The position numbers and the translations under genes were made by a program. This document shows positions 1 through 64,000 of a stretch of DNA of 64,000 nt, one piece after another (positions within the stretch are counted from its first letter, which is position 1; each line of letters opens with the position of its first letter). This DNA comes from Butyrivibrio sp. (GTDB lineage Bacteria > Bacillota > Clostridia > Lachnospirales > Lachnospiraceae). The notes beneath the pieces are model-generated. The model saw only the letters and a program-made list of their open reading frames with translations. It was not told where the DNA came from and ran no database searches. The DNA is taken from the NCBI GenBank assembly GCA_015056585.1, contig SVFZ01000002.1, positions 1-64,000 of the forward strand, written 5' to 3'.

Positions 1-152
1 ATGGTTATCGAAGGTGATAAATTAAGGAATTTGTCATATCCTTCTTTGCCGTTTTCTGCTTCACCGACAACTTCGTAGCCTTCTATTTCGAGCATGTTTC
101 TCAATAAATTCCGGTTAACAGGCGAGTCATCCACAATAAGTATTCCTGCCAT
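1..152 (-). CDS. Response regulator receiver protein (N-terminal part only)
   Basis: The reading frame starts at the ATG complementary to 150-152 and runs off the left edge, so only about 50 residues are visible. They begin MAGILIVDDSPVNRNLLRNM, the first strand and helix of a CheY-type receiver with the acidic Asp pair that holds the metal ion. The phospho-acceptor Asp and any output domain lie outside the window. A GGAGGA ribosome site sits 6 bases before the ATG. It could be a stand-alone CheY-like protein or the receiver of a larger regulator. The receiver call is firm; the exact role is unknown. Confidence 0.8.
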   Translation of the reverse strand, partial: MAGILIVDDSPVNRNLLRNMLEIEGYEVVGEAENGKEGYDKFLNLSPSIT

Positions 153-201
153 TTGATTCCTCCAGCCGCTAAGGCCTCAACAGAATTAGAATTCTCTATT
201 T

Positions 202-207
202 ATTATA
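202..207 (-). promoter_or_regulatory. Extended -10 promoter for the receiver gene
   Basis: On the minus strand TGTTATAAT gives a consensus -10 with the TG extension, about 50 bases before the start codon at 152. No convincing -35 hexamer lies 16-18 bases upstream, which is usual for extended -10 promoters. It sits just beyond the stop codon of the GH31 gene. Confidence 0.45.
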
Positions 208-222
208 ACACAATAGTACGGC

Positions 223-2601
223 TTACTGATATTTGTTTTCGATAACTCTTGCTATTATATCTCCTGTTCTGAATCGTGCATCGCCTGAGGTCTCAATAGA
301 GAATGCCTTTTCGTTCTCTTTCCAGGACAATTTAGTCATGGAAAACTCCCCGCTTTCATAGCCGTAGCCATCTCCAAGATCTTCATACAAATTAAACGCA
401 GCATCACATCCGGGATATATCAAAACCTCTGTGTTCTCATTTTTCATCTGATCTGAGCACTGCATTGGTCTTTTTACCGGGATAACGGAACCGGCTCTGA
501 CGAATACAGGGATGGAATCCGGATTGCAGGTGCATTCTATCGTCTGCCCGCCCTCAAACAGTCTGCATGACAGATTACTGATACTCTCCCAATTATCATA
601 AATCCTATTCAGATTAAACTCATACCAATTACATCCCTCCGGGAGATATACTTTTCTTGTGTCTGAGTCTTCAACTATAGGGCAAACCATAAGGTTATCG
701 CCAAGCATAAACTGATCAGAGATAGCGATTGCCCGTTCGTCATTATTAAAGTCGAACATCAGTGGCCTTATCAGCATTCCGTCATCAAAATGTACACCGG
801 CTCCTAAAGAATACAGGTATGGAAGAAGCATATATCTGTTTCTTATGGTATTGCAGATAGCATCGTAATACTTATCACCGGTATCACCAAATGCCCAGGG
901 TTCACGTTCAATATCCGTTCCGTGTGCTCTGAAAACCGGCAAAAAAGCTGCATATTCAAGCCACCTTACATACAGCTTTTTATATGCTTCATCTATTCCG
1001 TTTTTATAATTGCCATCCCAAAACCACTGAATACCTCTTTTAACAAAAAAGGCTCCGGTATCCATCGTCCAATACGGCATACCGCTTGCAGCAAACTGCA
1101 GTCCGGCTCTCACCTGCTTTTTAAGTGTGTTCCAACCGGCAGAAATATCTCCGGACCAGAGGATTGTTCCGTATTTCTGGCTTCCGGCCCAGCCACTTCT
1201 TGTAAGGTTAACTACTCTTTTACTTAAGGTGCAGTTTCTTTGCCCCTCCCAGACTGCAAACGCGTGATATTTTCCAAATGCATTGGCCTTTTCAAAGGGC
1301 ATGATATTGGCAGAATCATTTTTATATTCGTAATACTTGTCACTGTCTGCAGGCTCTGTCAGATGCTCCCACTCAGGAGTTATCGGCTCGCTGGAGTCGC
1401 ACCACCAGGCATCAACTCCCGCCGGATATAATGCTCTTTTTATCTGTGACCAATACAGGTCTCTTCCCTCACTGTCAAAGGCATTATAAATATCAGTACC
1501 CGGAAGCAGTAGGTTCTTTTCCTTAAATTCCGCATTATTTTCTGTTCCCTGCGCCATGTTGGGCCAGATGGACATCATAAAACGGATCCCCATTTTGCGG
1601 AGCTCATCTGTCATCTCCTTCGGATCAGGAAATCTGGAGGCATCAAAGCTCTTTTGCCCCCACTTATTGTCCTCCCAGCTCATCCAGTCAAGGACAATGC
1701 AGTCCAGAGCTATGTTCCTCTTTCTGAATTCTCCGGCGGTATCCAGCAGGTCTTTTTGGCTGACATAGCGCTCTTTTGACTGAATATAGCCGTATGCCCA
1801 CATCGGAAGCATCGCTGCCTTTCCGGTAAGCCTTCTGTAGTTTTTTACCACATCAAAAAGACTATCTCCGAAAAGAAAATAATAATCCGAGTAAAAATCC
1901 GCTTCTGTCTGGACAAAAGCCTCATCCTCATTTTCTGAAAACATAAGCAGCGAACAGGTGCTAAAGAGTATTCCGTAGTTTCTGCTTGAAACCATCATCG
2001 GAATCCCTATTTTCCTGTTGCTCTGATGAACATAGTAGGTGCTGTGTCTTAGATTCCATTCACCTTTTTCGCCCTGTCCAAGTCCGATAAGCAGTTCATC
2101 GTCGGAAAACTCGAAATATGTGCGGGTTTTATATGCAGTCCCGTATTGCTCGCGGTCTGCCGCCTTGATTTTCTTCTTTAAACCGTCAGGGGTTGCTATT
2201 TCCTCAATTGATGCTTTATCGGCATTTATGGTTTTATATAAGGCGATTGACTCCAGGTCCCGTGGATGCTCATTTTTCTCGGAAAGCAATTTCTTTCCAT
2301 CCTTGCTCCAAAATGATACTGCGCAGGTCTCTTTGTCTATCTGCACGGATCCTTCCTCTGTAGAAATTGAAAGGCTGTTTTTGCTCTGATCCACTTTATA
2401 ATCAATACTGCCCGTGAAATCAGAATAGTCACTGCCCTGTTCTTTGGCAAAAGACCCATCGCAGGAAAAAGAGACTCTTACGATTCCACCTTTCTGAGGA
2501 ATGATCCTGAGTGTCCCTGTCTGAGATGTGGCAAAAATCATTCCGGCTTTTTCATTTACTGCCAATATACTCCTGTCCTTTGCAGGTATTACGTCCATCA
2601 T
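223..2601 (-). CDS. GH31 family alpha-glycosidase, probable alpha-xylosidase
   Basis: A 792-residue GH31 enzyme without signal peptide, so probably cytoplasmic. The N-terminal beta-sandwich covers about the first 250 residues and the catalytic barrel follows. The nucleophile motif reads WWCDSSEP, placing Asp402 as nucleophile. The WSGD motif puts the acid/base Asp near 485. The WW-D-x-x-EP form resembles alpha-xylosidase-like GH31 members more than starch alpha-glucosidases, but substrate cannot be fixed from sequence. The start ATG overlaps the GH95 stop by 4 bases (ATGA), so the two are translationally coupled. With GH95 and GH2 upstream in the same operon, release of xylose from xyloglucan oligosaccharides is the most economical role. 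Confidence 0.85.
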   Translation of the reverse strand: MMDVIPAKDRSILAVNEKAGMIFATSQTGTLRIIPQKGGIVRVSFSCDGSFAKEQGSDYSDFTGSIDYKVDQSKNSLSISTEEGSVQIDKETCAVSFWSKDGKKLLSEKNEHPRDLESIALYKTINADKASIEEIATPDGLKKKIKAADREQYGTAYKTRTYFEFSDDELLIGLGQGEKGEWNLRHSTYYVHQSNRKIGIPMMVSSRNYGILFSTCSLLMFSENEDEAFVQTEADFYSDYYFLFGDSLFDVVKNYRRLTGKAAMLPMWAYGYIQSKERYVSQKDLLDTAGEFRKRNIALDCIVLDWMSWEDNKWGQKSFDASRFPDPKEMTDELRKMGIRFMMSIWPNMAQGTENNAEFKEKNLLLPGTDIYNAFDSEGRDLYWSQIKRALYPAGVDAWWCDSSEPITPEWEHLTEPADSDKYYEYKNDSANIMPFEKANAFGKYHAFAVWEGQRNCTLSKRVVNLTRSGWAGSQKYGTILWSGDISAGWNTLKKQVRAGLQFAASGMPYWTMDTGAFFVKRGIQWFWDGNYKNGIDEAYKKLYVRWLEYAAFLPVFRAHGTDIEREPWAFGDTGDKYYDAICNTIRNRYMLLPYLYSLGAGVHFDDGMLIRPLMFDFNNDERAIAISDQFMLGDNLMVCPIVEDSDTRKVYLPEGCNWYEFNLNRIYDNWESISNLSCRLFEGGQTIECTCNPDSIPVFVRAGSVIPVKRPMQCSDQMKNENTEVLIYPGCDAAFNLYEDLGDGYGYESGEFSMTKLSWKENEKAFSIETSGDARFRTGDIIARVIENKYQ

Positions 2602-4829
2602 AATTTAAGTTCCTTTTTCTCCCCGTTTACTTCTACGACTATATGCTTAGCGCTTCTTTTGTTAACTATCTTGCAGCTCGTAACCTTCATATCTTCCCAC
2701 TCCATATATAGCTCCAGCCCGCCTGGGAGACATATTCCGCTGACACGGCCTTTCGAAAATTCCTTTGGAAGCGCCGGAAGGAGCTTTACATAGCCATCTC
2801 TGCACTGAACAAGCATCTCTATGATTGCAGCGGTAGCACCAAAGTTTCCGTCTATCTGGAAAACTGCACCCGGTCCGTATGGATGATTATCCATCAGATT
2901 GTCAAAGGTACTTTTTGAAAGAAGAGCTTCCAGGTTCTCATACACTTTGTCACCATCGAGAAAATGAGCCCAAAGACCTATGATCCAGGCCCTTGACCAG
3001 CCTGTATGTCCTCCACCGTTTTTAAGTCTTCTCTCCAGAGTGACACGGGCAGCTTTCATAAGATCGGGAGTCTTTTCAAAACTGATGGAATGACCGGGAT
3101 ATACTCCATAAAGGTGAGAAATATGCCTGTGTCCGGGCTCCAGTTCCTCATAATCCTGCATCCATTCCTGAATCTGACCGTATTTGCCGACCTTGATCTT
3201 TGGAAGCTTTTGCAGGATTTCCCTGGCTTTCTGCGATTTTTCATCGCATTCGAGCACTTTGCAGGCATTTATGTAGTCCTCAAAAAGCTCCATAAGAATT
3301 TCTATATCCATGGTGGCGCCTTCGCACAGACACCCCTTGGTGCCGTCCTCCATGATATAGACATTCTCTGGTGAAACAGAGGGGGATGTGATCAGCTCTC
3401 CGTTTTCATTTTCAATCAAAAAATCATCAAAAAAGTCTACACATTCGCTGAGAACATTGAAATTATCAGCAAGGAAAGCCTTATCTTCGGTATAGAGATA
3501 GTGCTCCCAAATGTGCGTAGCCATCCAGGCTTCTCCCATTGCCCAGAATGTGGCAGGAATATAGTGATCCTGTGGAGCAGTATCTCCATAGATATCGGTG
3601 TTATGATGTGCAACAGAGCCCCTGCAGCCGTACATCTGCTTCGCTGTAAGCTTTCCGTTTTTGCAGACTCTTTTCAGCAGTTCAAAATAAGGCATATGGC
3701 ATTTTGAGAGATTTCCGCTCTCAGCCAGCCAGTAGTTCATCTCAGCGTTGATGTTGATTGTAAATTTGCTTTCCCAGGGCGGTGTAAGCCTGTGATTCCA
3801 TATTCCCTGAAGATTTGCAGGAAGGCATTTTCCTCTGCTGGATGAATACAGTAAGTATCTTCCATAGCTAAAATAGAGCGCAAAAAGATCGGGATCTTTT
3901 TCTCCTTTTTTCAAGGCTGAAAGCCTTTTGTCGGTAGGAATATCTTCTTTGCAGGCAGTAACACCGTCTCCAAGCTCCAGAGATACAGTGTTAAAGCCTT
4001 CTTCAAATTCTTCCTTGTGGGCTTTTAATACATCCGCCCAGCATTTTGTTGAAATTCGCTCAAGATTGGCTTTACCGGCAGCAAGATAGTCCTCGCCCTT
4101 CCCCGGATCATTATAAAACTCTGTGCGAATATCAATAAAAAGTGTAACTTCCGAGGCATCTTTTACTATTAAATGCTCTCCAATTGTCTCTACAGTGCCG
4201 TCACTTACCTGAGCTTGTACTCTCACAGCAAAAGGGATTCCGATTCCTGATTCAACCTTAAATCCAATCTGATCCTTATCAGCCCATACTTCATCAAGCC
4301 TGTTATGAAATCTTTCCGCTCTGCAGGTAAATCCAATCTTTGCGCCATCTGCTTTAAGATGATAGGCCAAAACCTGATCGGGGAAAGATGCGATAAACTC
4401 CCTTTTAAAATCCGCGCCGTTAGCTTTGTAAGAAACTAAAACCACGCCTTCTTCAAGATTCAGCTCGCGCCTGTAATCGTCACAGGTTTCATCTCCATCA
4501 AAGTCAATGATAAGCTCTCCTGCAGGTTCATACGACCTCTCGGAATTAGGGGTTCCTGAAAGGGCAAGAAGTGATAGCTTCTCTGCTTCCGGAATCTTTC
4601 CTTCTCTTATAAGATGTCTTATCTTGTCCAGATTTTTCAAGGCATCCTTGTTTATCCTGTTAACAGGCTTTCCGCTCCAGATACTGTCTTCATTTAGATA
4701 TATTCGCTCACTTGACACTCCGCCCATTACCATTGCGCCAAGTCGTCCGTTTCCCACAGGAAGTGCTTCTTCCCAGCATTTCGCCGGACTCTCATACCAC
4801 AAACACTTTTTTCTCTCCATGTTCTTCAT
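2598..4829 (-). CDS. GH95 alpha-L-fucosidase (or alpha-L-galactosidase)
   Basis: A 743-residue GH95 protein, the usual length for a single-domain member, with no signal peptide. The N-terminus has the family signature WYESPAKCWEEALPVGNGRLG followed by LNEDSIWSG. The catalytic region shows NINAEMNYW, which carries the Asn residues that activate water in this inverting family. GHRHISHLYG follows the acidic DYEELEP segment, and QIDGNFG lies near the C-terminus. GH95 enzymes remove terminal alpha-1,2-L-fucose, and some plant-polymer members remove L-galactose from the same position of xyloglucan. It is the middle gene of three overlapping ones, sharing ATGA junctions with GH2 upstream and GH31 downstream. 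Confidence 0.88.
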   Translation of the reverse strand: MKNMERKKCLWYESPAKCWEEALPVGNGRLGAMVMGGVSSERIYLNEDSIWSGKPVNRINKDALKNLDKIRHLIREGKIPEAEKLSLLALSGTPNSERSYEPAGELIIDFDGDETCDDYRRELNLEEGVVLVSYKANGADFKREFIASFPDQVLAYHLKADGAKIGFTCRAERFHNRLDEVWADKDQIGFKVESGIGIPFAVRVQAQVSDGTVETIGEHLIVKDASEVTLFIDIRTEFYNDPGKGEDYLAAGKANLERISTKCWADVLKAHKEEFEEGFNTVSLELGDGVTACKEDIPTDKRLSALKKGEKDPDLFALYFSYGRYLLYSSSRGKCLPANLQGIWNHRLTPPWESKFTININAEMNYWLAESGNLSKCHMPYFELLKRVCKNGKLTAKQMYGCRGSVAHHNTDIYGDTAPQDHYIPATFWAMGEAWMATHIWEHYLYTEDKAFLADNFNVLSECVDFFDDFLIENENGELITSPSVSPENVYIMEDGTKGCLCEGATMDIEILMELFEDYINACKVLECDEKSQKAREILQKLPKIKVGKYGQIQEWMQDYEELEPGHRHISHLYGVYPGHSISFEKTPDLMKAARVTLERRLKNGGGHTGWSRAWIIGLWAHFLDGDKVYENLEALLSKSTFDNLMDNHPYGPGAVFQIDGNFGATAAIIEMLVQCRDGYVKLLPALPKEFSKGRVSGICLPGGLELYMEWEDMKVTSCKIVNKRSAKHIVVEVNGEKKELKL

Positions 4830-7288
4830 ACGATTTCAAAAGTCTCCCACGCTTCGCCGATTTCTTTTGAGCAGATTTTGACGGTTACTGAGCCCTTGTC
4901 ATAGCCGGATCTTACAACTGCCATAGCTCTACCCTTAAAGCTTACAGTATCGCCATCAGTGTAGTTGTCATCTGTCTTGGGGTTACCTGATCCGAATCCT
5001 GCAAGGTGTGCATTTCCTGTAATTTCAGCACTAAGCCCTATTTCTGCATTTGGAACAACATTTCCTTCGCTGTCGAGAATCTCAATTCCCATATATGCTA
5101 CGTCATGTCCGTCAGCCCTTAGGGTTTTCTTTTCAGGGATGAGTCTGATAGTTTTAGGTGCGCCGCTTGTAATGAGCATATCCCTGCTGACCTCTTTGCC
5201 GTCTTTGTAGCTGATTGCCTCTACCTTTCCGGGCACATAAACGGTGTCAAAATATACAGAGTTCGGCATAGGATACTCAGTAGATACAGGTTTCCTGCCT
5301 ACAGATTTTCCATTTATTATCAGTTCCACTTCATCCGCATTTGAAAAGACAACAAGTCTTATATCCTTATTTTCGCTGCCTTCATAGTTCCAACTTACGA
5401 AAAGTTCAGGGAATCCCCACAACGTTGTGCATTCTTTCTTACCGAAGGTCTCAGGTCTTTGTGAAAACAGATGTGTCTCTTTGCTTCCCCAGACTATGCT
5501 TCTGTAGGCTCCCTGAGGCAACATATGTCCTGTGATATCAAAATCCGCATCATTTGCGCATCTCCATGGATAAGGAGATCCTGCACCGGGCATAAGGGCC
5601 CAGCCATTTGTCTTTGCAATAATGTCGTCCTCATCCACGTAGGCGGCTTTGCCTATTCCTGCTTCTCCGATATAATCCCAGGCTGTCCAGGTAAAATCGC
5701 CTATTGCATATTGAAGTTTTTCTACAAATGGCCATCTGAAGCCAATTTCCTTAGGGAAATTCTCTGATCCGAGAATTACTCTTTCCGGGAACATCTCATG
5801 ATCTCTCTCATAAAGACCTTCCATATAGTTATAGCCAACTATATCCAAGCCGTTTGTGAATGGTTCTGTGATCATCTCCCAGCTTGTATCATGAAGCCCT
5901 TCGGCTGAATTCTGCTTCTGGCTCTGATTGATCATTAGTTCATCATCAAGCCCGCTCCACAGCGAACAGATCCCATTGCTGACAGGTCTTGTTCCATCAA
6001 GTTTTTTTATAGTTCCAGCAAGCTGTGTTGCCAGTTCGTAGCCTCTATCAAGGCCTCCTCTTTCCGGAATTTCGTTTCCGGTAGACCAGATAATAACTGA
6101 AGGATGATTTCTGTCTCTCTTAACGAAAGCTGTCAGGTCTTTTTCCCAATCTGTATCAAAAAACTGGCTATAGTCACCGCCTCTTTTTGCCATGCCCCAG
6201 GCATCAAAAGCCTCGTCAAAGACATACATTCCCAGTCTGTCGCAGGCCTCTATAAGTGCTGCTGATGGCGGATTGTGAGCTGTTCTTATGGCATTAAAAC
6301 CTACTTCTTTAAGCTTCTTAACCTTTCTTGCCTCTGCTTCGTAAAGAGATACGGCACCAAGAAGACCATTGTCATGATGGAGACAACCACCTTTGAGCTT
6401 TACCGTCTTTCCGTTTATTCTGAGGCCTCGAATAACATCAGCTGTTATTGTTCGAATTCCGAACACAGACTCTGCTTCATCTATATCCGTGTTATCCTCA
6501 GGGATAAAATGTGTTCGGTAAATACCAAGGTTCTTTACCTGTGCTTTTACTTTATACAGATTAGGGTTTTCTGCGTCCCAAAGCCGGGGATCCTTTACAT
6601 TAATCGCAAGTTGCGCCTTTTCAGCTTTTCCCGCGCCGATATAAATAACGCGCTTTACCCTGCAAACTGTGTCTTCGCTATCGTCTTTTACAATAACAAG
6701 TGTTACTTCGACAAGCCTGTTCTCGCTTGTGCTATTTACTACTTCCGCATCCGCTTCAAGAAATGCATAGCCATCGGCTACTTCCTTTGTTCTGACAAAT
6801 ATTCCGTCATTTGTAACATGGACTTTTGGACCGTGACAAAGAACTGCACCTCTGTAAAGGCCGGACCCGGTATACCAGCGGGAATTCACATACATGCTGT
6901 TATTGCAGTTTATGGTTATCCGGTTTTCTTTTCCATAGGTAACGTAATCTGTAAGATCCACGTAAAAAGGAGCGTATCCGTAGTGCTGCTTTCCCACTTT
7001 ACAGCCGTTTATATCTACGGTGACGTTCATCATTGCTCCGTCAAATTTAAGACCCACGCAGTCATTTTCCCATTCCTTTGGAATCATCAAATATTTAGTG
7101 TAGTTTGTAAGCCCTCCGACGAAATATCCGCTGTCAGCCTGAGCCGGAGCATCAGGTTGTACCTTGGTGCCAATCATTCCGTCATGAGGAAGATTCACCT
7201 CTACTCCCGGGTCATCTCTTAACATGCCAAGATTGTCCACGTAGCCGTTTCTGAAAACCCACTTTTCATCAATACAAATATTTTTCAT
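4826..7288 (-). CDS. GH2 family beta-galactosidase-like enzyme
   Basis: An 820-residue GH2 protein beginning directly with the jelly-roll sugar-binding domain and lacking a signal peptide. The immunoglobulin-like domain follows, then the TIM barrel with IIWSTGNEIPE (acid/base Glu) and VILGSENF (nucleophile Glu). Roughly 220 further residues form C-terminal beta domains that include a bacterial Ig-like segment. This arrangement is typical of beta-galactosidases of gut anaerobes, although other beta-glycosidases share it. It is the first gene of the operon; start at 7288 follows a GGGGG ribosome site. Removal of beta-galactose exposed after fucose release would fit the two genes behind it. Confidence 0.85.
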   Translation of the reverse strand: MKNICIDEKWVFRNGYVDNLGMLRDDPGVEVNLPHDGMIGTKVQPDAPAQADSGYFVGGLTNYTKYLMIPKEWENDCVGLKFDGAMMNVTVDINGCKVGKQHYGYAPFYVDLTDYVTYGKENRITINCNNSMYVNSRWYTGSGLYRGAVLCHGPKVHVTNDGIFVRTKEVADGYAFLEADAEVVNSTSENRLVEVTLVIVKDDSEDTVCRVKRVIYIGAGKAEKAQLAINVKDPRLWDAENPNLYKVKAQVKNLGIYRTHFIPEDNTDIDEAESVFGIRTITADVIRGLRINGKTVKLKGGCLHHDNGLLGAVSLYEAEARKVKKLKEVGFNAIRTAHNPPSAALIEACDRLGMYVFDEAFDAWGMAKRGGDYSQFFDTDWEKDLTAFVKRDRNHPSVIIWSTGNEIPERGGLDRGYELATQLAGTIKKLDGTRPVSNGICSLWSGLDDELMINQSQKQNSAEGLHDTSWEMITEPFTNGLDIVGYNYMEGLYERDHEMFPERVILGSENFPKEIGFRWPFVEKLQYAIGDFTWTAWDYIGEAGIGKAAYVDEDDIIAKTNGWALMPGAGSPYPWRCANDADFDITGHMLPQGAYRSIVWGSKETHLFSQRPETFGKKECTTLWGFPELFVSWNYEGSENKDIRLVVFSNADEVELIINGKSVGRKPVSTEYPMPNSVYFDTVYVPGKVEAISYKDGKEVSRDMLITSGAPKTIRLIPEKKTLRADGHDVAYMGIEILDSEGNVVPNAEIGLSAEITGNAHLAGFGSGNPKTDDNYTDGDTVSFKGRAMAVVRSGYDKGSVTVKICSKEIGEAWETFEIV

Positions 7289-7386
7289 GCTGTACCCCCG
7301 ATCTACTTAAATATTTTTTGCAATCAACTGTTATTTGTTCGTAAAAAATGCCTAATTTCAATTAACCACAAATTAGCATAAAAGTA

Positions 7387-7418
7387 TATATTCAATTTTT
7401 TTCTCTTTATATTCAATT
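7387..7418 (-). promoter_or_regulatory. Perfect 11-base direct repeat, candidate activator site
   Basis: TATATTCAATT occurs at 7387-7397 and again at 7408-7418, identical at all 11 positions and exactly 21 bases apart, two helical turns. It lies about 100-130 bases before the GH2 start. Paired half-sites on one face of the helix are what AraC-type activators bind. No AraC gene is present in the window, so the regulator is unknown. The region is AT-rich, which weakens the case. Confidence 0.35.
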
Positions 7419-7419
7419 G

Positions 7420-7452
7420 AAAAACAGCCCGAAACCATACAGTTTCGGGCTG
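7420..7452 (-). terminator. Terminator of the diguanylate cyclase gene
   Basis: Hairpin CAGCCCGAAAC/GTTTCGGGCTG with a six-base loop, followed on the minus strand by TTTTT. It lies 20 bases after the stop of the gene ending at 7472. Confidence 0.85.
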
Positions 7453-7471
7453 CGCATAAATTCGTCCGGGT

Positions 7472-9478
7472 TTACATCTTAAGTTTTTGCTTGTTTTCGT
7501 ACATTACTTTGTCGGCACGTTCAAATACATCGGTGAATAAAGTATCGGTTCCGTGGTCATATTCTGCCATTCCGGAAGCAATAACAGCTCCCTTGCCGGT
7601 TCTTTTGTTGTTTAGAACCTGTTCTTGAAGTTTCTCAAAAAGATCATATCTTACAGAATAATCATCCGCACGAAGGAATACCACAAATTCATCTCCGCCT
7701 ATTCTAAAGACAGGGCTGTGAACAAACAGATTACATAATAACTTCGCTGCAGATCTTATGTACTCATCTCCTGCAGCATGGCCCTGGCTATCATTAATCT
7801 TTTTCAGATCATTACAATCGCAAACTATAAGCGCATATGGCAGATAGTCCAAGCCATTATCCATATTACTCTGGACAGATGAGCCAAGTTCCAGATATGC
7901 TGTTTTATTCTTAACACCTGTGAGCTCATCGCGTCTTGCAAGCTCTTTTTCTGTTTTTAGAGCCTGAAGATGTTCTTTCTCTTTTCTGACCTCGAAATCA
8001 ACATTTTCAACACAAATGATTATGTGGGTATTATCCACAGTTTTGCGGGCTATCATTCTCGTAAATCTTGATTTGCCATCAACTACAATCCGATAATCGA
8101 TACTGTAGCTCTTACGACCCTCCAGTGCAGAAATCAAATAATCTTTAGTAGTATACTCCATCACGAGGTTTAAATCCTGAGGATGAACGATCTTGGGTAT
8201 GTTCTTATGACATTCTTCGTAGAAATCCGGACCTGTCTTTGCAGGCTGCAGCTGTCCGTAAATGTTGCTGAATTCATAGCTGACATAAGATGCATCTTTG
8301 ATGTCTATATAATAAACCACGTCATAGTTGGTAGCCAAACTTTCCGCAATCTGGCTGAATGTGACACTTATTTTCTCACTTTCCTTAAGCTTTTTTTCTG
8401 TACTCAGTTCATCTTCTATGTCTTTTACATAAAGGACCATATGCTGATCATTATCCGCATACATATATGTGAACAGGTAAAATCTAGGATTGTCATCTAT
8501 CATAACCCTGTATTTAAAGGAAAAAGAATGTTTATCCTCGAGATTTTTGAGCATAGCTTCTTTTGAATAGAAGTCTCTTGCATATTCTTTATCATCAGGG
8601 AAAACAACTTTTTCTATGTTTTCCAGCGTTTCTTCATAGAAATTTCTTCCTTCCACATGAACACCCATAGAATCGAATTGCTTACTTCTTGAAAATTCCA
8701 GAAATTCACCGGTTTCAACCGTAATATAATAAATTGCTTCGTAATCCTTTACCATTGCAGATGCGATATAATATTGCATCTTTTTATCTCTTTTTTCCCG
8801 CGCTTCGATAAAAGAATGTACGACACATGCACTTGTCAACAGACCAATGACATAAATTGGAAAAAACGAGAATATGATCTGAAGCAGCATCGACACGCCC
8901 AAAATTATACTTGTACATGATACGGCGAAATATCGGATGCTCAGGTCACCGGTACTTTTTTTGGCAATCCTAAACATATAAACGGAAATACTCACGTAGA
9001 AGGCAAGCATTAACAAAAAAATAGTATGTCTGCCGGATTCAGGAATATATTCATATGCATCGTTGAATGAAAAGATAAAAGGGAAAAATCGATTGAGTAT
9101 CAGACCTATTATTCCGATCATGAATACAATCCATACTCCATGGGTCAGAATTCTGCTGCGAAAACCGGTTTTATCAGTATATGCAACTATATACCTTGTC
9201 CAAGTCAGCATAGTTAAAAGTATAAAGAGATAATAGGAAATAGTAGTTGAATAAATTAAAGGAAACAACTCAGGTATACTGTGATGTCCGTATAAGAGCC
9301 CCCAGGAAATCTCCGTCAGAAAAAAGCAGTTAGCAGCCATAAGAAACATCCCATAACGGATATTTACCTGAGACTTATTTTCGCCAAAATCTTTTTTGGA
9401 TAATAATGCTGTAAAAACATCCCAGTTAAGTATTAAATTCACGAGAAGAGCCACTGCAGCTATAGTTGCGTAATACAT
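7472..9478 (-). CDS. Membrane-bound GGDEF diguanylate cyclase with two PAS-like domains
   Basis: A 668-residue protein. Six or seven hydrophobic segments fill about the first 230 residues. Two homologous PAS-like sensor units follow; both contain a Y-x-I segment, an FYEE helix and a closing region that reads into the next domain. The C-terminal GGDEF domain has RRDELTGVKN at its start and an intact RIGGDEF active loop, so it should make cyclic di-GMP. The RxxD inhibitory site that normally precedes GGDEF is not present, so product inhibition may be absent. No EAL domain is present. The gene is monocistronic, with a terminator at 7420-7452. The signal it senses cannot be read from sequence. 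Confidence 0.85.
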   Translation of the reverse strand: MYYATIAAVALLVNLILNWDVFTALLSKKDFGENKSQVNIRYGMFLMAANCFFLTEISWGLLYGHHSIPELFPLIYSTTISYYLFILLTMLTWTRYIVAYTDKTGFRSRILTHGVWIVFMIGIIGLILNRFFPFIFSFNDAYEYIPESGRHTIFLLMLAFYVSISVYMFRIAKKSTGDLSIRYFAVSCTSIILGVSMLLQIIFSFFPIYVIGLLTSACVVHSFIEAREKRDKKMQYYIASAMVKDYEAIYYITVETGEFLEFSRSKQFDSMGVHVEGRNFYEETLENIEKVVFPDDKEYARDFYSKEAMLKNLEDKHSFSFKYRVMIDDNPRFYLFTYMYADNDQHMVLYVKDIEDELSTEKKLKESEKISVTFSQIAESLATNYDVVYYIDIKDASYVSYEFSNIYGQLQPAKTGPDFYEECHKNIPKIVHPQDLNLVMEYTTKDYLISALEGRKSYSIDYRIVVDGKSRFTRMIARKTVDNTHIIICVENVDFEVRKEKEHLQALKTEKELARRDELTGVKNKTAYLELGSSVQSNMDNGLDYLPYALIVCDCNDLKKINDSQGHAAGDEYIRSAAKLLCNLFVHSPVFRIGGDEFVVFLRADDYSVRYDLFEKLQEQVLNNKRTGKGAVIASGMAEYDHGTDTLFTDVFERADKVMYENKQKLKM

Positions 9479-9551
9479 CCGGTCTTTATTCCCTCCTAAT
9501 AAATTAATAATAATTGTTTTTAAGAGAAATAAAAAGTGTATTTACGTTATT

Positions 9552-9589
9552 TTTTGAAAAATTGTCGCACCTGTATATAGGTGCGACAA
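9552..9589 (-). terminator. Terminator of the GH39 gene
   Basis: Stem TTGTCGCACCT/AGGTGCGACAA with a short loop, followed on the minus strand by TTTTTC. It lies 20 bases after the GH39 stop. Confidence 0.88.
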
Positions 9590-9608
9590 CCAAAAACAGG
9601 GAGTCAGA

Positions 9609-11105
9609 TCAGTGAAATGAAACTACTTTTTCATAATCATATCCGCGATCAGGTGTAAAATGCCTTTTCGTAAGTGTAAAGAATACTACTCCGTTTTTCC
9701 TTACTGTTACATCGATTTCTGCTTCGCCGTTACTTGCTGTCACCACAGCGCTATCAGTCTGTGGCCGGGCTGCGCTTTTAATAAGGTCTGTTTCTGCTTC
9801 TGTCGGATACGCCGGCTCGCCAAGATCATGCCAAAGCTTTAATGGATTGCAGGTTATCTCATCGACCGTTTTGGTAACGAGCGTGTACTCTCCGGCATCA
9901 GAAAGGCCAAAACCAAGTTTTCTTACTTCATCCGCCTTGTCTATGTTCCAGAGAATTCCGGCATAACCATCAGCTCTTTTTACAATTACAGAATCATCAT
10001 CTCTGTAAACACATTCCTCGCTAAACAGTTTAAGCTGCTTATAGAAATAGAAAGTCCAGAAACATGGCTTAGGAATATTACCTGCAGCAACCATTCCAAA
10101 CCCTCCATGGAAAAGAGAATCCGGAACGCCCTGTTCTTCAAATACATCTCCAAAAGTCCAGTGAGAATACGCTTCGTTCACATCGCCAAGTCTTGAAAGC
10201 TGTCTCGCAAGATATGCGGCGTTGATATTCGTATCGTGGATAACACCCTTAGGAGTATAGGACGTGCTAAATTCTGTAAGGTGAATCGGAAGTCCCTTAA
10301 ATTCATCGAAGGAATCAACGATATCTCTTGTGGACTGAAGATTAGCGAATCTCATCTCAGAATCTTCAAGTTTGGAATAATCATAATGACCGATTCTCTC
10401 AGGGAATGACACTGTATAATGATGCCTTGTTATGATGTCAGGATGGATTTTTTCCTTTTTGCAGAAATCAAGGAAGGCCTTAGTCCACTCTGCATCCTTA
10501 ACGCCGCAGATAGCAGGACCTCCTACTTTAAAGCGGTTGTCATACTCTTTTATAGCCAAAAATGTTTCTTTGAACAGTTTAAAGTACTCATCCATGTCAG
10601 CTTTGTACCAAAAGCCCGGAAGATTGGGTTCATTCCAGACTTCAATTGGCCAGCCTACGACTTCTTCACCGTAGCGGCTCTTAAAGTGATCAAGAAGTGC
10701 AACCACCATATCTGTCCATTTTTTATATTCCTTGGGCGGAGTGGTATTTCCTTTCCAGTAAAAAATCGTCTGAGTTCCGCTGGCAAGCTGCTCCGGCATA
10801 AAGCCAAGCTCCAGGTAAGGCCTGATTTCAAGTCTAATATAGTTGTCAACAATTCTGTCGATGTATGTATAGTTGTACTCTACCTTTGTTTCGCCGTCTT
10901 CCTCGTATTCATGGTAGATTGATACATCATCTGAAAACAGTCCGTGGCCTCTGATAAAAGAAAACCCGATCATTTTTTGAACAAATTCAAGCTCCTTCAG
11001 ATACTCCTCTGTCAGAGCAAGTCCCAGACGGCCTGTACCAACGCAGTAATCAACGTTGTTGTTAAATGCAACTTCCCCTTTTGGATCTACCGTTATTTTC
11101 CCCAT
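9609..11105 (-). CDS. GH39 beta-xylosidase
   Basis: A 498-residue GH39 protein without signal peptide, matching the usual length for bacterial beta-xylosidases (about 500). IEVWNEPN carries the acid/base Glu159 and HLTEFSTSY the nucleophile Glu278. The barrel is followed by the small beta-sandwich seen in this family. Members release xylose from the non-reducing ends of xylo-oligosaccharides with retention of configuration. It stands alone, with its own terminator, and fits the cytoplasmic xylan route represented by the GH10-esterase at 29508. GH39 also contains other specificities, so the substrate is an inference from the closest motif pattern. Confidence 0.85.
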   Translation of the reverse strand: MGKITVDPKGEVAFNNNVDYCVGTGRLGLALTEEYLKELEFVQKMIGFSFIRGHGLFSDDVSIYHEYEEDGETKVEYNYTYIDRIVDNYIRLEIRPYLELGFMPEQLASGTQTIFYWKGNTTPPKEYKKWTDMVVALLDHFKSRYGEEVVGWPIEVWNEPNLPGFWYKADMDEYFKLFKETFLAIKEYDNRFKVGGPAICGVKDAEWTKAFLDFCKKEKIHPDIITRHHYTVSFPERIGHYDYSKLEDSEMRFANLQSTRDIVDSFDEFKGLPIHLTEFSTSYTPKGVIHDTNINAAYLARQLSRLGDVNEAYSHWTFGDVFEEQGVPDSLFHGGFGMVAAGNIPKPCFWTFYFYKQLKLFSEECVYRDDDSVIVKRADGYAGILWNIDKADEVRKLGFGLSDAGEYTLVTKTVDEITCNPLKLWHDLGEPAYPTEAETDLIKSAARPQTDSAVVTASNGEAEIDVTVRKNGVVFFTLTKRHFTPDRGYDYEKVVSFH

Positions 11106-11327
11106 TTTTTATACCCTTTTCCTTTATCTATACAGATTCGTTTGTGCCATAAAGCCCATATTTTTATGGCATCAATAACAATAATATTTTATTACATTGC
11201 AATCTGCGCCCACAAGCTCAAAAATTGCTCTGCTATAGGCAATATATTGCTGATGAAAATTTTTTTAATTTTTTTCCAACACTTTTTAATTCTCGTTCGT
11301 TATATAGTCAGAAAGCGCTAAACAAGG

Positions 11328-11339
11328 TATACCGGTATA
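11328..11339. promoter_or_regulatory. 12-base perfect palindrome before the sigma-factor operon
   Basis: TATACCGGTATA is its own reverse complement. It lies 7 bases before the GGAGGA ribosome site of the small ORF at 11358, between that ORF and the divergent GH39 gene. It could be an operator or part of a promoter. Nothing else supports a specific regulator. Confidence 0.35.
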
Positions 11340-11357
11340 TTAATATGGAGGAAGACT

Positions 11358-11513
11358 ATGATAAAAGAGGCTCTGATGCCTGTTTTTATGTCAGTTCTTA
11401 GCAGAGATCGTATATGGTTTAGCCTTGAATTGGCGTATAATTGGCATAATGACAATGACTACATGATGATGGAATGCAGCTACTATGAATCAAGATATCA
11501 CAACCCTTTATGA
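11358..11513 (+). CDS. 51-residue small protein overlapping the sigma-factor start
   Basis: An ATG at 11358 follows a good GGAGGA ribosome site by 6 bases and opens a 51-codon frame ending in TGA at 11511-11513. The product starts MIKEALMPVFMSVLSRDRIW and ends rich in Tyr, Met and Asn. It overlaps the first 29 bases of the sigma-factor gene in another frame, and that gene has only a weak ribosome site of its own. Translation of this frame may therefore deliver ribosomes to the sigma gene. No family is recognised. It could be a genuine small protein, for instance a sigma regulator, or only a leader peptide. Confidence 0.5.
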   Translation: MIKEALMPVFMSVLSRDRIWFSLELAYNWHNDNDYMMMECSYYESRYHNPL

Positions 11514-11964
11514 TCAGCTTCACACCGAGCTTATAAAGTGGTGCTGTTTGATGACACAGAGTCCGGATAATGCTGAAGAGCTTGTTCAGGAAGGCTTTTT
11601 GAGGGTAATAGAACACTGGCCGGAAATAAAAGATTTATCTTTTCCCCAGCAAAGAGCCTGGCTCTATCAGACAATCAAGCATCTCTTTATAGACAGCTTA
11701 AGAAAGAACAAAAGAGAATATCTGACGGGGGAAGTTCAGGATGTTCTGTCTGTATCGTCGCAGGACAAAAGTATTGACGACTACACAGAAAAGGAATGGA
11801 TGGAACTTATAAACTCTCTCCCGCCTATTGAAGGTAAAATACTTGTCCTTAGATATCTGGAAGGCTTTACCTCAAACCAAATAAGTACTTTTCTTCATAT
11901 CCCTGCGGGAACAGTAAGAAGCAAACTTCACGATGCAAGAAAGCATTTAAGAGAAAGACTATAA
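11485..11964 (+). CDS. ECF-type RNA polymerase sigma factor
   Basis: A 159-residue sigma-70 family protein of ECF size. Region 2 is recognisable in DNAEELVQEGFLRVIEHW and WLYQTIKHLFIDSLRK. Region 4 shows LPPIEGKILVLRYLEGFTSN and then the helix-turn-helix IPAGTVRSKLHDARKHL. No anti-sigma factor with a zinc-binding or membrane segment follows; the next gene, 16 bases on, encodes a soluble repeat protein. That makes the control mode unusual: either the repeat protein or the small upstream protein might play the anti-sigma role, but this is only inference from position. Confidence 0.85.
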   Translation: MNQDITTLYDQLHTELIKWCCLMTQSPDNAEELVQEGFLRVIEHWPEIKDLSFPQQRAWLYQTIKHLFIDSLRKNKREYLTGEVQDVLSVSSQDKSIDDYTEKEWMELINSLPPIEGKILVLRYLEGFTSNQISTFLHIPAGTVRSKLHDARKHLRERL

Positions 11965-11980
11965 ATATAAGGAGAGAAAA

Positions 11981-13219
11981 ATGAGATTAAAGATCAACTG
12001 TGACACATGCGATGCAAGAAAGATTAATGAGGAGAACTATACACAATACGACGAGATCATCGTAAATACCGATGAGATGATCGTTGATGACAGGAGCAGG
12101 GCTATTCTTAACAGGCTTCCTTTCAACATCTGCGCAGATAATTATAAAAGCGAAGAAAGCGGCGTCGCAAGCGCTAAAACAAGAGCAATTAACGGCGTAT
12201 ATGAGATTACTCCTTCTTCTATCGTCGACGACAATTTAGCTATTGCTTTAAACGGAATTTTAAAGATTGCTCCGGGAACCGAAGAAATTCTGAAAAAATA
12301 CGAGAAGATCACTGTTAACGGCATTATTTTATGCCCCAAATCAATTGCCGCCATTCTTCCGCTTCCAAGCCTTAGTTTAAACGGAATGACCAAGGTCTAT
12401 CCTGATGAATACGTGCTTCTCGACAACAAGTACAAGCTGGATAAGTATTTTCCAATGCGTGCTGCAAGCGGTGGCGGCTATTATGCAGCTCTGTGTGTCT
12501 ATGATATGGACATTGCCACAGATTTCAATATGCTGGCAGAAAAAAATGTCAAATTTTCAACTGACAAGGTCTACATCAGAAAAGGACATCTTTCTACAGG
12601 TCTTGGGCTTTTTAACATAGAAGCTGAAGTTGTTGAGATACCTGACAACTGCACTCTTGTATTTGATGAAAGCTGCGTTCTTGATAACAGCTTCGTCTCA
12701 AGTTACGGCACAAATCCTTATATCCTTGGAAACCTTGATATCTCCAAGGAAAACATTGAAGCTTTACGTAAGCTTGAAAGCCTGACAGTAGATGGCACTA
12801 TACGTATAAATAAGGATTGCATGGATGTTTTTGAATCACTTCATGCAACCTACAACAAGCTTGAAGTCAAAAAGGGAGTTCTTCTCTGCGACCGTGCTAT
12901 GCTCCATATAAGCAAGGACATTTTGGAAGAAAATTCTGAAGGCGTAACAGTTGAAGATTGCGCCATTGTAAAACTTGACAGTAATATCGAGCCAGTTCTT
13001 ATCAAAGAGCGTATGGTTATCCGTGACTGCGCAAAGGTTGAATGCACTCCTGAACAGAGATCTGCTGTTGATCAGATAGCAAAGGATGTTGCTTTGGTAT
13101 CCTCCGGTGGCCTTGTTTCCGGCATTTTCAACACACTTTTTGGAAATAGCGGAGACGCCTCATCTTCCGGAAACGATAGTGAAACCAAGTATATTAATGC
13201 TGATTACTACGAGCTTTAA
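11981..13219 (+). CDS. Repeat protein of unknown function behind the sigma factor
   Basis: A 412-residue protein not assigned to a known family. It has no signal peptide or membrane segment. The sequence is built from imperfect units of about 21-24 residues with a pattern like L-x-x-NG-x-x-x-I-x-P followed by a short Leu-rich helix; examples are ALNGILKIAPGTEEIL, ITVNGIILCPKS, LSLNGMTKVYP and LTVDGTIRINKDC. That periodicity suggests a solenoid fold. The N-terminus has a CDTC cysteine pair in INCDTCDARK. The C-terminus is low complexity, rich in Gly and Ser, and ends NADYYEL. An AAGGAGAG ribosome site precedes the ATG. Its coupling to the sigma gene implies a shared function. Confidence 0.6.
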   Translation: MRLKINCDTCDARKINEENYTQYDEIIVNTDEMIVDDRSRAILNRLPFNICADNYKSEESGVASAKTRAINGVYEITPSSIVDDNLAIALNGILKIAPGTEEILKKYEKITVNGIILCPKSIAAILPLPSLSLNGMTKVYPDEYVLLDNKYKLDKYFPMRAASGGGYYAALCVYDMDIATDFNMLAEKNVKFSTDKVYIRKGHLSTGLGLFNIEAEVVEIPDNCTLVFDESCVLDNSFVSSYGTNPYILGNLDISKENIEALRKLESLTVDGTIRINKDCMDVFESLHATYNKLEVKKGVLLCDRAMLHISKDILEENSEGVTVEDCAIVKLDSNIEPVLIKERMVIRDCAKVECTPEQRSAVDQIAKDVALVSSGGLVSGIFNTLFGNSGDASSSGNDSETKYINADYYEL

Positions 13220-13226
13220 ACGACAA

Positions 13227-13277
13227 GAAGGTGTGGCTCCCTGAAAATTATTCAGAAAGTCACACCTTCAATTTTTT
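13227..13277 (+). terminator. Terminator after the repeat-protein gene
   Basis: Stem GAAGGTGTGGCT/AGTCACACCTTC followed by ATTTTTT on the plus strand, 8 bases after the stop at 13219. It lies between convergent genes and may slow transcription from the other side too. Confidence 0.8.
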
Positions 13278-13286
13278 ACCTGTTAC

Positions 13287-14414
13287 TTATTTTTCAAACT
13301 CAGCAGCAACCTTGGTAAGCAGATCTCTGATCTCAAGATGCTGTGGGCATACGCTCTCGCAGCCGCCGCAGCCGATACAATCACTGGCCTTTCCGGCACC
13401 GTCTGTAGTAAGCGCATTATAGTACATGTTCTGATTCCAGTCATTGAATATCTTTTTGGTATTGAGACATGCAAAGAGCTCAGGAATCTTAATACTCATA
13501 GGACAGTGATTTTCCTCGACACAGTAATGACATGCTGTACAAGGAATAACGTCAAGGCCCTTGTAAATGCCTGTAACCTTGGCAACTGCGCCCATCTCGG
13601 CCTCATCAAGAGGCTTGAAATCCTTCATAAAGGATACATTATCCTTCATCTGAGCCATATCGCTCATTCCGGAAAGAACAACTCTGATTCCGTCAAATCC
13701 GGCAGCGAAGCGGATTGCATAAGATGCATTTGAAAGACCTGAAGGCATCTCATCATATACTTTCTGAGCTTCATCGGGGAGTTTGATAAGGCTTCCGCCC
13801 TTTACAGGCTCCATAACGATCACAGGTTTATTGTGCTTTCTGCACACGTCGTAAACCTTCTTGCTCTGAACGCCAGGATCCTCGAAGTCTACATAGTTAA
13901 ACTGGATCTGTACGATCTCAATCTGTGGGTATGTAGTAAGAATCTTATCCAGAACCTCTGCCTTGTCATGGAAAGATAAGCCTACATGCTTTATTTTACC
14001 CTCTTCCTTGAGCTTAAATGCTGTTTCGTATGCGTTACATTTTTTGAACTTCTCAAAGTTCGTAGCATTCTGCGCATGCATCAGATAGAAGTCAAAATAC
14101 TCAACACCACAGGCATCAAGCTGACTCTGGAAAAATGGCCTGATGTCCTCTTCTTTATTGAAATAAGGCTCAGTAAGCTTGTCAGTCAAAAGATATTTAT
14201 CTCTGGAATACCTGCTTGTCAGAGCCTCTTTGATCGCCAGCTCAGATTTGCCATCGATATATCCATGGGCTGTATCAAAGTAGTTGAAGCCGTTCTCTAT
14301 AAAATAGTCAGTCATCTCTTTGAACTGCTCAATATCTACCTCCGTGCCTTTCATTGGAAGTCTCATACATCCAAAGCCAAAAAACGTCTTAATTTCAGGA
14401 AATGATTTGTCCAT
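13287..14414 (-). CDS. Aldo/keto reductase with C-terminal 4Fe-4S domain
   Basis: A 375-residue protein counted from the ATG at 14414, which follows a GGAGGG site; a longer frame begins 18 bases earlier but would include that site. The reductase half shows NYFDTAHGY (Asp and Tyr of the tetrad), TDKL (Lys) and FYLMHA (His). The C-terminal third carries two cysteine clusters, CTACHYCVEENHCP and CIGCGGCESVCP, typical for a bacterial-ferredoxin fold with two 4Fe-4S clusters. This fused type is common in Clostridia and likely couples ferredoxin-linked electrons to reduction of a carbonyl or other small substrate. The substrate is unknown. Confidence 0.88.
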   Translation of the reverse strand: MDKSFPEIKTFFGFGCMRLPMKGTEVDIEQFKEMTDYFIENGFNYFDTAHGYIDGKSELAIKEALTSRYSRDKYLLTDKLTEPYFNKEEDIRPFFQSQLDACGVEYFDFYLMHAQNATNFEKFKKCNAYETAFKLKEEGKIKHVGLSFHDKAEVLDKILTTYPQIEIVQIQFNYVDFEDPGVQSKKVYDVCRKHNKPVIVMEPVKGGSLIKLPDEAQKVYDEMPSGLSNASYAIRFAAGFDGIRVVLSGMSDMAQMKDNVSFMKDFKPLDEAEMGAVAKVTGIYKGLDVIPCTACHYCVEENHCPMSIKIPELFACLNTKKIFNDWNQNMYYNALTTDGAGKASDCIGCGGCESVCPQHLEIRDLLTKVAAEFEK

Positions 14415-14529
14415 TGCTTGCCCTCCGAACATAATTTATACTATCCTACCTTCACGTTGTAATTTTAACATATTTTTCCTGCATTTCTGCCATTTTTTTG
14501 TTATAACTTTGCCGCATTTTTGCCCTTTT

Positions 14530-14556
14530 TTGCATTTCACCTTGCTAAAAATGCAA
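14530..14556. promoter_or_regulatory. 8-base inverted repeat in the divergent AKR/ABC control region
   Basis: TTGCATTT and AAATGCAA are separated by 11 bases in the gap between the divergently transcribed reductase (start 14414) and ABC gene (start 14649). The surrounding DNA is T-rich. It could be an operator for either gene; no regulator can be named. Confidence 0.3.
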
Positions 14557-14648
14557 CTCACCTTCATTTTGCTTTTTTTCCAAAAAGAATGCTGTAATAT
14601 CTATTTCAGAGACAGGAAAACACAAGTTGTTACAGAAAAGGGGCAAAT

Positions 14649-15569
14649 ATGAAAAACGCAATCGAAGTAAACAACCTTCAAAAGAAATATGGCGATATGA
14701 CAGCTGTTAACAATATCTCATTTTCAGTGAAGCAGGGCGAGCTGTTCGCCTTCCTTGGGGAAAACGGAGCAGGAAAATCAACAACAATAAACATGCTCAG
14801 TACTATCCTTCCCAAGACATCAGGTTCCGCAATTGTCATGGGACATGAACTGGGGAAGGATGATGATTCCATAAGAAAAGAAATCGGAATAGTTTTTCAA
14901 AATTCGGTGCTGGACGGCAAGCTCACAGTCAAGCAAAACCTTATGACAAGAGGTGCTTACTATGGATATGGAAAAAAAGAGACAATGGAAAGGCTTCAGG
15001 ATTTCTGGAAAGAATTCAACCTGGAAGATATCTGGAACAGGAAATATGAAACACTATCCGGAGGTCAGCGAAGACGAGTAGATATAGCAAGAGCTCTCAT
15101 ACATAAGCCCGGCATCCTGTTTTTGGATGAACCTACCACAGGACTTGATCCAATGTCACGAAAGATGGTCTGGGACTACATCAATTACCTCAGGAAAAAT
15201 GAAAATCTCACTATTTTCCTCACAACTCATTATATGGAGGAGACAGCCGAGGCCGAGAATGTAGTCATTATGGATAAGGGAAACATAATAGCCGAAGGAA
15301 CTCCTGCAGAGCTCAAGAGCAGATATACAAGCAAAAAGCTCATCTGGTACACCAAGGAAAGCGATGAAAACAGACAGCTGATTGAAAGCTTCGGATCTCC
15401 GGTCTTCAAATACGAAGCAGACCACTACAATATCTCAATGAACGAGGGATTGACGGATTTTATCTCGACAAACAAAGCTCTTATCAAAGATTTCGAAATA
15501 ATCAAAGGCACAATGGACGATGTATTCTTAACACTTACAGGAAAGGAAATGGTGAATTGCAATGGCTAA
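14649..15569 (+). CDS. ABC-2 type transporter ATP-binding protein
   Basis: A 306-residue ATPase. Walker A is GENGAGKST, the signature motif LSGGQRRRVDIARAL, Walker B ILFLDEPTTGLDP, and the switch His lies in TTHYMEE. The 220-residue nucleotide-binding domain is followed by a C-terminal extension typical of the drug-exporter (DrrA-like) subgroup. It overlaps the permease gene by 8 bases. A LytTR regulator and DUF3021 protein follow in the same operon, a common arrangement for self-regulated exporters in Lachnospiraceae. The cargo is not known; lipids, drugs or peptides are all possible. Confidence 0.9.
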   Translation: MKNAIEVNNLQKKYGDMTAVNNISFSVKQGELFAFLGENGAGKSTTINMLSTILPKTSGSAIVMGHELGKDDDSIRKEIGIVFQNSVLDGKLTVKQNLMTRGAYYGYGKKETMERLQDFWKEFNLEDIWNRKYETLSGGQRRRVDIARALIHKPGILFLDEPTTGLDPMSRKMVWDYINYLRKNENLTIFLTTHYMEETAEAENVVIMDKGNIIAEGTPAELKSRYTSKKLIWYTKESDENRQLIESFGSPVFKYEADHYNISMNEGLTDFISTNKALIKDFEIIKGTMDDVFLTLTGKEMVNCNG

Positions 15570-16482
15570 ACTTAGAGGATTTATGGGACTTACAAAAAGA
15601 AATATGCTGGTTTTCTTTACAGATAAAGGATCGCTGGTTTTCTCAATGCTCACACCTATGATCATCCTGCTTTTGTACCTTCTTTTCCTGAAGAATTCTC
15701 TTTTGTCATCTATTCAGGATGCATCATCCATGCTGGGAAATTTGATCTCCGATAAGGATATGTCACAGCTTGTTAACGGGCTTTTGCTTACAGGTATAAT
15801 CAGCTCCGCTCTTATCACTATTCCCTACAACGCCCTTGAGATCATAGTAAAGGACAGGGAAGACAAAGTGGATCTGGATATGCTTTCAACACCGGTAAAA
15901 AGATCTGAGATAATTCTTTCATATTTTTGCGCATCCGTTACTGCAGCTTTTTTACAGACAATGTTCGTTCTTCTTTGCGGAATCGGAATTCTTTCAGTAA
16001 CAGGTGATATGTATATTGGACTTCCCGATCTGGCAAAGCTCGTTGGCACAGTATTTCTTGGCACAGTATCTTCGACCTCTGTATTTATGGTAATGATGAT
16101 GTTCTTCAAAAACATGGGTACCTGCAGTGCCTTCATGGGAATTGTATCCGCCGTATCCGGTTTTGTGATCGGCGCATATATGCCGCTTTCACAGTTCAAC
16201 AAGACAGTTCAGAACCTCTGCAATTTTATCCCTGCCACAGGAATCACAGTGCTCATCAGAAATTACCTTACCGGCGGAATCTTAAGACATATGGATGAGT
16301 GCATAGGTGGCCTTGATGGCGGCGCTTTCCTGAAGTCTATGGTTGATATTTTTTCATATAACACCTGCATCGGTGGTGAAATCTGGTCATTGAATCTTAC
16401 CTGGGTTTATATAATAATTATTACAGTTATTACATTGGGGATCATTAAAGTTGTATATCCTGCTGTTTACGGCAAAAGGTAA
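15562..16482 (+). CDS. ABC-2 type transporter permease
   Basis: A 306-residue membrane protein with about six hydrophobic segments. One lies near residues 25-45, and then four between roughly 70 and 220. The last is the helix ending in GIIKVVYPAVYGKR. The cytoplasmic loop carries the KDREDKVDLDMLSTPV segment, close to the conserved coupling element of ABC-2 exporters. It forms a transporter with the ATPase encoded just upstream, whose gene overlaps it by 8 bases. Export direction follows from the family. Confidence 0.87.
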   Translation: MAKLRGFMGLTKRNMLVFFTDKGSLVFSMLTPMIILLLYLLFLKNSLLSSIQDASSMLGNLISDKDMSQLVNGLLLTGIISSALITIPYNALEIIVKDREDKVDLDMLSTPVKRSEIILSYFCASVTAAFLQTMFVLLCGIGILSVTGDMYIGLPDLAKLVGTVFLGTVSSTSVFMVMMMFFKNMGTCSAFMGIVSAVSGFVIGAYMPLSQFNKTVQNLCNFIPATGITVLIRNYLTGGILRHMDECIGGLDGGAFLKSMVDIFSYNTCIGGEIWSLNLTWVYIIIITVITLGIIKVVYPAVYGKR

Positions 16483-16493
16483 GGGGAAAAGTT

Positions 16494-16928
16494 TTGAAAG
16501 TTACATTCAATAAGATCGCGCAGGAAGAGAATGAGTATGCTGTAATAAATGCATATGACCGCTCTTCCTCCATCGATACTGCAATCGGACTTCTTGAAAA
16601 CGGGGAACAGATAATAAGCGGCTTTAGGGATGATGAAAGAATCCCCTTAAGGCTCTCACAGATCTACTATTTCGAAGCTGTTGACGATAAATGCTTCGCC
16701 TACACGAAGGACTCGTGTCTCGAGATCAAAAGCAGGCTCTATGAAATTGAGCAGAGTCTGGACTTCAGGTTCTTTCGATGTTCCAAATCAATGATCTGTA
16801 ATATCCGTAAGATCAAAAGTGTAAAGGCTGAAAGCAACGCAAGGATGCGTGCTGAACTTTTAAATGGCGAAATTGTGGTCATCTCAAGAAGCTATGTAAA
16901 GGAATTAAAAAAGAAACTGGGGTTGTGA
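16494..16928 (+). CDS. LytTR-type DNA-binding regulator
   Basis: A 144-residue protein that starts at TTG (16494) behind an AAGGGG ribosome site. The C-terminal 100 residues form a LytTR domain: IYYFEAVDDKCFAYT, RLYEIEQSL, FFRCSKSMICNIRKI and a closing VISRSYVKELKKKLG. No receiver domain is present, so it is not a phosphorylation target. This stand-alone LytTR type pairs with DUF3021 membrane proteins, as here, and usually controls its own ABC-transporter operon. The membrane partner may hold or release it in response to a signal; that is inference from the recurrent pairing. Confidence 0.88.
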   Translation: MKVTFNKIAQEENEYAVINAYDRSSSIDTAIGLLENGEQIISGFRDDERIPLRLSQIYYFEAVDDKCFAYTKDSCLEIKSRLYEIEQSLDFRFFRCSKSMICNIRKIKSVKAESNARMRAELLNGEIVVISRSYVKELKKKLGL

Positions 16929-17368
16929 TTATGAATAGAATCAAACTAATATTTGAACAGACAATGATGGTCAGCTTTATGATCTTATGCTACATCGGAA
17001 TTTACGGGCTTTTGGCTCTCCGAAAATATGATTATCAGTTTGAATGGTATATTCCCGGATCAATTGTAGTAGCCGGATTCCTGTGCAGTCTGCTGACGGT
17101 CTTTCTTTTATATGGTGCTGCCGAGTCAAAGGACGAATCACCGTTAAAATACAATATCACAAAAATTCTGCACTTTATTCTTTTATATGGAGTAATTATG
17201 GGATTCGGGTTTTTGTGTCATTGGTACGACGAACTCTCAGGATTTATCCTTACTTCTGTGATCTACGTGATAATCTACGTCGGAGCCTGGGTTGGAACAC
17301 TTCTGCTCTTCAGACGCGACGAGAAGCTTATTAGCGACGCTCTTGATAAGATCAGGGACGAGGAATGA
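16925..17368 (+). CDS. DUF3021 family membrane protein
   Basis: A 147-residue protein with four hydrophobic segments (about residues 10-30, 42-65, 78-98 and 108-130), the DUF3021 topology. The frame can start at a GTG overlapping the LytTR stop (16925) or at an ATG 6 bases later (16931); the overlap suggests translational coupling either way. Family members sit beside LytTR regulators and are thought to modulate them at the membrane. The protein ends with a charged tail, KLISDALDKIRDEE. Confidence 0.8.
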   Translation: MIMNRIKLIFEQTMMVSFMILCYIGIYGLLALRKYDYQFEWYIPGSIVVAGFLCSLLTVFLLYGAAESKDESPLKYNITKILHFILLYGVIMGFGFLCHWYDELSGFILTSVIYVIIYVGAWVGTLLLFRRDEKLISDALDKIRDEE

Positions 17369-17400
17369 GTCTTCATATATTTGATGCCTGAGGTGAAAAC

Positions 17401-17434
17401 CAGCCATCCTGATTTATGGTATCAAGGATGGCTG
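17401..17434. terminator. Hairpin between convergent DUF3021 and lipoprotein genes
   Basis: Perfect 10-base stem CAGCCATCCT/AGGATGGCTG with a 14-base loop. The minus-strand side is followed by GGTTTTC, a short T run, and the plus side has no T run. It is placed to end both transcripts, but as an intrinsic terminator it is weak. Confidence 0.5.
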
Positions 17435-17453
17435 AGGCTATCACAACATTTCT

Positions 17454-20400
17454 TTACTCCACAGGCTCGATACTTACAGAAAGTCTTCCGCCATCGTAGC
17501 TGTCATTTCCGTCAGGATCCACAGCGAATATGATCTCGTCACCCTTTTTCACTTCATATTCCTGATAAAAATCTTTTTTGACCTCTGAGCTGAAATTGCC
17601 CTGCGTATCTCCGCCAATCCAAAGCTTCTCATCCCCGTTAAGGAATATTCTCATACAGGTTCCGTTGGCATCAGGATCTTCGCTGTTAGGAAACTTCACA
17701 TATTCTCCGCTGATCCTGATACTTCCATCGTTTGCTGCGATCCAGAGGTAAGCTGCATTTCTGCCATTTCCCGGCTCTACAAAGTCCCTTTTAAGCTCAG
17801 GTTTTCCGCTATTATAGTATCTTTCATTATCAGGATCATAGGAAAGCTCTTCAAAGTTCTTTCCATCCCAGTCACACATTCCGTAGTGCCAGCCATCTGA
17901 GCCCTGCTCGCCGAATGAGCCTGAAATACTCGTGCTGTTACTCCTGCCTTCGCTATCAGAGCCATCTTCTCCGGGATTCTCAGCATTACCACCTTCTCCG
18001 GGATTCAAAGGGCCTTCTCCGGGTTCGGGCTTATCTCCATTTTCCTTTTCATCAGAACCCTTGTCAGCATCTTTGATAACTACAGAAAGTCTTCCGCCAT
18101 CGTAGCTGTCGTTTCCGTCAGGATCCACGGCAAACATTACGATGTCACCTTCGTGAACGATATACTCTTCATCGAATGTTATCTCTTTTTCAGTATCAAA
18201 GTTGCCCTGAGTAATTCCACCAAACCACTTCTTTTCTTCGCCGTTTACGAAAATTCTCATGCAAATGCCGTTGGCATCAGGGTCTTCATTATTGGCAAAC
18301 TTGGTGTAGCTTCCGCAAACCTTTATTTTACCTGTATTAGCTGCTTCCCATCTGTATGCAGCATTTCTGCCATTTCCGGGCTCTACAAAATCCCTCTTAA
18401 GCTCAGGTTTTCCGTTATTATAGTATCTTTCATTATCAGGATCATAGGAAAGCTCTTCAAAGTTCTTTCCATCCCAGTCGCACATTCCATAGGTCCAGCC
18501 ATCTGTGCCCTGCTCACCAAATGATTCAAAGAGATTAGTGTTGTTAGTCCGCAGCTTTTCACCTTCAGCCTTCTCTTTTGCCGCATAAACACTCACAGAC
18601 AATCTGCCTGCGTCATAGGCTATATTATTCTTTCCGTCAATAACAAATGAAAGCTTATCACCTCTCCTGACGTCAAGCTGAGTAAACATGAAGTCTGCCT
18701 TGTTATCATTACCATCTCCCTGCAAAACCGCTATATCTTTTTCCTCAAGAAGCTCATCATTTAAGAACACCTTAAGTCCCACACCATCCGGATAATCAGG
18801 ATTTACGTCAGTCTGCCCGAATTTGGTATAGTCGCCAAGCACATCGATTTTTCCATCTTCGTACACTACCCATTGATATATTGCTGCCTTCTTCTCTCCG
18901 GGATGAACAAAGTCTTTCTTCATTTCGAGATTCTTATTGGAAGGAGAAATAAAAGCAGTCTTATCCTCATTAGCATATACAAGGACTTTTGCACTGTTTA
19001 AGTCTTTTCCCTCAAGGAACCACCATCCGTCCTTACCCTGCTCGAATGATTCAAGATTACCGAGTACAGTGTTGTTGGTCCTGACTTCATCGCCTACTGA
19101 AACCTTGATTCCTTCAGAATCAGCAATATCAATTTCAAGCCTTCCTCCGTCCCAGGCATTATTCCTGTTGCAGCCTATGTCAAAAGTAAGGATGTCTCCC
19201 TTTTTAACCTGCAGTTTTTCGATGTTTACAGCTCTTGCATTATCGTTTCCTTCACCTTTCGAGCAGTTGCAAACAGTGTTATACAGTCTGGAGTTATTCT
19301 TGAAGATCTCGATAGTTACGCCGTCAGGCCAGTCTGCATTTGGATCTTCATGGCCAAACTTCACATACTGACCGGTTATATCTATTTCTCCGTCAACTGC
19401 CACAACCCATTTGTACATTGCATCGGCATTGAGCCTTGGCTGCACAAAGTCCTTCTTCACTTCGAGGCCGCTTAATTTTCTTGAAATAAACCCTGTTCCA
19501 TCAGCAGTCTTCTTTGACAAAACCTCTGCTTTGTCTATTCTTCTGCCTTCAAGATAGTACCAACCGTTACTGCCCTGCTCCCCAAAATCATAAGAAAGAT
19601 TTGCATAGTTCTTCCCGCTGTTATTGACCATCTTCATGGTCCTAAGCTCTGCATCTTCGATCACAAAAGTGAAGTTTCCGCCGTCATAAGCGGTATTTGC
19701 CTTTCCATCTACCAAAAGAGTAATACAATCTCCGGCACGTACCTCAACATCCTCTACTGACAGATCCTTCGTGATCTTCTCATCGGTAAGTGGCGCGAAA
19801 TCCTCTTTTTTCAGGACTTCTCTGTTCTTGAAAAGATACACTGTCACGCCGTCCGGCCAATCCGGATTTTTATCTTCATTAAGAAGTTTTGTATAGGATG
19901 CCATTATGTCGATCTTGCCGTTTTCAGCTGCGACCCACTTCACATTTGCAGACCTTTCCTTGTTAGCAGGCATGATGAAATCACGTTTTATCTCTATTCC
20001 GTCAAGAGTCGTGTATTTCTCGCCATTTTCTTCAAGTCGCTCAACGTTCACAGCAAAGTATGGATCCTGATAGTATCCTGACTGGAAGCACCAGCCGTTT
20101 TCTCCCTGCTTTCCGAAATCATCCTGGAGTGATGCGTTGTTTGAACGGCCTTTATCCCAATTTATAACGTCTCTCTCTGTCTGTCCCGTAAGCGCAGACA
20201 ATCCCTTTATGGAAAACTCATAAAGACCTGCATCATAGGCATTGTTTTCCTTACAATTGATGACCATTGATATATAGTCATCCTTGGCAACATCAAGTCC
20301 TGCAACATCAAGTCTTTTGGTAACTTCATTGAGTTCAGCATCAAAATCCTGCTGAACTAAAACTGTGCCATTATGATACAGTGTCACCCTTGTTCCATCC

Positions 20401-22544
20401 GGCCAATCCGGATTTTTATCCTCGTTCTTAAGCTTTGTATATGAAGCATCAATTCTGATCGTTCCGTTCTGGGCTACTTTCCACTTGATAACTGCGGACT
20501 TGCCCTTTCCGGGATTCACAAAATCTCTCTTTATCTCCAGATCGCGTGAATCAATGTATCGCTCTTCTTCAGGGCTGTATTTTCGCATATTGTAGGCGAC
20601 AAAAGGCGCATCTCCTACACTTTCCTGGTAGAACCATCCGTTTTTACCCTGCTCACCAAAATCATATTTAACATCAGCAAAGTTCTGCCTTGTCTCGCAT
20701 TCGTTGATCGATATATCATTTTCTGTGGTAACATCGGTGAGGTCAAAAACGGAAAACTCGTATTTTCCCGCGTCATAGGCGTTGTTTTCCTTACAATTGA
20801 TGACCATAGAAATATAATCATCCTTATTTACTCTTAAGGACTCAACATCCATGCGTTTTGTATTTTCCTGCCTGGTGTCTGGCGCAAATTCCTCTTGTGC
20901 AAGAACCGTATTATTATGATAAAGAGTAACCCTGGTTCCGTCCGGCCAGCTTGGATTCTTATCCTCGTTCTTAAACTTGGTATAGGAAGTATTAAGCCTG
21001 ATTGTTCCTGTTTTTGCGACCTTCCATTTGATCACAGCAGATTTTCCTTTTCCGGGATTTACAAAATCGCTCTTTATCTCCAGGTAGCTGCTGTCAAAAT
21101 ATCTGTACTCCTTTTCGTCAAAGATGCGCATATTGCATACATCATTTGGGTCATCTCCATAACCTTCCTGATAGAACCAGCCGTTTTCTCCCTGTTTGCC
21201 AAAGTCATATTTAACGTCTGCGTAGTTTTCTCTTGTATCATCTCCGGCAATAACAACGTCTTTTTCGGTTGTGGCGCCGGTCCTGTCAAGGATTGCAATA
21301 TCGAATGCGCCGCCATCGTAAGACGCATTTCCTCCTGCATCAACCACAAAGTATAATCTGTCTGACGTGCTTACGCTTACATTCTTTTCCCTGAAAGAAA
21401 TCTCATTCTTGCCCTTCTTTGGTGCTGCAACTTTCTGGGAAAAAAGCTTTTCTCTGTTCTTGTAGACAGAGACAGTTACACCATCCGGCCAGTCAGGATT
21501 TCCGTCATTTTGCTCAAACTTGGTGTAAGTTCCTCTTATTTCAACGGCACCATCGACCGCAGGCTGCCAGCACAGCATCGCCTCATCATTTATTGATGGA
21601 TGAATAAAGAACTGGCTGATTGAAAGATTTGGAGATGTAGAATTCATGTACTCTCCGTTCTTTTCTGTTGATACAAGTTTTGCAGCAGCAACGCTTTTTC
21701 CGCACATATAGGTCCAGCCATTATTTCCCTGGTGTCCGAAATCATCAATGGAATAAGCATTATTATCAATTCTGTTTGTATCCTTTTTCGCTGTAGGACC
21801 GCCGGCATTTACATCGGAAATGGCAACATATAATGAACCACCGTCGTAAGCGTTGTTCATGTTCGGATCCACAACAAAGTACAGGCTTTCCAGCTCATCG
21901 ACATGTATATCTTTTAAGGACTCTTCTACAACTTCTTCCTTGTCTGTCTTTGCATCGACCTTGTATCTTCCGATAGGTTCATCCCCCTTGTAAACATACA
22001 GTGTTACGCCATCAGGATACATGGGATTTTTATCATTATTTACGTTTTTGACATATGCAAGGTCAATATTTATATCTCCGCCCTTTGCAGCTCGCCACTC
22101 CAGTATTGATGCGACTTCCTCCGCGGTATGAATAAAATTGGACTTTATCTCTAATCCCTTTTGTCCGGGCTGAAAGTATCTCTCTCCATCATAGGATTCA
22201 AGTCTCTTAGACCTTGCCGGGTCCTGTGATGATCCATATCTGTAAAACCATCCGTTATTTCCCTGCTCTCCAAAATCTGCAACGTTAAAAGCATTATTGG
22301 TGCGGTTTTCATCATCAACAAATTCCGGTTCGATATAATCATGCGAAATAAAAGATGAAGGCCATGAACTCGCAAGCGCAACAATCTCATCCTCGATTGT
22401 TACTATAGCTGACTGCTGAAGCGCTTCTTCTTTAGTTCCGCATGCCGCAATTCCTGTGCAGGTTGCAACGATCGCGAGCATTCCCCCGAGTGCAACTTTA
22501 TATTTTGATGCAACTGCCACTACTTTTTTTAAATCTAACCCCAT
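17454..22544 (-). CDS. Giant lipoprotein with nine tandem beta-type modules
   Basis: A 1696-residue secreted protein. A long positively charged N-terminus and hydrophobic core end in TGIAACGT, a lipobox that makes Cys35 the lipid-anchored residue. From residue 91 on, nine modules of about 165-178 residues follow. Each opens with F-G-x-QG-x-x-GW and an aromatic, has a central Y-x-KF...NPDWPDGV segment, and closes with NAYDGG or DSYDGG before a beta strand. Modules 8 and 9 are the most alike and are joined by an acidic linker rich in Pro, Glu, Gly, Asp and Ser. No catalytic domain is evident. It follows the GH32 lipoprotein gene by 65 bases, so a glycan-binding or surface-scaffold role is likely but unproved. 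Confidence 0.75.
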   Translation of the reverse strand: MGLDLKKVVAVASKYKVALGGMLAIVATCTGIAACGTKEEALQQSAIVTIEDEIVALASSWPSSFISHDYIEPEFVDDENRTNNAFNVADFGEQGNNGWFYRYGSSQDPARSKRLESYDGERYFQPGQKGLEIKSNFIHTAEEVASILEWRAAKGGDINIDLAYVKNVNNDKNPMYPDGVTLYVYKGDEPIGRYKVDAKTDKEEVVEESLKDIHVDELESLYFVVDPNMNNAYDGGSLYVAISDVNAGGPTAKKDTNRIDNNAYSIDDFGHQGNNGWTYMCGKSVAAAKLVSTEKNGEYMNSTSPNLSISQFFIHPSINDEAMLCWQPAVDGAVEIRGTYTKFEQNDGNPDWPDGVTVSVYKNREKLFSQKVAAPKKGKNEISFREKNVSVSTSDRLYFVVDAGGNASYDGGAFDIAILDRTGATTEKDVVIAGDDTRENYADVKYDFGKQGENGWFYQEGYGDDPNDVCNMRIFDEKEYRYFDSSYLEIKSDFVNPGKGKSAVIKWKVAKTGTIRLNTSYTKFKNEDKNPSWPDGTRVTLYHNNTVLAQEEFAPDTRQENTKRMDVESLRVNKDDYISMVINCKENNAYDAGKYEFSVFDLTDVTTENDISINECETRQNFADVKYDFGEQGKNGWFYQESVGDAPFVAYNMRKYSPEEERYIDSRDLEIKRDFVNPGKGKSAVIKWKVAQNGTIRIDASYTKLKNEDKNPDWPDGTRVTLYHNGTVLVQQDFDAELNEVTKRLDVAGLDVAKDDYISMVINCKENNAYDAGLYEFSIKGLSALTGQTERDVINWDKGRSNNASLQDDFGKQGENGWCFQSGYYQDPYFAVNVERLEENGEKYTTLDGIEIKRDFIMPANKERSANVKWVAAENGKIDIMASYTKLLNEDKNPDWPDGVTVYLFKNREVLKKEDFAPLTDEKITKDLSVEDVEVRAGDCITLLVDGKANTAYDGGNFTFVIEDAELRTMKMVNNSGKNYANLSYDFGEQGSNGWYYLEGRRIDKAEVLSKKTADGTGFISRKLSGLEVKKDFVQPRLNADAMYKWVVAVDGEIDITGQYVKFGHEDPNADWPDGVTIEIFKNNSRLYNTVCNCSKGEGNDNARAVNIEKLQVKKGDILTFDIGCNRNNAWDGGRLEIDIADSEGIKVSVGDEVRTNNTVLGNLESFEQGKDGWWFLEGKDLNSAKVLVYANEDKTAFISPSNKNLEMKKDFVHPGEKKAAIYQWVVYEDGKIDVLGDYTKFGQTDVNPDYPDGVGLKVFLNDELLEEKDIAVLQGDGNDNKADFMFTQLDVRRGDKLSFVIDGKNNIAYDAGRLSVSVYAAKEKAEGEKLRTNNTNLFESFGEQGTDGWTYGMCDWDGKNFEELSYDPDNERYYNNGKPELKRDFVEPGNGRNAAYRWEAANTGKIKVCGSYTKFANNEDPDANGICMRIFVNGEEKKWFGGITQGNFDTEKEITFDEEYIVHEGDIVMFAVDPDGNDSYDGGRLSVVIKDADKGSDEKENGDKPEPGEGPLNPGEGGNAENPGEDGSDSEGRSNSTSISGSFGEQGSDGWHYGMCDWDGKNFEELSYDPDNERYYNSGKPELKRDFVEPGNGRNAAYLWIAANDGSIRISGEYVKFPNSEDPDANGTCMRIFLNGDEKLWIGGDTQGNFSSEVKKDFYQEYEVKKGDEIIFAVDPDGNDSYDGGRLSVSIEPVE
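17755..17885. repeat. Near-identical DNA repeat, copy in module 9
   Basis: About 130 bases in the last module are nearly identical to 18362-18492, 607 bases away in direct orientation, differing at only a few positions. The identity extends to silent sites, which points to recent duplication or gene conversion between modules 8 and 9 rather than protein-level selection alone. Confidence 0.75.
18362..18492. repeat. Near-identical DNA repeat, copy in module 8
   Basis: Partner of 17755-17885. The matching section encodes the CDWDGKNFEELSYDPDNE stretch and the first strands of the module. Homologous recombination between copies would delete or add one module of about 607 bases in frame or nearly so. 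Confidence 0.75.
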
Positions 22545-22609
22545 TACATTCCACTCCTATATACGATATCTGCTTCCTAAGCCTTCTCCCAAAAGACAAC
22601 TATCTTTCC

Positions 22610-24148
22610 TTACTTAAATGCCTTCAAATCTTCAAAACTTGCCTTTGATTCAACACTAAACACCCCAAAATCAGAGCCCTGTGACATGTACATTCTTGTT
22701 GTGAAAGCAATCTCATCGTTGACATACATGCACACAACGCCGTCTGCAACAAGCAGTGAAACATTCAGCTCATTTTTATCTGCTAAATTGAAATCAACAT
22801 ATGATTGAGCAGTTCTTTCCATAATATTGCTGCCGTTGTAGAACTCAATCCTGTTGTTGCCGCCGTTAAACACAATGTTCAGGCTTCCAACACTTTCTTC
22901 GTTTGTATCAAAGCAGAACCCAAACATACCATTTTTATCAAAATCCCTGATCGTGGTCTTAATAAGGTAACTGCCAAGAAGTTCCTTAAATCCCGCCATC
23001 TCATATTTTTCACCGGCAAAAGATATAACGCCATCCGAAAGAGAAGCTGAATCAGTCATCTTGACCGGTGTAAGCGAAAGCTCATTAGATAAAAGCTTTT
23101 CAAGCTCAGGGTTTAAAACAGGTGTGAGGCTTCCATCTTCATGCTGCACAAGCTTATGAGTGACCATATTTCCGCCCCAGTCGTAGTCCTCACTGTCTGT
23201 ATGCTTTTTCTTCGTTCCGTTCCATCCGACAACATATAAGTTCTCTCCGTCTGTCTCCATTCTTCCTGCATAAAAGCCGTTGCAGTCAAAGATGTCCTGT
23301 GAAGGGATCTCAAACGGGCCCTCGAAATTGTCTGCTATCCTGTAATGAACAAGCCTGTGAGGCCACTGATCAGAGAATGACAAGTACCACTTTCCTTTAT
23401 AAGAAAGTAGTGTCGGGCATTCCAGATTTGAATCGGTTCCCATATCATTTTCAAAGAAAACACCCGCATCTTCCCAGCTCTTTAAGTCCTCTGAAGTGTA
23501 TCTTGCAATGACTCCGATGTTGTTCTGTCTTGTTGCAACAAGCATTGAATAGCACTTTTCTGATTCAACATAGAAAACAAACGGATCCCTGAAGTCGTTC
23601 TGCGCATAATTCTCGTTTGCATAAAGTGTATCTTCGGGAATCTTTTCCCAATTTATAAGATCGCTGCTGACAGCATGCATCACTGCTTCTTTTGGCTCAA
23701 ACATATCGTTATGTCCTGTATAAAAAGCATGGTACTTACCGTCATTTCCCTTTATTACACTTCCGGTTCCAAGAGCTATGTCCTGGTCTTCTACAGCGTC
23801 TCCATAATTCAAAACAACTCCCTTGTCATCATATGAGGCAAAGTCTGTAGTCTGGATCAGCCCCCAGGGGTGATATCCCTGCTTACCGTCTCTCTGGTCT
23901 GCCAGGTAAAAGACATTGTATTTTCCCTCGTCGTAAAAAGGCATTGTATCGCCCACAAGTCCCTCCACCGATGCAGGGAAAACAATGTGATCTTCGATAC
24001 TCTCTCCCAGATACTTCTCATCCGCTGACTGCACGTTTTCCTCTGTTGTTTCATCTAAAGTAGTATCCGGTTCTGCGGCTTTGGATGAGCATCCAACACT
24101 GGCGATGGTCATAATGCCAATCAAAAGCAATGTTTTTATTCTATGCAT
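22610..24148 (-). CDS. GH32 family lipoprotein, fructan/fructo-oligosaccharide hydrolase type
   Basis: A 512-residue lipoprotein: the signal peptide MHRIKTLLLIGIMTIASVGC ends in a lipobox with Cys20. The five-bladed propeller of GH32 is seen from VGDTMPFYDEGKYNVFYL (Asp of GDTMPF in the nucleophile position), through NDFRDPFVF (the RDP motif that stabilises the transition state), to NLECPTL (acid/base Glu). The GDxMPF form replaces the classical WMNDPNG and is characteristic of the EcAec43/FosGH2-like GH32 branch. A C-terminal beta-sandwich of about 150 residues follows. The lipid anchor puts it outside the membrane. A divergent LacI gene and a candidate operator suggest sugar-controlled expression. 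Confidence 0.82.
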   Translation of the reverse strand: MHRIKTLLLIGIMTIASVGCSSKAAEPDTTLDETTEENVQSADEKYLGESIEDHIVFPASVEGLVGDTMPFYDEGKYNVFYLADQRDGKQGYHPWGLIQTTDFASYDDKGVVLNYGDAVEDQDIALGTGSVIKGNDGKYHAFYTGHNDMFEPKEAVMHAVSSDLINWEKIPEDTLYANENYAQNDFRDPFVFYVESEKCYSMLVATRQNNIGVIARYTSEDLKSWEDAGVFFENDMGTDSNLECPTLLSYKGKWYLSFSDQWPHRLVHYRIADNFEGPFEIPSQDIFDCNGFYAGRMETDGENLYVVGWNGTKKKHTDSEDYDWGGNMVTHKLVQHEDGSLTPVLNPELEKLLSNELSLTPVKMTDSASLSDGVISFAGEKYEMAGFKELLGSYLIKTTIRDFDKNGMFGFCFDTNEESVGSLNIVFNGGNNRIEFYNGSNIMERTAQSYVDFNLADKNELNVSLLVADGVVCMYVNDEIAFTTRMYMSQGSDFGVFSVESKASFEDLKAFK

Positions 24149-24160
24149 AATTCCTCCCTT

Positions 24161-24174
24161 AGTGCTTTTGCACT
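24161..24174. repeat. Inverted repeat in the GH32 leader
   Basis: AGTGC-TTTT-GCACT lies between the predicted transcription start and the GH32 ribosome site. It could be an RNA hairpin near the ribosome site or a LacI-family half-site pair. There is no further evidence. Confidence 0.3.
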
Positions 24175-24190
24175 ATCACTTGACAGAAAC

Positions 24191-24219
24191 AATATAGCAT
24201 TATGTGTCATTTGTATCAA
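24191..24219 (-). promoter_or_regulatory. Promoter of the GH32-lipoprotein operon with an internal ATGACACA box
   Basis: On the minus strand TTGATA and TATATT are separated by exactly 17 bases. The spacer contains ATGACACA (24203-24210), the same box found at 24233-24240 and, as TTGACACA, at 24319-24326. A regulator bound there would block RNA polymerase. The start codon is about 45 bases downstream. Confidence 0.65.
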
Positions 24220-24225
24220 TCTAAA

Positions 24226-24240
24226 AGTGCATATGACACA
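24226..24240 (+). promoter_or_regulatory. Candidate LacI-family operator, copy 1
   Basis: AGTGCATATGACACA matches GGTGCATTTGACACA at 24312-24326 in 13 of 15 positions. The two copies lie in the same orientation, 86 bases apart, in the divergent control region. The adjacent LacI gene makes it the natural candidate regulator. The half-site symmetry expected of a LacI operator is imperfect. Confidence 0.5.
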
Positions 24241-24311
24241 ACTTTTCGTGAAATTCAGTGTTTTTATGGGGTTCTTTTTTGTGAATTATGCACACTTGTC
24301 ATACAGAAATT

Positions 24312-24347
24312 GGTGCATTTGACACATTACTATTACAGCGTTATGAT
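24312..24347 (+). promoter_or_regulatory. Promoter of the LacI gene overlapping operator copy 2
   Basis: TTGACA (24319-24324) and TATGAT (24342-24347) are 17 bases apart. The -35 box is embedded in GGTGCATTTGACACA, the second operator-like copy, so binding would also shut off the regulator's own gene (autoregulation). Confidence 0.7.
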
Positions 24348-24398
24348 ATTTATCGGATTGAAATATGTAACAAAAATATTATCGAAGGGTTATCAGTC

Positions 24399-25457
24399 AT
24401 GGGAAAAAGAGTAACATTACAGGAAATTGCAGACGCACTTGGAATGTCAAGAAATACTGTTTCCAGAGCACTCAACAACTCAGGAAGCGTATCTTTGGAA
24501 ACCAGGAGTAAGATCTGTCAGATGGCTACAGCCATGGGCTACAAGCAGTTTAGTTTAGTTGATACCGCTGATACAGCATCAAGTACGCTCTCCGTATTAA
24601 AGGACGGCAAGACAGAAATAGCCCTGTTCACTCATTCTTTTCCCGGTGCATCCCATTCAGGAACCAAGCTTCTTGAGGCATTTCAGAATAGAATAGATTC
24701 ACTGGGCTACAAGCTTTCAATCAACATTATTAAAGATAATGATATTGAATCCTTAAGCCTCCCAACTAATTTTTCCATGGACAATATAGCAGGAATTCTC
24801 TGTATAGAGCTCTTTTCCGAAAAATACAGCAAATTCCTCTGCAGCCTGAATATTCCCATTCTCTTTGTAGATACCCCTGTTCTTCAGAAATTCGGATTGG
24901 CAGCTGATACTCTCTACATGGAGAATGTTACAAGCGTCTACCGCCTGATCAGTTCATTTATCCAAAGCGGAAAGAGAAACATCTCATTTGTTGGTGACAG
25001 ATTCCATTGCCAGTCCTTCAATGAGAGGTGGCAGGCCTACGTTTCAGCCATGACAGATAGCGGGATTGGCATCGACACCGGATCCTGTATTCTTGATGAC
25101 GACTCGAGTCCGTACAAAGATACAGATTATCTCGCAGCAAGGATCAGCGAGCTTGGGAAAATGCCTGAAGTTTTCTTTTGTGCCAACGATTACCTTGCAA
25201 TCTGCACCATAAAGGCCCTTAGGCAGCTTGGTAAAAAAGTTCCGAAGGACGTTGCGGTCTGCGGATTTGATAATGCTCCCGAAGCCACCATCATAGAGCC
25301 AAGTCTTACCACGGTGAAGATCCATTCAAGTTCCATGGGCTTTATTGCTGCGGATATTCTGCTTTCCAGGATCGCCAATCCAAATACTCCTTACAGAAAA
25401 ACATATGTAGAAACAGATATCATAATAAGAGAATCAACAGGAAATACGATTAAATAA
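24399..25457 (+). CDS. LacI-family transcriptional regulator
   Basis: A 352-residue regulator from the ATG at 24399; a longer frame starting at 24288 would extend through the predicted promoter and is rejected. The helix-turn-helix reads VTLQEIADALGMSRNTVSRAL, followed by the hinge helix. The rest is a periplasmic-binding-protein-like sensor with FFCANDYLAI and VAVCGFDNAP in the second lobe, where LacI members bind a sugar. It is transcribed away from the GH32-lipoprotein operon. Control of that operon by a fructose- or glucose-containing ligand is inferred from position and shared operator boxes, not shown. Confidence 0.88.
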   Translation: MGKRVTLQEIADALGMSRNTVSRALNNSGSVSLETRSKICQMATAMGYKQFSLVDTADTASSTLSVLKDGKTEIALFTHSFPGASHSGTKLLEAFQNRIDSLGYKLSINIIKDNDIESLSLPTNFSMDNIAGILCIELFSEKYSKFLCSLNIPILFVDTPVLQKFGLAADTLYMENVTSVYRLISSFIQSGKRNISFVGDRFHCQSFNERWQAYVSAMTDSGIGIDTGSCILDDDSSPYKDTDYLAARISELGKMPEVFFCANDYLAICTIKALRQLGKKVPKDVAVCGFDNAPEATIIEPSLTTVKIHSSSMGFIAADILLSRIANPNTPYRKTYVETDIIIRESTGNTIK

Positions 25458-25492
25458 ACTACACTTTTCAAAAATGTGTTCATTAAGTTTCG

Positions 25493-25516
25493 GACAATTT
25501 TCCCTTATGTGTCCGT
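25493..25516. repeat. Inverted repeat before the condensation-like gene
   Basis: CGGACA and TGTCCG face each other across 12 bases in the 154-base gap between the LacI stop and the next start codon. No T run follows, so it is not a standard terminator. It may be an operator, perhaps for the TetR regulator at the far end of the cassette. Confidence 0.3.
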
Positions 25517-25611
25517 TAACTCTTTCAGGATATTTTCTCCCCTTCTAACCTGTGGTACATTTCCATACAGTTAATCGTTCATCACATAGAGCGGTTTCAA
25601 GGAGGGGAAAA

Positions 25612-26997
25612 ATGAAAAATCTATATCCACTTACACCGGCGCAGAACATGCACTATCAGTGGATAAGGCAGTACCATACGCAGCAGGTCAGCGGGGTGAC
25701 AATTGCATTTGCTGTGAAAATGGATCTTGATTTTGTACTTCTTAACAAGTGCATAATCGAGGAAACCAAAAGATACGGATGTCTTAACCTCAGGTTTACT
25801 GAGCCGGATGAAAACGGTGAGATCAGGCAGTACTTCAAACGCAAATCCACAAAAACAATCAAAATACTGAATTTCTCAGACATATCCTTCGAGGAAGCTG
25901 AAAATGCCTGCCAAAGTCTTGCCTATGAGACTTTTGACGGCGCCGACAGGGCGATGTATGAGTTCTTTTTGCTGCGGCTCCCGGATGGCTACAACGGCTT
26001 TTTGGCGCACATCGACCACAGACTCATCGATTCCTGCGGCCTTGCAGTCATGGTAAAAGACATTATGGCTCTGTATGCGCACTACAAATTCGGTGCTGAC
26101 TATCCAAAAGAGCTGGCGAACTTTGAAGATGTGCTCATAAAGGATATTGACAAGCTTCACAACGAAAAGCGCTATATCAAAGATAAAGCCTTCTGGGATG
26201 AGCAGCTGGAAAAATACGGCGAGCCACTTTATTCGGATATTCAGGGAAAAAAGGTGCTGGAGACCTCAAGAAAAAAGCATGGCGACTGTACTCTGCGAAG
26301 TGCCGACATCGAGATGGATAATCTTTTTGTTGCTGTAAAAGACTACAAGCTTGAGCCGGAGCCTTCAAAGAGGCTTATGGACTACTGTGAAAGCAAAAAG
26401 ATCTCTTTTAACAATCTTCTGCTGCTTACCATGAGGACCTATTTATCCAAGGTAAATGACGGACAGGAAGACATAACAATAGAGAGCTTTATTGCAAGAA
26501 GATCCACGCACGACGAATGGACCAGCGGCGGAAGCAGAACCATCATGTTCCCCTGCAGAACCATCATAAGCGGAGCCACAAGCTTTTTTGACGCAGCGCT
26601 GAAGGTGCAAAATACTCAGAATAGTATTTATCTTCACAGCAATTACGATCCGGAGCTTATCAAGGCCTCTATAAAAGAAAGGTACGCACCTCCGGAGCAT
26701 ACCACCTATGAGAGCGTATATCTTACATATCAGCCCCTTCAGCCAAACGCAGAAAACATGAATCTTTCAGGGATACCATTTTATTTCAAGTGGTTTGCAA
26801 ACGGCGCTGCCACCAAGAAGATGTATCTCACCGTAACCCATACGGATGATGGCGGCCTGAATTTCTCTTACCACTACCAGACAGCTTCTGTTTCGGAAAA
26901 AGACGTTGAGCTCTTCTACTACTACATGATGCGAATAGTCTTTGCCGGAATCGAAGACGATTCAAGATCAATTGAAAGTATTATTAATTGTGTATAA
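25612..26997 (+). CDS. Freestanding condensation-domain-like acyltransferase
   Basis: A 461-residue protein starting at the ATG after GGAGGGG; a frame opening 60 bases earlier would place that ribosome site inside the gene. The fold is suggested by the start YPLTPAQNMHYQWIRQY, close to the first core motif of condensation domains, and by HIDHRLIDSCGLAVM, equivalent to HHxxxDG with His136 and Asp140 as catalytic pair. Length fits a single condensation domain without adenylation or carrier domains. It leads an operon with a separate carrier protein (13 bases on) and ligase. It probably transfers an acyl group from the carrier to an amine or alcohol acceptor; neither substrate is known. Confidence 0.72.
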   Translation: MKNLYPLTPAQNMHYQWIRQYHTQQVSGVTIAFAVKMDLDFVLLNKCIIEETKRYGCLNLRFTEPDENGEIRQYFKRKSTKTIKILNFSDISFEEAENACQSLAYETFDGADRAMYEFFLLRLPDGYNGFLAHIDHRLIDSCGLAVMVKDIMALYAHYKFGADYPKELANFEDVLIKDIDKLHNEKRYIKDKAFWDEQLEKYGEPLYSDIQGKKVLETSRKKHGDCTLRSADIEMDNLFVAVKDYKLEPEPSKRLMDYCESKKISFNNLLLLTMRTYLSKVNDGQEDITIESFIARRSTHDEWTSGGSRTIMFPCRTIISGATSFFDAALKVQNTQNSIYLHSNYDPELIKASIKERYAPPEHTTYESVYLTYQPLQPNAENMNLSGIPFYFKWFANGAATKKMYLTVTHTDDGGLNFSYHYQTASVSEKDVELFYYYMMRIVFAGIEDDSRSIESIINCV

Positions 26998-27010
26998 CAG
27001 GAGGAAAACC

Positions 27011-27250
27011 ATGGATACAGAAAGAAAATTTAAAGAATATCTTACACAGTACTGCGATATTGAACCAAAGGATATGACCGGTGAAATGAGATTTTTAGAG
27101 GATCTGGGACTTAGCTCTTTTGACTTCATGTCACTTCTTGGGGATCTGGAGGACAACTTCGATCTGGAGCTTGACCCTGAAACCATCGGCAATGTAACAA
27201 CAATCGGCGAGGCTCTTTCACTGATTGAAAAGACCCGTAAAACCGCATAA
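27011..27250 (+). CDS. Acyl/peptidyl carrier protein
   Basis: A 79-residue acidic helical protein beginning at ATG 27011 behind AGGAGG. The attachment site reads DLGLSSFDF, with Ser36 as the phosphopantetheine site, the same position as in E. coli AcpP. The Asp that normally precedes that Ser is replaced by Ser, a mild departure from the DSL motif. It is not the housekeeping AcpP, which would lie with fatty-acid genes. Flanked by condensation-like and adenylating enzymes, it should carry the activated substrate between them. No phosphopantetheinyl transferase gene is nearby. Confidence 0.85.
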   Translation: MDTERKFKEYLTQYCDIEPKDMTGEMRFLEDLGLSSFDFMSLLGDLEDNFDLELDPETIGNVTTIGEALSLIEKTRKTA

Positions 27251-27262
27251 CGAGGTGACGAC

Positions 27263-28759
27263 ATGGATAGCATACGAGAGCTCCTTGAGCAGATTGAAAA
27301 GGATTTTGCCAAAATGCCTGCAATCAAGTGGCCACAGGGAAAGGACATTCAGCAGAAAACCTATAAAGAGCTTGTAAACTCCGCTTCACTTATAAGGCGG
27401 GCGCTTGGCTTGCAGGGTCTTGATAATGACCACATAGCCATTGTGGGCTTTAGCTCCATAGAGTGGATCACAAGCTTTTTTGCAATAACTTCGGGAAACA
27501 ATTCGGCGGTACTTATCGATCCGCTGCTTCCTTCCGAAGAGATCATCGATTTGCTTATAAGATCCGATTCCAAGGCTGTTTTCCTGGATCCTTCCAAGAT
27601 GGATCTTGAAAAAGATATAGATGAAAAATGTCCGGGTATCAGAAAAATCTTTTACCTGAGCAGCGAACAGCTTGATGCCCTTGAAAAGACGGGTGAAAAT
27701 GCACCTGAAATAGAAGGAAATACCGGAGATAAGCTTGCCATGATAATATTTACCTCCGGCACAACAGGAAAGAGCAAGGGCGTAATGCTCTCACAGAAAA
27801 ATCTTTTAAGCAATGTTGAAGCGGTAGAATACGACACATGCCCGGGAAAAGTGACTCTCAGCGTTCTTCCTATACATCACGCCTATTGTCTTGTCATGGA
27901 CTATTTAAAGTGCCTTTCTCTTGGCTCCACCGTGTGTATCAACGACTCTTTTCTGCACATGGTAAAGAATATGCAGCTTTTTAAACCAAACGTAATGCTC
28001 ATGGTTCCCATGATGATTGAGACAATCTACAAAAAGCTCTCCTCTGCCGGAAAACTTCTGCCTAAGAAGGTAATTGCAGCAAAGGTTTTTGGCGGAAACC
28101 TCACTACGATTTTTTCCGGTGGTGCGCACCTGGATCCTTTTTACGTTGAGAAATTCAAGGAATACGGCGTTGATATCTATGAAGGCTACGGAATGAGCGA
28201 ATGTTCGCCGGTTATCAGCTCAAATACTCCGGCAAATTACAAGCCCGGTTCTGTGGGAAAAGTCCTGAAAAACGCCGAAGTCAAGTTCGTAAATGGGGAA
28301 ATACTTGTAAAAAGCAGCAGTGTGATGATGGGATATTACGATATGCCAAAGGAAACGGCAGAAACTCTCGAGGGCGGATATCTTCACACCGGTGACAAAG
28401 GCTATATGGACGACGACGGATATCTGTACATAAACGGAAGGATCAAGAATCTTATCATTCTGTCCAACGGCGAAAACATTTCTCCGGAAGAGATTGAAAA
28501 CAAGCTCTCTCTTTATCCTCTTATTGATGAGGTAATAGTTGCCGGTGACGAAAAGGGATTGACAGCAAAGATCTATCCTGATCAGGATATCATCGCAAAA
28601 AAGAAGATGAACAGCGAAAATGTGGAAAAAGAGCTGCAAACAATTCTTGACGAATACAACCGTTCACAGCCCACCTACAGAAGAATTGTCCATCTTGTAG
28701 TAAGGGAGAATCCATTTATAAGAAACACCACCAAAAAGATTCTCAGACAATATGCTTAG
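27263..28759 (+). CDS. AMP-dependent acyl-ligase, freestanding adenylation enzyme
   Basis: A 498-residue ANL-superfamily enzyme. The P-loop IIFTSGTTGKSKGVML lies at residues 161-176. The adenine-binding EGYGMSECSPV, the YLHTGDKGYMDDDGYLYINGR hinge region and a C-terminal NTTKKILRQ with the catalytic Lys are all present, so it should be active. Similarity in these motifs is nearer to fatty-acyl ligases than to amino-acid-specific adenylation domains, but the pocket cannot be decoded reliably. It starts 12 bases after the carrier gene and likely loads it. Its last 17 bases overlap the 3' end of the convergent TetR gene. Confidence 0.85.
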   Translation: MDSIRELLEQIEKDFAKMPAIKWPQGKDIQQKTYKELVNSASLIRRALGLQGLDNDHIAIVGFSSIEWITSFFAITSGNNSAVLIDPLLPSEEIIDLLIRSDSKAVFLDPSKMDLEKDIDEKCPGIRKIFYLSSEQLDALEKTGENAPEIEGNTGDKLAMIIFTSGTTGKSKGVMLSQKNLLSNVEAVEYDTCPGKVTLSVLPIHHAYCLVMDYLKCLSLGSTVCINDSFLHMVKNMQLFKPNVMLMVPMMIETIYKKLSSAGKLLPKKVIAAKVFGGNLTTIFSGGAHLDPFYVEKFKEYGVDIYEGYGMSECSPVISSNTPANYKPGSVGKVLKNAEVKFVNGEILVKSSSVMMGYYDMPKETAETLEGGYLHTGDKGYMDDDGYLYINGRIKNLIILSNGENISPEEIENKLSLYPLIDEVIVAGDEKGLTAKIYPDQDIIAKKKMNSENVEKELQTILDEYNRSQPTYRRIVHLVVRENPFIRNTTKKILRQYA

Positions 28760-29330
28760 AACTAAGTCCCGGAAGGACTCCGGATACAAATACCTGTGCC
28801 AGGATGTCCGCAATCTCATCCGCAGGCGCATCAAATCCGGTGGATGACCACTTATGAAGAACACCAATAGTGCTTCCGATTCCGGATGCTATAAAATAGG
28901 CGGCAGTTTTTTTGTCGCCTATGTGATAGGATTCGTTATCCGTAACCTGCCTCATATATCTGTCAAACATCAAAAGCATCTTTTCGAAAAAGGCGTCCCC
29001 TCTGGTACTGTTAAGAAGGGTGGACAGAAAAGGATTATCTTTTGTGTAATTGCAGATGGCAAGAAAAAAGGACTTACAGATTTCTTTGTCATCCTGTGGG
29101 TGAAAGCTCTCCATCAGGGAAAAGATTTTCTCAATAGTCTTCTCCTCCGCAGCATTCACAAGGTCCGGAACATTTTCATAGTGATTGTAAAAAGTACTCC
29201 TGACTATCCCGGCTTTCTTTATGACATCGGAAACTGTAATCCTGTCTATTTCTTTTTCTTTTAACAGCAGAAAGAAGGAATCAAAGATTGCATCCTCTAC
29301 TGCTGTGTATCTCTCGTCCTGTTCATTCAT
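28743..29330 (-). CDS. TetR-family transcriptional regulator
   Basis: A 195-residue TetR protein. The N-terminal helix-turn-helix reads ITVSDVIKKAGIVRSTFYNHY. The ligand-binding C-terminal part has the usual helical pattern with a YFIASGIGSTIGVLHKW segment of the kind found in TetR_C families. The stop codon lies inside the ligase gene, giving a 17-base tail-to-tail overlap. No Shine-Dalgarno precedes the ATG; a TATAAT box lies 6 bases before it, so the message may be leaderless. It is the obvious candidate to control the condensation/carrier/ligase operon, but the operon's promoter is 3.8 kb away. Confidence 0.87.
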   Translation of the reverse strand: MNEQDERYTAVEDAIFDSFFLLLKEKEIDRITVSDVIKKAGIVRSTFYNHYENVPDLVNAAEEKTIEKIFSLMESFHPQDDKEICKSFFLAICNYTKDNPFLSTLLNSTRGDAFFEKMLLMFDRYMRQVTDNESYHIGDKKTAAYFIASGIGSTIGVLHKWSSTGFDAPADEIADILAQVFVSGVLPGLSSKHIV

Positions 29331-29336
29331 GAGGTT

Positions 29337-29356
29337 ATTATATCACGTTTTGTGGT
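29337..29356 (-). promoter_or_regulatory. TetR gene promoter overlapping an inverted repeat
   Basis: On the minus strand TATAAT occupies 29337-29342, only 6 bases from the start codon, so transcription would begin at or beside the ATG. Directly upstream ATCAC and GTGGT form an imperfect inverted repeat (29342-29356) that could be the TetR operator. The -35 region is poor (TTTAGT). Confidence 0.4.
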
Positions 29357-29507
29357 GTCACTAAATGTCTGATGGTTCCCTCTATATGCAGTTTTACTAT
29401 ATTTCATAAAAAGAATTTGGCCATAAATAAGTAAAAATAAGCAATAATTAGGTATGAAAAGCTCTCTCTTTTTCTTATGATAAATATGTACAGACTTGGA
29501 GGGAATT

Positions 29508-31574
29508 ATGAATCTAAAAACTGCCTATGAACCATATTTTAAGATCGGTGCTGCGATTTCCAGATGGAATCTGCATACTAAAGCACACATGAATCTTCTT
29601 ACAGCCCAGTTTAACAGCTTTACCTGTGAGAATGATATGAAACCCATGTATTATCTGGATCAGGACGAGAACAAGTCCGATCCTGAAAAATATAACCTCG
29701 CTCCTGCTCTCACCTTTGAGCATGCAATCCCTTATCTGGAATTTGCCAAAGAGCAGGGAATTGCCATGCGCGGACACACTCTTGTGTGGCACAACCAGAC
29801 TCCTAAGTGGTTTTTCTGCGAAAAATACAATGAAATGTATCCATTTGCAGACAGAGAGACCATTCTTGCGAGACTTGAGAGCTATATTCACGGTGTTCTT
29901 GACTTCGTTCAGACCAATTATCCCGGAATCATCTATGCCTGGGATGTTGTCAATGAAATCGTGGACGAAGGCGCTTTCAGGAAGTCAATCTGGAGCAAAA
30001 CTGTAGGCGATGACTTCTTTATAAAAGCCTTCGAATATGCCAGAAAATATGTAGCTCCCGGTGTGGATCTTTTTTACAATGACTATGAGACTGCCCTTGA
30101 TTGGAAAAGAGATTTCATCATAAAAAACGTCCTGGCTCCACTGATGGGCAAAAAGCTTGTAGACGGAATGGGCATGCAGTCTCATCTTTTGATGGATCAT
30201 CCGGATTTTAACGACTATCGCACAGCTCTTGAGATGTACGGTGCGCTGGGACTTAAGATTCATGTTACTGAGCTGGATATGCACAATGCAGACCCCAGTG
30301 ATGAGTCCATGCACGCTCTGGCTCTTAGATACAAGGAGCTTTTTAGGATTTACCTGGATGCAAAAAAATCCGGAAAAGCTAACATAACAAGCGTTACTTT
30401 TTGGAACCTTCTGGACGAAAACAGCTGGCTGTCCGGCTTTAGAAGAGAGACCAGCTATCCTCTTTTATTCCATGGCAAGTGCGAGGCTAAGGAAGCCTAC
30501 TACGAAGTGCTTAAAGACGCTGTTCCGGAGGATCAGATCGACAGATGGGAGCCTTCATATGCTGAGGATGAGTACCTGTGCAAAGGAATGCCTGAATCTG
30601 ACACAATTAAATTCCGCGAAAATATCTGGAATGACGGAGAGTATAATTATGCTGCTTCCTACGGTTTTACTCCAAATGTTTTTGCTTACCTCCACAAGGA
30701 CAAGGAAAAGCGCGACTGCGTGCTTGTTGTGCCGGGTGGCGGGTATTGCATGTGCTGCTCTCATGAGGGAGAGCTTCCCGCAATGGAGTTTTTTAATCGT
30801 GGCATGAATGCTTTTGTTCTTAGTTACACCACTGATATCACCATGTCAGTGCCGCTTAAAAAGCAGCCGCTTGAAGATATTTCAAGAGCTGTGCGCTATA
30901 TAAGGAAAAAAGCAGCTGACGTTGGGCAGAAAATCGGAAACCTCTTTATCTGTGGTTTCTCAGCGGGCGCTCATGTCTGCGGAAGTCTTGCTGTTCACTA
31001 TGATGACATTACTGATAAGAATCCTAAGTTTAACAAATACTCTAACAGACCTGATGGTGTGATTCTCTCCTATCCGGTGATTACAACAGGCGAGTACACT
31101 CATAAGGATTCTGTAAGAGCCCTGCTTGGGGAAAATCCCACTCAAAAAGAGCTTGATTATTTCTCTCTTGAAAAACAGGTAAAAGAGAATACTCCGCCCT
31201 GCTTCATCTGGCAGACTCAGGAAGATGCCCTTGTACCTGTAGAAAACAGCTATTTATTTGCAATGGCACTCCGTAAAAACCATGTTCCGTTCGCCCACTA
31301 TGTTTTCCCAAATGGCTACCATGGGCTCACTATAGCAAACAAGGCATTTTTCAGCGGATGGTCCGGCGGCGACTACACAATGGAACAGACCATGCGAGCT
31401 GCATTTTCTGTAAAGGAAGGAAAGGGAGTAAATGTCTCTGAAAAGCGCAGACAAGAGCTGATCGATCAATTCTTTGGCGGAAATGAAATGCCGGCAACGG
31501 GAATTGACGAGAGCCTTAAGGAAGATGTTGGCCTCTGGTCCGATCTTTGCTATGCATGGATTAAGAGAATCTGA
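29508..31574 (+). CDS. Bifunctional GH10 endo-xylanase and acetyl esterase
   Basis: A 688-residue fusion from the ATG at 29508, 5 bases after GGAGGG; a TTG 12 bases earlier is rejected. Residues 1-340 form a GH10 barrel: HTLVWHNQTPKWFF, acid/base Glu150 in WDVVNEIVDEG and nucleophile Glu255 in HVTELDMH. Residues 400-650 are an alpha/beta-hydrolase with an oxyanion loop VVPGGGYCM and catalytic Ser485 in GFSAG. Probable Asp573 and His605 complete the triad. There is no signal peptide, so it should act on acetylated xylo-oligosaccharides already imported, cleaving the backbone and deacetylating in one polypeptide. It is monocistronic. Confidence 0.88.
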   Translation: MNLKTAYEPYFKIGAAISRWNLHTKAHMNLLTAQFNSFTCENDMKPMYYLDQDENKSDPEKYNLAPALTFEHAIPYLEFAKEQGIAMRGHTLVWHNQTPKWFFCEKYNEMYPFADRETILARLESYIHGVLDFVQTNYPGIIYAWDVVNEIVDEGAFRKSIWSKTVGDDFFIKAFEYARKYVAPGVDLFYNDYETALDWKRDFIIKNVLAPLMGKKLVDGMGMQSHLLMDHPDFNDYRTALEMYGALGLKIHVTELDMHNADPSDESMHALALRYKELFRIYLDAKKSGKANITSVTFWNLLDENSWLSGFRRETSYPLLFHGKCEAKEAYYEVLKDAVPEDQIDRWEPSYAEDEYLCKGMPESDTIKFRENIWNDGEYNYAASYGFTPNVFAYLHKDKEKRDCVLVVPGGGYCMCCSHEGELPAMEFFNRGMNAFVLSYTTDITMSVPLKKQPLEDISRAVRYIRKKAADVGQKIGNLFICGFSAGAHVCGSLAVHYDDITDKNPKFNKYSNRPDGVILSYPVITTGEYTHKDSVRALLGENPTQKELDYFSLEKQVKENTPPCFIWQTQEDALVPVENSYLFAMALRKNHVPFAHYVFPNGYHGLTIANKAFFSGWSGGDYTMEQTMRAAFSVKEGKGVNVSEKRRQELIDQFFGGNEMPATGIDESLKEDVGLWSDLCYAWIKRI

Positions 31575-31621
31575 ACCAAATTTCAGATAGCATAAATTGA
31601 ACTGATAAATGCTTATACTTA

Positions 31622-31665
31622 CAAAAAAAAGAGGAAGTGTAGCCGGTATCAAGCTATACTTCCTC
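31622..31665 (-). terminator. Terminator overlapping the end of the GNAT gene
   Basis: Stem GAGGAAGTATAGC/GGCTACACTTCCTC in minus orientation with one mismatch, followed by eight T residues. Its first arm contains the GNAT stop codon and last codons. It lies between convergent genes and would also face transcripts from the xylanase. Confidence 0.85.
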
Positions 31666-32301
31666 ACAAATATAAATCTTTTTGCTCTTAAGCCAATCAA
31701 GTGCCTTTTTATCATCTGTAAAATCCGTTCTCGCAGCCTTATTGAAGGCATCAAGATCTGTAATCTTACCCATTATCACAGGATCATCAGGAAGCACCTC
31801 GCCCTGATCCATGCTTCTAAGCATATCTTCCTTGTTCATGCGCCTTATGTAGTCTTCGTCTCTGACACAATAGACATCATATCTCTCTTTTACGTCCTCA
31901 TAATCAGCAATCCGGTCCAGGCAAAAATCACATATTTTCTCAAATCCCATCCAGGAATATATCGCCTCGTCAACAGGTAAAAGATATACGAAGGGAATAT
32001 GCTCATTTTTAAGAATTTCAAAGGTTTTCTCAAAAACTCTTTTCATCTGGCCTTCATGGCGCCGTTTTTTTGTAGTAGCAACAGCAACAATATAGTAGCT
32101 CTTAACTGTTTTCCCATTCAGAGAAACATAGTAGGGATTTAAGTGAAGCATGGATATTATTTCGCCGTTTTCCTCACTTACAATGATCCTGTTATCGATG
32201 CATTTATCCATGTAATAGTAATTCACAAATTCCTTTGGATCATCGAAAGCCTCTTCGTATAATTTTCTCGTTTTTTCTTTTTCAAAGCACTCTGTAATCA
32301 T
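31654..32301 (-). CDS. GNAT-family N-acetyltransferase
   Basis: A 215-residue protein counted from the ATG at 32301, whose ATGA overlaps the stop of the upstream DUF2156 gene; a TTG start 15 bases earlier is less likely. The acetyl-CoA binding signature lies in YYIVAVATTKKRRHEGQMKR, a V-x-T-x-x-x-RRxG-like form resembling Eis-type acetyltransferases. It is followed by a typical IPFVYLLPVDEAIYSWMGFEKI strand and helix. The last 50 residues are short of the usual C-terminal Eis domain. The substrate is unknown; coupling to DUF2156 suggests a joint role, possibly on an aminoacyl or amine group. Confidence 0.75.
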   Translation of the reverse strand: MITECFEKEKTRKLYEEAFDDPKEFVNYYYMDKCIDNRIIVSEENGEIISMLHLNPYYVSLNGKTVKSYYIVAVATTKKRRHEGQMKRVFEKTFEILKNEHIPFVYLLPVDEAIYSWMGFEKICDFCLDRIADYEDVKERYDVYCVRDEDYIRRMNKEDMLRSMDQGEVLPDDPVIMGKITDLDAFNKAARTDFTDDKKALDWLKSKKIYICEEV

Positions 32302-33224
32302 ACTGTTTTCTCGCAAACTCTGTATTTTCTGGCGTACCCCACAGGATTATAACTCTCTTTTGCCTGTCTGAGCCCTTCTATTCCCATGTCATCTTCTCTG
32401 TTAACCAATTCGGCATCTTCATAAGAATTTAAAAGAAACTGCTGATTGATGACCTGATAGATTCCCGGAATTGCTGAATTTCCTTTCTCTATACTGATAA
32501 CAGCCATTTTTTCCCTGCTGTTATAAGAACCGATGGTAAAAGCCTCCAGCATCTCATCTATGAAAATGCCACCAATCCTGAAGGTGACCTTATCACAGTT
32601 CCTGAGCATTTCAATGACTCCATTTTTTTCAATTATAAGGGTATCTTTGCTGTCTACACCCTCGGAAAGTCTGATTTCAACCCATTTTTTCATGAATTCT
32701 TCAAGGAAGTACTCGTCGACGCAGCAAAGAGTCTTATACTCCCATCTGCCCTCGTACTCCTTCATGAATTTGTTTATGAGATTTCTCTTTTTCTGGTACT
32801 TTTTGCCGGGAAGTGTTCTAAGTTCCTCAGCGTCATAGAGATAGTCCTTAAGATCAAATTCCTCTTCTATCTCAAAGTCTTTATTCTCAAGCAAATTAAG
32901 CGCCTTAAGGGCATCTTCATCCGCCAGATCAATCCTGAGCGGGCTGTGGAGCTCTTCCTTAAAATAATTCCGCAGCAAACCGAAGTATTCCGGCAGTTTT
33001 TCTTCCCTGCAGTAAGGCATTGCAGCAAAATAGCCCTTATCATCCTTCATAAGAATAATTGCTGCCTCATCCTCAATATAAATCTCTGTATTGTATAAAT
33101 CCTTCCAGATGTATGTGTCCAGCACTGTGCTGTCACAGGTTTTATTATTTCTGAGCGCGTAAATTTCAGCAAGTTTCGCAGCTTCTTCAAATAATGGCTT
33201 ATGAAAGGTGAGTTTTTTATCCAT
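32298..33224 (-). CDS. DUF2156 protein (LPG-synthase C-terminal-domain-like, aminoacyl transferase fold)
   Basis: A 308-residue soluble protein, starting at the ATG at 33224 after GGGAGA; a frame 48 bases longer has no ribosome site. It matches the DUF2156 type, two linked GNAT-like lobes as in the catalytic end of lysyl-phosphatidylglycerol synthase. Supporting segments are PGKKYQKKRNLINKFMKEY in the middle, FRIGGIFIDEMLEAFTIG, and the closing VNREDDMGIEGLRQAKESY with YNPVGYARKYRV. There is no membrane flippase domain, so lipid export is not expected. It overlaps the GNAT gene by 4 bases. The true acceptor is unknown. Confidence 0.75.
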   Translation of the reverse strand: MDKKLTFHKPLFEEAAKLAEIYALRNNKTCDSTVLDTYIWKDLYNTEIYIEDEAAIILMKDDKGYFAAMPYCREEKLPEYFGLLRNYFKEELHSPLRIDLADEDALKALNLLENKDFEIEEEFDLKDYLYDAEELRTLPGKKYQKKRNLINKFMKEYEGRWEYKTLCCVDEYFLEEFMKKWVEIRLSEGVDSKDTLIIEKNGVIEMLRNCDKVTFRIGGIFIDEMLEAFTIGSYNSREKMAVISIEKGNSAIPGIYQVINQQFLLNSYEDAELVNREDDMGIEGLRQAKESYNPVGYARKYRVCEKTV

Positions 33225-33277
33225 AAATTCTCCCGAACTTATCGTTCCGCGTCGTCCTATTTGATTGTACACAATTT

Positions 33278-33306
33278 ATACTAAATCCATTATATATCAT
33301 TGTCAA
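33278..33306 (-). promoter_or_regulatory. Promoter of the DUF2156-GNAT operon
   Basis: TTGACA and TAGTAT on the minus strand are separated by 17 bases, about 55 bases before the start codon. An alternative TATAAT overlaps the spacer. Confidence 0.6.
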
Positions 33307-33378
33307 GTTTCCTGTCATAAAATATTTATAAACTGAGCTTTTACAGATCAGCAGAGGGGTTTTTCCAAGCCTTTGTGC

Positions 33379-33384
33379 TATAAT
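33379..33384 (+). promoter_or_regulatory. Extended -10 promoter of the UPF0340 gene
   Basis: TGCTATAAT gives a consensus -10 with TG extension 62 bases before the start at 33446. The -35 region is not recognisable. Confidence 0.55.
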
Positions 33385-33445
33385 ATACAATTGAACCGGG
33401 TATTTAATAAATACACACTAATAAGTTATGTAAGGGGTAATTATC

Positions 33446-34009
33446 ATGAATTTTAAAGATATAGAACAGCAGAGCAGATCTGCAGTATTGGAAATACTTA
33501 AAGGAGCCCGCCTTGAAAAGGGCTCAATTTTCGTTATTGGATGCTCTTCCAGCGAGATTCTCGGAGATCAGATAGGTACTGCCACAAACCTTGACTCAGC
33601 GGAAGCTGTCTACAACGGCATTATTCCTGTGCTCAAGGAACAGGGCATCTTCCCTGCCGTGCAGTGCTGTGAACATTTGAACAGAGCACTTGTTGTCGAA
33701 AAAAACATTCTGGAAAAATATGATTTTGAACAGGTAAATGCAATTCCACAGCCCAATCACGCAGGTGGAGCCCTTGCTACCGTGGCTTATCAGAAATTTG
33801 ATGATCCAATCCTCGTTGAGTCAATAAAAGGAAAGGCTGATGCAGGAATCGACATCGGCGGAACCATGATAGGAATGCATATGCACAGTGTTGTAGTGCC
33901 TATGCGCATTTCCCTTAGAAAAATCGGAGAAGCTCCCATCATATGCGCTCGTCACAGGCCAAAATACGTCGGCGGACAGCGTGCAATTTATGATGAATCG
34001 CTGATGTAA
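33446..34009 (+). CDS. UPF0340 / TIGR01440 family protein (YwlG-like)
   Basis: A 187-residue protein of the UPF0340 family, at its usual length. Recognisable features are FVIGCSSSEILGDQIG near residue 30, QCCEHLNRALV in the middle and a His-rich GIDIGGTMIGMHMHSVVVP. It closes with CARHRPKYVGGQRAIY. Conserved Cys and His residues suggest a metal or thiol site, but no biochemical function is established for the family. It is monocistronic, with a good AAGGGG ribosome site and a bidirectional terminator. Confidence 0.85.
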   Translation: MNFKDIEQQSRSAVLEILKGARLEKGSIFVIGCSSSEILGDQIGTATNLDSAEAVYNGIIPVLKEQGIFPAVQCCEHLNRALVVEKNILEKYDFEQVNAIPQPNHAGGALATVAYQKFDDPILVESIKGKADAGIDIGGTMIGMHMHSVVVPMRISLRKIGEAPIICARHRPKYVGGQRAIYDESLM

Positions 34010-34049
34010 AGTAATATCCCGCTTTATTTCTTATTCAATTCAGAAGCAC

Positions 34050-34087
34050 AAAAATGCTTAACATGCAATTATGTTAAGCATTTTTTA
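34050..34087. terminator. Bidirectional terminator between UPF0340 and gamma-carbonic anhydrase
   Basis: Stem AAAATGCTTAACAT/ATGTTAAGCATTTT with a short loop and T runs on both strands, between convergent genes. Confidence 0.88.
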
Positions 34088-34123
34088 TAATCAAGTATCA
34101 ATATAAATAATCCAATAAATGCT

Positions 34124-34630
34124 TCAAAGTCTAACCCTGCGTCTACCGGTTGTCATCCTGGCCTCGATGGCATGGTGAACATATATATCTGCGTTTTCAA
34201 TGATGCCATGTTTTTCATTATCACTAAGTGCTCTGACAATCTTGGCAGGACTTCCGAACGCCATCATTCCATCAGGAATAACCGTATTTTCCGTAATCAG
34301 TGCACCGGCCCCGATAATACAGTCATTTCCGATCTGAGCACCATTCATGATTATTGCGCCCATTCCGATAAGAACATTGTTTCCTACGCTGCAGCCATGG
34401 ACTATTGCACTGTGGCCTATAGTGACGTTATTGCCAACAGTCAGTTCATAGTTCTTATCTACATGGAGGACTGCCAGATCCTGCACATTGGTGCGATTGC
34501 CAATTTTGATCTCTCTTGAATCTCCTCTGACAACCGCGTTGTACCATATACCGCTTTCGCTGCCTATGGTCACATCTCCTATTACCTGCGCACCGGGTGC
34601 AATAAAGGCACTTTGATCAATCTTTCTCAT
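34124..34630 (-). CDS. Gamma-carbonic anhydrase family protein
   Basis: A 168-residue left-handed beta-helix protein starting at ATG 34630 behind GGGGTGGG; the in-frame GTG 9 bases earlier lies in that site. Hexapeptide repeats of the [LIV]-G-x-x-x form run through the whole chain. The three zinc-binding His residues are placed as in Cam/YrdA proteins: one in AVLHVDK and two in GHSAIVHGC. Members form trimers. Many show no carbonic anhydrase activity in vitro, so the call is to family rather than reaction. Confidence 0.85.
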   Translation of the reverse strand: MRKIDQSAFIAPGAQVIGDVTIGSESGIWYNAVVRGDSREIKIGNRTNVQDLAVLHVDKNYELTVGNNVTIGHSAIVHGCSVGNNVLIGMGAIIMNGAQIGNDCIIGAGALITENTVIPDGMMAFGSPAKIVRALSDNEKHGIIENADIYVHHAIEARMTTGRRRVRL

Positions 34631-34713
34631 AATTCCCACCCCAACATCTTGAAATAATTCTTATTTTTTTCGTGTTTTAATACAATATCTATAATAACAC
34701 AAAATTAGCTTGC

Positions 34714-35886
34714 TTAAAGGGCTGCTCTATAAATTTTCGCAACATCAGCTGCGCCAAGTGGACGTATTCTTGAAAGCTTAACTGTATCCTTCATGGTTGC
34801 ATCCAATGCAAGAGCAGTTATATCCTCATCAGATGGATTTATACCAAGACCGCTTAGGCTGACCGGCATGTCAATGCTCTTAAAGAATTCCACTGTTTTT
34901 TCAATTCCCGCAACAGCTGCTTTTTCGTCATCAGATTCATTAATTCCCCATACTTTGCGTGCATATCCGGCAAATCTGGGAAGTGCATCCTTATACAGCT
35001 CTTTTGCCCAGGATCCCCAGACAGCAGAAAGTGATGCTCCATGTGTGGCATCATAACGGGCTGAAAGTGCATGTCCCAGCTTGTGAACCGAAAAATCTTT
35101 TCCACGTCCGCACTCTGTGAGATTGTTGTGGGAAAGGCTGGATGCCCAGAAAACCTCGCACATAGCATCGTAATCGGCAGGATTTTCCACAACTTTTTTG
35201 CCGTTCTTGATAACTGTTCTAAGGAGACCTTCTGCAATCTCATCTGTCATGTCACATTTGATATCCGGGATGAAATAACGCTCCATTGTGTGCATCATAA
35301 TGTCTGTAACACCGGCAGCTACCTGATTTTTGGGAAGAGTTGCAGCAAGAGCCGGATTGACGATTGCAAACCTGCATCTGTTAAAATCGGTGTTTATACC
35401 GGCTTTTTTGCCAATTTCTTCGTTGGTAAGAACGGCAGAATCGCTCATCTCACTGCCTGCAGCTGCAATTGTCAGCACAGCACCCACAGGAAGTGACTTA
35501 GTAAGAGGCACCTTTTTTGTCCAAAGATCCCACAGATCATGCTCAGGATTGGCTGCTCCGTGTGCAATGGCCTTTGCTGTATCTATAGCGCTTCCGCCGC
35601 CAATACCTATTATCATATCTGCTCCGAAGGAAAGTGCCTTTTCTATGCCTTCTTTTGCATGAGCAAGTGTCGGATTTGGCTTAGCTCCGCCAAATTCCAG
35701 ATATTCCACTGATGCATCGGAAAGTGACTTCTCAACTCTTTCCAAAAGTCCGCTCTTTACAACACTTCCTTTTCCAAAAACAAGAAGAGCCTTTTTGCCG
35801 TACTTTTTGGCAGTTGCTCCGGTCTCATTCTCAACATCTTTTCCAAATATTACTTCTGTGGGCGCATAAAACTTGAAATTATCCAT
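34714..35886 (-). CDS. Iron-containing alcohol dehydrogenase
   Basis: A 390-residue type III alcohol dehydrogenase. The nucleotide-binding half includes GIGGGSAIDTAKAIAHG. The iron ligands are found in AGVTDIMMHTMERYF (Asp and His) and in KDFSVHKLGHALSARYDATHG (His residues). Sequence style and length agree with the BdhA/YqhD-like NAD(P)H-dependent butanol dehydrogenase group, which reduces aldehydes to alcohols in fermentation. It stands alone with a TAGGAGGA ribosome site. Its natural aldehyde is not known. Confidence 0.88.
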   Translation of the reverse strand: MDNFKFYAPTEVIFGKDVENETGATAKKYGKKALLVFGKGSVVKSGLLERVEKSLSDASVEYLEFGGAKPNPTLAHAKEGIEKALSFGADMIIGIGGGSAIDTAKAIAHGAANPEHDLWDLWTKKVPLTKSLPVGAVLTIAAAGSEMSDSAVLTNEEIGKKAGINTDFNRCRFAIVNPALAATLPKNQVAAGVTDIMMHTMERYFIPDIKCDMTDEIAEGLLRTVIKNGKKVVENPADYDAMCEVFWASSLSHNNLTECGRGKDFSVHKLGHALSARYDATHGASLSAVWGSWAKELYKDALPRFAGYARKVWGINESDDEKAAVAGIEKTVEFFKSIDMPVSLSGLGINPSDEDITALALDATMKDTVKLSRIRPLGAADVAKIYRAAL

Positions 35887-36009
35887 ACGTTCCTCCTATT
35901 AAATATCATCTGTTTTTCATAATGATCGTATTTTAAGCCAAAATACAGAGATTTGTTCTGATAAATCATTATTATTGTAAAATATACAGATAAGTTTTCA
36001 AGTGCCAAC

Positions 36010-36558
36010 TTATATATTCGTAAGAGAGATGATCATTTCAGCAGTCTCTAACATGTCTGTACCGGAGTCCATGGCGCATTTCTGCAGATATTTATGAGCT
36101 TCAGGTTCAGTCATATGGTGCCTGTCCATCAAAAGAGCCTTCGCCTGCTCTATGACCTTTTTGTCAGCATCAGACCTCTGCATCCTACGCTCTTTTGCCT
36201 TTTTCTTGGCGCGCCTTACACCTTCGATCATGATGTTTAATGTTGAAAAAAGATCTGTCCTCTGGAGGGGTGTTGGCAGATATACAAAATTATCACTTTC
36301 CGTTTCTGTTGGCGCTTTGTTGGTAGAAGCGATCATTATCATTTTGAAATAGGCCGGCAGATCCTCAAGCAGCTCTGAATACAGCATGTCACTTAAGCGG
36401 TATCCACATATTATGACACCGCTTCCAAGATCGTCCATGGCAGAAAGAGCCTGTACTCCTGAAGTACAAATGACACCTCCGTCATATCCGCCACGGCTCA
36501 ATATGCTCTTCAATTTTTGCGCGTCCTCAGACTTTGCAAAAGCAACAATTATGTTCAC
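36010..36558 (-). CDS. ANTAR-domain RNA-binding antiterminator with pseudo-receiver
   Basis: A 182-residue protein that starts at GTG behind GAGGCGG. The C-terminal 60 residues form an ANTAR domain: KKVIEQAKALLMDRHHMTEPEAHKYLQKCAMD, the three-helix unit that binds paired RNA hairpins. The N-terminal 120 residues look like a response-regulator fold, but the phospho-acceptor position reads IICGYRLSD, with Gly in place of Asp, and the acidic pair near the N-terminus is missing. So control is unlikely to be by phosphorylation. It lies 82 bases after glnA and is probably co-transcribed with it. Hairpins of the ANTAR type are present in nitrogen-gene leaders of this window (38038, 49583, 59839). 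Confidence 0.88.
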   Translation of the reverse strand: MNIIVAFAKSEDAQKLKSILSRGGYDGGVICTSGVQALSAMDDLGSGVIICGYRLSDMLYSELLEDLPAYFKMIMIASTNKAPTETESDNFVYLPTPLQRTDLFSTLNIMIEGVRRAKKKAKERRMQRSDADKKVIEQAKALLMDRHHMTEPEAHKYLQKCAMDSGTDMLETAEMIISLTNI

Positions 36559-36640
36559 AAAACCGCCTCATGCCAATTTATTGATCTTCACATTTCCGGA
36601 TAAGAAATCCAAAAAAACATCACATCATAAACAAGTAGGA

Positions 36641-37978
36641 TCAGAAAAGGTTGAGGTACCTCTTGATCTCCCACTGTGTTACGCAGGTGCGGAAGTCCTT
36701 CCACTCTGCCCTTTTGGCATCAAGGAACTTATTATATATGGATTCTCCCAGGGTTTCTTTTACAAAATCATCCTGTTCATAAGCATGGATAGCTTCTCCA
36801 AGAGTCATAGGCAAAGTTTCTGTACCGCTTTCCCTGAGCTGTTCAAAGGTTGCATGAGCTAAATTCTCATTAAGCTCTGCAGGTGGTGTCATCTTTTTCT
36901 CAATTCCCTCTATTCCGGCAGCAAGAATAAGAGCAATAGCAAGATATGGATTGCATGTTGCATCAGGGTTTCTCAGCTCGATTCTTGTTCCGTTTCCTCT
37001 ATAAGAAGGTATACGAATAAGGGCACTTCTGTTGGCAGAAGAGGAAGACCAGGAAATGCTGACAGGAGCGTCATATCCGGGAACAAGCCTTTTATACGAG
37101 TTAACAAGCGGATTTGTCACGAGTGTCATTCCCTTGACGTGAGAAAGAACTCCCGCTATAAAACTCCTGGCTGTATCAGAAATGACTTCTCCGTCACCTG
37201 TACCAAAAAGGTTGTTGCCATCCTTGTCTTCTGCCTGAATATTGATGTGCATTCCGGAACCACTGATTCCCTCAGTAGGCTTCGGAAGAAAGGTTGCATA
37301 AAGCCCGTGTTTCTTGGCAATTGTCTTTACAGCCATGCGGAAAGTCATGATCATATCGGCTGTGCGCTCAGCATCCTCCGCCTTGAAATCAATTTCATGC
37401 TGGGCAGGCGCAATTTCATGGTGCGATGAGGAAATATCAAATCCCATCTCTTCAAGATTGAGAATAATATCTCTGCGCACATTTTCTCCCTGGTCTGCAG
37501 GCGCTACATCAAAATATCCGCCTTTTTCCTTGGTCTTTGTTGTAGGCTGACCCTCATCGTCATAGTCAAATAGGAAGAATTCAGGCTCAGGATTTACTTT
37601 AAATCTGATTCCAAGCTTCTCAGCTCTCTCAACCACCTGTTTAAGAACATTTCGTGGATCACCGGAAAATGGCTTTCTGTCTACTGTATAGACATCACAG
37701 AACATTCTTGCAACTTTGCCGGCCTGTGGACGCCATGGATAAATCTCAAAGCTGTCCAGATCAGGATAAAGATACATGTCACTCTCATCGCTTCTTACAA
37801 AGCCTTCAACCGATACTCCGTCAAACATGCATTCATTGTTGAGGGCGCTCTCCAGCTGGCTTGCAGCGATGGCAATATTCTTGGGAACGCCAAAAATATC
37901 GCAGAACTGAAGCCTGATAAAAGCTACATCCTCTTCCTCAACAATGCGAAATATATCTTTCTTCGTGTACTTGCTCAT
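36641..37978 (-). CDS. glnA: Glutamine synthetase type I
   Basis: A 445-residue type I glutamine synthetase, the GSI-alpha length. Landmarks are NPEPEFFLFDYD, SSHHEIAPAQHEIDF, GSGMHINIQ, NRSALIRIP and RIELRNPDATCNPYLA. The Tyr adenylylation motif region of GSI-beta and its 25-residue insertion are not apparent. It makes glutamine from glutamate, ammonia and ATP. The leader at 37995-38063 has a promoter, an ANTAR-like hairpin and an intrinsic terminator, so expression is probably set by antitermination through the ANTAR protein encoded just downstream. A GSIII enzyme is also encoded at 55950. Confidence 0.93.
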   Translation of the reverse strand: MSKYTKKDIFRIVEEEDVAFIRLQFCDIFGVPKNIAIAASQLESALNNECMFDGVSVEGFVRSDESDMYLYPDLDSFEIYPWRPQAGKVARMFCDVYTVDRKPFSGDPRNVLKQVVERAEKLGIRFKVNPEPEFFLFDYDDEGQPTTKTKEKGGYFDVAPADQGENVRRDIILNLEEMGFDISSSHHEIAPAQHEIDFKAEDAERTADMIMTFRMAVKTIAKKHGLYATFLPKPTEGISGSGMHINIQAEDKDGNNLFGTGDGEVISDTARSFIAGVLSHVKGMTLVTNPLVNSYKRLVPGYDAPVSISWSSSSANRSALIRIPSYRGNGTRIELRNPDATCNPYLAIALILAAGIEGIEKKMTPPAELNENLAHATFEQLRESGTETLPMTLGEAIHAYEQDDFVKETLGESIYNKFLDAKRAEWKDFRTCVTQWEIKRYLNLF

Positions 37979-37994
37979 AATCCCTCCTAATATG

Positions 37995-38046
37995 AAAAAA
38001 GCGCCAGAAACAGCGAACAGAAATGTGTTCGAGTTCTGGCGCCCTT
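37995..38046 (-). terminator. Leader terminator (attenuator) of glnA
   Basis: In the minus-strand RNA GCGCCAGAA pairs with UUCUGGCGC, followed by UUUUUU, all between the glnA promoter and its ribosome site. An inner CGAACA/UGUUCG stem lies within the loop. Placement ahead of the gene makes it an attenuator rather than an end-of-gene terminator. Confidence 0.85.
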
Positions 38047-38049
38047 GCC
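38038..38049 (-). promoter_or_regulatory. ANTAR-like hairpin in the glnA leader
   Basis: RNA reads GGC-AAGGGC-GCC: a short stem with a six-base loop having A at position 1 and G at position 4. Its 3' half is the same bases that form the ascending arm of the attenuator, so the two structures exclude each other. The stem is only 3 base pairs and no first hairpin is seen upstream of it, which makes this the weakest of the three AAGGGC copies in stem strength. Confidence 0.45.
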
Positions 38050-38057
38050 TTTATGCT

Positions 38058-38087
38058 ATTTTACTCCACAAACTAAAGATTCTGCAA
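38058..38087 (-). promoter_or_regulatory. glnA promoter
   Basis: TTGCAG and TAAAAT on the minus strand, 18 bases apart. Transcription would begin about 7 bases after the -10, only a few bases before the AAGGGC hairpin. Confidence 0.6.
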
Positions 38088-38159
38088 CAACAGATTTAAA
38101 TAATCACATTCCTTTTCTGTAAACTCTATGTCGAAAGCCTTAATGTTTTCCTGCATCAT
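38073..38159 (-). CDS. Possible 28-residue small protein upstream of glnA
   Basis: An ATG at 38159 opens a 28-codon frame whose product is amphipathic and charged, ending CDYLNLLLQNL. It ends within the glnA promoter. No Shine-Dalgarno is visible, and the frame is closed by a stop just upstream, so it may be a leftover of a lost gene rather than a translated peptide. It is reported because its composition looks like protein-coding sequence. Confidence 0.25.
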   Translation of the reverse strand: MMQENIKAFDIEFTEKECDYLNLLLQNL

Positions 38160-38174
38160 ACATCGATGACAGGC
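38150..38174 (-). terminator. Weak terminator after the CE2-like esterase
   Basis: Stem CCTG-CATC/GATG-CAGG with one bulge and only AAAAC after it on the minus strand, 8 bases beyond the esterase stop. It lacks a real T run. Confidence 0.3.
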
Positions 38175-38181
38175 CTAAAAC

Positions 38182-39135
38182 TCAGAAACTAATCTTTTTT
38201 ATCGCATCTACGAGGTTCTTTGCATATACTTCGCATCCAAGGCAATTCGGATGGAGATTATCCAGGTAGTACTCCGGGAAATGAGGCACAAGCTTCATTC
38301 CTTCCACAACCGTGACATTCTTGTAACTGCCTGCAATCTTTTTAACCTTTTCACAGAATGCATCCATGATAGGGAATCCGTCAAAAGAGTCACCACGCCA
38401 GATCGGTGTAATGCAAAGGATCGGAATAGTATCTCCGTAAATGCCTGTAAGAGTCTCATAGTACTCTTCCACCGCGGTCATATTTTCATCTCTGTACTGG
38501 TTTGTTCCAAGAGCAACGATGATCTTGTCAGGACTGTAGCCATCCATTTTCATAAGTGACTTTTTATCGTACACGTACCCACCGATGCCCTGATTCAGGA
38601 TATCGTAATTTAAGGTCCTGTTAGCCACACTGACATAGGTATATGAAGATCTTAATGGGCCGTATCCCTGTGTGATGGAATCTCCCAGCCACAGTACCTT
38701 CTCGTTCTTGACTGCTCTTTCCACCTCTGCATCGGCAGTAAAGTTTTTGATAAGAGCTGTTGCATCAGCCGGAAGGTATATGATCACATTTTTCTTCTCG
38801 CCTTCAGGCAGATCCCAGGTTATAGTTCCGGTATCCAGAATATCTTTTACACGGACAATTCCGTATACAAATCCGTCCACAACAAGTTCAAAGGTATCCG
38901 GTGATCCTTTCCAGATGATCTTATAGTCAAAAGATACTTTGCTTGCGCCGGTTGTAAACTCTAGAGTTTTGGCTGTGGATGCAGTACATCTTTCGTACCA
39001 CATCTCGAAAGCACCCTTGAAGTATTCAATCTGCTTTTTTGAATACTGAAAAGACTGAAGATAGCCATCTTTTGTCTCTTCGAATTCATACGCCCCAAAA
39101 TAAATGTTTTTTAATTCCTCATTTGTTAAAACCAT
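38182..39135 (-). CDS. SGNH-hydrolase esterase, CE2-like
   Basis: A 317-residue protein from ATG 39135, 10 bases after GGAGGT; a TTG two codons earlier is the alternative. Residues 1-130 are a beta-rich domain. Residues 145-317 form an SGNH hydrolase with the nucleophile Ser153 in WLGDSITQGYG, the oxyanion Gly and Asn in NQGIGG and ALGTNQYRD, and the Asp-His pair in DNLHPN. An N-terminal jelly-roll plus SGNH is the layout of carbohydrate esterase family 2, which deacetylates plant polysaccharides. There is no signal peptide, so it would act on imported oligosaccharides. It has its own promoter at 39172-39200. Confidence 0.78.
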   Translation of the reverse strand: MVLTNEELKNIYFGAYEFEETKDGYLQSFQYSKKQIEYFKGAFEMWYERCTASTAKTLEFTTGASKVSFDYKIIWKGSPDTFELVVDGFVYGIVRVKDILDTGTITWDLPEGEKKNVIIYLPADATALIKNFTADAEVERAVKNEKVLWLGDSITQGYGPLRSSYTYVSVANRTLNYDILNQGIGGYVYDKKSLMKMDGYSPDKIIVALGTNQYRDENMTAVEEYYETLTGIYGDTIPILCITPIWRGDSFDGFPIMDAFCEKVKKIAGSYKNVTVVEGMKLVPHFPEYYLDNLHPNCLGCEVYAKNLVDAIKKISF

Positions 39136-39171
39136 TTTCAAAACACCTCCAACACAACATATTCCTTGTTC

Positions 39172-39200
39172 ATATTATCGTGAACCCCGCATTATTACAA
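39172..39200 (-). promoter_or_regulatory. Promoter of the CE2-like esterase
   Basis: TTGTAA and TAATAT on the minus strand with a 17-base spacer, about 37 bases before the start codon. Confidence 0.6.
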
Positions 39201-39210
39201 CATCCTAAAC

Positions 39211-39261
39211 AAAAAAACTCCGGAAGTCGGAGGTTTCTTTAAACCAACCGCTTCCGGAGCG
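39211..39261 (-). terminator. Terminator of the HAD-lipoprotein gene
   Basis: Minus-strand stem CTCCGGAAG/CTTCCGGAG extended by CGG/CCG, followed by TTTTTTTG, just after the stop at 39276. Confidence 0.9.
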
Positions 39262-39275
39262 TATACTATAATTTT

Positions 39276-40394
39276 TTATGCTGCGCCTTCTTCTGCATCC
39301 GGCTCCACATACTGTGTTTCAGATCTTTGAATGGTATCCGGGTAAATCTTAAGGAAATCATTTTTCATGGAAATCGGAACATATCCCTGATCGCGGTATT
39401 GAGCGGACTTTTCAGCCCAGTCCTGCTTTCCCCACTCGCGTACATCATCATCGGCAACAACCATGTAAGCCTGTGAAGGGTATGGATTTCTACTATCCAG
39501 CACATAATTCATCATGCTTGTATCACTTCCGCTGTTACCGAATGCAAGAACCGGGCGAGTGCCTATCTCTCTCTCAATCTCGATGGACTTGTTAGCATTA
39601 AGGTTTTTCTGGATAAATCCACCTGTAAATACGAGTTCATCGCCATCAGCATACTTGAAATCCATATTTGAAGGTACATCTTCGTAACCTCTCTGCTTTA
39701 CTTCAAACTCTGTTCCAATAACATGGGCCGGAGATACATATTCGCTGATAGGTGAGTTTGCGATGATAGCTCTTGAAGTCGTGCGCTCTGTTCCGCTGAT
39801 CACATATATCGTAAAGTCGTTATCATACAGGTACTTTACAACTTCCACCATTGGCAGATAGAATCCGTCGATGTAACGCATATTCTTGAAGCTGTCAGTG
39901 TTCTTTTGTCCAAACTCAACAGCGTAGTCGTAAAGCTCCTGAACAGTCATTCCTGCATAAGCCTTGGCAAAATTCCGTGCAAGTTCCTCACCTGCTGTGT
40001 ATCCGGGTTTGATCTCCATAGCTGCCGCCTTAAGTTCATCTGACACCTTTTCAGGATGATCTACCAGACAATAATTTATGAACATCATAGTATCATAGTA
40101 GGTATAAAAAGTTTCGCAGGTCAAAGTACCGTCCATATCAAAAACCGCGATACGGTCTTCAACAGGAATAAAGTTCTCTGCATCATTCTTATTTGTGACC
40201 TTATTTACATATTCTCTGAGACTTTCCGCAGCTTCAGCATCCGCAGACCAGTACTCTGTGAGAGCATTCCGGCTACTCTTTCCACAGCCTGTTGCACCGA
40301 TCCATACAAACGTAAGGGCAAAAGCCAGCAGGATTGAAAGAATGCTGTATTTTCTTTTGCTAAATAACTGACTACTGCTCAAGTTCTTTTCCAT
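39276..40394 (-). CDS. Membrane-anchored HAD-family phosphatase (putative lipoprotein)
   Basis: A 372-residue protein. The N-terminus has basic residues and a hydrophobic stretch ending IGATGC, a lipobox that would lipidate Cys37. The HAD core starts with FDMDGTLTCE (Asp86 nucleophile, Asp88 acid/base). It goes on with VISGTERTT (motif II) and LAFGNSGSDTSMM (motif IV acidic pair). The catalytic Lys of motif III is probably one of several around residues 250-270. An extracytoplasmic phosphatase acting on a surface or scavenged phosphate ester fits. Its promoter holds the TGTGACA direct repeat shared with the zinc-ribbon gene, suggesting control by the adjacent two-component system. Confidence 0.8.
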   Translation of the reverse strand: MEKNLSSSQLFSKRKYSILSILLAFALTFVWIGATGCGKSSRNALTEYWSADAEAAESLREYVNKVTNKNDAENFIPVEDRIAVFDMDGTLTCETFYTYYDTMMFINYCLVDHPEKVSDELKAAAMEIKPGYTAGEELARNFAKAYAGMTVQELYDYAVEFGQKNTDSFKNMRYIDGFYLPMVEVVKYLYDNDFTIYVISGTERTTSRAIIANSPISEYVSPAHVIGTEFEVKQRGYEDVPSNMDFKYADGDELVFTGGFIQKNLNANKSIEIEREIGTRPVLAFGNSGSDTSMMNYVLDSRNPYPSQAYMVVADDDVREWGKQDWAEKSAQYRDQGYVPISMKNDFLKIYPDTIQRSETQYVEPDAEEGAA

Positions 40395-40436
40395 AATAAT
40401 TCTCCTCTTTATTGTTCGTTTTTTATTTCTGCGAAC

Positions 40437-40470
40437 ATATTATCAGGATAACTGTCACAAACTTGTCACA
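40437..40470 (-). promoter_or_regulatory. Direct-repeat regulator site and -10 box of the HAD gene
   Basis: On the minus strand TGTGACA-N4-TGTGACA (40453-40470) is followed after exactly 10 bases by TAATAT (40437-40442). The two half-sites are 11 bases apart, one helical turn, as for OmpR-type regulators. The same layout appears at 45711-45744. Confidence 0.6.
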
Positions 40471-40478
40471 CCGGTAAG

Positions 40479-43058
40479 TTACACTGCGTCTTCTTTTAAC
40501 GCCTCAATTATATTATCGTCTTTTATTTTGTTAATGCTTAGTGCCATGCTGATTCCCAAAATTCCAAATACTGCAGCCACCACAGCTAAATACATCAGCC
40601 AGTCCGGACTGAATGTATAAAGCTTTGTAGTAAAGGCGTTATACATCATGAAACTCAGGAAAAGAGAAACCGGAATCCCCAGAATCAGTGCTTTGATCCC
40701 ATACAACAGCACTTCCAGTCTTATCATCTTTTTAAAACCGCCGGCGGCAAGTCCTACTGACTTATACATGGCAAACTCTTTTCTCCTGAGGAGCACCCCT
40801 GTGGAAATAGTATTAACGATATTTGCAATGGCTATAAGTGTCAGAAGTATCGTAAATCCATACATTGCAGTCTTAAGCATAAGCGTGACCGTATCCATGA
40901 TCTGTATAGTATCCGTAAGATCTGAACAGTAATAGTTGCGATAGTCACCGCTTTCAAATAGCTTATATATACTGTCATAGGTCTCCCTATGTCTTGATGT
41001 CTCAACTCCCAGATCCTTTGTAAGTCTATCCCCCGGAAGTACCTTGGAAGCTTTGTCATAATACATGGACGAGGGCACAAAGATCGCTATGTATCCCTTG
41101 GGTACAAGGTCATAAATCTTATTGGATTTATCGTACTTTGTAAAAGCTCCAACTTCTATAGCGGGAGGAAATCCTTCTTTTTCATCATAGTGAAGCACCT
41201 GCCCCAGCATATCATTGTTGAAGATCTCACTGGGCTTTTTTTCATGGAAAAAGTCGTTGAGTATCACTCCCCTGAGCGTATCTTTATAATAATCCCCCTT
41301 TTCAAGGCCGTTTTCTGCCAAAATCTGATTGAAATCCTCATCGTCTATCACAAGAACCATAAAGTCACTAATTTCCAGATCAGAAAATCCGGGCAAAAGA
41401 AACTTTGGATCTGTGATGTCTTTGTTCGCCAGTACAACTTTAGAATCAGGGCTTTTCTTAAAAGGAAAATCAATCATACAGGCGCTGTATACATCTGTTA
41501 CCCCTTCCATGCCGCTGATAGCCTCACGAAGCATATCACTCTGATCAACGGAACAGGATGCTACAAGCTGATAAGGCAGATCCAGCTCAAACTGATTTGC
41601 TCTTGTCACTGACTGACAGAAGTAATTGATCACAAGAAACAGGATAACCGACACCGAAATAGTCACAGTTATTACTGTCCCCTTTACGCCATTTCTCTTT
41701 ATGTTCTTGTATGCAAGTTCCCCTTCATATCCAAAAATCTTTCTGATAAGCGGATTTACGCGGAGCTTTTTTGATCTTACTTTTACTACGCTGCTCTGCC
41801 TGAGTGCATCGATCGGCATTATCCCTGCAGCCTTAATAGCCGGCACAAATGTTGAGATTAGTATTGTCACAGCTGATAAGATCACAATCGCTGCCAAAAC
41901 CTTAAAGTCGCAGGATATCGGAATACCGCCCCTCATCCCCATTGCAGCAACTATCATATCCGCCTCAAGAATCTTACTGCCAAGCAATATAAGCGTGATC
42001 TTTGTTCCTATATATCCAAGCAAAAGACCTAAAGGAATTCCGATAAGTCCAAGAATCAATCCCTCATAGTAAATTGAAAATCTCTTCTGTCTCGCTGTGG
42101 CACCTACACTTGCCAGCATCCCAAGATAACGCATTCTCTCAGTCAGTGACATTCCTATGGAATTAAAAATAAGTATCACAGAAGTGACAATAACTATCAC
42201 CAGCGCAATTGCCATTATCACAAAAAACTGTTTGTACGTCCCTGCACTTCCTTCAAACGCAAAAACGCTGAGAAGATATTCACTGTTAATACCGTATTTT
42301 TCTATCCCATGATCCGCAACAATGCTTTTTATCTGCTTTATTGCTGTATGATCACATTTTTTCAGCCGGATAAACACCTGTGAATTATCCTTATCAGGGA
42401 AAAAACCTTCATCCATCCCTCTGATAATATCCCAGCCTCCGGTGGGTTTATTCCCGTGGAGAATTGCAGTAACAGTGCATGTTTCAGTGCTCATGGCCTT
42501 GAACTTCTCATCTGAGCGATAGTTTCCGCCAAGATAGTAAAAGCCCTCCAGCTCGTCATCAATGTATCTGTAGCCCTGTTCAAAGGTCAGCGAATCCCCT
42601 AATTTAAGATCTTCAAGTCCGTTGTCGATAAGAAACTGTTCTTCTACTGCAATCTGGGAAGAATTCTTCGGCAGAACGCCGTCATAGTCGGTTACCACTG
42701 TCATAGACATGTAGTCTTCGTCCACGAACTCAATATTACCGATCCTGAATCTGTCCTCTTTATCATTTGGAAGCCTTATTCCCGACTTGTCCGCATCCAC
42801 GTCACGAACACCTGCTGTTGCAATCCTTTCATCCTCTTTCAGTGACATAAATTGCTCATAGCTGACTTCATTAATCTCTGCATGCACATTTCCATCAGTC
42901 TGAATTGCCAGATATCCAAAGAATTTAAAAAATGAAAATACTCCCAGGATTATAGCGCTTATAAGCGCTGTGGATGTGGCTATCCCAAGTACGGTCACAA
43001 CAGTCCTTTTCCTGTTTCCGAGAAGATGCCTTACTGTAAGCTTTGAAATAATGTTCAT
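40479..43058 (-). CDS. FtsX-type ABC transporter permease
   Basis: An 859-residue protein with an N-terminal membrane segment, a large extracytoplasmic domain of about 240 residues, and a first FtsX core near residues 280-420 (three helices). A second half repeats this: a membrane segment near 470, an extracytoplasmic domain, and three helices at the C-terminus. Such duplicated FtsX permeases work with MacB-like ATPases in lipoprotein release or peptide-antibiotic defence. It overlaps the ATPase gene by 4 bases and lies behind a BceS/VanS-type sensor kinase, which favours antimicrobial-peptide response, though the BceB length and topology are not matched exactly. Confidence 0.87.
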   Translation of the reverse strand: MNIISKLTVRHLLGNRKRTVVTVLGIATSTALISAIILGVFSFFKFFGYLAIQTDGNVHAEINEVSYEQFMSLKEDERIATAGVRDVDADKSGIRLPNDKEDRFRIGNIEFVDEDYMSMTVVTDYDGVLPKNSSQIAVEEQFLIDNGLEDLKLGDSLTFEQGYRYIDDELEGFYYLGGNYRSDEKFKAMSTETCTVTAILHGNKPTGGWDIIRGMDEGFFPDKDNSQVFIRLKKCDHTAIKQIKSIVADHGIEKYGINSEYLLSVFAFEGSAGTYKQFFVIMAIALVIVIVTSVILIFNSIGMSLTERMRYLGMLASVGATARQKRFSIYYEGLILGLIGIPLGLLLGYIGTKITLILLGSKILEADMIVAAMGMRGGIPISCDFKVLAAIVILSAVTILISTFVPAIKAAGIMPIDALRQSSVVKVRSKKLRVNPLIRKIFGYEGELAYKNIKRNGVKGTVITVTISVSVILFLVINYFCQSVTRANQFELDLPYQLVASCSVDQSDMLREAISGMEGVTDVYSACMIDFPFKKSPDSKVVLANKDITDPKFLLPGFSDLEISDFMVLVIDDEDFNQILAENGLEKGDYYKDTLRGVILNDFFHEKKPSEIFNNDMLGQVLHYDEKEGFPPAIEVGAFTKYDKSNKIYDLVPKGYIAIFVPSSMYYDKASKVLPGDRLTKDLGVETSRHRETYDSIYKLFESGDYRNYYCSDLTDTIQIMDTVTLMLKTAMYGFTILLTLIAIANIVNTISTGVLLRRKEFAMYKSVGLAAGGFKKMIRLEVLLYGIKALILGIPVSLFLSFMMYNAFTTKLYTFSPDWLMYLAVVAAVFGILGISMALSINKIKDDNIIEALKEDAV

Positions 43059-43750
43059 GATGCCATCACCCCTTCCTTCTTGGAATCACGGGTGATCCGG
43101 CCATCTTCTATCGTAATTACCCTGTCTGCGGAAAGAGCTATTTTCTCATCATGGGTAATGATAATGACGGTCTGATTATTTTCCTTATTGAATTTTCGCA
43201 AAAGAGAAATGATCTCCCTGCTGTTCTCGGAATCAAGGTTTCCTGTAGGCTCATCCGCAAGAAGAAGAGCCGGGTTGTTCATAAGTGCGCGTCCGATTGA
43301 AACTCTCTGCTGTTGACCACCGGAAAGCTGATTTGGAAGATGTGACAGTCTATCCTTAAGTCCAAGTTTTTCCACCAGATTTTTAAGCAGCTCTTTATCA
43401 GGCTTCTTGCCATCAAGCAGGATTGGAAGCGTCATGTTCTCTTCCACATTAAGTATTGGAATAAGATTGTAAAACTGGTAGATCAGTCCTATGTTTCTTC
43501 TTCTGAAAATAGCAAGCTTCGTTTCATCGAGCTTTCCGATATCCGTCCCTGCTATGTTTACTACACCTGATGACGGAACATCAACTCCGCCAAGTATATG
43601 CAAAAGTGTTGATTTTCCCGATCCGGAAGGTCCCACGATCGCCACAAATTCGCCCTGTTCAACGTCAAAAGAGACATCCTTAAGCGCATCAACTCTTGTT
43701 TCTCCCTTTCCATATACCTTACAAAGGTTCCTTATTTCCAAAATGTTCAT
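43055..43750 (-). CDS. ABC transporter ATP-binding protein (MacB/BceA-like)
   Basis: A 231-residue ATPase with GPSGSGKST (Walker A), a Q-loop in LIYQFYNLIP, LSGGQQQRVSIGRAL (signature) and LLLADEPTGNLDSENS (Walker B). The ADEPTGNLDS form is typical of the LolD/MacB/BceA group that drives FtsX-type permeases. It is co-transcribed with the permease that follows (ATGA overlap) and with the two-component genes upstream. Confidence 0.9.
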   Translation of the reverse strand: MNILEIRNLCKVYGKGETRVDALKDVSFDVEQGEFVAIVGPSGSGKSTLLHILGGVDVPSSGVVNIAGTDIGKLDETKLAIFRRRNIGLIYQFYNLIPILNVEENMTLPILLDGKKPDKELLKNLVEKLGLKDRLSHLPNQLSGGQQQRVSIGRALMNNPALLLADEPTGNLDSENSREIISLLRKFNKENNQTVIIITHDEKIALSADRVITIEDGRITRDSKKEGVMAS

Positions 43751-43836
43751 TTTTCTTACCTCTCCCTTCTCAAATTGTCATTTCTTTTCATCTGAGAATA
43801 GATTAGCTGCTTAGTATTACGTTCAAGTGACTTTTT

Positions 43837-43854
43837 CATTACAAAATTGTCACA
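43837..43854 (-). promoter_or_regulatory. Partial direct-repeat site before the ABC genes
   Basis: TGTGACA and TGTAATG on the minus strand, 11 bases apart, abut the kinase stop codon in the 104-base gap before the ATPase. The first half-site matches the sites at 40453 and 45711; the second is degenerate and no good -10 lies 10 bases on. Confidence 0.3.
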
Positions 43855-44853
43855 TTAGATAATTGTCTTATAAAACCTTACTGTAAACCTTGTGCCTCTG
43901 CCCTGTTCACTGTCAACAAGAATGTCTCCGTGCTGGCTGGTCATAATGGTTTTCGCCAGGGCAAGCCCGATCCCCACGCTGTCTTTTCCTGCATTTTTAC
44001 CTTTATAGAAACGCTCAAAGATATGCGGAAGATCTTCATCTGCAATTCCGCATCCATTATCTTCTATCACAATCTCTGAGAATATGTTTGCTTCATTGGC
44101 AGAAACATGCAACATTCCACCGTTTTCCATATGCTCAATGCAGTTTTTAACTATGTTCTGGACAGCCTCTATAGTCCAGTTTTTATCGCATTTTATGGAA
44201 AGTTCAGGGATATTCCGGGACAACTTAATATTTTTAAGATCCATCTGAATCTCAAAAGGCTTTATGATCTCATCCCAAAGGGCATCTGCATTTACTGCCT
44301 CAGGCTTCATGGTTATAGTGCCGGCATCAATCTTAGAAAGCTTCAAAAGAGTCTGGATAAGCCAGTTCATCCTGTCCAGCTGATTTGATTGTGTCTTTAA
44401 AAACTCTGCACGCTTATCCCTGTCATCCTCCGTTTTTAAAAGGTCATTCATTACTATCATTGAAGTAAGCGGAGTTTTCAGCTGGTGACTGATATCAGCT
44501 ATGGCATTGGATAAGGCCACCTTGTCTTTTGCCAAAAGTTCTTTCTGGTGTTTCAATGTGGATGTAGTCTTGTAAATATTTGTTTTAAGAAGTGAGGTTT
44601 CTCCCTCTTCCTGATCGATAAGACTTGGCACTTCATTTCCTGCAAGTACCTTTTCCAGGTAGGAACTGAGCGCGCCGATTGCATCATATCTTTTTTTCGT
44701 AGTTATAGTGAAGATTACAGTCAGCAAAACGCCAAGTAAAAACAGCATAATAAATGCGGATATACCATTGAGCGCATATCCGCAAACAGAAATGACAGCT
44801 GTTATAGCCATTGCTAAACAAACCATCATTTTAAAACCTTTATCCTTTAACAT
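43855..44853 (-). CDS. Sensor histidine kinase
   Basis: A 332-residue kinase with two membrane helices (about residues 8-25 and 29-50) joined by only a few residues, so no extracytoplasmic sensor domain. This is the intramembrane-sensing layout of BceS-like kinases that read the state of a partner ABC transporter. The phospho-acceptor is His123 in ADISHQLKTPLTSM. The ATPase domain shows NCIEHMENGG (N box), EIVIEDNGCGI (G1), FERFYKG (F box) and GIGLALAK (G2). It follows the response regulator by 49 bases. Confidence 0.9.
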   Translation of the reverse strand: MLKDKGFKMMVCLAMAITAVISVCGYALNGISAFIMLFLLGVLLTVIFTITTKKRYDAIGALSSYLEKVLAGNEVPSLIDQEEGETSLLKTNIYKTTSTLKHQKELLAKDKVALSNAIADISHQLKTPLTSMIVMNDLLKTEDDRDKRAEFLKTQSNQLDRMNWLIQTLLKLSKIDAGTITMKPEAVNADALWDEIIKPFEIQMDLKNIKLSRNIPELSIKCDKNWTIEAVQNIVKNCIEHMENGGMLHVSANEANIFSEIVIEDNGCGIADEDLPHIFERFYKGKNAGKDSVGIGLALAKTIMTSQHGDILVDSEQGRGTRFTVRFYKTII

Positions 44854-44902
44854 GTCTTATCCCCCTGTATCCCTGTCTCTTCACGCATTTTGGGGTCTAT
44901 TT

Positions 44903-45613
44903 TTACTTCTCTACTATATACCCCATTCCCCTTACTGTTTTGATTATCTGTGGATTTGCCGGATCTTTCTCAATTTTGTCCCTGAGCCTTTTAATATAGA
45001 CTGTCAGAGTATTATCATTGACAAAGTCCCCGTTCACATCCCACATATCTTCAAGCAGTTTACTCCTGGTCATAACATTACCCCTGTTATTAAAAAAAGC
45101 CAGAAGCAATCGATATTCAAGGGCGGTAAGTTCCACCATTTCTTCTTTTCCGGTATCCTCATCGACTATGCCAACCTTCGCCTCACCTGTGTGAATGCGC
45201 ACATTCTTTATTTCCAGAGCTCCATCATGCCCTAATGCTTCAGGATCTCTGCCTTTTCCGCTTCGCCTCAAAACAGTTTTTATCCTGGCCATAAGCTCGC
45301 CTATCCTGAAGGGTTTGCACACATAGTCATCTGCGCCCATTTCAAGTCCCATTACAACATTGACCTCGGCATCGCTTGCTGTCAGGAAAATTACCGGCAC
45401 ATCCTCTTTTTCCTTTATAAAACGGCAGACGTCATAGCCGTTGCCATCTGGAAGGTTGATATCCAAAATACACAAGTCATAAGTGTTTTCCTTCCAGGAC
45501 TTTAGAGCTTCCGCCTTAGTCTTTACATAAAACACCTCATACTCCTCTTTTTCCAAAGAGTACTTAAGCCCCATTCCAATTGCATCGTCATCCTCAAGCA
45601 AAAAAAGTTTCAT
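44903..45613 (-). CDS. OmpR-family response regulator
   Basis: A 236-residue regulator, counting from the ATG at 45613; a TTG two codons earlier is possible. The receiver has the acidic triad in FLLEDDD, phospho-acceptor Asp51 in LCILDINLPDGNGYD and the Lys in VCKPF. The C-terminal winged helix ends with TLTVYIKRLRDKIEKDP and TVRGMGYIVEK. It forms the two-component pair with the kinase downstream. An OmpR-type dimer binds direct repeats one helical turn apart, matching the TGTGACA sites at 40453 and 45711. Confidence 0.92.
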   Translation of the reverse strand: MKLFLLEDDDAIGMGLKYSLEKEEYEVFYVKTKAEALKSWKENTYDLCILDINLPDGNGYDVCRFIKEKEDVPVIFLTASDAEVNVVMGLEMGADDYVCKPFRIGELMARIKTVLRRSGKGRDPEALGHDGALEIKNVRIHTGEAKVGIVDEDTGKEEMVELTALEYRLLLAFFNNRGNVMTRSKLLEDMWDVNGDFVNDNTLTVYIKRLRDKIEKDPANPQIIKTVRGMGYIVEK

Positions 45614-45710
45614 ACACAAAAACGCCCCCTGAATGTCTTATAGCCTGTGCGATTGCACCATACATTCATATTAAGACATCTGCATTGAAATGCAAACTTT
45701 TATTCTTTCC

Positions 45711-45744
45711 TGTGATAATTCTGTGACATTTCCACTGCTAACAT
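45711..45744 (+). promoter_or_regulatory. Direct-repeat regulator site and -10 box of the zinc-ribbon gene
   Basis: TGTGATA-N4-TGTGACA (45711-45728) is followed after exactly 10 bases by TAACAT (45739-45744). Half-site sequence, 11-base period and distance to the -10 all equal those at the HAD gene (40437-40470). It lies 46 bases before the start codon. Confidence 0.6.
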
Positions 45745-45789
45745 TGATCTTAAGTAAGGAAAACTTATCCAAATTAAGGGAGGTAAGAG

Positions 45790-46296
45790 ATGTCAGAAAA
45801 TGTAAAGATAGTTCCTGCAACCTGCTCGCAGTGCGGCGGAACGGTAGAGGTTGATCCAAACGCATCAGAGGCAAAGTGCCCCTTTTGCGGGACTACATTC
45901 GTTGTCGAGAAGGCAATAAACAACTATAACATCAGCCATGCAACTATCGACCATGCTGATAATGTGAACATTGATATGACAGGATCCGTAAAGTCTGTTC
46001 TTGATTTTTGGGGGACGCAGATGAGTGAAGGCAGAGCCATAAGAAGAGAAATCAGAATGGCCGAAGCGGAAAAAGACAAAATTGCGGTTCAGGGCTTTAT
46101 GAAGATGTTCGGCATTATGTTTGGTGTAATGTTTGCCGTAGGAATGGTAATGTTTGTATATTACCAGATAACAGACACCGGTGAGTCTGCTGAGCCTGAA
46201 TATTCAGAGAGCTATGAAAGCGACAATGACTACTATTCCTCAGACTATAGCAGTGATCCTGATTTCGAAGGATATCAGTTTGATACTTTATTCTAA
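45790..46296 (+). CDS. Zinc-ribbon protein with one membrane segment
   Basis: A 168-residue protein. Residues 12-33 hold two CxxC pairs (CSQC and CPFC), a zinc ribbon in the cytoplasmic N-terminus. A middle region reads NYNISHATIDHADNVNIDMTG, then a charged helix RREIRMAEAEKDK. One hydrophobic helix lies near residues 100-122 (FGIMFGVMFAVGMVMFVYY). The acidic, Tyr- and Ser-rich tail of about 45 residues would lie outside. Function is unknown. Its promoter contains the direct repeat that may be bound by the adjacent response regulator, so it is likely part of the same envelope-stress response. Confidence 0.7.
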   Translation: MSENVKIVPATCSQCGGTVEVDPNASEAKCPFCGTTFVVEKAINNYNISHATIDHADNVNIDMTGSVKSVLDFWGTQMSEGRAIRREIRMAEAEKDKIAVQGFMKMFGIMFGVMFAVGMVMFVYYQITDTGESAEPEYSESYESDNDYYSSDYSSDPDFEGYQFDTLF

Positions 46297-46376
46297 AAAT
46301 ATAAAAACTATAAATTCAAAAATCTAAAAACAAAAAGCTATAAACACAAAAAAACATATTACAGGGGGTAATAACA

Positions 46377-46808
46377 ATGAACAAGATAATTACAATAATA
46401 ACAGGTGCAATTTTAGCAATGACCATAGCACTAACAGGTAGTTTTGCAGCTACAAAAGCATACGCTGCCAGTGACTATCAAAAGTATGTAAAGGGCGCAA
46501 CCTTCCTGGGTGCTCTGCACGGACAGGACCAGAACGACAAAGAGCTGGTGATCGCATTATATGATAAAAAAGGTGAAAAAATTGCCTACATAAATGACGG
46601 AATCTCTCACGTCTATACTTCATATACCGAGACGGATGCAACCATGGACGGAATCGGAGCTGTTGAAAGATATGCATTTGAGGGCACACTGGTGCTCAAC
46701 TTCTTTACTCAAGACGGGATTCCATGCCTTACCACAGATGACGGGATTGTATATGCCTGCGAATATCTCACGGCATATGAAGTTGCAACACTGATGAGTT
46801 TCGACTGA
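46377..46808 (+). CDS. Secreted protein of unknown function
   Basis: A 143-residue protein with a clear signal peptide: a Lys, a hydrophobic core IITIITGAILAMTIALTGSF and a cleavage site after AYA-A near residue 30. The mature part of about 113 residues is mostly beta strand in pattern, with two Cys residues that could pair. No family is recognised. It follows the zinc-ribbon gene by 80 bases of A-rich DNA and has a good AGGGGG ribosome site and a terminator behind it, so the two may be co-transcribed. Confidence 0.65.
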   Translation: MNKIITIITGAILAMTIALTGSFAATKAYAASDYQKYVKGATFLGALHGQDQNDKELVIALYDKKGEKIAYINDGISHVYTSYTETDATMDGIGAVERYAFEGTLVLNFFTQDGIPCLTTDDGIVYACEYLTAYEVATLMSFD

Positions 46809-46861
46809 TTCACTGATTTATCCTAACTTTGAGTTTTTATAAATATCACCAGTTATCAATT

Positions 46862-46891
46862 AAGGCCGCCACAAAAAGTGACGGCCTTTTT
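46862..46891 (+). terminator. Terminator after the secreted-protein gene
   Basis: Stem AAGGCCGCCAC/GTGACGGCCTT with loop AAAAA and TTTTT following on the plus strand, about 55 bases after the stop at 46808. Confidence 0.88.
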
Positions 46892-46933
46892 CAGATATCA
46901 AATGTGTAAATTCACAAGTTTACTGTAACTCCA

Positions 46934-47617
46934 TCAGTTACCTGCTGTAGGATGGGGCATGTACTGATAAAGCTTCATTGCTGTTGATGATATAGGCATT
47001 GACTGCAATATAATCTTACCGGGACCTGTAATAACGGTATTAAAGAGTCCCTCTCCGCCAAAGAGAATATTCTTCACGCCTGAAATAGTCTGAATATCCA
47101 ATGAGCAGGATTCTGACATGGCAGCCAGGTTTCCGGTATCAATGATCTTTTTCTGTCCCGGAGCCAGCTCATATTCGTGAGCGGAACCGTCAATCTCGAG
47201 GAATACTATGCCTGAGCCGGTAAATCTTCTCATAAGGAATCCTTCACCGCCAAACAGGCCTTTACCAAGTTTTTTCTGGAAAAACACTTCTGAATTGATG
47301 TTTCCAACAGTTGCCAGATATGAGCCTTTCTGAACGATCAGTCCGTTTCCTTCAGAAATCTGTACCGCACGGATCGATCCGGGGAATTTTGACGCAAAAG
47401 CGATTTCACCGGGGCGCTCTGCTACATATTCATTAAGAAACATGTGCTCGCCTGTAAAAGCCCGTCCAAACATCTTGCCGAGGCCTCCGCCCTGGGTCGC
47501 CATCACTATGCCTTCATCCATCCAGGACATAGCACCTGCTTCGCACTCAATCCTCTCGCCCTGTCCAAGCTCCACTCTGAGCACCGGCAGGTTATCACCG
47601 CTGATCGAATAGTTCAT
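46934..47617 (-). CDS. AIM24 / TIGR00266 family protein
   Basis: A 227-residue soluble protein of the AIM24 family. Supporting segments are VELGQGERIECEAGAMSWM near the start, the Gly-rich GKMFGRAFTGEHMFLN, GIVFLEIDGSAHEYEL, and NILFGGEGLFNTVITGPGKI near the end. The family forms a beta-barrel-like trimer; its biochemical role in bacteria is unclear. It is monocistronic with GAGGAGGG before the start. It lies between the zinc-ribbon genes and the nitrogen block but shows no operon link with either. Confidence 0.87.
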   Translation of the reverse strand: MNYSISGDNLPVLRVELGQGERIECEAGAMSWMDEGIVMATQGGGLGKMFGRAFTGEHMFLNEYVAERPGEIAFASKFPGSIRAVQISEGNGLIVQKGSYLATVGNINSEVFFQKKLGKGLFGGEGFLMRRFTGSGIVFLEIDGSAHEYELAPGQKKIIDTGNLAAMSESCSLDIQTISGVKNILFGGEGLFNTVITGPGKIILQSMPISSTAMKLYQYMPHPTAGN

Positions 47618-47721
47618 GCATTTCCCTCCTCTATATGAATATTGAAAGTCATTTTCTATATTATCTCACATAATATTAGTGATTGCATATAGAATAAAAA
47701 GGCCACTTCTTATCTACTTTT

Positions 47722-49500
47722 TTACTCCACATCCTGAAGAGCTGCGACGCCTTCTTCACCTGTACGTACCTTAACTACGCGGCTGACATTGTATACGAAG
47801 ATCTTACCGTCTCCGATGTGTCCTGTATAAAGAGCTTTCTTAGCCGCATCAATTACGTTCTGAACAGGAATCTTTGAAACTATGACTTCAACCTTAACCT
47901 TAGGAAGCAGGGTTGAATCGACTGTAGCACCACGATACTTTTCTGTGGATCCTTTCTGAACGCCGCAGCCCATAACCTGTGTCATTGTCATACCTGTTAC
48001 ACCAAGTTCATTGAGAGCTTTCTTCAAGGTATCGAACTTAGCGAGCTTACAGATAATTGAAACCTTGTGCATTCCTGTGTCGAATTCCTCTGACAAAGGC
48101 GCTTCCATAGCAACTGTAACTGCTGCGTTCTTCTTGGCTTCGCTTGCTGCCTCGTACTCAGTCTCACCAAGATCTGTGTTCTCATTTACATCCACTGTAA
48201 GTGTGTTTGAAATATCCATGATGCTGAATCCTGCATAAGCAGATGTAAGACCATGCTCTGTTGAATCAAGACCCTGAATTTCTTCTTCCTCAGATACTCT
48301 AAGACCGATGAGCGCCCTGATAACAAGGAAAGTAATATTTATTGTAATAGCTGTCCAACATGCTACTGTAGCAAGGCCGAGAAGCTGAAGACCAAGTGTA
48401 TGGAATCCACCGCCGTAGAAAAGGCCAACTATTCCGGTCTCTTCATTTCCGGGAGCTGTGGGAGTTGCAAAAAGGCCTACTGCAATAGTACCCCAGATAC
48501 CGTTCATCATGTGTACAGCAACTGCACCAACGGGATCATCAACTCTGAGCTTGTAATCAAGGAACCATACGCCAAAGCATACAAGAAGTCCGGCTACTGC
48601 GCCGATAACAATTGCTCCGAAGCAATCCGTAACATCACAAGGTGCTGTGATTGCTACAAGTCCTGCAAGAGAGGCGTTAAGTGACATTGATACATCAGGC
48701 TTACCATATTTTAACCATGTAAATACCATTGTTACGCAGGTTGCAACTGCAGGTGCTACTGTTGTTGTAAGGAAAATTGAAGCAAGCTGTTCCTGTGAAG
48801 TAGCTGCTGCACCGTTAAATCCATACCATCCGAACCAGAGAATAAAGCAGCCCAGTGCACCGATTGCCAGGTTACTTCCCGGGAATGCGTTTACTTCTGT
48901 GATCCTTCCGTTTTTGTCCTTTGTAAACTTACCGATACGAGGTCCAAGGATAGCCGCACCGATGAGGGCTGAAATACCGCCTACCATATGAATTGCGCAG
49001 GAACCGGCAAAATCGTGGAACCCCAGCTGTGAAAGCCAGCCACCGCCCCAGATCCAATGTGCCTCTATAGGATAGATAAGGCCTGAAATTACTGCTGAAT
49101 AAATACAGTATGAAAGGAATTTGGTTCTCTCAGCCATCGCACCGGATACGATGGTAGCTGTAGTTGCACAGAAAACCAGGTTAAACACGAAATTTGAAAA
49201 ATCAAAACTTGCATAAGCTGAAAAAATATCAAACCCGGGCCTTCCGATGAATCCTGCCAGGTCCTCTCCCAGTAAAAGAGAAAAACCGATCAAAATAAAC
49301 ATTACTGTTCCAATACAGAAATCCATGAGGTTCTTCATCAGGATATTTCCTGTATTCTTGGCTCTGGTGAATCCCGCCTCCACCATAGCAAATCCTGCCT
49401 GCATCCAAAATACAAGCGCTGCTCCTATCAGGAACCAGATTGCAAAAATAGTTGTTGTCGAAGTCTCAGATATTAAACTTCTAATAGCTTCTTCTGTCAT
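47722..49500 (-). CDS. amt: Ammonium transporter fused to a PII signalling domain
   Basis: A 592-residue fusion from ATG 49500, behind AAGGAGGAG; a frame 39 bases longer lacks that spacing. Residues 1-430 are an AmtB channel of about eleven helices, with FWMQAGFAMVEAGFTRAKN near the start, GAMAERTKF, HWIWGGGW and DFAGSCAIHMVGG. A linker of about 50 residues leads to a complete PII domain: KVSIICKLAKFDTLKKALNE, a T-loop with Tyr in KYRGATV, and GHIGDGKIFVYNV. A tethered PII can gate its own channel directly. The leader carries an ANTAR-like hairpin and attenuator. Confidence 0.92.
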   Translation of the reverse strand: MTEEAIRSLISETSTTTIFAIWFLIGAALVFWMQAGFAMVEAGFTRAKNTGNILMKNLMDFCIGTVMFILIGFSLLLGEDLAGFIGRPGFDIFSAYASFDFSNFVFNLVFCATTATIVSGAMAERTKFLSYCIYSAVISGLIYPIEAHWIWGGGWLSQLGFHDFAGSCAIHMVGGISALIGAAILGPRIGKFTKDKNGRITEVNAFPGSNLAIGALGCFILWFGWYGFNGAAATSQEQLASIFLTTTVAPAVATCVTMVFTWLKYGKPDVSMSLNASLAGLVAITAPCDVTDCFGAIVIGAVAGLLVCFGVWFLDYKLRVDDPVGAVAVHMMNGIWGTIAVGLFATPTAPGNEETGIVGLFYGGGFHTLGLQLLGLATVACWTAITINITFLVIRALIGLRVSEEEEIQGLDSTEHGLTSAYAGFSIMDISNTLTVDVNENTDLGETEYEAASEAKKNAAVTVAMEAPLSEEFDTGMHKVSIICKLAKFDTLKKALNELGVTGMTMTQVMGCGVQKGSTEKYRGATVDSTLLPKVKVEVIVSKIPVQNVIDAAKKALYTGHIGDGKIFVYNVSRVVKVRTGEEGVAALQDVE

Positions 49501-49554
49501 AATTTTTACTCCTCCTTGTTTGATCAAGTGGTTTTCCACTTGCTTCTATGCATT

Positions 49555-49593
49555 AAAAAGCGCCGCAGCGGATATCCCGCCACAGCGCCCTTG
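49555..49593 (-). terminator. Leader terminator (attenuator) of the amt gene
   Basis: In the minus-strand RNA GCGCUGUGGCGG pairs fully, with wobbles, to CCGCUGCGGCGC and is followed by UUUUU. It lies 55 bases before the start codon. A second small stem (CAAGUGG/CCACUUG) separates it from the ribosome site. Confidence 0.85.
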
Positions 49594-49596
49594 CTG
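49583..49596 (-). promoter_or_regulatory. ANTAR-like hairpin in the amt leader
   Basis: RNA reads CAGC-AAGGGC-GCUG: four Watson-Crick pairs plus one G-U, with the same hexaloop AAGGGC (A1, G4) seen at glnA and asnB. Its 3' strand is the start of the attenuator's ascending arm. A companion first hairpin could not be identified upstream. Confidence 0.5.
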
Positions 49597-49618
49597 CCTT
49601 AAATTATTGATGATATAC

Positions 49619-49762
49619 GAATTGCTACATGACTAAAGTCATTCTCGCAATTCTACAAGCATTCGGAAACCGCTAATTTACTACGTAAATTGCTAATTCC
49701 TCATGCTTGTTCGGGTCATAAAGTCAAAACGCTTAACAAGCAAGCTTGTACGCTTTTTTGAC
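49619..49762. other. Block of three nested hairpins between gltD and amt
   Basis: Three inverted repeats are packed in 144 bases. The first, 49619-49653, is GAATTGC/GCAATTC enclosing ATGACT/AGTCAT. The second, 49656-49709, is CAAGCAT/ATGCTTG-type arms enclosing GGAA/TTCC and AATTTA/TAAATT stems. The third, 49723-49762, is GTCAAAA/TTTTGAC enclosing ACAAGC/GCTTGT. None ends in a clear T run. The packing looks like a structured RNA, a REP-like intergenic element or a small non-autonomous mobile element. No coding frame is evident. Confidence 0.5.
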
Positions 49763-49779
49763 TTTTGACACCTATATCA

Positions 49780-51297
49780 TTACATGTTTGAATACCCCAT
49801 CAGATACTCATCGATTTCACGGGCACATTCTCTGCCCTCTGCAATAGCCCATACCACAAGGGATTGTCCCCTATGCATGTCCCCTGCTGTAAATACCTTG
49901 TTAACATTTGTTTTATAGTCAGGTAAAAGAGTCTCTACCACGCCTCTTTGTGTCAGTTTAACTCCAAAGGCATTCGCTGTGTATTCCTCACATCCCACAA
50001 AACCTGCTGCGATAAGAAGAAGGTCACATTTAAGTTCCTCTTCTGTTCCCGGAACTTCGCAGAGCTTTCCGTCCTTAAACTGCACCTTTACGGTTTTTAT
50101 TCCCACAAGTTTATCACCCTTGGTGATCAGCTCTTTTACCGTGGTTTCATAGATACGAGGGTCTGAGCCGTACTTGTTGATTGCTTCCTGCTGGCCGTAA
50201 TCGGTCTTTAATACCTTGGGCCACTCTGGCCATGGATTATCTGCCCTTCTCTCCTTTGGAGGCTCCGGCATCATCTCAAGCTGTACCACTGATCTGCATC
50301 CATGTCTTATACAGGTTGCAAGGCAATCATTTCCGGTATCTCCGCCGCCTACGATCACAACTCTTTTTTCCTTTGCACTGATAAAAGTACCTTCCTTCAG
50401 TTCGCTGTCCAAAAGGCTCTTTGTAGTAGATTTAAGGAAATCAACGGCATAGTGAACGCCCTTAACCTTTTCAAACCCTTTCACTCCAAGAGGTCTTGCC
50501 TTCTTTGCTCCGCAGCACAGAGCAATCGCATCATACTTTTTAAGAAGTTCCTTCGCTGTTACAGCGCTCTCTTCCGCTCCCGTGGCAGCTGTTTTTTTAG
50601 TATCACTTAAATTTTCAACTCCCACATTAACTCCTGTCTTAAATACAACACCCTCTTCTTCCATAAGCTTTTTGCGCCGTTCAATGACCTCTTTTTGAAG
50701 CTTCATATTTGGAATACCATACATCAGAAGGCCTCCGATGCGATCTTCTCTCTCATAAACGGTTACGCTGTGCCCTCTGTGATTAAGCTGGTCGGCAACT
50801 GCAAGTCCCGAAGGCCCGCTTCCTATTACAGCCACCTTTTTGCCGCTTCTGATCTTAGGAATCCTGGGCTTCATCAGCCCCCGGGCAAATGCAGTCTCAA
50901 TAAGATACAGCTCATTATTATGGATAGTCACCGGGGCATCGCTTATTCCGCATATGCAGGCTTTTTCACAGAGAGCCGGGCATACCCTTCCGGTAAACTC
51001 CGGGAAGTTGCTGGTTTTTAAGAGTCTTGAAAGAGCATGTGGAATATGGTCATGATATATTTCATCATTCCATTCCGGAATCAGATTATGAAGCGGACAT
51101 CCTGTAACCATGCCCTTTAATCTGATGGCTGACTGGCACATCGGCACTCCGCAGTTCATACACCTTGCACCTTGCTGCTTTCTCTTTTCCGGGTCCAGGC
51201 AAATATGAAATTCATTATAATTCAATATGCGCTCATCTTCAGGAATTGTTACATCCTCGCATCTTGCATATTCCAAAAATCCTGTTGGCTTTCCCAT
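49780..51297 (-). CDS. gltD: Glutamate synthase (NADPH) small subunit
   Basis: A 505-residue flavoprotein. The N-terminus has CMNCGVPMC and GCPLHNLIPEWN, then VCPALCEKACICG, the cysteines for two 4Fe-4S clusters. The first dinucleotide fold is VAVIGSGPSGLAVADQL (FAD) and the second VVIVGGGDTGNDCLATCIRHG (NADPH). It closes with VFTAGDMHRGQSLVVWAIAEGR. It passes electrons from NADPH to GltB. It lies 61 bases after gltB, the last gene of the asnB-GSIII-gltB-gltD run. A short insertion rich in Ala and Lys around residues 228-245 is unusual but does not touch known sites. Confidence 0.93.
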   Translation of the reverse strand: MGKPTGFLEYARCEDVTIPEDERILNYNEFHICLDPEKRKQQGARCMNCGVPMCQSAIRLKGMVTGCPLHNLIPEWNDEIYHDHIPHALSRLLKTSNFPEFTGRVCPALCEKACICGISDAPVTIHNNELYLIETAFARGLMKPRIPKIRSGKKVAVIGSGPSGLAVADQLNHRGHSVTVYEREDRIGGLLMYGIPNMKLQKEVIERRKKLMEEEGVVFKTGVNVGVENLSDTKKTAATGAEESAVTAKELLKKYDAIALCCGAKKARPLGVKGFEKVKGVHYAVDFLKSTTKSLLDSELKEGTFISAKEKRVVIVGGGDTGNDCLATCIRHGCRSVVQLEMMPEPPKERRADNPWPEWPKVLKTDYGQQEAINKYGSDPRIYETTVKELITKGDKLVGIKTVKVQFKDGKLCEVPGTEEELKCDLLLIAAGFVGCEEYTANAFGVKLTQRGVVETLLPDYKTNVNKVFTAGDMHRGQSLVVWAIAEGRECAREIDEYLMGYSNM

Positions 51298-51358
51298 TTT
51301 CTTACTTTCCTTTCCGGGTATCCGGTTTTTATTTTTATTGCTTTACCGTAGCTGCCTG

Positions 51359-54300
51359 TCAGCTTCTTGTCATTTCATTAAATGCCTCAAGAACCGCATT
51401 TTCATGTGATATTCCCTGTTCCTCATATTTTCCTATAGCGCTGATGACCTTCATATAATCATGCGGAACAATCTTTTTAAAGTGAGGGATATATTCATCA
51501 AATTTACCCAGAACCTCACGGCCAAGTTCTGAACCTGTTTCTTTTACATAATCATCAAGAATACTGTGAAGCTCCTGAATATCATATTTGTCCGTAAGCT
51601 CCTGGAATGAAACCATCTCTTTGTTCATTCTTCTGTAAAGATCATGCTTAAGATCCAGAACATATGCTATTCCACCACTCATTCCCGCTGCAAAGTTTTT
51701 ACCGGTCTCTCCAAGGACTACTGCCCTTCCTCCGGTCATATACTCAAGGCCGTGATCTCCGCAGCCTTCCACAACAGCTGTTGCACCGGAATTTCTTACG
51801 CAGAATCTTTCGCCTGCAACTCCGCAGATATAAGCTTTTCCTGATGTCGCGCCGTAAAGTGCAACATTTCCGATGATTATGTTCTCCGAAGCCTTAAAAG
51901 TTGATGTCTTTGGAGGAATCACAACAATCTTTCCGCCGGAAAGTCCTTTTCCAAGTCCGTCGTTGGCGTCTCCCTCAAGCTTTAGTGTCATTCCCTTAGG
52001 AATAAAGGCTCCAAAGGACTGTCCGACACCGCCCTTGCAGTTAATAACGAAGGTATCATCTGCAACTTCAGTTCCAAGCTTGTCGGTAATTACAGAACCC
52101 ATGATAGTTCCTACAGCTCTGTTGGTGCTTGTAACCTGAACATCCTCTGTGTGCTTTTTGCCATCAGCGATATATTTATCAAACGCCGGTAAAAGAACTG
52201 ACTCATCCACTGTGGTTTCCAGTTTGAAGTCATATATTTTTGAAGGATTGAAATGCTTTTCGGGTACTGCTGCGTAATCTCTGTTAAGGATCTGCTCGAG
52301 GTTTACCATCTCAGCTCTCTTTGTTATCTGCTTATCCTTAACCTTGAGGCAGTCAGTTCTGCCTACCATTTCGTCTACAGTCTTAAAGCCCAGCTTTGCC
52401 ATGATCTCTCTGAGTTCTTCTGCTATAAACAGCATGAAGTTCATTACGTACTCAGGCTTTCCTTTAAAGCGTTTTCTAAGCTCCTCGTTCTGGGTTGCAA
52501 TTCCAAAAGGACAGGTATCCTGATTACATACTCTCATCATCATGCATCCCATGGTTACAAGGGGCGCTGTTGCAAAACCAAATTCCTCTGCTCCCAGAAG
52601 GCACGCTATAGCCACGTCTCTTCCGCTCATGAGCTTACCGTCTGTTTCAAGAATGACATGGTCTCTGAGTCCGCTCTCAATAAGGGATCTGTGTGCCTCA
52701 GCTACACCAAGCTCCCAGGGAAGTCCGGCATTGTGAATTGAGCTTTGAGGGGCAGCTCCTGTACCACCGTCATACCCGGATACAAGGATTACCTGGGCAC
52801 CTGCCTTGGCAACACCTGATGCAATTGTTCCTACTCCGGCCTCTGATACAAGCTTTACAGAAATCCTTGCTCTTCTGTTGGCATTTTTAAGGTCAAATAT
52901 AAGCTGCGCCAAATCCTCTATAGAATAGATGTCATGGTGAGGTGGCGGTGATATCAGCGACACTCCCGGGGTTGAGAACCTTGTCTTTGCAACCCACGGA
53001 TATACCTTCTTGCCCGGAAGATGTCCGCCTTCGCCGGGCTTTGCGCCCTGCGCCATCTTTATCTGTATTTCCTGGGCGCTTAAAAGGTATCTGCTGGATA
53101 CTCCGAATCTTCCCGATGCCACCTGCTTTATTGCGCTGTTCTTTAGTGTTCCAAATCTCTCAGGCATCTCGCCACCCTCACCGGTATTGGATTTTCCCCC
53201 CAGTGTGTTCATGGCAATCGCCATGGTCTCATGGGCTTCCTGAGAAATTGAGCCATAGCTCATGGCTCCTGTATTAAATCTCTTTACGATTTCAGATGCA
53301 GGTTCAACCTGGTCTAAGGGAATCGGGTTCTTTGCAGGAACAAACTCAAGAAGTCCCCTTAAGGTATGCGGTTTCTCGTTATCAACAATATCCGTATATT
53401 CCTTAAATCTCTCGTAGCTGCCTGACTGTGTTGCCTGCTGAAGCGCTATTATAGTTTGAGGATTATAGAGATGATCCTCCTTGTCATTTCCGCTTCTCAG
53501 CTTATGGAAGCCTGTGCTGTCAAGGGATGTGTCTGTCACCAGGCCCATGGGGTCAAAAGCATGATCGTGCCTGAACTTGATGCCTTCCTCAATCTCGGCA
53601 AGACCGATTCCGCCTACTCTGCTGACAGTTCCTGTAAAATAGTCATCAATAACTTCCTTTGAAAGGCCGATTGCCTCAAATATCCTTGCAGACTGATATG
53701 ACTGAAGGGTTGAAATACCCATTTTTGCAGCTGTTTTTACAATGCCGTGAAGGATTGCAAAGTTGTAATCCTTTATGGCTGTGTGATAATCCTTGTCAAG
53801 AATGCCAATATCTATCAGCTCGGAAATACATTCATGGGCCAAGTACGGGTTTATTGCTCTTGCGCCAAATCCAAGGATCGTAGCCATCTGATGCACGTCT
53901 CTGGGCTCTCCGCTTTCCAGAATAAGCGATATGGCTGTTCTTTTCTTGGTCCTTACCAGATGCTGCTCAACAGAGGAAACCGCCAGAAGTGAAGGAATTG
54001 CCACATGGTTTTCATCAATACCCCTGTCTGAGAGGATGATAATGTTGTAGCCCTTGCTGTAAGCCCTGTCTACACTGATTGAAAGCTGCTCCAAGGCCTT
54101 CTTTAAGGATGTATTCTTGTAATACAGTAAAGATACCGTGCCGGTCTTAAATCCCGGCTGATCCAGTGTCTTTATCTTCATCAGATCAACGCCGGTGAGG
54201 ATCGGGTTATTAACCTCAAGTACGCGGCAGTTATCGCTCTTTTCCTGCAGAAGGTTACCGTCAGATCCGATATAAACCGTTGTATCCGTTACAATTTCTT

Positions 54301-55873
54301 CCCTGAGAGAATCGATCGGCGGGTTAGTAACCTGGGCAAAAAGCTGCTTGAAGTATGAGAAAAGAAGCTGATGTTTTTCGGAAAGAACAGCCAATGGAAC
54401 ATCATGTCCCATGGAAGCTGTTGCTTCCACGCCGTTTGTCGCCATCGGAAGAATTCCGTTTTTCACATCCTCATAGGTATAGCCAAAGGCTTTATAGAGC
54501 TTGTCTCTCATTTCCTGAGTGTGAGTCGGTATCTTCTTATTAGGTATGCTCAGCTCTCCAAGATGCAGCAGATTTCCGTCAATCCACTCGCCGTAAGGCT
54601 GCCTTGATGCATAGTATTTCTTACATTCCTCATCGGAGATGATCCTCTTTTCAACAGTATTTACAAGAAGGATCTTTCCGGGCTGAAGTCTTGATTTTTT
54701 CACAATGTGCTCCGGCTCGATGTCAAGTACACCGACTTCCGACGCAAGGATCAGTCTGTTGTCATCTGTGATGTAATATCTTGAAGGTCTCAGGCCGTTT
54801 CTGTCCAGCGTTGCTCCAAGGATGTCACCATCAGAGAAAAGAATAGCTGCAGGACCGTCCCAAGGCTCCATCATGGTTGCATAATAGTGATAGAAGTCCT
54901 TCTTTTCCTCATCCATGAAATGATTATGTTTCCAGGGCTCAGGAATCGTGATCATCGCTGCCAGAGGAAGATCCATTCCGTTCATGTACATGAATTCAAG
55001 GGTGTTATCCAGCATTGCCGAGTCTGAGCCGGTCTTACTTACAACGGGGAAAATCTTGTCGATATCGGCGTCCTTCATAACAGGAGAGATAATTGTCTCC
55101 TCTCTGGCCAACATTCTGTCGATATTGCCTCTTATGGTATTGATCTCACCGTTGTGGGCGATCATCCTGTAAGGATGGGCTCTTTCCCAGCTGGGAGTCG
55201 TGTTAGTCGAGAATCTTGAATGTACGATGGCAATAGCTGTCTTGTAGTCCTTGCTCTGAAGGTCCTCATAGAAGGCTCTGAGCTGCTTTACAAGGAACAT
55301 TCCCTTATAAACGATAGTTCTTGAGGATAAAGATGTGATGTAGGTATCCTCTGAACTTTGCTCAAATTCTCTTCTGCAGATATAGAGCTTTCTGTCAAAG
55401 TCGATTCCTCTCTCTACATCTGAAGGTCTTTCTATGAAACACTGGCAGATATATGGCATGCAGTCCCTTGCCATGTCTCCGAGGATTTCAGGATGAACCG
55501 GAACGTCTCTCCAACCAAGAAATTTCATTCCGCTTTTTTCACAGATCACTTCAAACATTCTTTTTGCAAAGGTTCTCTTAAGCTCATTCTGTGGAAAGAA
55601 GAACATTCCTATTCCGTAGTCTCTTGCGTCCTTAAGCTCCACTCCGCAGCATCTTGCAGCCTTGGAAAAAAATCTGTGGGAAATCTGAAGAAGGATTCCT
55701 ACACCGTCTCCAACCTTTCCGCTGGCATCCTTTCCTGCACGGTGCTCCAGCTTCTCAACAATACTAAGTGCGTCGTCAAGGGCCTTTATATCAGCATGTC
55801 CGTCTATATTTACTACTGCTCCGATACCGCAGGCATCGCGCTCTATTGTATCGTTGTATAGCATCTTTTCCAT
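51359..55873 (-). CDS. gltB: Glutamate synthase large subunit
   Basis: A protein of about 1504 residues. The start at 55873 is preferred because GGGAG lies 9 bases upstream; an ATG three codons earlier abuts that site. A short propeptide precedes the catalytic Cys in RDACGIGAVVNIDG, which is exposed by cleavage for glutamine hydrolysis. The central domain follows, then the FMN-binding synthase domain with GGTGAAPQSSIHNAGLP and the CxxxxxC cluster in MRVCNQDTCPFGIATQ. The C-terminal GXGXG helix includes GDANDGLGKGLSGGKI. It makes two glutamates from glutamine and 2-oxoglutarate. Confidence 0.93.
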   Translation of the reverse strand: MEKMLYNDTIERDACGIGAVVNIDGHADIKALDDALSIVEKLEHRAGKDASGKVGDGVGILLQISHRFFSKAARCCGVELKDARDYGIGMFFFPQNELKRTFAKRMFEVICEKSGMKFLGWRDVPVHPEILGDMARDCMPYICQCFIERPSDVERGIDFDRKLYICRREFEQSSEDTYITSLSSRTIVYKGMFLVKQLRAFYEDLQSKDYKTAIAIVHSRFSTNTTPSWERAHPYRMIAHNGEINTIRGNIDRMLAREETIISPVMKDADIDKIFPVVSKTGSDSAMLDNTLEFMYMNGMDLPLAAMITIPEPWKHNHFMDEEKKDFYHYYATMMEPWDGPAAILFSDGDILGATLDRNGLRPSRYYITDDNRLILASEVGVLDIEPEHIVKKSRLQPGKILLVNTVEKRIISDEECKKYYASRQPYGEWIDGNLLHLGELSIPNKKIPTHTQEMRDKLYKAFGYTYEDVKNGILPMATNGVEATASMGHDVPLAVLSEKHQLLFSYFKQLFAQVTNPPIDSLREEIVTDTTVYIGSDGNLLQEKSDNCRVLEVNNPILTGVDLMKIKTLDQPGFKTGTVSLLYYKNTSLKKALEQLSISVDRAYSKGYNIIILSDRGIDENHVAIPSLLAVSSVEQHLVRTKKRTAISLILESGEPRDVHQMATILGFGARAINPYLAHECISELIDIGILDKDYHTAIKDYNFAILHGIVKTAAKMGISTLQSYQSARIFEAIGLSKEVIDDYFTGTVSRVGGIGLAEIEEGIKFRHDHAFDPMGLVTDTSLDSTGFHKLRSGNDKEDHLYNPQTIIALQQATQSGSYERFKEYTDIVDNEKPHTLRGLLEFVPAKNPIPLDQVEPASEIVKRFNTGAMSYGSISQEAHETMAIAMNTLGGKSNTGEGGEMPERFGTLKNSAIKQVASGRFGVSSRYLLSAQEIQIKMAQGAKPGEGGHLPGKKVYPWVAKTRFSTPGVSLISPPPHHDIYSIEDLAQLIFDLKNANRRARISVKLVSEAGVGTIASGVAKAGAQVILVSGYDGGTGAAPQSSIHNAGLPWELGVAEAHRSLIESGLRDHVILETDGKLMSGRDVAIACLLGAEEFGFATAPLVTMGCMMMRVCNQDTCPFGIATQNEELRKRFKGKPEYVMNFMLFIAEELREIMAKLGFKTVDEMVGRTDCLKVKDKQITKRAEMVNLEQILNRDYAAVPEKHFNPSKIYDFKLETTVDESVLLPAFDKYIADGKKHTEDVQVTSTNRAVGTIMGSVITDKLGTEVADDTFVINCKGGVGQSFGAFIPKGMTLKLEGDANDGLGKGLSGGKIVVIPPKTSTFKASENIIIGNVALYGATSGKAYICGVAGERFCVRNSGATAVVEGCGDHGLEYMTGGRAVVLGETGKNFAAGMSGGIAYVLDLKHDLYRRMNKEMVSFQELTDKYDIQELHSILDDYVKETGSELGREVLGKFDEYIPHFKKIVPHDYMKVISAIGKYEEQGISHENAVLEAFNEMTRS

Positions 55874-55911
55874 CTCGTTCATCTCCCGAAAACTCGTATC
55901 TTATATTCAGT

Positions 55912-55930
55912 CCGGGCTTTTTAGGCCCGG
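55912..55930 (-). other. Hairpin in the GSIII-gltB gap
   Basis: CCGGGC/GCCCGG with a seven-base loop in the 76 bases between the GSIII stop and gltB. No T run follows on the minus strand, so it should not stop transcription; an RNA processing or stability role is possible. Confidence 0.4.
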
Positions 55931-55949
55931 GCCGGTTCTTTGAATATTT

Positions 55950-58040
55950 TTACTCTGAGAAAAGAAGGTCTGAATATACCGGGAATGGCCAGTATTTCTC
56001 ATCCACCAACAGTTCCAGTGCATCAGCAGACTCTCTTGCGGCATTCATATCTGCAATGATAGTCTTGTGGAAATATACCATTGCCTTCCATGGATCTGAA
56101 GGAACCTTATCCATGTCTTTTGCCAGCTTCTGACACTGTTTCATCAGAGCATCTGTGAGGACAGCAACTTCTTTTGATGTATCTGTTTCATAAGCTGTTA
56201 CGCAGCCGGCTGCCTTAAGTGTGGCCATTCTGTCGCAAAGATCAGCAGCATAGGAAGAAACTGCAGGAAGGATCTGCCTTCTGATCATGTCAAGCATAGT
56301 ATTTGCTTCAATCGCAATCTTGGCATTGTAGGTATCAGCATGGATAAGAGCTCTTGCCTCAAGCTCTCCGGCGGTATATACGCCATTTCCAACATATAGA
56401 TCAACCGCTTTCTTGTCAGCGTAATGAGGCAGCGCGTCTGCTGTGGATACGTGATTTGAAAGTCCTCTCTTTGATGCCTCTTTTACCCAGGCATCATCAT
56501 AGCCGTTGCCGTTGAAGATTATCCTTTGATGCTCTGTAAAGGTCTTCTTTATGAGCTTGTTGAGGTCTGCAGTGAAGTTCTTGGAGTTCTCAAGCTTGTC
56601 TGCAAATTCCTTAAGTTCCTGTGCCATGATGGTGTTGAGGGCGATGTTTGGTCCTGAGATTGACTGTGCTGAGCCAAGCATACGGAACTCAAATTTATTA
56701 CCGGTAAAGGCCATAGGTGATGTTCTGTTTCTGTCCGTGTTGTCCTGTGGAATAGAAGGAAGGACATCTATGCCGATCTCAATCTTTTTCTTGCCTCCGT
56801 CCTTGTAAGGCTTTCCACTGATGATGGATTCCACCACTGCCTCAAGTTCGTCACCGAGGAAAATAGAAATAATTGCAGGCGGTGCTTCCTGCGCGCCGAG
56901 TCTGTGATCGTTTCCTGCCGAAGCTACTGTACACCTTAATGTATCCTGATACTCATCAACGCCCTTTACAAAAGCTGCAAGGAATAACAAGAACTGGGCA
57001 TTCTGGCTTGGTGTGCTGCCGGGCTTTAAGAGGTTTTTACCAGTATCTGTTCCGATTGACCAGTTGTCATGTTTACCTGAACCGTTGACACCGGCAAACG
57101 GCTTCTCATGAAGGAGACATACAAACCCATGTCTGTCAGCTACTTTCTTCATGATGTCCATTGTAATCTGGTTGGAATCGGCAGCTGTGTTTGCATCTGA
57201 GTAAACAGGTGCCATCTCATGCTGTGCGGGAGCAACCTCGTTGTGCTTTGTTTTTGAAAGAACTCCCAGCTTCCACAACTCATTGTCCAGATCCTCCATG
57301 TATGCTGCAACTCTGGGCTTAATTGCGCCAAAGTAATGATCCTCAAGCTCCTGTCCCTTAGGAGGCTTGTTGCCAAACAGTGTTCTTCCTGTCATGATCA
57401 GGTCTTCACGCTCTTTATAAAGAGCCTTATCCACAAGGAAGTACTCCTGCTCAGGTCCGCACTGTGCTGTTACACGTTTGGTCTCTGTATCGCCGAAGAG
57501 TCTCAGTACTCTGATGGACTCTCTGCTAACTGCATCCATAGAACGAAGAAGCGGAGTCTTTTTATCCAGAGCCTCTCCTGAATATGAAAGGAAAATGGTT
57601 GGGATATAAAGTGAATTATCTTTTACAAAGGCAAAAGATGTGGGATCCCACGCTGTATAGCCTCTTGCCTCAAAGGTTGCTCGAAGGCCGCCTGACGGGA
57701 ATGAGGAAGCATCCGGCTCTCCTCTTACCAGCTCTTTTCCGGAAAAGTCCATCACAATCTTTCCGCCGCCTACAGGATCAATGAAACTGTCGTGCTTTTC
57801 GGCTGTAACACCGGTCATTGGCTGGAACCAGTGTGTATAGTGGGTTGCACCCTTTTCAACTGCCCACTGCTTCATGGCCTCTGCAATCTCATTAGCTGTA
57901 TCAAGCTCAAGCGGTGATCCGTCTGTTATGCATTTCTTCCATGCCTTGAATGATGCGCTCGAGAGCCTGTCTTTCATAGTCTCCTCGTTAAATACGTTAC
58001 TTCCAAATAACTCCGGTAAATGTGTTGCTTCGCTTTTCAT
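55950..58040 (-). CDS. glnN: Glutamine synthetase type III
   Basis: A 696-residue GSIII, the expected length for this large subtype. The catalytic core is recognisable in GPEQEYFLVD, HNEVAPAQHEMAPVYSD, GVNGSGKHDNWSIGTDTG, SAGNDHRLGAQEAPPAI and DRNRTSPMAFTGNKFEFRM. The N-terminal FGSNVFNEETM and the C-terminal helical region are GSIII-specific. It lies between asnB and gltB with short gaps and a strong AAGGAGGAG site, so it belongs to the asnB-led operon. Having it alongside a GSI (37978) gives two glutamine synthetases, possibly used at different nitrogen levels. Confidence 0.93.
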   Translation of the reverse strand: MKSEATHLPELFGSNVFNEETMKDRLSSASFKAWKKCITDGSPLELDTANEIAEAMKQWAVEKGATHYTHWFQPMTGVTAEKHDSFIDPVGGGKIVMDFSGKELVRGEPDASSFPSGGLRATFEARGYTAWDPTSFAFVKDNSLYIPTIFLSYSGEALDKKTPLLRSMDAVSRESIRVLRLFGDTETKRVTAQCGPEQEYFLVDKALYKEREDLIMTGRTLFGNKPPKGQELEDHYFGAIKPRVAAYMEDLDNELWKLGVLSKTKHNEVAPAQHEMAPVYSDANTAADSNQITMDIMKKVADRHGFVCLLHEKPFAGVNGSGKHDNWSIGTDTGKNLLKPGSTPSQNAQFLLFLAAFVKGVDEYQDTLRCTVASAGNDHRLGAQEAPPAIISIFLGDELEAVVESIISGKPYKDGGKKKIEIGIDVLPSIPQDNTDRNRTSPMAFTGNKFEFRMLGSAQSISGPNIALNTIMAQELKEFADKLENSKNFTADLNKLIKKTFTEHQRIIFNGNGYDDAWVKEASKRGLSNHVSTADALPHYADKKAVDLYVGNGVYTAGELEARALIHADTYNAKIAIEANTMLDMIRRQILPAVSSYAADLCDRMATLKAAGCVTAYETDTSKEVAVLTDALMKQCQKLAKDMDKVPSDPWKAMVYFHKTIIADMNAARESADALELLVDEKYWPFPVYSDLLFSE

Positions 58041-58082
58041 ATTGCACTCCTCCTTAATTTGATTGGTTTCTTATCTGTATAA

Positions 58083-59741
58083 TCACGAAATTCTTCTGAG
58101 ATTTTCTTTATTGGTTGTATCATCCAGCGTACTGCCCGATTCTCCGTAGTTGGAAAGGACTCTTGCAGAAGGATCGTTAACATTGCAGCCTTCCCACTCC
58201 TTATTTGGCATCCAGAAGTCTTTTATCATCTCGGCCTGCCCCGGGTAGAACTCTTCAAATATTTCCCTGTACATAAGACTTTCCTTGGTAAATGGCCGGC
58301 AGTAAGTGTATTTCTTTCTGCGCTCCTCAAACTCTTCATCCGTATATTTCTCCTCTGCGTAAGCTTTTAGGTCATCCACCATGCTGTGTCCCACTGCATC
58401 GGAGAAGGCGGCCTTCTGTCTCCAGAGGATGTTTTCCGGAAGAAGTTCATCCTTCTCGAAAGCATGTCTTAACAGGTATTTTCCCATGTTGTATTTATTT
58501 AATTTGATCTCCGGATCGATGCTCATTACATATTTGACAAAAGATACGTCGCCGAAGGGAACTCTCGCTTCAAGGCTGTTTGCACTTATGCATCTGTCTG
58601 CTCTTAATACGTCGTACATATAGAGCTCATCAACTCTCTTTTTTGCCTCTTTCTGGAAAGCCTCAGCGTCAGGTGCAAAGTCCGTATACTTGTAACCGAA
58701 GAGCTCGTCTGATATCTCGCCGGTCATAAGAGCTCTCACATCAGTGTTTTCATGTATCCATTTGCAGCAAAGGTACATTCCCATGCTGGCTCTTATTGTA
58801 GTGATGTCCCAGGTTCCAAGGAGCTTTATGACATTGGGAAGTTCATCAATGACCTGCTCTCTTGTCATGTACACCTCTGTGTGCTCTGATCCGATGAAGT
58901 CTGCAACTTCCTTGGCAAACTTAAGATCAATGGCATCCTTTTCCATTCCGATGGCGAAGGTCCTTATCCGTTTTGCCGGAGCCTTTTCTTTTTTTGCCTT
59001 CTCATCCAGAATTCTCTGGCTTATGGCACATACAAGGCTTGAATCAAGGCCTCCTGACAAAAGAAATCCCAGCGGTGCGTCAGCATCCAATCGCTCTTCA
59101 ACCGATTTTACGAATCTGTCGTGGATCTGCCTGCAGGCTGCTTCAACGCTTGAGGTGCTGTATTTCTCCACATCCGTCAGATTTTCAAACCTTACAAACT
59201 CACCGTCCTCGTAGTAGTGTCCCGGAGGGAATGGCTTTATCCTCTTGCACAACCCCTCAAGGTTACAGGCTTCCGAGGCAAACATTATTGCTCCGTCCTC
59301 TCCATATCCGTAAAAGAGTGGCCTGATTCCCATCGGATCTCTTCCTGCGACAAGTGCATTTTTCTCACTGTCGTAAATGATGCAGGCAAATTCACTTCCA
59401 AGCATTTTCCACATCTGCCTGCCATATTCTCTGTAAAGCGGGAGAATGACTTCGCAGTCCGAATCGCTCTTAAAGCTGTATCCTTTTTGCTCAAGGTCTT
59501 TCTTGATTTTCCGAAAGCCGTATATCTCTCCGTTGCATACCGCCATGTTTTTGCCCAGCTCAAAGGGCTGCATGCCTTCGAGGTGAAGTCCCATGATGGC
59601 CAGTCTGTGAAACCCAAGATACCCTATCTCTGTTTCCACAAGCTTTGACATGTCAGGACCTCTTTTTACAGTCCTGTCAAAAAAGGGTTTCAACTCACTT
59701 TCTTTTATGGTTTTTGATGTGGTGCCGAGTATTGAACACAT
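58083..59741 (-). CDS. asnB: Asparagine synthase (glutamine-hydrolysing)
   Basis: A 552-residue AsnB. Cys2 in MCSILGTT is the glutaminase nucleophile and the Ntn domain covers about the first 200 residues. The synthetase half has the PP-loop LLSGGLDSSLVCAI and EISDELFGYKYTDFAP. It transfers the glutamine amide to aspartyl-AMP. Its promoter and leader (59791-59921) hold tandem ANTAR-type hairpins and an attenuator, and it is the first of four genes leading to GSIII and glutamate synthase, so this leader may set expression of the whole assimilation operon. Confidence 0.93.
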   Translation of the reverse strand: MCSILGTTSKTIKESELKPFFDRTVKRGPDMSKLVETEIGYLGFHRLAIMGLHLEGMQPFELGKNMAVCNGEIYGFRKIKKDLEQKGYSFKSDSDCEVILPLYREYGRQMWKMLGSEFACIIYDSEKNALVAGRDPMGIRPLFYGYGEDGAIMFASEACNLEGLCKRIKPFPPGHYYEDGEFVRFENLTDVEKYSTSSVEAACRQIHDRFVKSVEERLDADAPLGFLLSGGLDSSLVCAISQRILDEKAKKEKAPAKRIRTFAIGMEKDAIDLKFAKEVADFIGSEHTEVYMTREQVIDELPNVIKLLGTWDITTIRASMGMYLCCKWIHENTDVRALMTGEISDELFGYKYTDFAPDAEAFQKEAKKRVDELYMYDVLRADRCISANSLEARVPFGDVSFVKYVMSIDPEIKLNKYNMGKYLLRHAFEKDELLPENILWRQKAAFSDAVGHSMVDDLKAYAEEKYTDEEFEERRKKYTYCRPFTKESLMYREIFEEFYPGQAEMIKDFWMPNKEWEGCNVNDPSARVLSNYGESGSTLDDTTNKENLRRIS

Positions 59742-59790
59742 AAGCTTTTCTCCTGCTCTAAATCCATGAATGCACGGATCATTTTGAGAT

Positions 59791-59850
59791 ATAAAAAGGG
59801 CGTTGACGGAAAGTCATCAGATTAGCTGACTATATCCATCAACGCCCTTG
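59791..59850 (-). terminator. Leader terminator (attenuator) of the asnB operon
   Basis: Minus-strand AAGGGCGTTGA pairs with TCAACGCCCTT and is followed by TTTTTAT. An inner stem GTCA/TGAC fills the loop. It stands between the asnB promoter and ribosome site, so it acts before the gene. Confidence 0.88.
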
Positions 59851-59879
59851 TTGAGTATCATTGAATACCTGTATACAAT
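59839..59879 (-). promoter_or_regulatory. Tandem ANTAR-type hairpins (P1 and P2) in the asnB leader
   Basis: P1 (59860-59879): AUUGUAU-ACAGGU-AUUCAAU, seven pairs with one U-U mismatch and a hexaloop with A1 and G4. After 5 bases comes P2 (59839-59854): UCAAC-AAGGGC-GUUGA, five pairs and again an A1/G4 hexaloop. P2's loop and 3' arm are the ascending arm of the attenuator, so P2 and terminator exclude each other. This is the complete two-hairpin form bound by ANTAR proteins. Confidence 0.65.
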
Positions 59880-59891
59880 TTTGCTATTCAA

Positions 59892-59921
59892 ATATTATTC
59901 CATGCATAAAACTCTTGTCAA
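59892..59921 (-). promoter_or_regulatory. Promoter of the asnB-GSIII-gltBD operon
   Basis: TTGACA and TAATAT on the minus strand, 18 bases apart, beginning 21 bases after the purF stop. It is the strongest promoter in the nitrogen block by consensus. Confidence 0.8.
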
Positions 59922-59941
59922 CAACTTTTTAAAAATATTTT

Positions 59942-61387
59942 TTATTTATCAAATTCTCCCCTGATATCCGTGGTCGGAGGCTCCATAGGATATTTGCCGG
60001 TAAAGCATCCTTTGCAGATGCCAAGTTTTCCGCCAACCATTTCCTCGAGTCGCTCTATACCAAGATATGCCAAAGAATCCGCGCCAATGATCTTGCAGAT
60101 ATCCTCAACGTTTCGGTTGTAGGCAATAAGCTGGTCTCTGGCAGGTACATCTGTACCAAAATAGCAGGGCCACAAAAACGGAGGCGAACTTACCCTCATG
60201 TGTACCTCTTTTGCCCCGGCATCCCGAAGCATCCGTACAATCCTGTCAGAAGTGGTTCCGCGCACAATGGAGTCATCGATCATGATGATGCGCTTTCCCC
60301 GGACTGCGCTCTTTAAGGCATTTAGCTTCACCTGAACACTGGATTCACGGTTCTTTTGCCTGGGCTTAATAAAAGTCCTGCCAATATACGAATTCTTAAC
60401 AAATGCCTGACCGTAGGGAATCCCTGATTCCAGCGCATAACCCAGCGCAGCCACATTTCCCGATTCCGGGACACCCACTACCATATCCGCATCCACAGGT
60501 GAATCTTTTGCCAGAAACCTTCCTGCAGCAATTCTTGCATCATAAACACTTACGCCGTCAATATTGCTGTCGGGTCTTGCAAAATAGATATATTCAAAGA
60601 TACACCTTGCATGTTTGCTCTCTTCGATGCACAGGCTCTTATCCGAGCGGATTCCGTACTCCGGCGAAATAGTGACAATTTCTCCGGGCTCCACATCCCT
60701 GATAAAGGTTGCACCTATCGTGTCAAGGGCACAGGTCTCTGAGGCAAGGATATAGCAGTTCTCTCTCCTGCCGATGACAAGTGGTTTAAAGCCGTAGGGA
60801 TCCCTTGCTCCGATGAGCTTTCTGGGCGATGCGATTACAAGGCTATAGGCTCCTTTGATCTTTTGCATAGCCCTTCCGACTGCCTCTTCAACCGACTTGG
60901 ATTCAAGTCTCTCCCTGGCAATATAATATGCGATAACCTCAGAATCTATCGTAGTCTGGAAAATCGCACCGGTGTAAGAAAGCTCATGGCGAAGCTCCGG
61001 TGCATTTATCAGATTACCGTTATGGGCAAGGGCCAGTGTACCCTTAACATAGTTAAGTACCAGTGGCTGCGCATTTTCTCTTGTGCTACTGCCGGCTGTG
61101 GAATAGCGCACATGCCCCACACCGATATCTCCCTTGAGCTTATCCAGCTCCTCGTGAGTAAAGGCCTCATTAACCAGTCCCATATCCTTGTAACTAAGAA
61201 CCTTTCCTTTGGGGCCGTTTGTATCACTTACTGCAATACCGCAGCTCTCCTGGCCCCTGTGCTGCAAAGAGACCAGTCCGTAATAGATGGAGGTTGCTAC
61301 ATCTCCACCATCAAAATCATACATGCCAAAAACGCCGCACTCTTCGCCAAGGCGTTTGTATGGCGCAGTTCTGCTCAAATCCTGCAT
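59942..61387 (-). CDS. purF: Amidophosphoribosyltransferase
   Basis: A 481-residue PurF. A short propeptide precedes Cys17 in [11 protein letters not shown], the glutaminase nucleophile after processing. The phosphoribosyltransferase half has the PRPP loop [17 protein letters not shown]. Four Cys residues near the C-terminus, including [10 protein letters not shown], suggest the 4Fe-4S cluster of the Bacillus-type enzyme. It commits PRPP and glutamine to purine synthesis. Its first 13 bases overlap the dapL 3' end, so both are on one transcript, and it is not with other pur genes here. Confidence 0.93.
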
Positions 61388-62595
61388 TGTTTAATCCTAT
61401 CCACAGCTTTAATTGTATTTTCCTTTGAGCCAAAGCCTGTAAGTCTGAAATAGTGCTCGCCACCGGGGCCAAAACCTGATCCCGGGGTGCCAACAACATT
61501 TGCCTTATCAAGGAGCGTGTCAAAGAACTCCCAGCTGGTCATGTTATTTGGAGTCTTAAGCCAGATGTAAGGCGCATTTACGCCGCCGGATACCTGATAG
61601 CCCGCTTCTTTAAGGCCATCATGAATATACTTGGCATTCCACATGTAATAGCCAATCTGCTCTTTCACCTGGGCTCTGCCTTCCTCAGTATAGATGGCTT
61701 CTCCTGCTCTCTGGATAATGTATGGCGCACCGTTGTACTTGGTTCCATGTCTTCTTGCCCACAGTGGCCAGAGCTTAACACCTTCCGCCTCAAGCTCTTT
61801 TGGCACAACAGTAAAGCCAAGCCTTAGCCCTGTAAATCCTGCTGTTTTGGAAAAAGACCTGAATTCGATCGCGCACTTTTTTGCCCCGTCACATTCATAG
61901 ATACTGTGAGGAATACCGGGCTCTGAAATATATGCTTCGTATGCTGCGTCAAAAAGGATTATGCTGCCATGCTCGTTGGCATAATCAACAAATTCCTGGA
62001 GCTTTTCCTTAGTGGCAACAGCTCCTGTAGGGTTATTGGGAAAACAAAGATATATAAGGTCTGGGACTTCCTCGGGAAGTTCAGGCGCAAAGCCGTTCTC
62101 CTCCTTGCAAGGCATATAAATAACTCCCTTGTATCTGTCGGCTGCAGGGTCAAATTCTCCGGTCCTTCCTGCCATAACATTGGAATCCACATAGACAGGG
62201 TAAACAGGGTCGCAGACAGCTATTGTATTATCAAGCCCGAAGATTTCCTGGATATTTCCACAGTCGCACTTTGCTCCGTCAGAAACAAAGATTTCGTCAG
62301 GTGAAATATCGCAGCCTCTTGAGGCAAAGTCATTTTCTGCAATTGCTTTTCTCAAGAACTCATAGCCAAGGTCAGGGGCATAGCCCTTGAATGTGGCTTC
62401 GTTTCCCATCTCCTCAACCGCCTTGTTAAGCGCATTTATAACTGCAGGTGCTATAGGCCTTGTTACATCACCTATTCCAAGTCTGATTATTTCTGCTTCC
62501 GGATGCTCCTCCTGATATTTTGCAACCTTCTGTGCAATTCTCGAAAACAGATAGCTCCCCGGGAGCTTTAAAAAGTTCTTGTTTACCTTAGCCAT
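61375..62595 (-). CDS. dapL: LL-diaminopimelate aminotransferase
   Basis: A 406-residue PLP aminotransferase; ATG 62595 follows GGAGGT directly, and the longer frame opening at 62670 would run through the leader. The family start [20 protein letters not shown] is clear, with [10 protein letters not shown] and the PLP Lys in [16 protein letters not shown]. DapL converts tetrahydrodipicolinate to LL-diaminopimelate with glutamate as amino donor, a one-step lysine/peptidoglycan route. It overlaps purF. A strong promoter and an attenuator-like hairpin lie just upstream. Confidence 0.92.
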
Positions 62596-62646
62596 TTTTA
62601 CCTCCGGATTTTCTTTATTTACACACATATTCTGCGTTCGGACATA

Positions 62647-62686
62647 CAAAAAAGGCGACTTAGAGCCCAAACTCTAAGACGCCTTT
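62647..62686 (-). terminator. Terminator between bioY and dapL
   Basis: Minus-strand AAGGCG-CTTAGAG pairs with CTCTAAG-CGCCTT with one T-T mismatch, followed by TTTTTT. It lies after the dapL promoter, so it ends bioY transcripts and also acts as an attenuator for dapL. Confidence 0.85.
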
Positions 62687-62691
62687 GTCTT
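62676..62691 (-). promoter_or_regulatory. Possible ANTAR-like hairpin in the dapL leader
   Basis: RNA reads AAGAC-AAAGGC-GUCUU: a five-pair stem and a hexaloop with A1 and G4, overlapping the ascending arm of the terminator exactly as at asnB, amt and glnA. The loop differs by one base from AAGGGC and no first hairpin is seen, so chance is not excluded. Confidence 0.35.
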
Positions 62692-62702
62692 TTCTGAAAG
62701 TG

Positions 62703-62731
62703 ATGTTACTCCTTGAAAAGAGCTATGTCAA
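62703..62731 (-). promoter_or_regulatory. Promoter of dapL-purF
   Basis: TTGACA and TAACAT on the minus strand with a 17-base spacer, immediately downstream of the bioY stop. Confidence 0.75.
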
Positions 62732-62738
62732 TCACTTT

Positions 62739-63302
62739 TTATTTGATAACAGGTTCAATTCTCTTTGCAACTACAACAGCCAGTGCCAGTTTAATAAGAT
62801 CCGGAATAATGAATGGGAATACGCACCATCCAAGTACTGTCAAAAGACCTACCTCTCCGTTGTTCTGCATATAAACATGCATGAACCATGCGGTTCCGAA
62901 TGCGTAACAAACTGCCAGGCCAAGAACAAGCGCCACTACCTTCATAACGATGTTCTTCTTAAAGAATTTGGCAAAGAGCATGTAAATAAGGCCTGTGAAC
63001 AAAAATCCGATGATATAACCTCCTGTGCTGCCGAAAAGAATTCCGATGCCACCGGAAAATCCTGCAAAAACAGGCACTCCAATTGCTCCAAGAAGAATAT
63101 AAACCAGTGTAGCGATAGTTCCTCTCTCGCCACCAAGTAACAATAGTACAAAAAATACAGCAAAAGTCTGAAGTGTAAAAGGAACTGCTGTCGGTATGCT
63201 GATCCAGGAACAAATAGCTATAAGAGCTGCTCCTATTGAAATATATACAAGATCCAATACATTAATAATCTCTTTTGTTTTAACACTGCTTGTATTACTC
63301 AT
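62739..63302 (-). CDS. bioY: BioY biotin transporter
   Basis: A 187-residue integral membrane protein with about six helices, the substrate-binding S component of a biotin ECF transporter. ATG 63302 is chosen because GGGAG lies 8 bases upstream; an ATG three codons earlier touches that site. Family features include ISWISIPTAVPFTLQTFAVFF and the GGERGTIATLVYILLGAIGVPVFAGFSGG stretch with the conserved Gly-rich loop. No ECF ATPase or T component is nearby, so it would use a shared energising module encoded elsewhere. Confidence 0.92.
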   Translation of the reverse strand: MSNTSSVKTKEIINVLDLVYISIGAALIAICSWISIPTAVPFTLQTFAVFFVLLLLGGERGTIATLVYILLGAIGVPVFAGFSGGIGILFGSTGGYIIGFLFTGLIYMLFAKFFKKNIVMKVVALVLGLAVCYAFGTAWFMHVYMQNNGEVGLLTVLGWCVFPFIIPDLIKLALAVVVAKRIEPVIK

Positions 63303-63333
63303 TATGACCATCTCCCTTATGTTTATTAGCTCT

Positions 63334-63363
63334 AGAGTACATCACATAAAGAAAGATTGTCAA
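63334..63363 (-). promoter_or_regulatory. bioY promoter embedded in a terminator hairpin
   Basis: TTGACA and TACTCT on the minus strand, 18 bases apart. The TTGACA lies within one arm of the hairpin that ends the chemotaxis-receptor transcript. Confidence 0.5.
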
Positions 63364-63395
63364 CCCGCATACAGGCAGGGCTGACAATCTTTTTT
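63352..63395. terminator. Terminator of the chemotaxis-receptor gene
   Basis: Stem AAAGATTGTCA/TGACAATCTTT with an additional CCC/GGG and T runs, strong on the plus side and shorter (CTTTCTTT) on the minus side, 23 bases after the receptor stop. Confidence 0.75.
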
Positions 63396-63417
63396 AAATC
63401 TTGATGAAATAATCGCT

Positions 63418-64000
63418 TTATTTCAGCTTGAACTTACCGACCACGTCGGATAAGCTCTTTGAAATATCCTGCTGACGCAGCGACATATCCGAAACACTGT
63501 CTACTACACCGGCTACAGTATTAACCGTATCTGTGATCTCAGAACTTCTTGAGGCTGTATCCTGAGTAGATTCGGTGATATTCTGGATTGCAGAGCTTAC
63601 TTCTGTCATTGCACCACGGATTGTATCAACCATTTCAGCAATGGAATTAGACTGCTGTCCAAAGGATACTGCATCATTTCCGTATTCCTTTGCAATATTA
63701 ACAAAGTTGTCATAGTCAGCTTTAACAGTCACGTTAAGGAATTCCAAAAGCTGATTTGTTGCACCTAAAAGATTTGCAAAAGCAGCCTGAACATTGTCGA
63801 CTGTTCCCTGAATCTGGCCGACCGCCTCTGCTGTCTCTCCTGCAAGCTTATTGATCTCAGAAGCCACAACAGCAAAGCCTTTGCCGTGTTCTCCTGCTCT
63901 TGCTGCTTCAATTGATGCGTTGAGTGACAATAGATTGATCTGATCGGCAATTTCAGCAATGGAACCTGCCAGTGAACCGATTTCACTGACGATCTCAGCC
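63418..64000 (-). CDS. Methyl-accepting chemotaxis protein (C-terminal part)
   Basis: The gene enters from the right edge; 194 codons are visible. They form the signalling coiled coil of a chemoreceptor: [33 protein letters not shown], the conserved hairpin tip that binds CheA and CheW, then VAGEINKLA-type helix and a long heptad region ending [10 protein letters not shown]. The N-terminal sensor and membrane segments lie outside. The motif [18 protein letters not shown] is nearly invariant in the family, so the call is firm. Confidence 0.93.

Follow-up and report, generated by a model that had tools for sequence, protein, structure and literature searches.

The leader of the asparagine synthase gene asnB in this rumen Butyrivibrio-like bacterium very probably contains a real RNA on/off switch ahead of nitrogen-assimilation genes. 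We hold with good confidence, from comparison of sequences, that this leader belongs to a nitrogen regulon which would be switched by a glnA-linked, NitR-like ANTAR protein through single hexaloops. In form, the switch resembles an ANTAR attenuator with one hexaloop placed next to the start site, and four candidates of this kind lie in the window (the whole stretch of 64,000 nucleotides analysed, to which all positions below refer). Many relatives appear to have this one-hairpin switch as well, whereas two hairpins are the textbook form of the system.

An earlier sequence-only reading had placed a promoter, two successive hexaloop hairpins (P1 and P2) and a terminator ahead of asnB, and the promoter, a P1-like sequence, P2 and the terminator are all present on the minus strand. 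The promoter TTGACA-N18-TAATAT, recognised from sequence, lies at 59892-59921 (TTGACA 59921-59916, TAATAT 59897-59892). It is followed by a P1-like element (AUUGUAU-ACAGGU-AUUCAAU, 59860-59879), by the P2 hairpin UCAAC-AAGGGC-GUUGA with the antiterminator hexaloop (59839-59854) and by an intrinsic terminator ending in U5 (59793-59849), the 5' arm of which begins inside the P2 loop and includes the 3' side of P2. Downstream, asnB (asparagine synthase B, 58083-59741), the type III glutamine synthetase gene (GSIII, 55950-58040), gltB (glutamate synthase large subunit, 51359-55882) and gltD (glutamate synthase small subunit, 49780-51297) follow in the order that had been claimed, encoded on the minus strand like the leader and separated by 42-67 nt. 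The predicted fold of the leader has an energy of -38.5 kcal/mol (z -7.0), which none of 200 shuffles reached, and the computed energy of P2 as drawn is -3.2 kcal/mol. The covariance-model check that had been proposed for the leader, conducted with Rfam, returned noise only at asnB. A loose descriptor of two A1/G4 hexaloop hairpins with an overlapping terminator matched the asnB site and one place within the amt coding region of the window, and gave seven matches in 20 resampled control windows. The dual-hairpin pattern alone is therefore weak evidence, and it is conservation that carries P2.

The six closest asnB genes are those of Butyrivibrio (85-91% identity), and eight distinct Butyrivibrio-type asnB leaders were compared: the window, L032-L037 and L231, with L032 standing for a set of eight members counted by hand. 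P2 was kept in all eight, with arms UCAAC/GUUG(A or G). Its loop is AAGGGC in six of them (L032 included), GAGGGC in L037 and AAUGGC in L231, and the inner loops of the terminators that follow differ among the eight. Over a wider set of 107 asnB leaders, the hexaloop-plus-terminator descriptor gave any match in 23, and approximately 20 leaders have P2; among the matches, that in L037 was out of register (the real loop being GAGGGC) and those in L066 and L083 were judged wrong by eye. Two further asnB leaders (L040 and L041) have motifs that we take to resemble those of T-box leaders, which suggests that one RNA switch has been exchanged for another at asnB.

It had also been supposed that the whole cluster is controlled by this one switch. 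However, separate hexaloop attenuators on terminators precede dapL-purF, amt-PII and glnA-ANTAR on the minus strand of the same window, making the asnB switch one of at least four. Ahead of dapL (LL-diaminopimelate aminotransferase, 61375-62670) and the purF gene after it (59942-61387), a promoter TTGACA-N17-TAACAT (62703-62731) is followed, 11 nt past its -10 box, by the single hexaloop hairpin AAGAC-AAAGGC-GUCUU (62676-62691), leaving no room for a P1, and by an overlapping terminator with U6 (62648-62686). The gene for an ammonium transporter fused to a P-II domain (amt-PII, 47722-49539) is preceded by the single hexaloop hairpin GCAGC-AAGGGC-GCUGU (49582-49597) and an overlapping terminator with U5 (49555-49592). 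At glnA (glutamine synthetase type I, 36641-37978), a short hexaloop hairpin of 3 bp, GGC-AAGGGC-GCC (38038-38049), occurs 8 nt after TAAAAT (38063-38058) and is overlapped by a terminator with U6 (37995-38044). This leader serves glnA together with the gene of an ANTAR regulator with a pseudo-receiver (36010-36558), which thus seems, on its sequence context, to be under its own switch.

A Clostridiales-1 RNA (Rfam RF01699, 112 bits) was identified at 49611-49779 on the minus strand, between gltD and the amt-PII attenuator. It may be part of the amt-PII leader or a separate small RNA. At gathering scores, neither RF01699 nor any other Rfam family was found in 20 amt-type loci elsewhere (seven of them with 300 nt of upstream sequence only). 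The genome to which the window belongs has a further possible hexaloop attenuator, GAC-AAGGGC-GUC (3 bp; L114:1440-1550), a weak match to the covariance model R1 described below; downstream of it is a LysR-type gene, with an acetamidase/formamidase-like gene transcribed divergently (names from reading the translations).

The survey of P2-type sites was conducted with covariance model R1, built from 16 leaders. It starts at the first loop base, such that the 5' arm of P2 lies outside the model, and has the terminator overlapping P2 built in. From 24 candidates, the near-duplicates L039 and L058 and the doubtful L067 and L083 were removed, and of the remaining 20 a further four were set aside, namely L038, L110 and window:49552, which were out of register in MAFFT, and L034, which is near L036. 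With 150 Lachnospiraceae-type genomes (own included, and many of those surveyed being fragmented assemblies), R1 gave 103 matches at E <=0.001 in 67 genomes; a few of these are the two strands of one terminator, and all 103 were read. A P2 arm of at least 3 bp was present in 73 of them, spread over 52 genomes. Where the match lay within approximately 400 nt upstream of a homologue of a window nitrogen gene, the unmodelled 5' arm (at least 3 bp) was found in 51 of 51 cases, against 0 of 51 in each of the six registers obtained by sliding the pairing one to three bases either way. Six of these 51 are rows of R1 itself, pre-picked for the hairpin; the remaining 45 also all have the arm. The next genes of the 51 sites are GSIII (21), amt (10), asnB (8), gltB (5), purF (4), dapL (2) and glnA (1). 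Among the other 52 matches the arm was present in 22, and the next genes include carA, pyrG, gdhA and argD (one each named by NCBIfam), PII-like and amino-acid transport genes (from translations read) and some that are unnamed.

Covariation over 42 distinct hairpins was 0.555 vs 0.282 when shuffled (0/500), and at most 0.191 when slid. In the 73 arm-bearing sites the closing pair is C-G in 73, the loop has G4 in 73 and A1 in 72, the loop bases being part of R1 so that only the closing C is independent in these counts. R1 detects sites that resemble its own rows, so that a two-hexaloop site whose loops differ from these could escape the model. It also missed the amt and glnA sites of the window, which were recognised by the descriptor and by reading the sequence, respectively. 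A hexaloop attenuator was also observed before pyrG (CTP synthase) at L168, L185 and L205, the gene being named by NCBIfam for L168 only; pyrG is known elsewhere for another attenuation mechanism.

Of the 73 arm-bearing sites, 64 have a recognised promoter, and in 55 of these P2 follows 7-12 nt after the end of the -10 box, from which P2 should start at, or a few bases from, the transcript start. The asnB leader of the window, with 37 nt between the -10 box and P2, is longer than most, leaving room where the P1-like element fits. Upstream A1/G4 hairpins were no commoner than expected from shuffled upstream sequence: 6 of 73 sites vs 5.3 for stems of at least 3 bp, 1 of 73 vs 2.0 for at least 4 bp, and 3 of 73 vs 6.5 with one mismatch allowed, one of these three being the asnB P1 of the window, which requires the mismatch. 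The arrangement of a dual-hexaloop site, in which two hairpins with stems of 3 bp or more stand a short linker apart and both loops conserve A1 and G4, was accordingly not supported by these sites, position 4 of the P1-like loop being variable. What was found is a terminator overlapping P2, an ANTAR protein in the same genome and the one hexaloop hairpin with G4 of a minimal single-hexaloop site.

The genome of the window (94.5% complete) encodes one PF03861 protein, at 36010-36558 beside glnA. It scores 66.9 bits against PF03861, well above the curated cut-off of 27.3, and its 182 aa resemble Rv1626, EutV and AmiR by sequence and by predicted fold (pLDDT 92.8). With EutV numbering placed on the alignment, the equivalents of Lys149 and Met172 are K140 and M163, invariant in 19 rows, and the place of Tyr164, which stacks on G4 in EutV, is taken by His in the window protein and in AmiR and by His, Phe or Tyr in relatives. 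At the receiver position that we take to be the phosphoacceptor, with the register set from the receiver consensus and strand 47-52 of the predicted model, all 19 aligned proteins have G, N, S, A, T or V. The Asp of a phosphorylation-activated regulator of the EutV type is thus missing, and the signal would be expected to arrive via a protein partner, not a histidine kinase. It probably comes through GlnA or PII as the first candidates. In each of 20 further regions read, all in hairpin-positive genomes other than that of the window, the ANTAR gene has a glnA homologue beside it. The NitR gene is itself glnA-linked, and the regulator of the window, whose gene adjoins glnA, resembles this known protein.

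Co-occurrence supports a link between the hairpin and the ANTAR protein. PF03861 is present in 131 of the 150 family genomes, nearly always as a single protein, and in 52 of 52 genomes with the hairpin (p 1.6e-4, with genomes treated as independent, which relatives are not). ANTAR-less family genomes gave six R1 matches in four genomes, none with the arm. Speaking against it, R1 at its threshold gave no site in 79 of the 131 family genomes with an ANTAR protein. A survey of 291 genomes of the class listed 48 R1 matches at E <=3e-4 (two being the window's own and one being in G022, already read), and the arm was present in 26 of the other 45 matches read. The class-level genomes read number 25, from 15 labelled families, and GSIII is downstream in 14 of the 21 sites of one class-level set (one 1.15 kb away). 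Across the class, 26 of 27 hairpin genomes (own and G022 included) have an ANTAR protein, vs 145 of all 291 (Fisher p 6e-8, with genomes again treated as independent, which relatives are not), and nine of 10 R1 matches in ANTAR-less class genomes lack the arm. At G247:C37:3670-3709 (L311), a hexaloop attenuator precedes GSIII in a genome without an ANTAR match even at E 10; the assembly is of 200 contigs and scored 96% complete, and G415, of the same genus, has an ANTAR protein.

These comparisons bring out, at the level of sequence, the hairpin, its overlap with a terminator, its target genes, its place near a predicted start and its co-occurrence with ANTAR proteins; binding by the ANTAR protein, the direction of control and the signal are what we infer from them. 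In the proposed mechanism, a C-G closed hairpin with hexaloop AARGGC, placed at the extreme 5' end of the transcript or close to it in most leaders found, would arise just behind RNA polymerase. When no protein is bound, the loop and the 3' arm would pair with downstream RNA to form the terminator. An active ANTAR protein, presumably active under nitrogen limitation, would hold the hexaloop, block the terminator and allow the genes to be read. One hexaloop would suffice, a P1 recruitment hairpin being unrecognisable at nearly all sites. Control by nitrogen status would agree with the account of NitR given in a review (PMC6316151).

We consider it quite improbable that the hexaloop hairpin is instead served by another RNA-binding factor or acts by itself, with ANTAR proteins correlated through shared lineages and nitrogen gene sets. 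The evidence for ANTAR consists of co-occurrence and linkage, and both the one ANTAR-less genome with the hairpin and the 79 ANTAR-positive family genomes without an R1-found site would fit such a reading. Set against it, the hairpin has what was published as the least that ANTAR recognition needs, a single hexaloop bearing G4 (PMC8934654), and 15 of the 16 R1 matches in ANTAR-less genomes, family and class together, have no arm. A self-acting P2 (-3.2 to -5.7 kcal/mol) would not displace the terminator (-22 to -35) unaided at equilibrium. That the asnB leader is a classical dual-hexaloop site, with P1 (ACAGGU) recruiting, P2 as antiterminator and the single-hexaloop sites being a separate matter, also appears unlikely. 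The order of the elements, the short linker and A1/G4 in the window speak for it, as does G4 in six of the eight distinct Butyrivibrio asnB leaders, in which the P1 loop is ACAGGU but for ACAAGU in L032 and ACACGU in L037; P1 may therefore have some role there. As drawn, however, the window P1 contains an internal U.U mismatch and comes out at +1.6 kcal/mol alone, and a stable P1 was rejected on this energy. In the eight leaders the four inner positions are invariant, the U.U mismatch included, and pairing fails in one at the fifth pair, in three at the sixth and in six at the outermost seventh. Most of the P2-bearing asnB leaders outside Butyrivibrio have no P1. The ANTAR-type antitermination that had been proposed before asnB is thus well supported as regards P2 and its terminator, but the P1 half of the 'complete tandem site', without a constant G4, unstable and no commoner than chance at related sites, could not be upheld; likewise, of the two hexaloops expected to be conserved in homologous asnB leaders, P2 is kept and P1 varies at loop position 4 and in its outer pairs.

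The core of the P1-like element, the 14-mer GTATACANGTATTC (59863-59876), bears on the same question. Searched with one free central base, it gave 32 matches in 32 of 61 genomes of the genus, vs seven for the reversed pattern. In the 30 loci read, its centre, which is P1 loop position 4, takes all four bases (A13/T10/G6/C1), and nowhere within it does an invariant A precede an invariant G by three positions. It stands mostly before amt-PII (23 loci), with five loci before asnB and two before neither, and at the amt loci the flanking bases add no hexaloop stem (rows compared by eye). In the asnB and amt leaders of Butyrivibrio, a recruitment hairpin is probably not what the P1-like element represents. 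It is fairly probable that GTATACANGTATTC serves beside the P2 attenuator as the DNA operator of some nitrogen regulator, or else as an RNA element in its own right, either of which is compatible with the single-hexaloop explanation favoured here. This would account for 28 of the 30 loci having it ahead of amt or asnB in the same orientation (only that strand being scored) and for its setting in amt leaders, described below; on the other side, the nitrogen regulator would be a putative one, and as the core is fixed by the search pattern, its conservation cannot separate DNA from RNA recognition.

Twenty-two amt leaders of the genus, chosen for holding GTATACANGTATTC, share one architecture. 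All 22 start with an attenuator whose loop is AAGGGC or AAAGGC; the P1-like element follows, and after it, again in all 22, a second hexaloop hairpin, whose loop is AATGGG except in L232 (AAAGGG). For the second hairpin the descriptor accepts a terminator in three of the 22 rows only, and in L244 and others the 5' arm of the terminator seems, by eye, to begin before this hairpin. Approximately 50 nt before GTATTC, amt leaders among L219-L248 have TCCGGA(G) or TCCGCGGA, then GTATAC-loop-GTATACANGTATTC, located between the two hexaloop hairpins. Judged by eye, an outer stem (GAATAC/GTATTC) and an inner one (GTATAC/GTATAC) may form, and some of the changes in them compensate one another. This combined element could be an RNA element or an operator.

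Known ANTAR systems allow the switch to be placed. Two hairpins form the ANTAR target of Ramesh et al. (2012; PMC3369931), with sites preceding nitrogen genes of diverse bacteria, and the search in PMC8164766 likewise demanded two stem-loops. From a EutV-RNA structure, the minimal binding motif was redefined as one hexaloop (PMC8934654); the same source describes P1 as required for antitermination by EutV in vivo, calls for work on single hexaloops and expects them where polymerase timing is immaterial. When nitrogen is limiting, the GS/GOGAT cycle genes of Clostridium saccharobutylicum are induced by its ANTAR protein NitR (PMC6316151, citing Stutz 2007). Like EutV/eutP, NasR/nasF and AmiR/amiE (PMC3369931), the sites described here combine an A1/G4 hexaloop, its 3' side overlapping a terminator, with an ANTAR protein and nitrogen genes. 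Unlike them, P1 is unrecognisable at nearly all sites, P2 is at or near the transcript start and its loop is restricted to AARGGC, closed by C-G. A binding unit of one hexaloop agrees with the minimal motif of PMC8934654, whereas single hexaloops on terminators differ from the expectation in that paper. As with NitR, an ANTAR regulator would be tied to GS/GOGAT genes and nitrogen limitation (PMC6316151), but the present sites also precede asnB, purF, dapL, carA, pyrG, gdhA and amt-PII, across genomes. No report of single-hexaloop attenuators was found in a literature search outside which most subscription journals lay.

PMC8934654 leaves open the extent to which ANTAR proteins use single hexaloops, and a natural set of such attenuators makes the question directly testable. 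The set spans a regulon of rumen and gut bacteria, its sequence rule is simple and its target genes are clear; search models that require two hairpins, such as those in PMC3369931 and PMC8164766, would be expected to pass over its sites. We think it likely, from the sequences compared, that glutamine-making and glutamine-using enzymes of Clostridia form a regulon under a glnA-linked ANTAR protein, which acts via single-hexaloop attenuators at the first nucleotides of the transcript and does without the recruitment hairpin on which present antitermination models for ANTAR proteins rely. The 5'-terminal position may take over the part that P1 plays elsewhere. For Lachnospiraceae, this proposes how glutamine metabolism is controlled.
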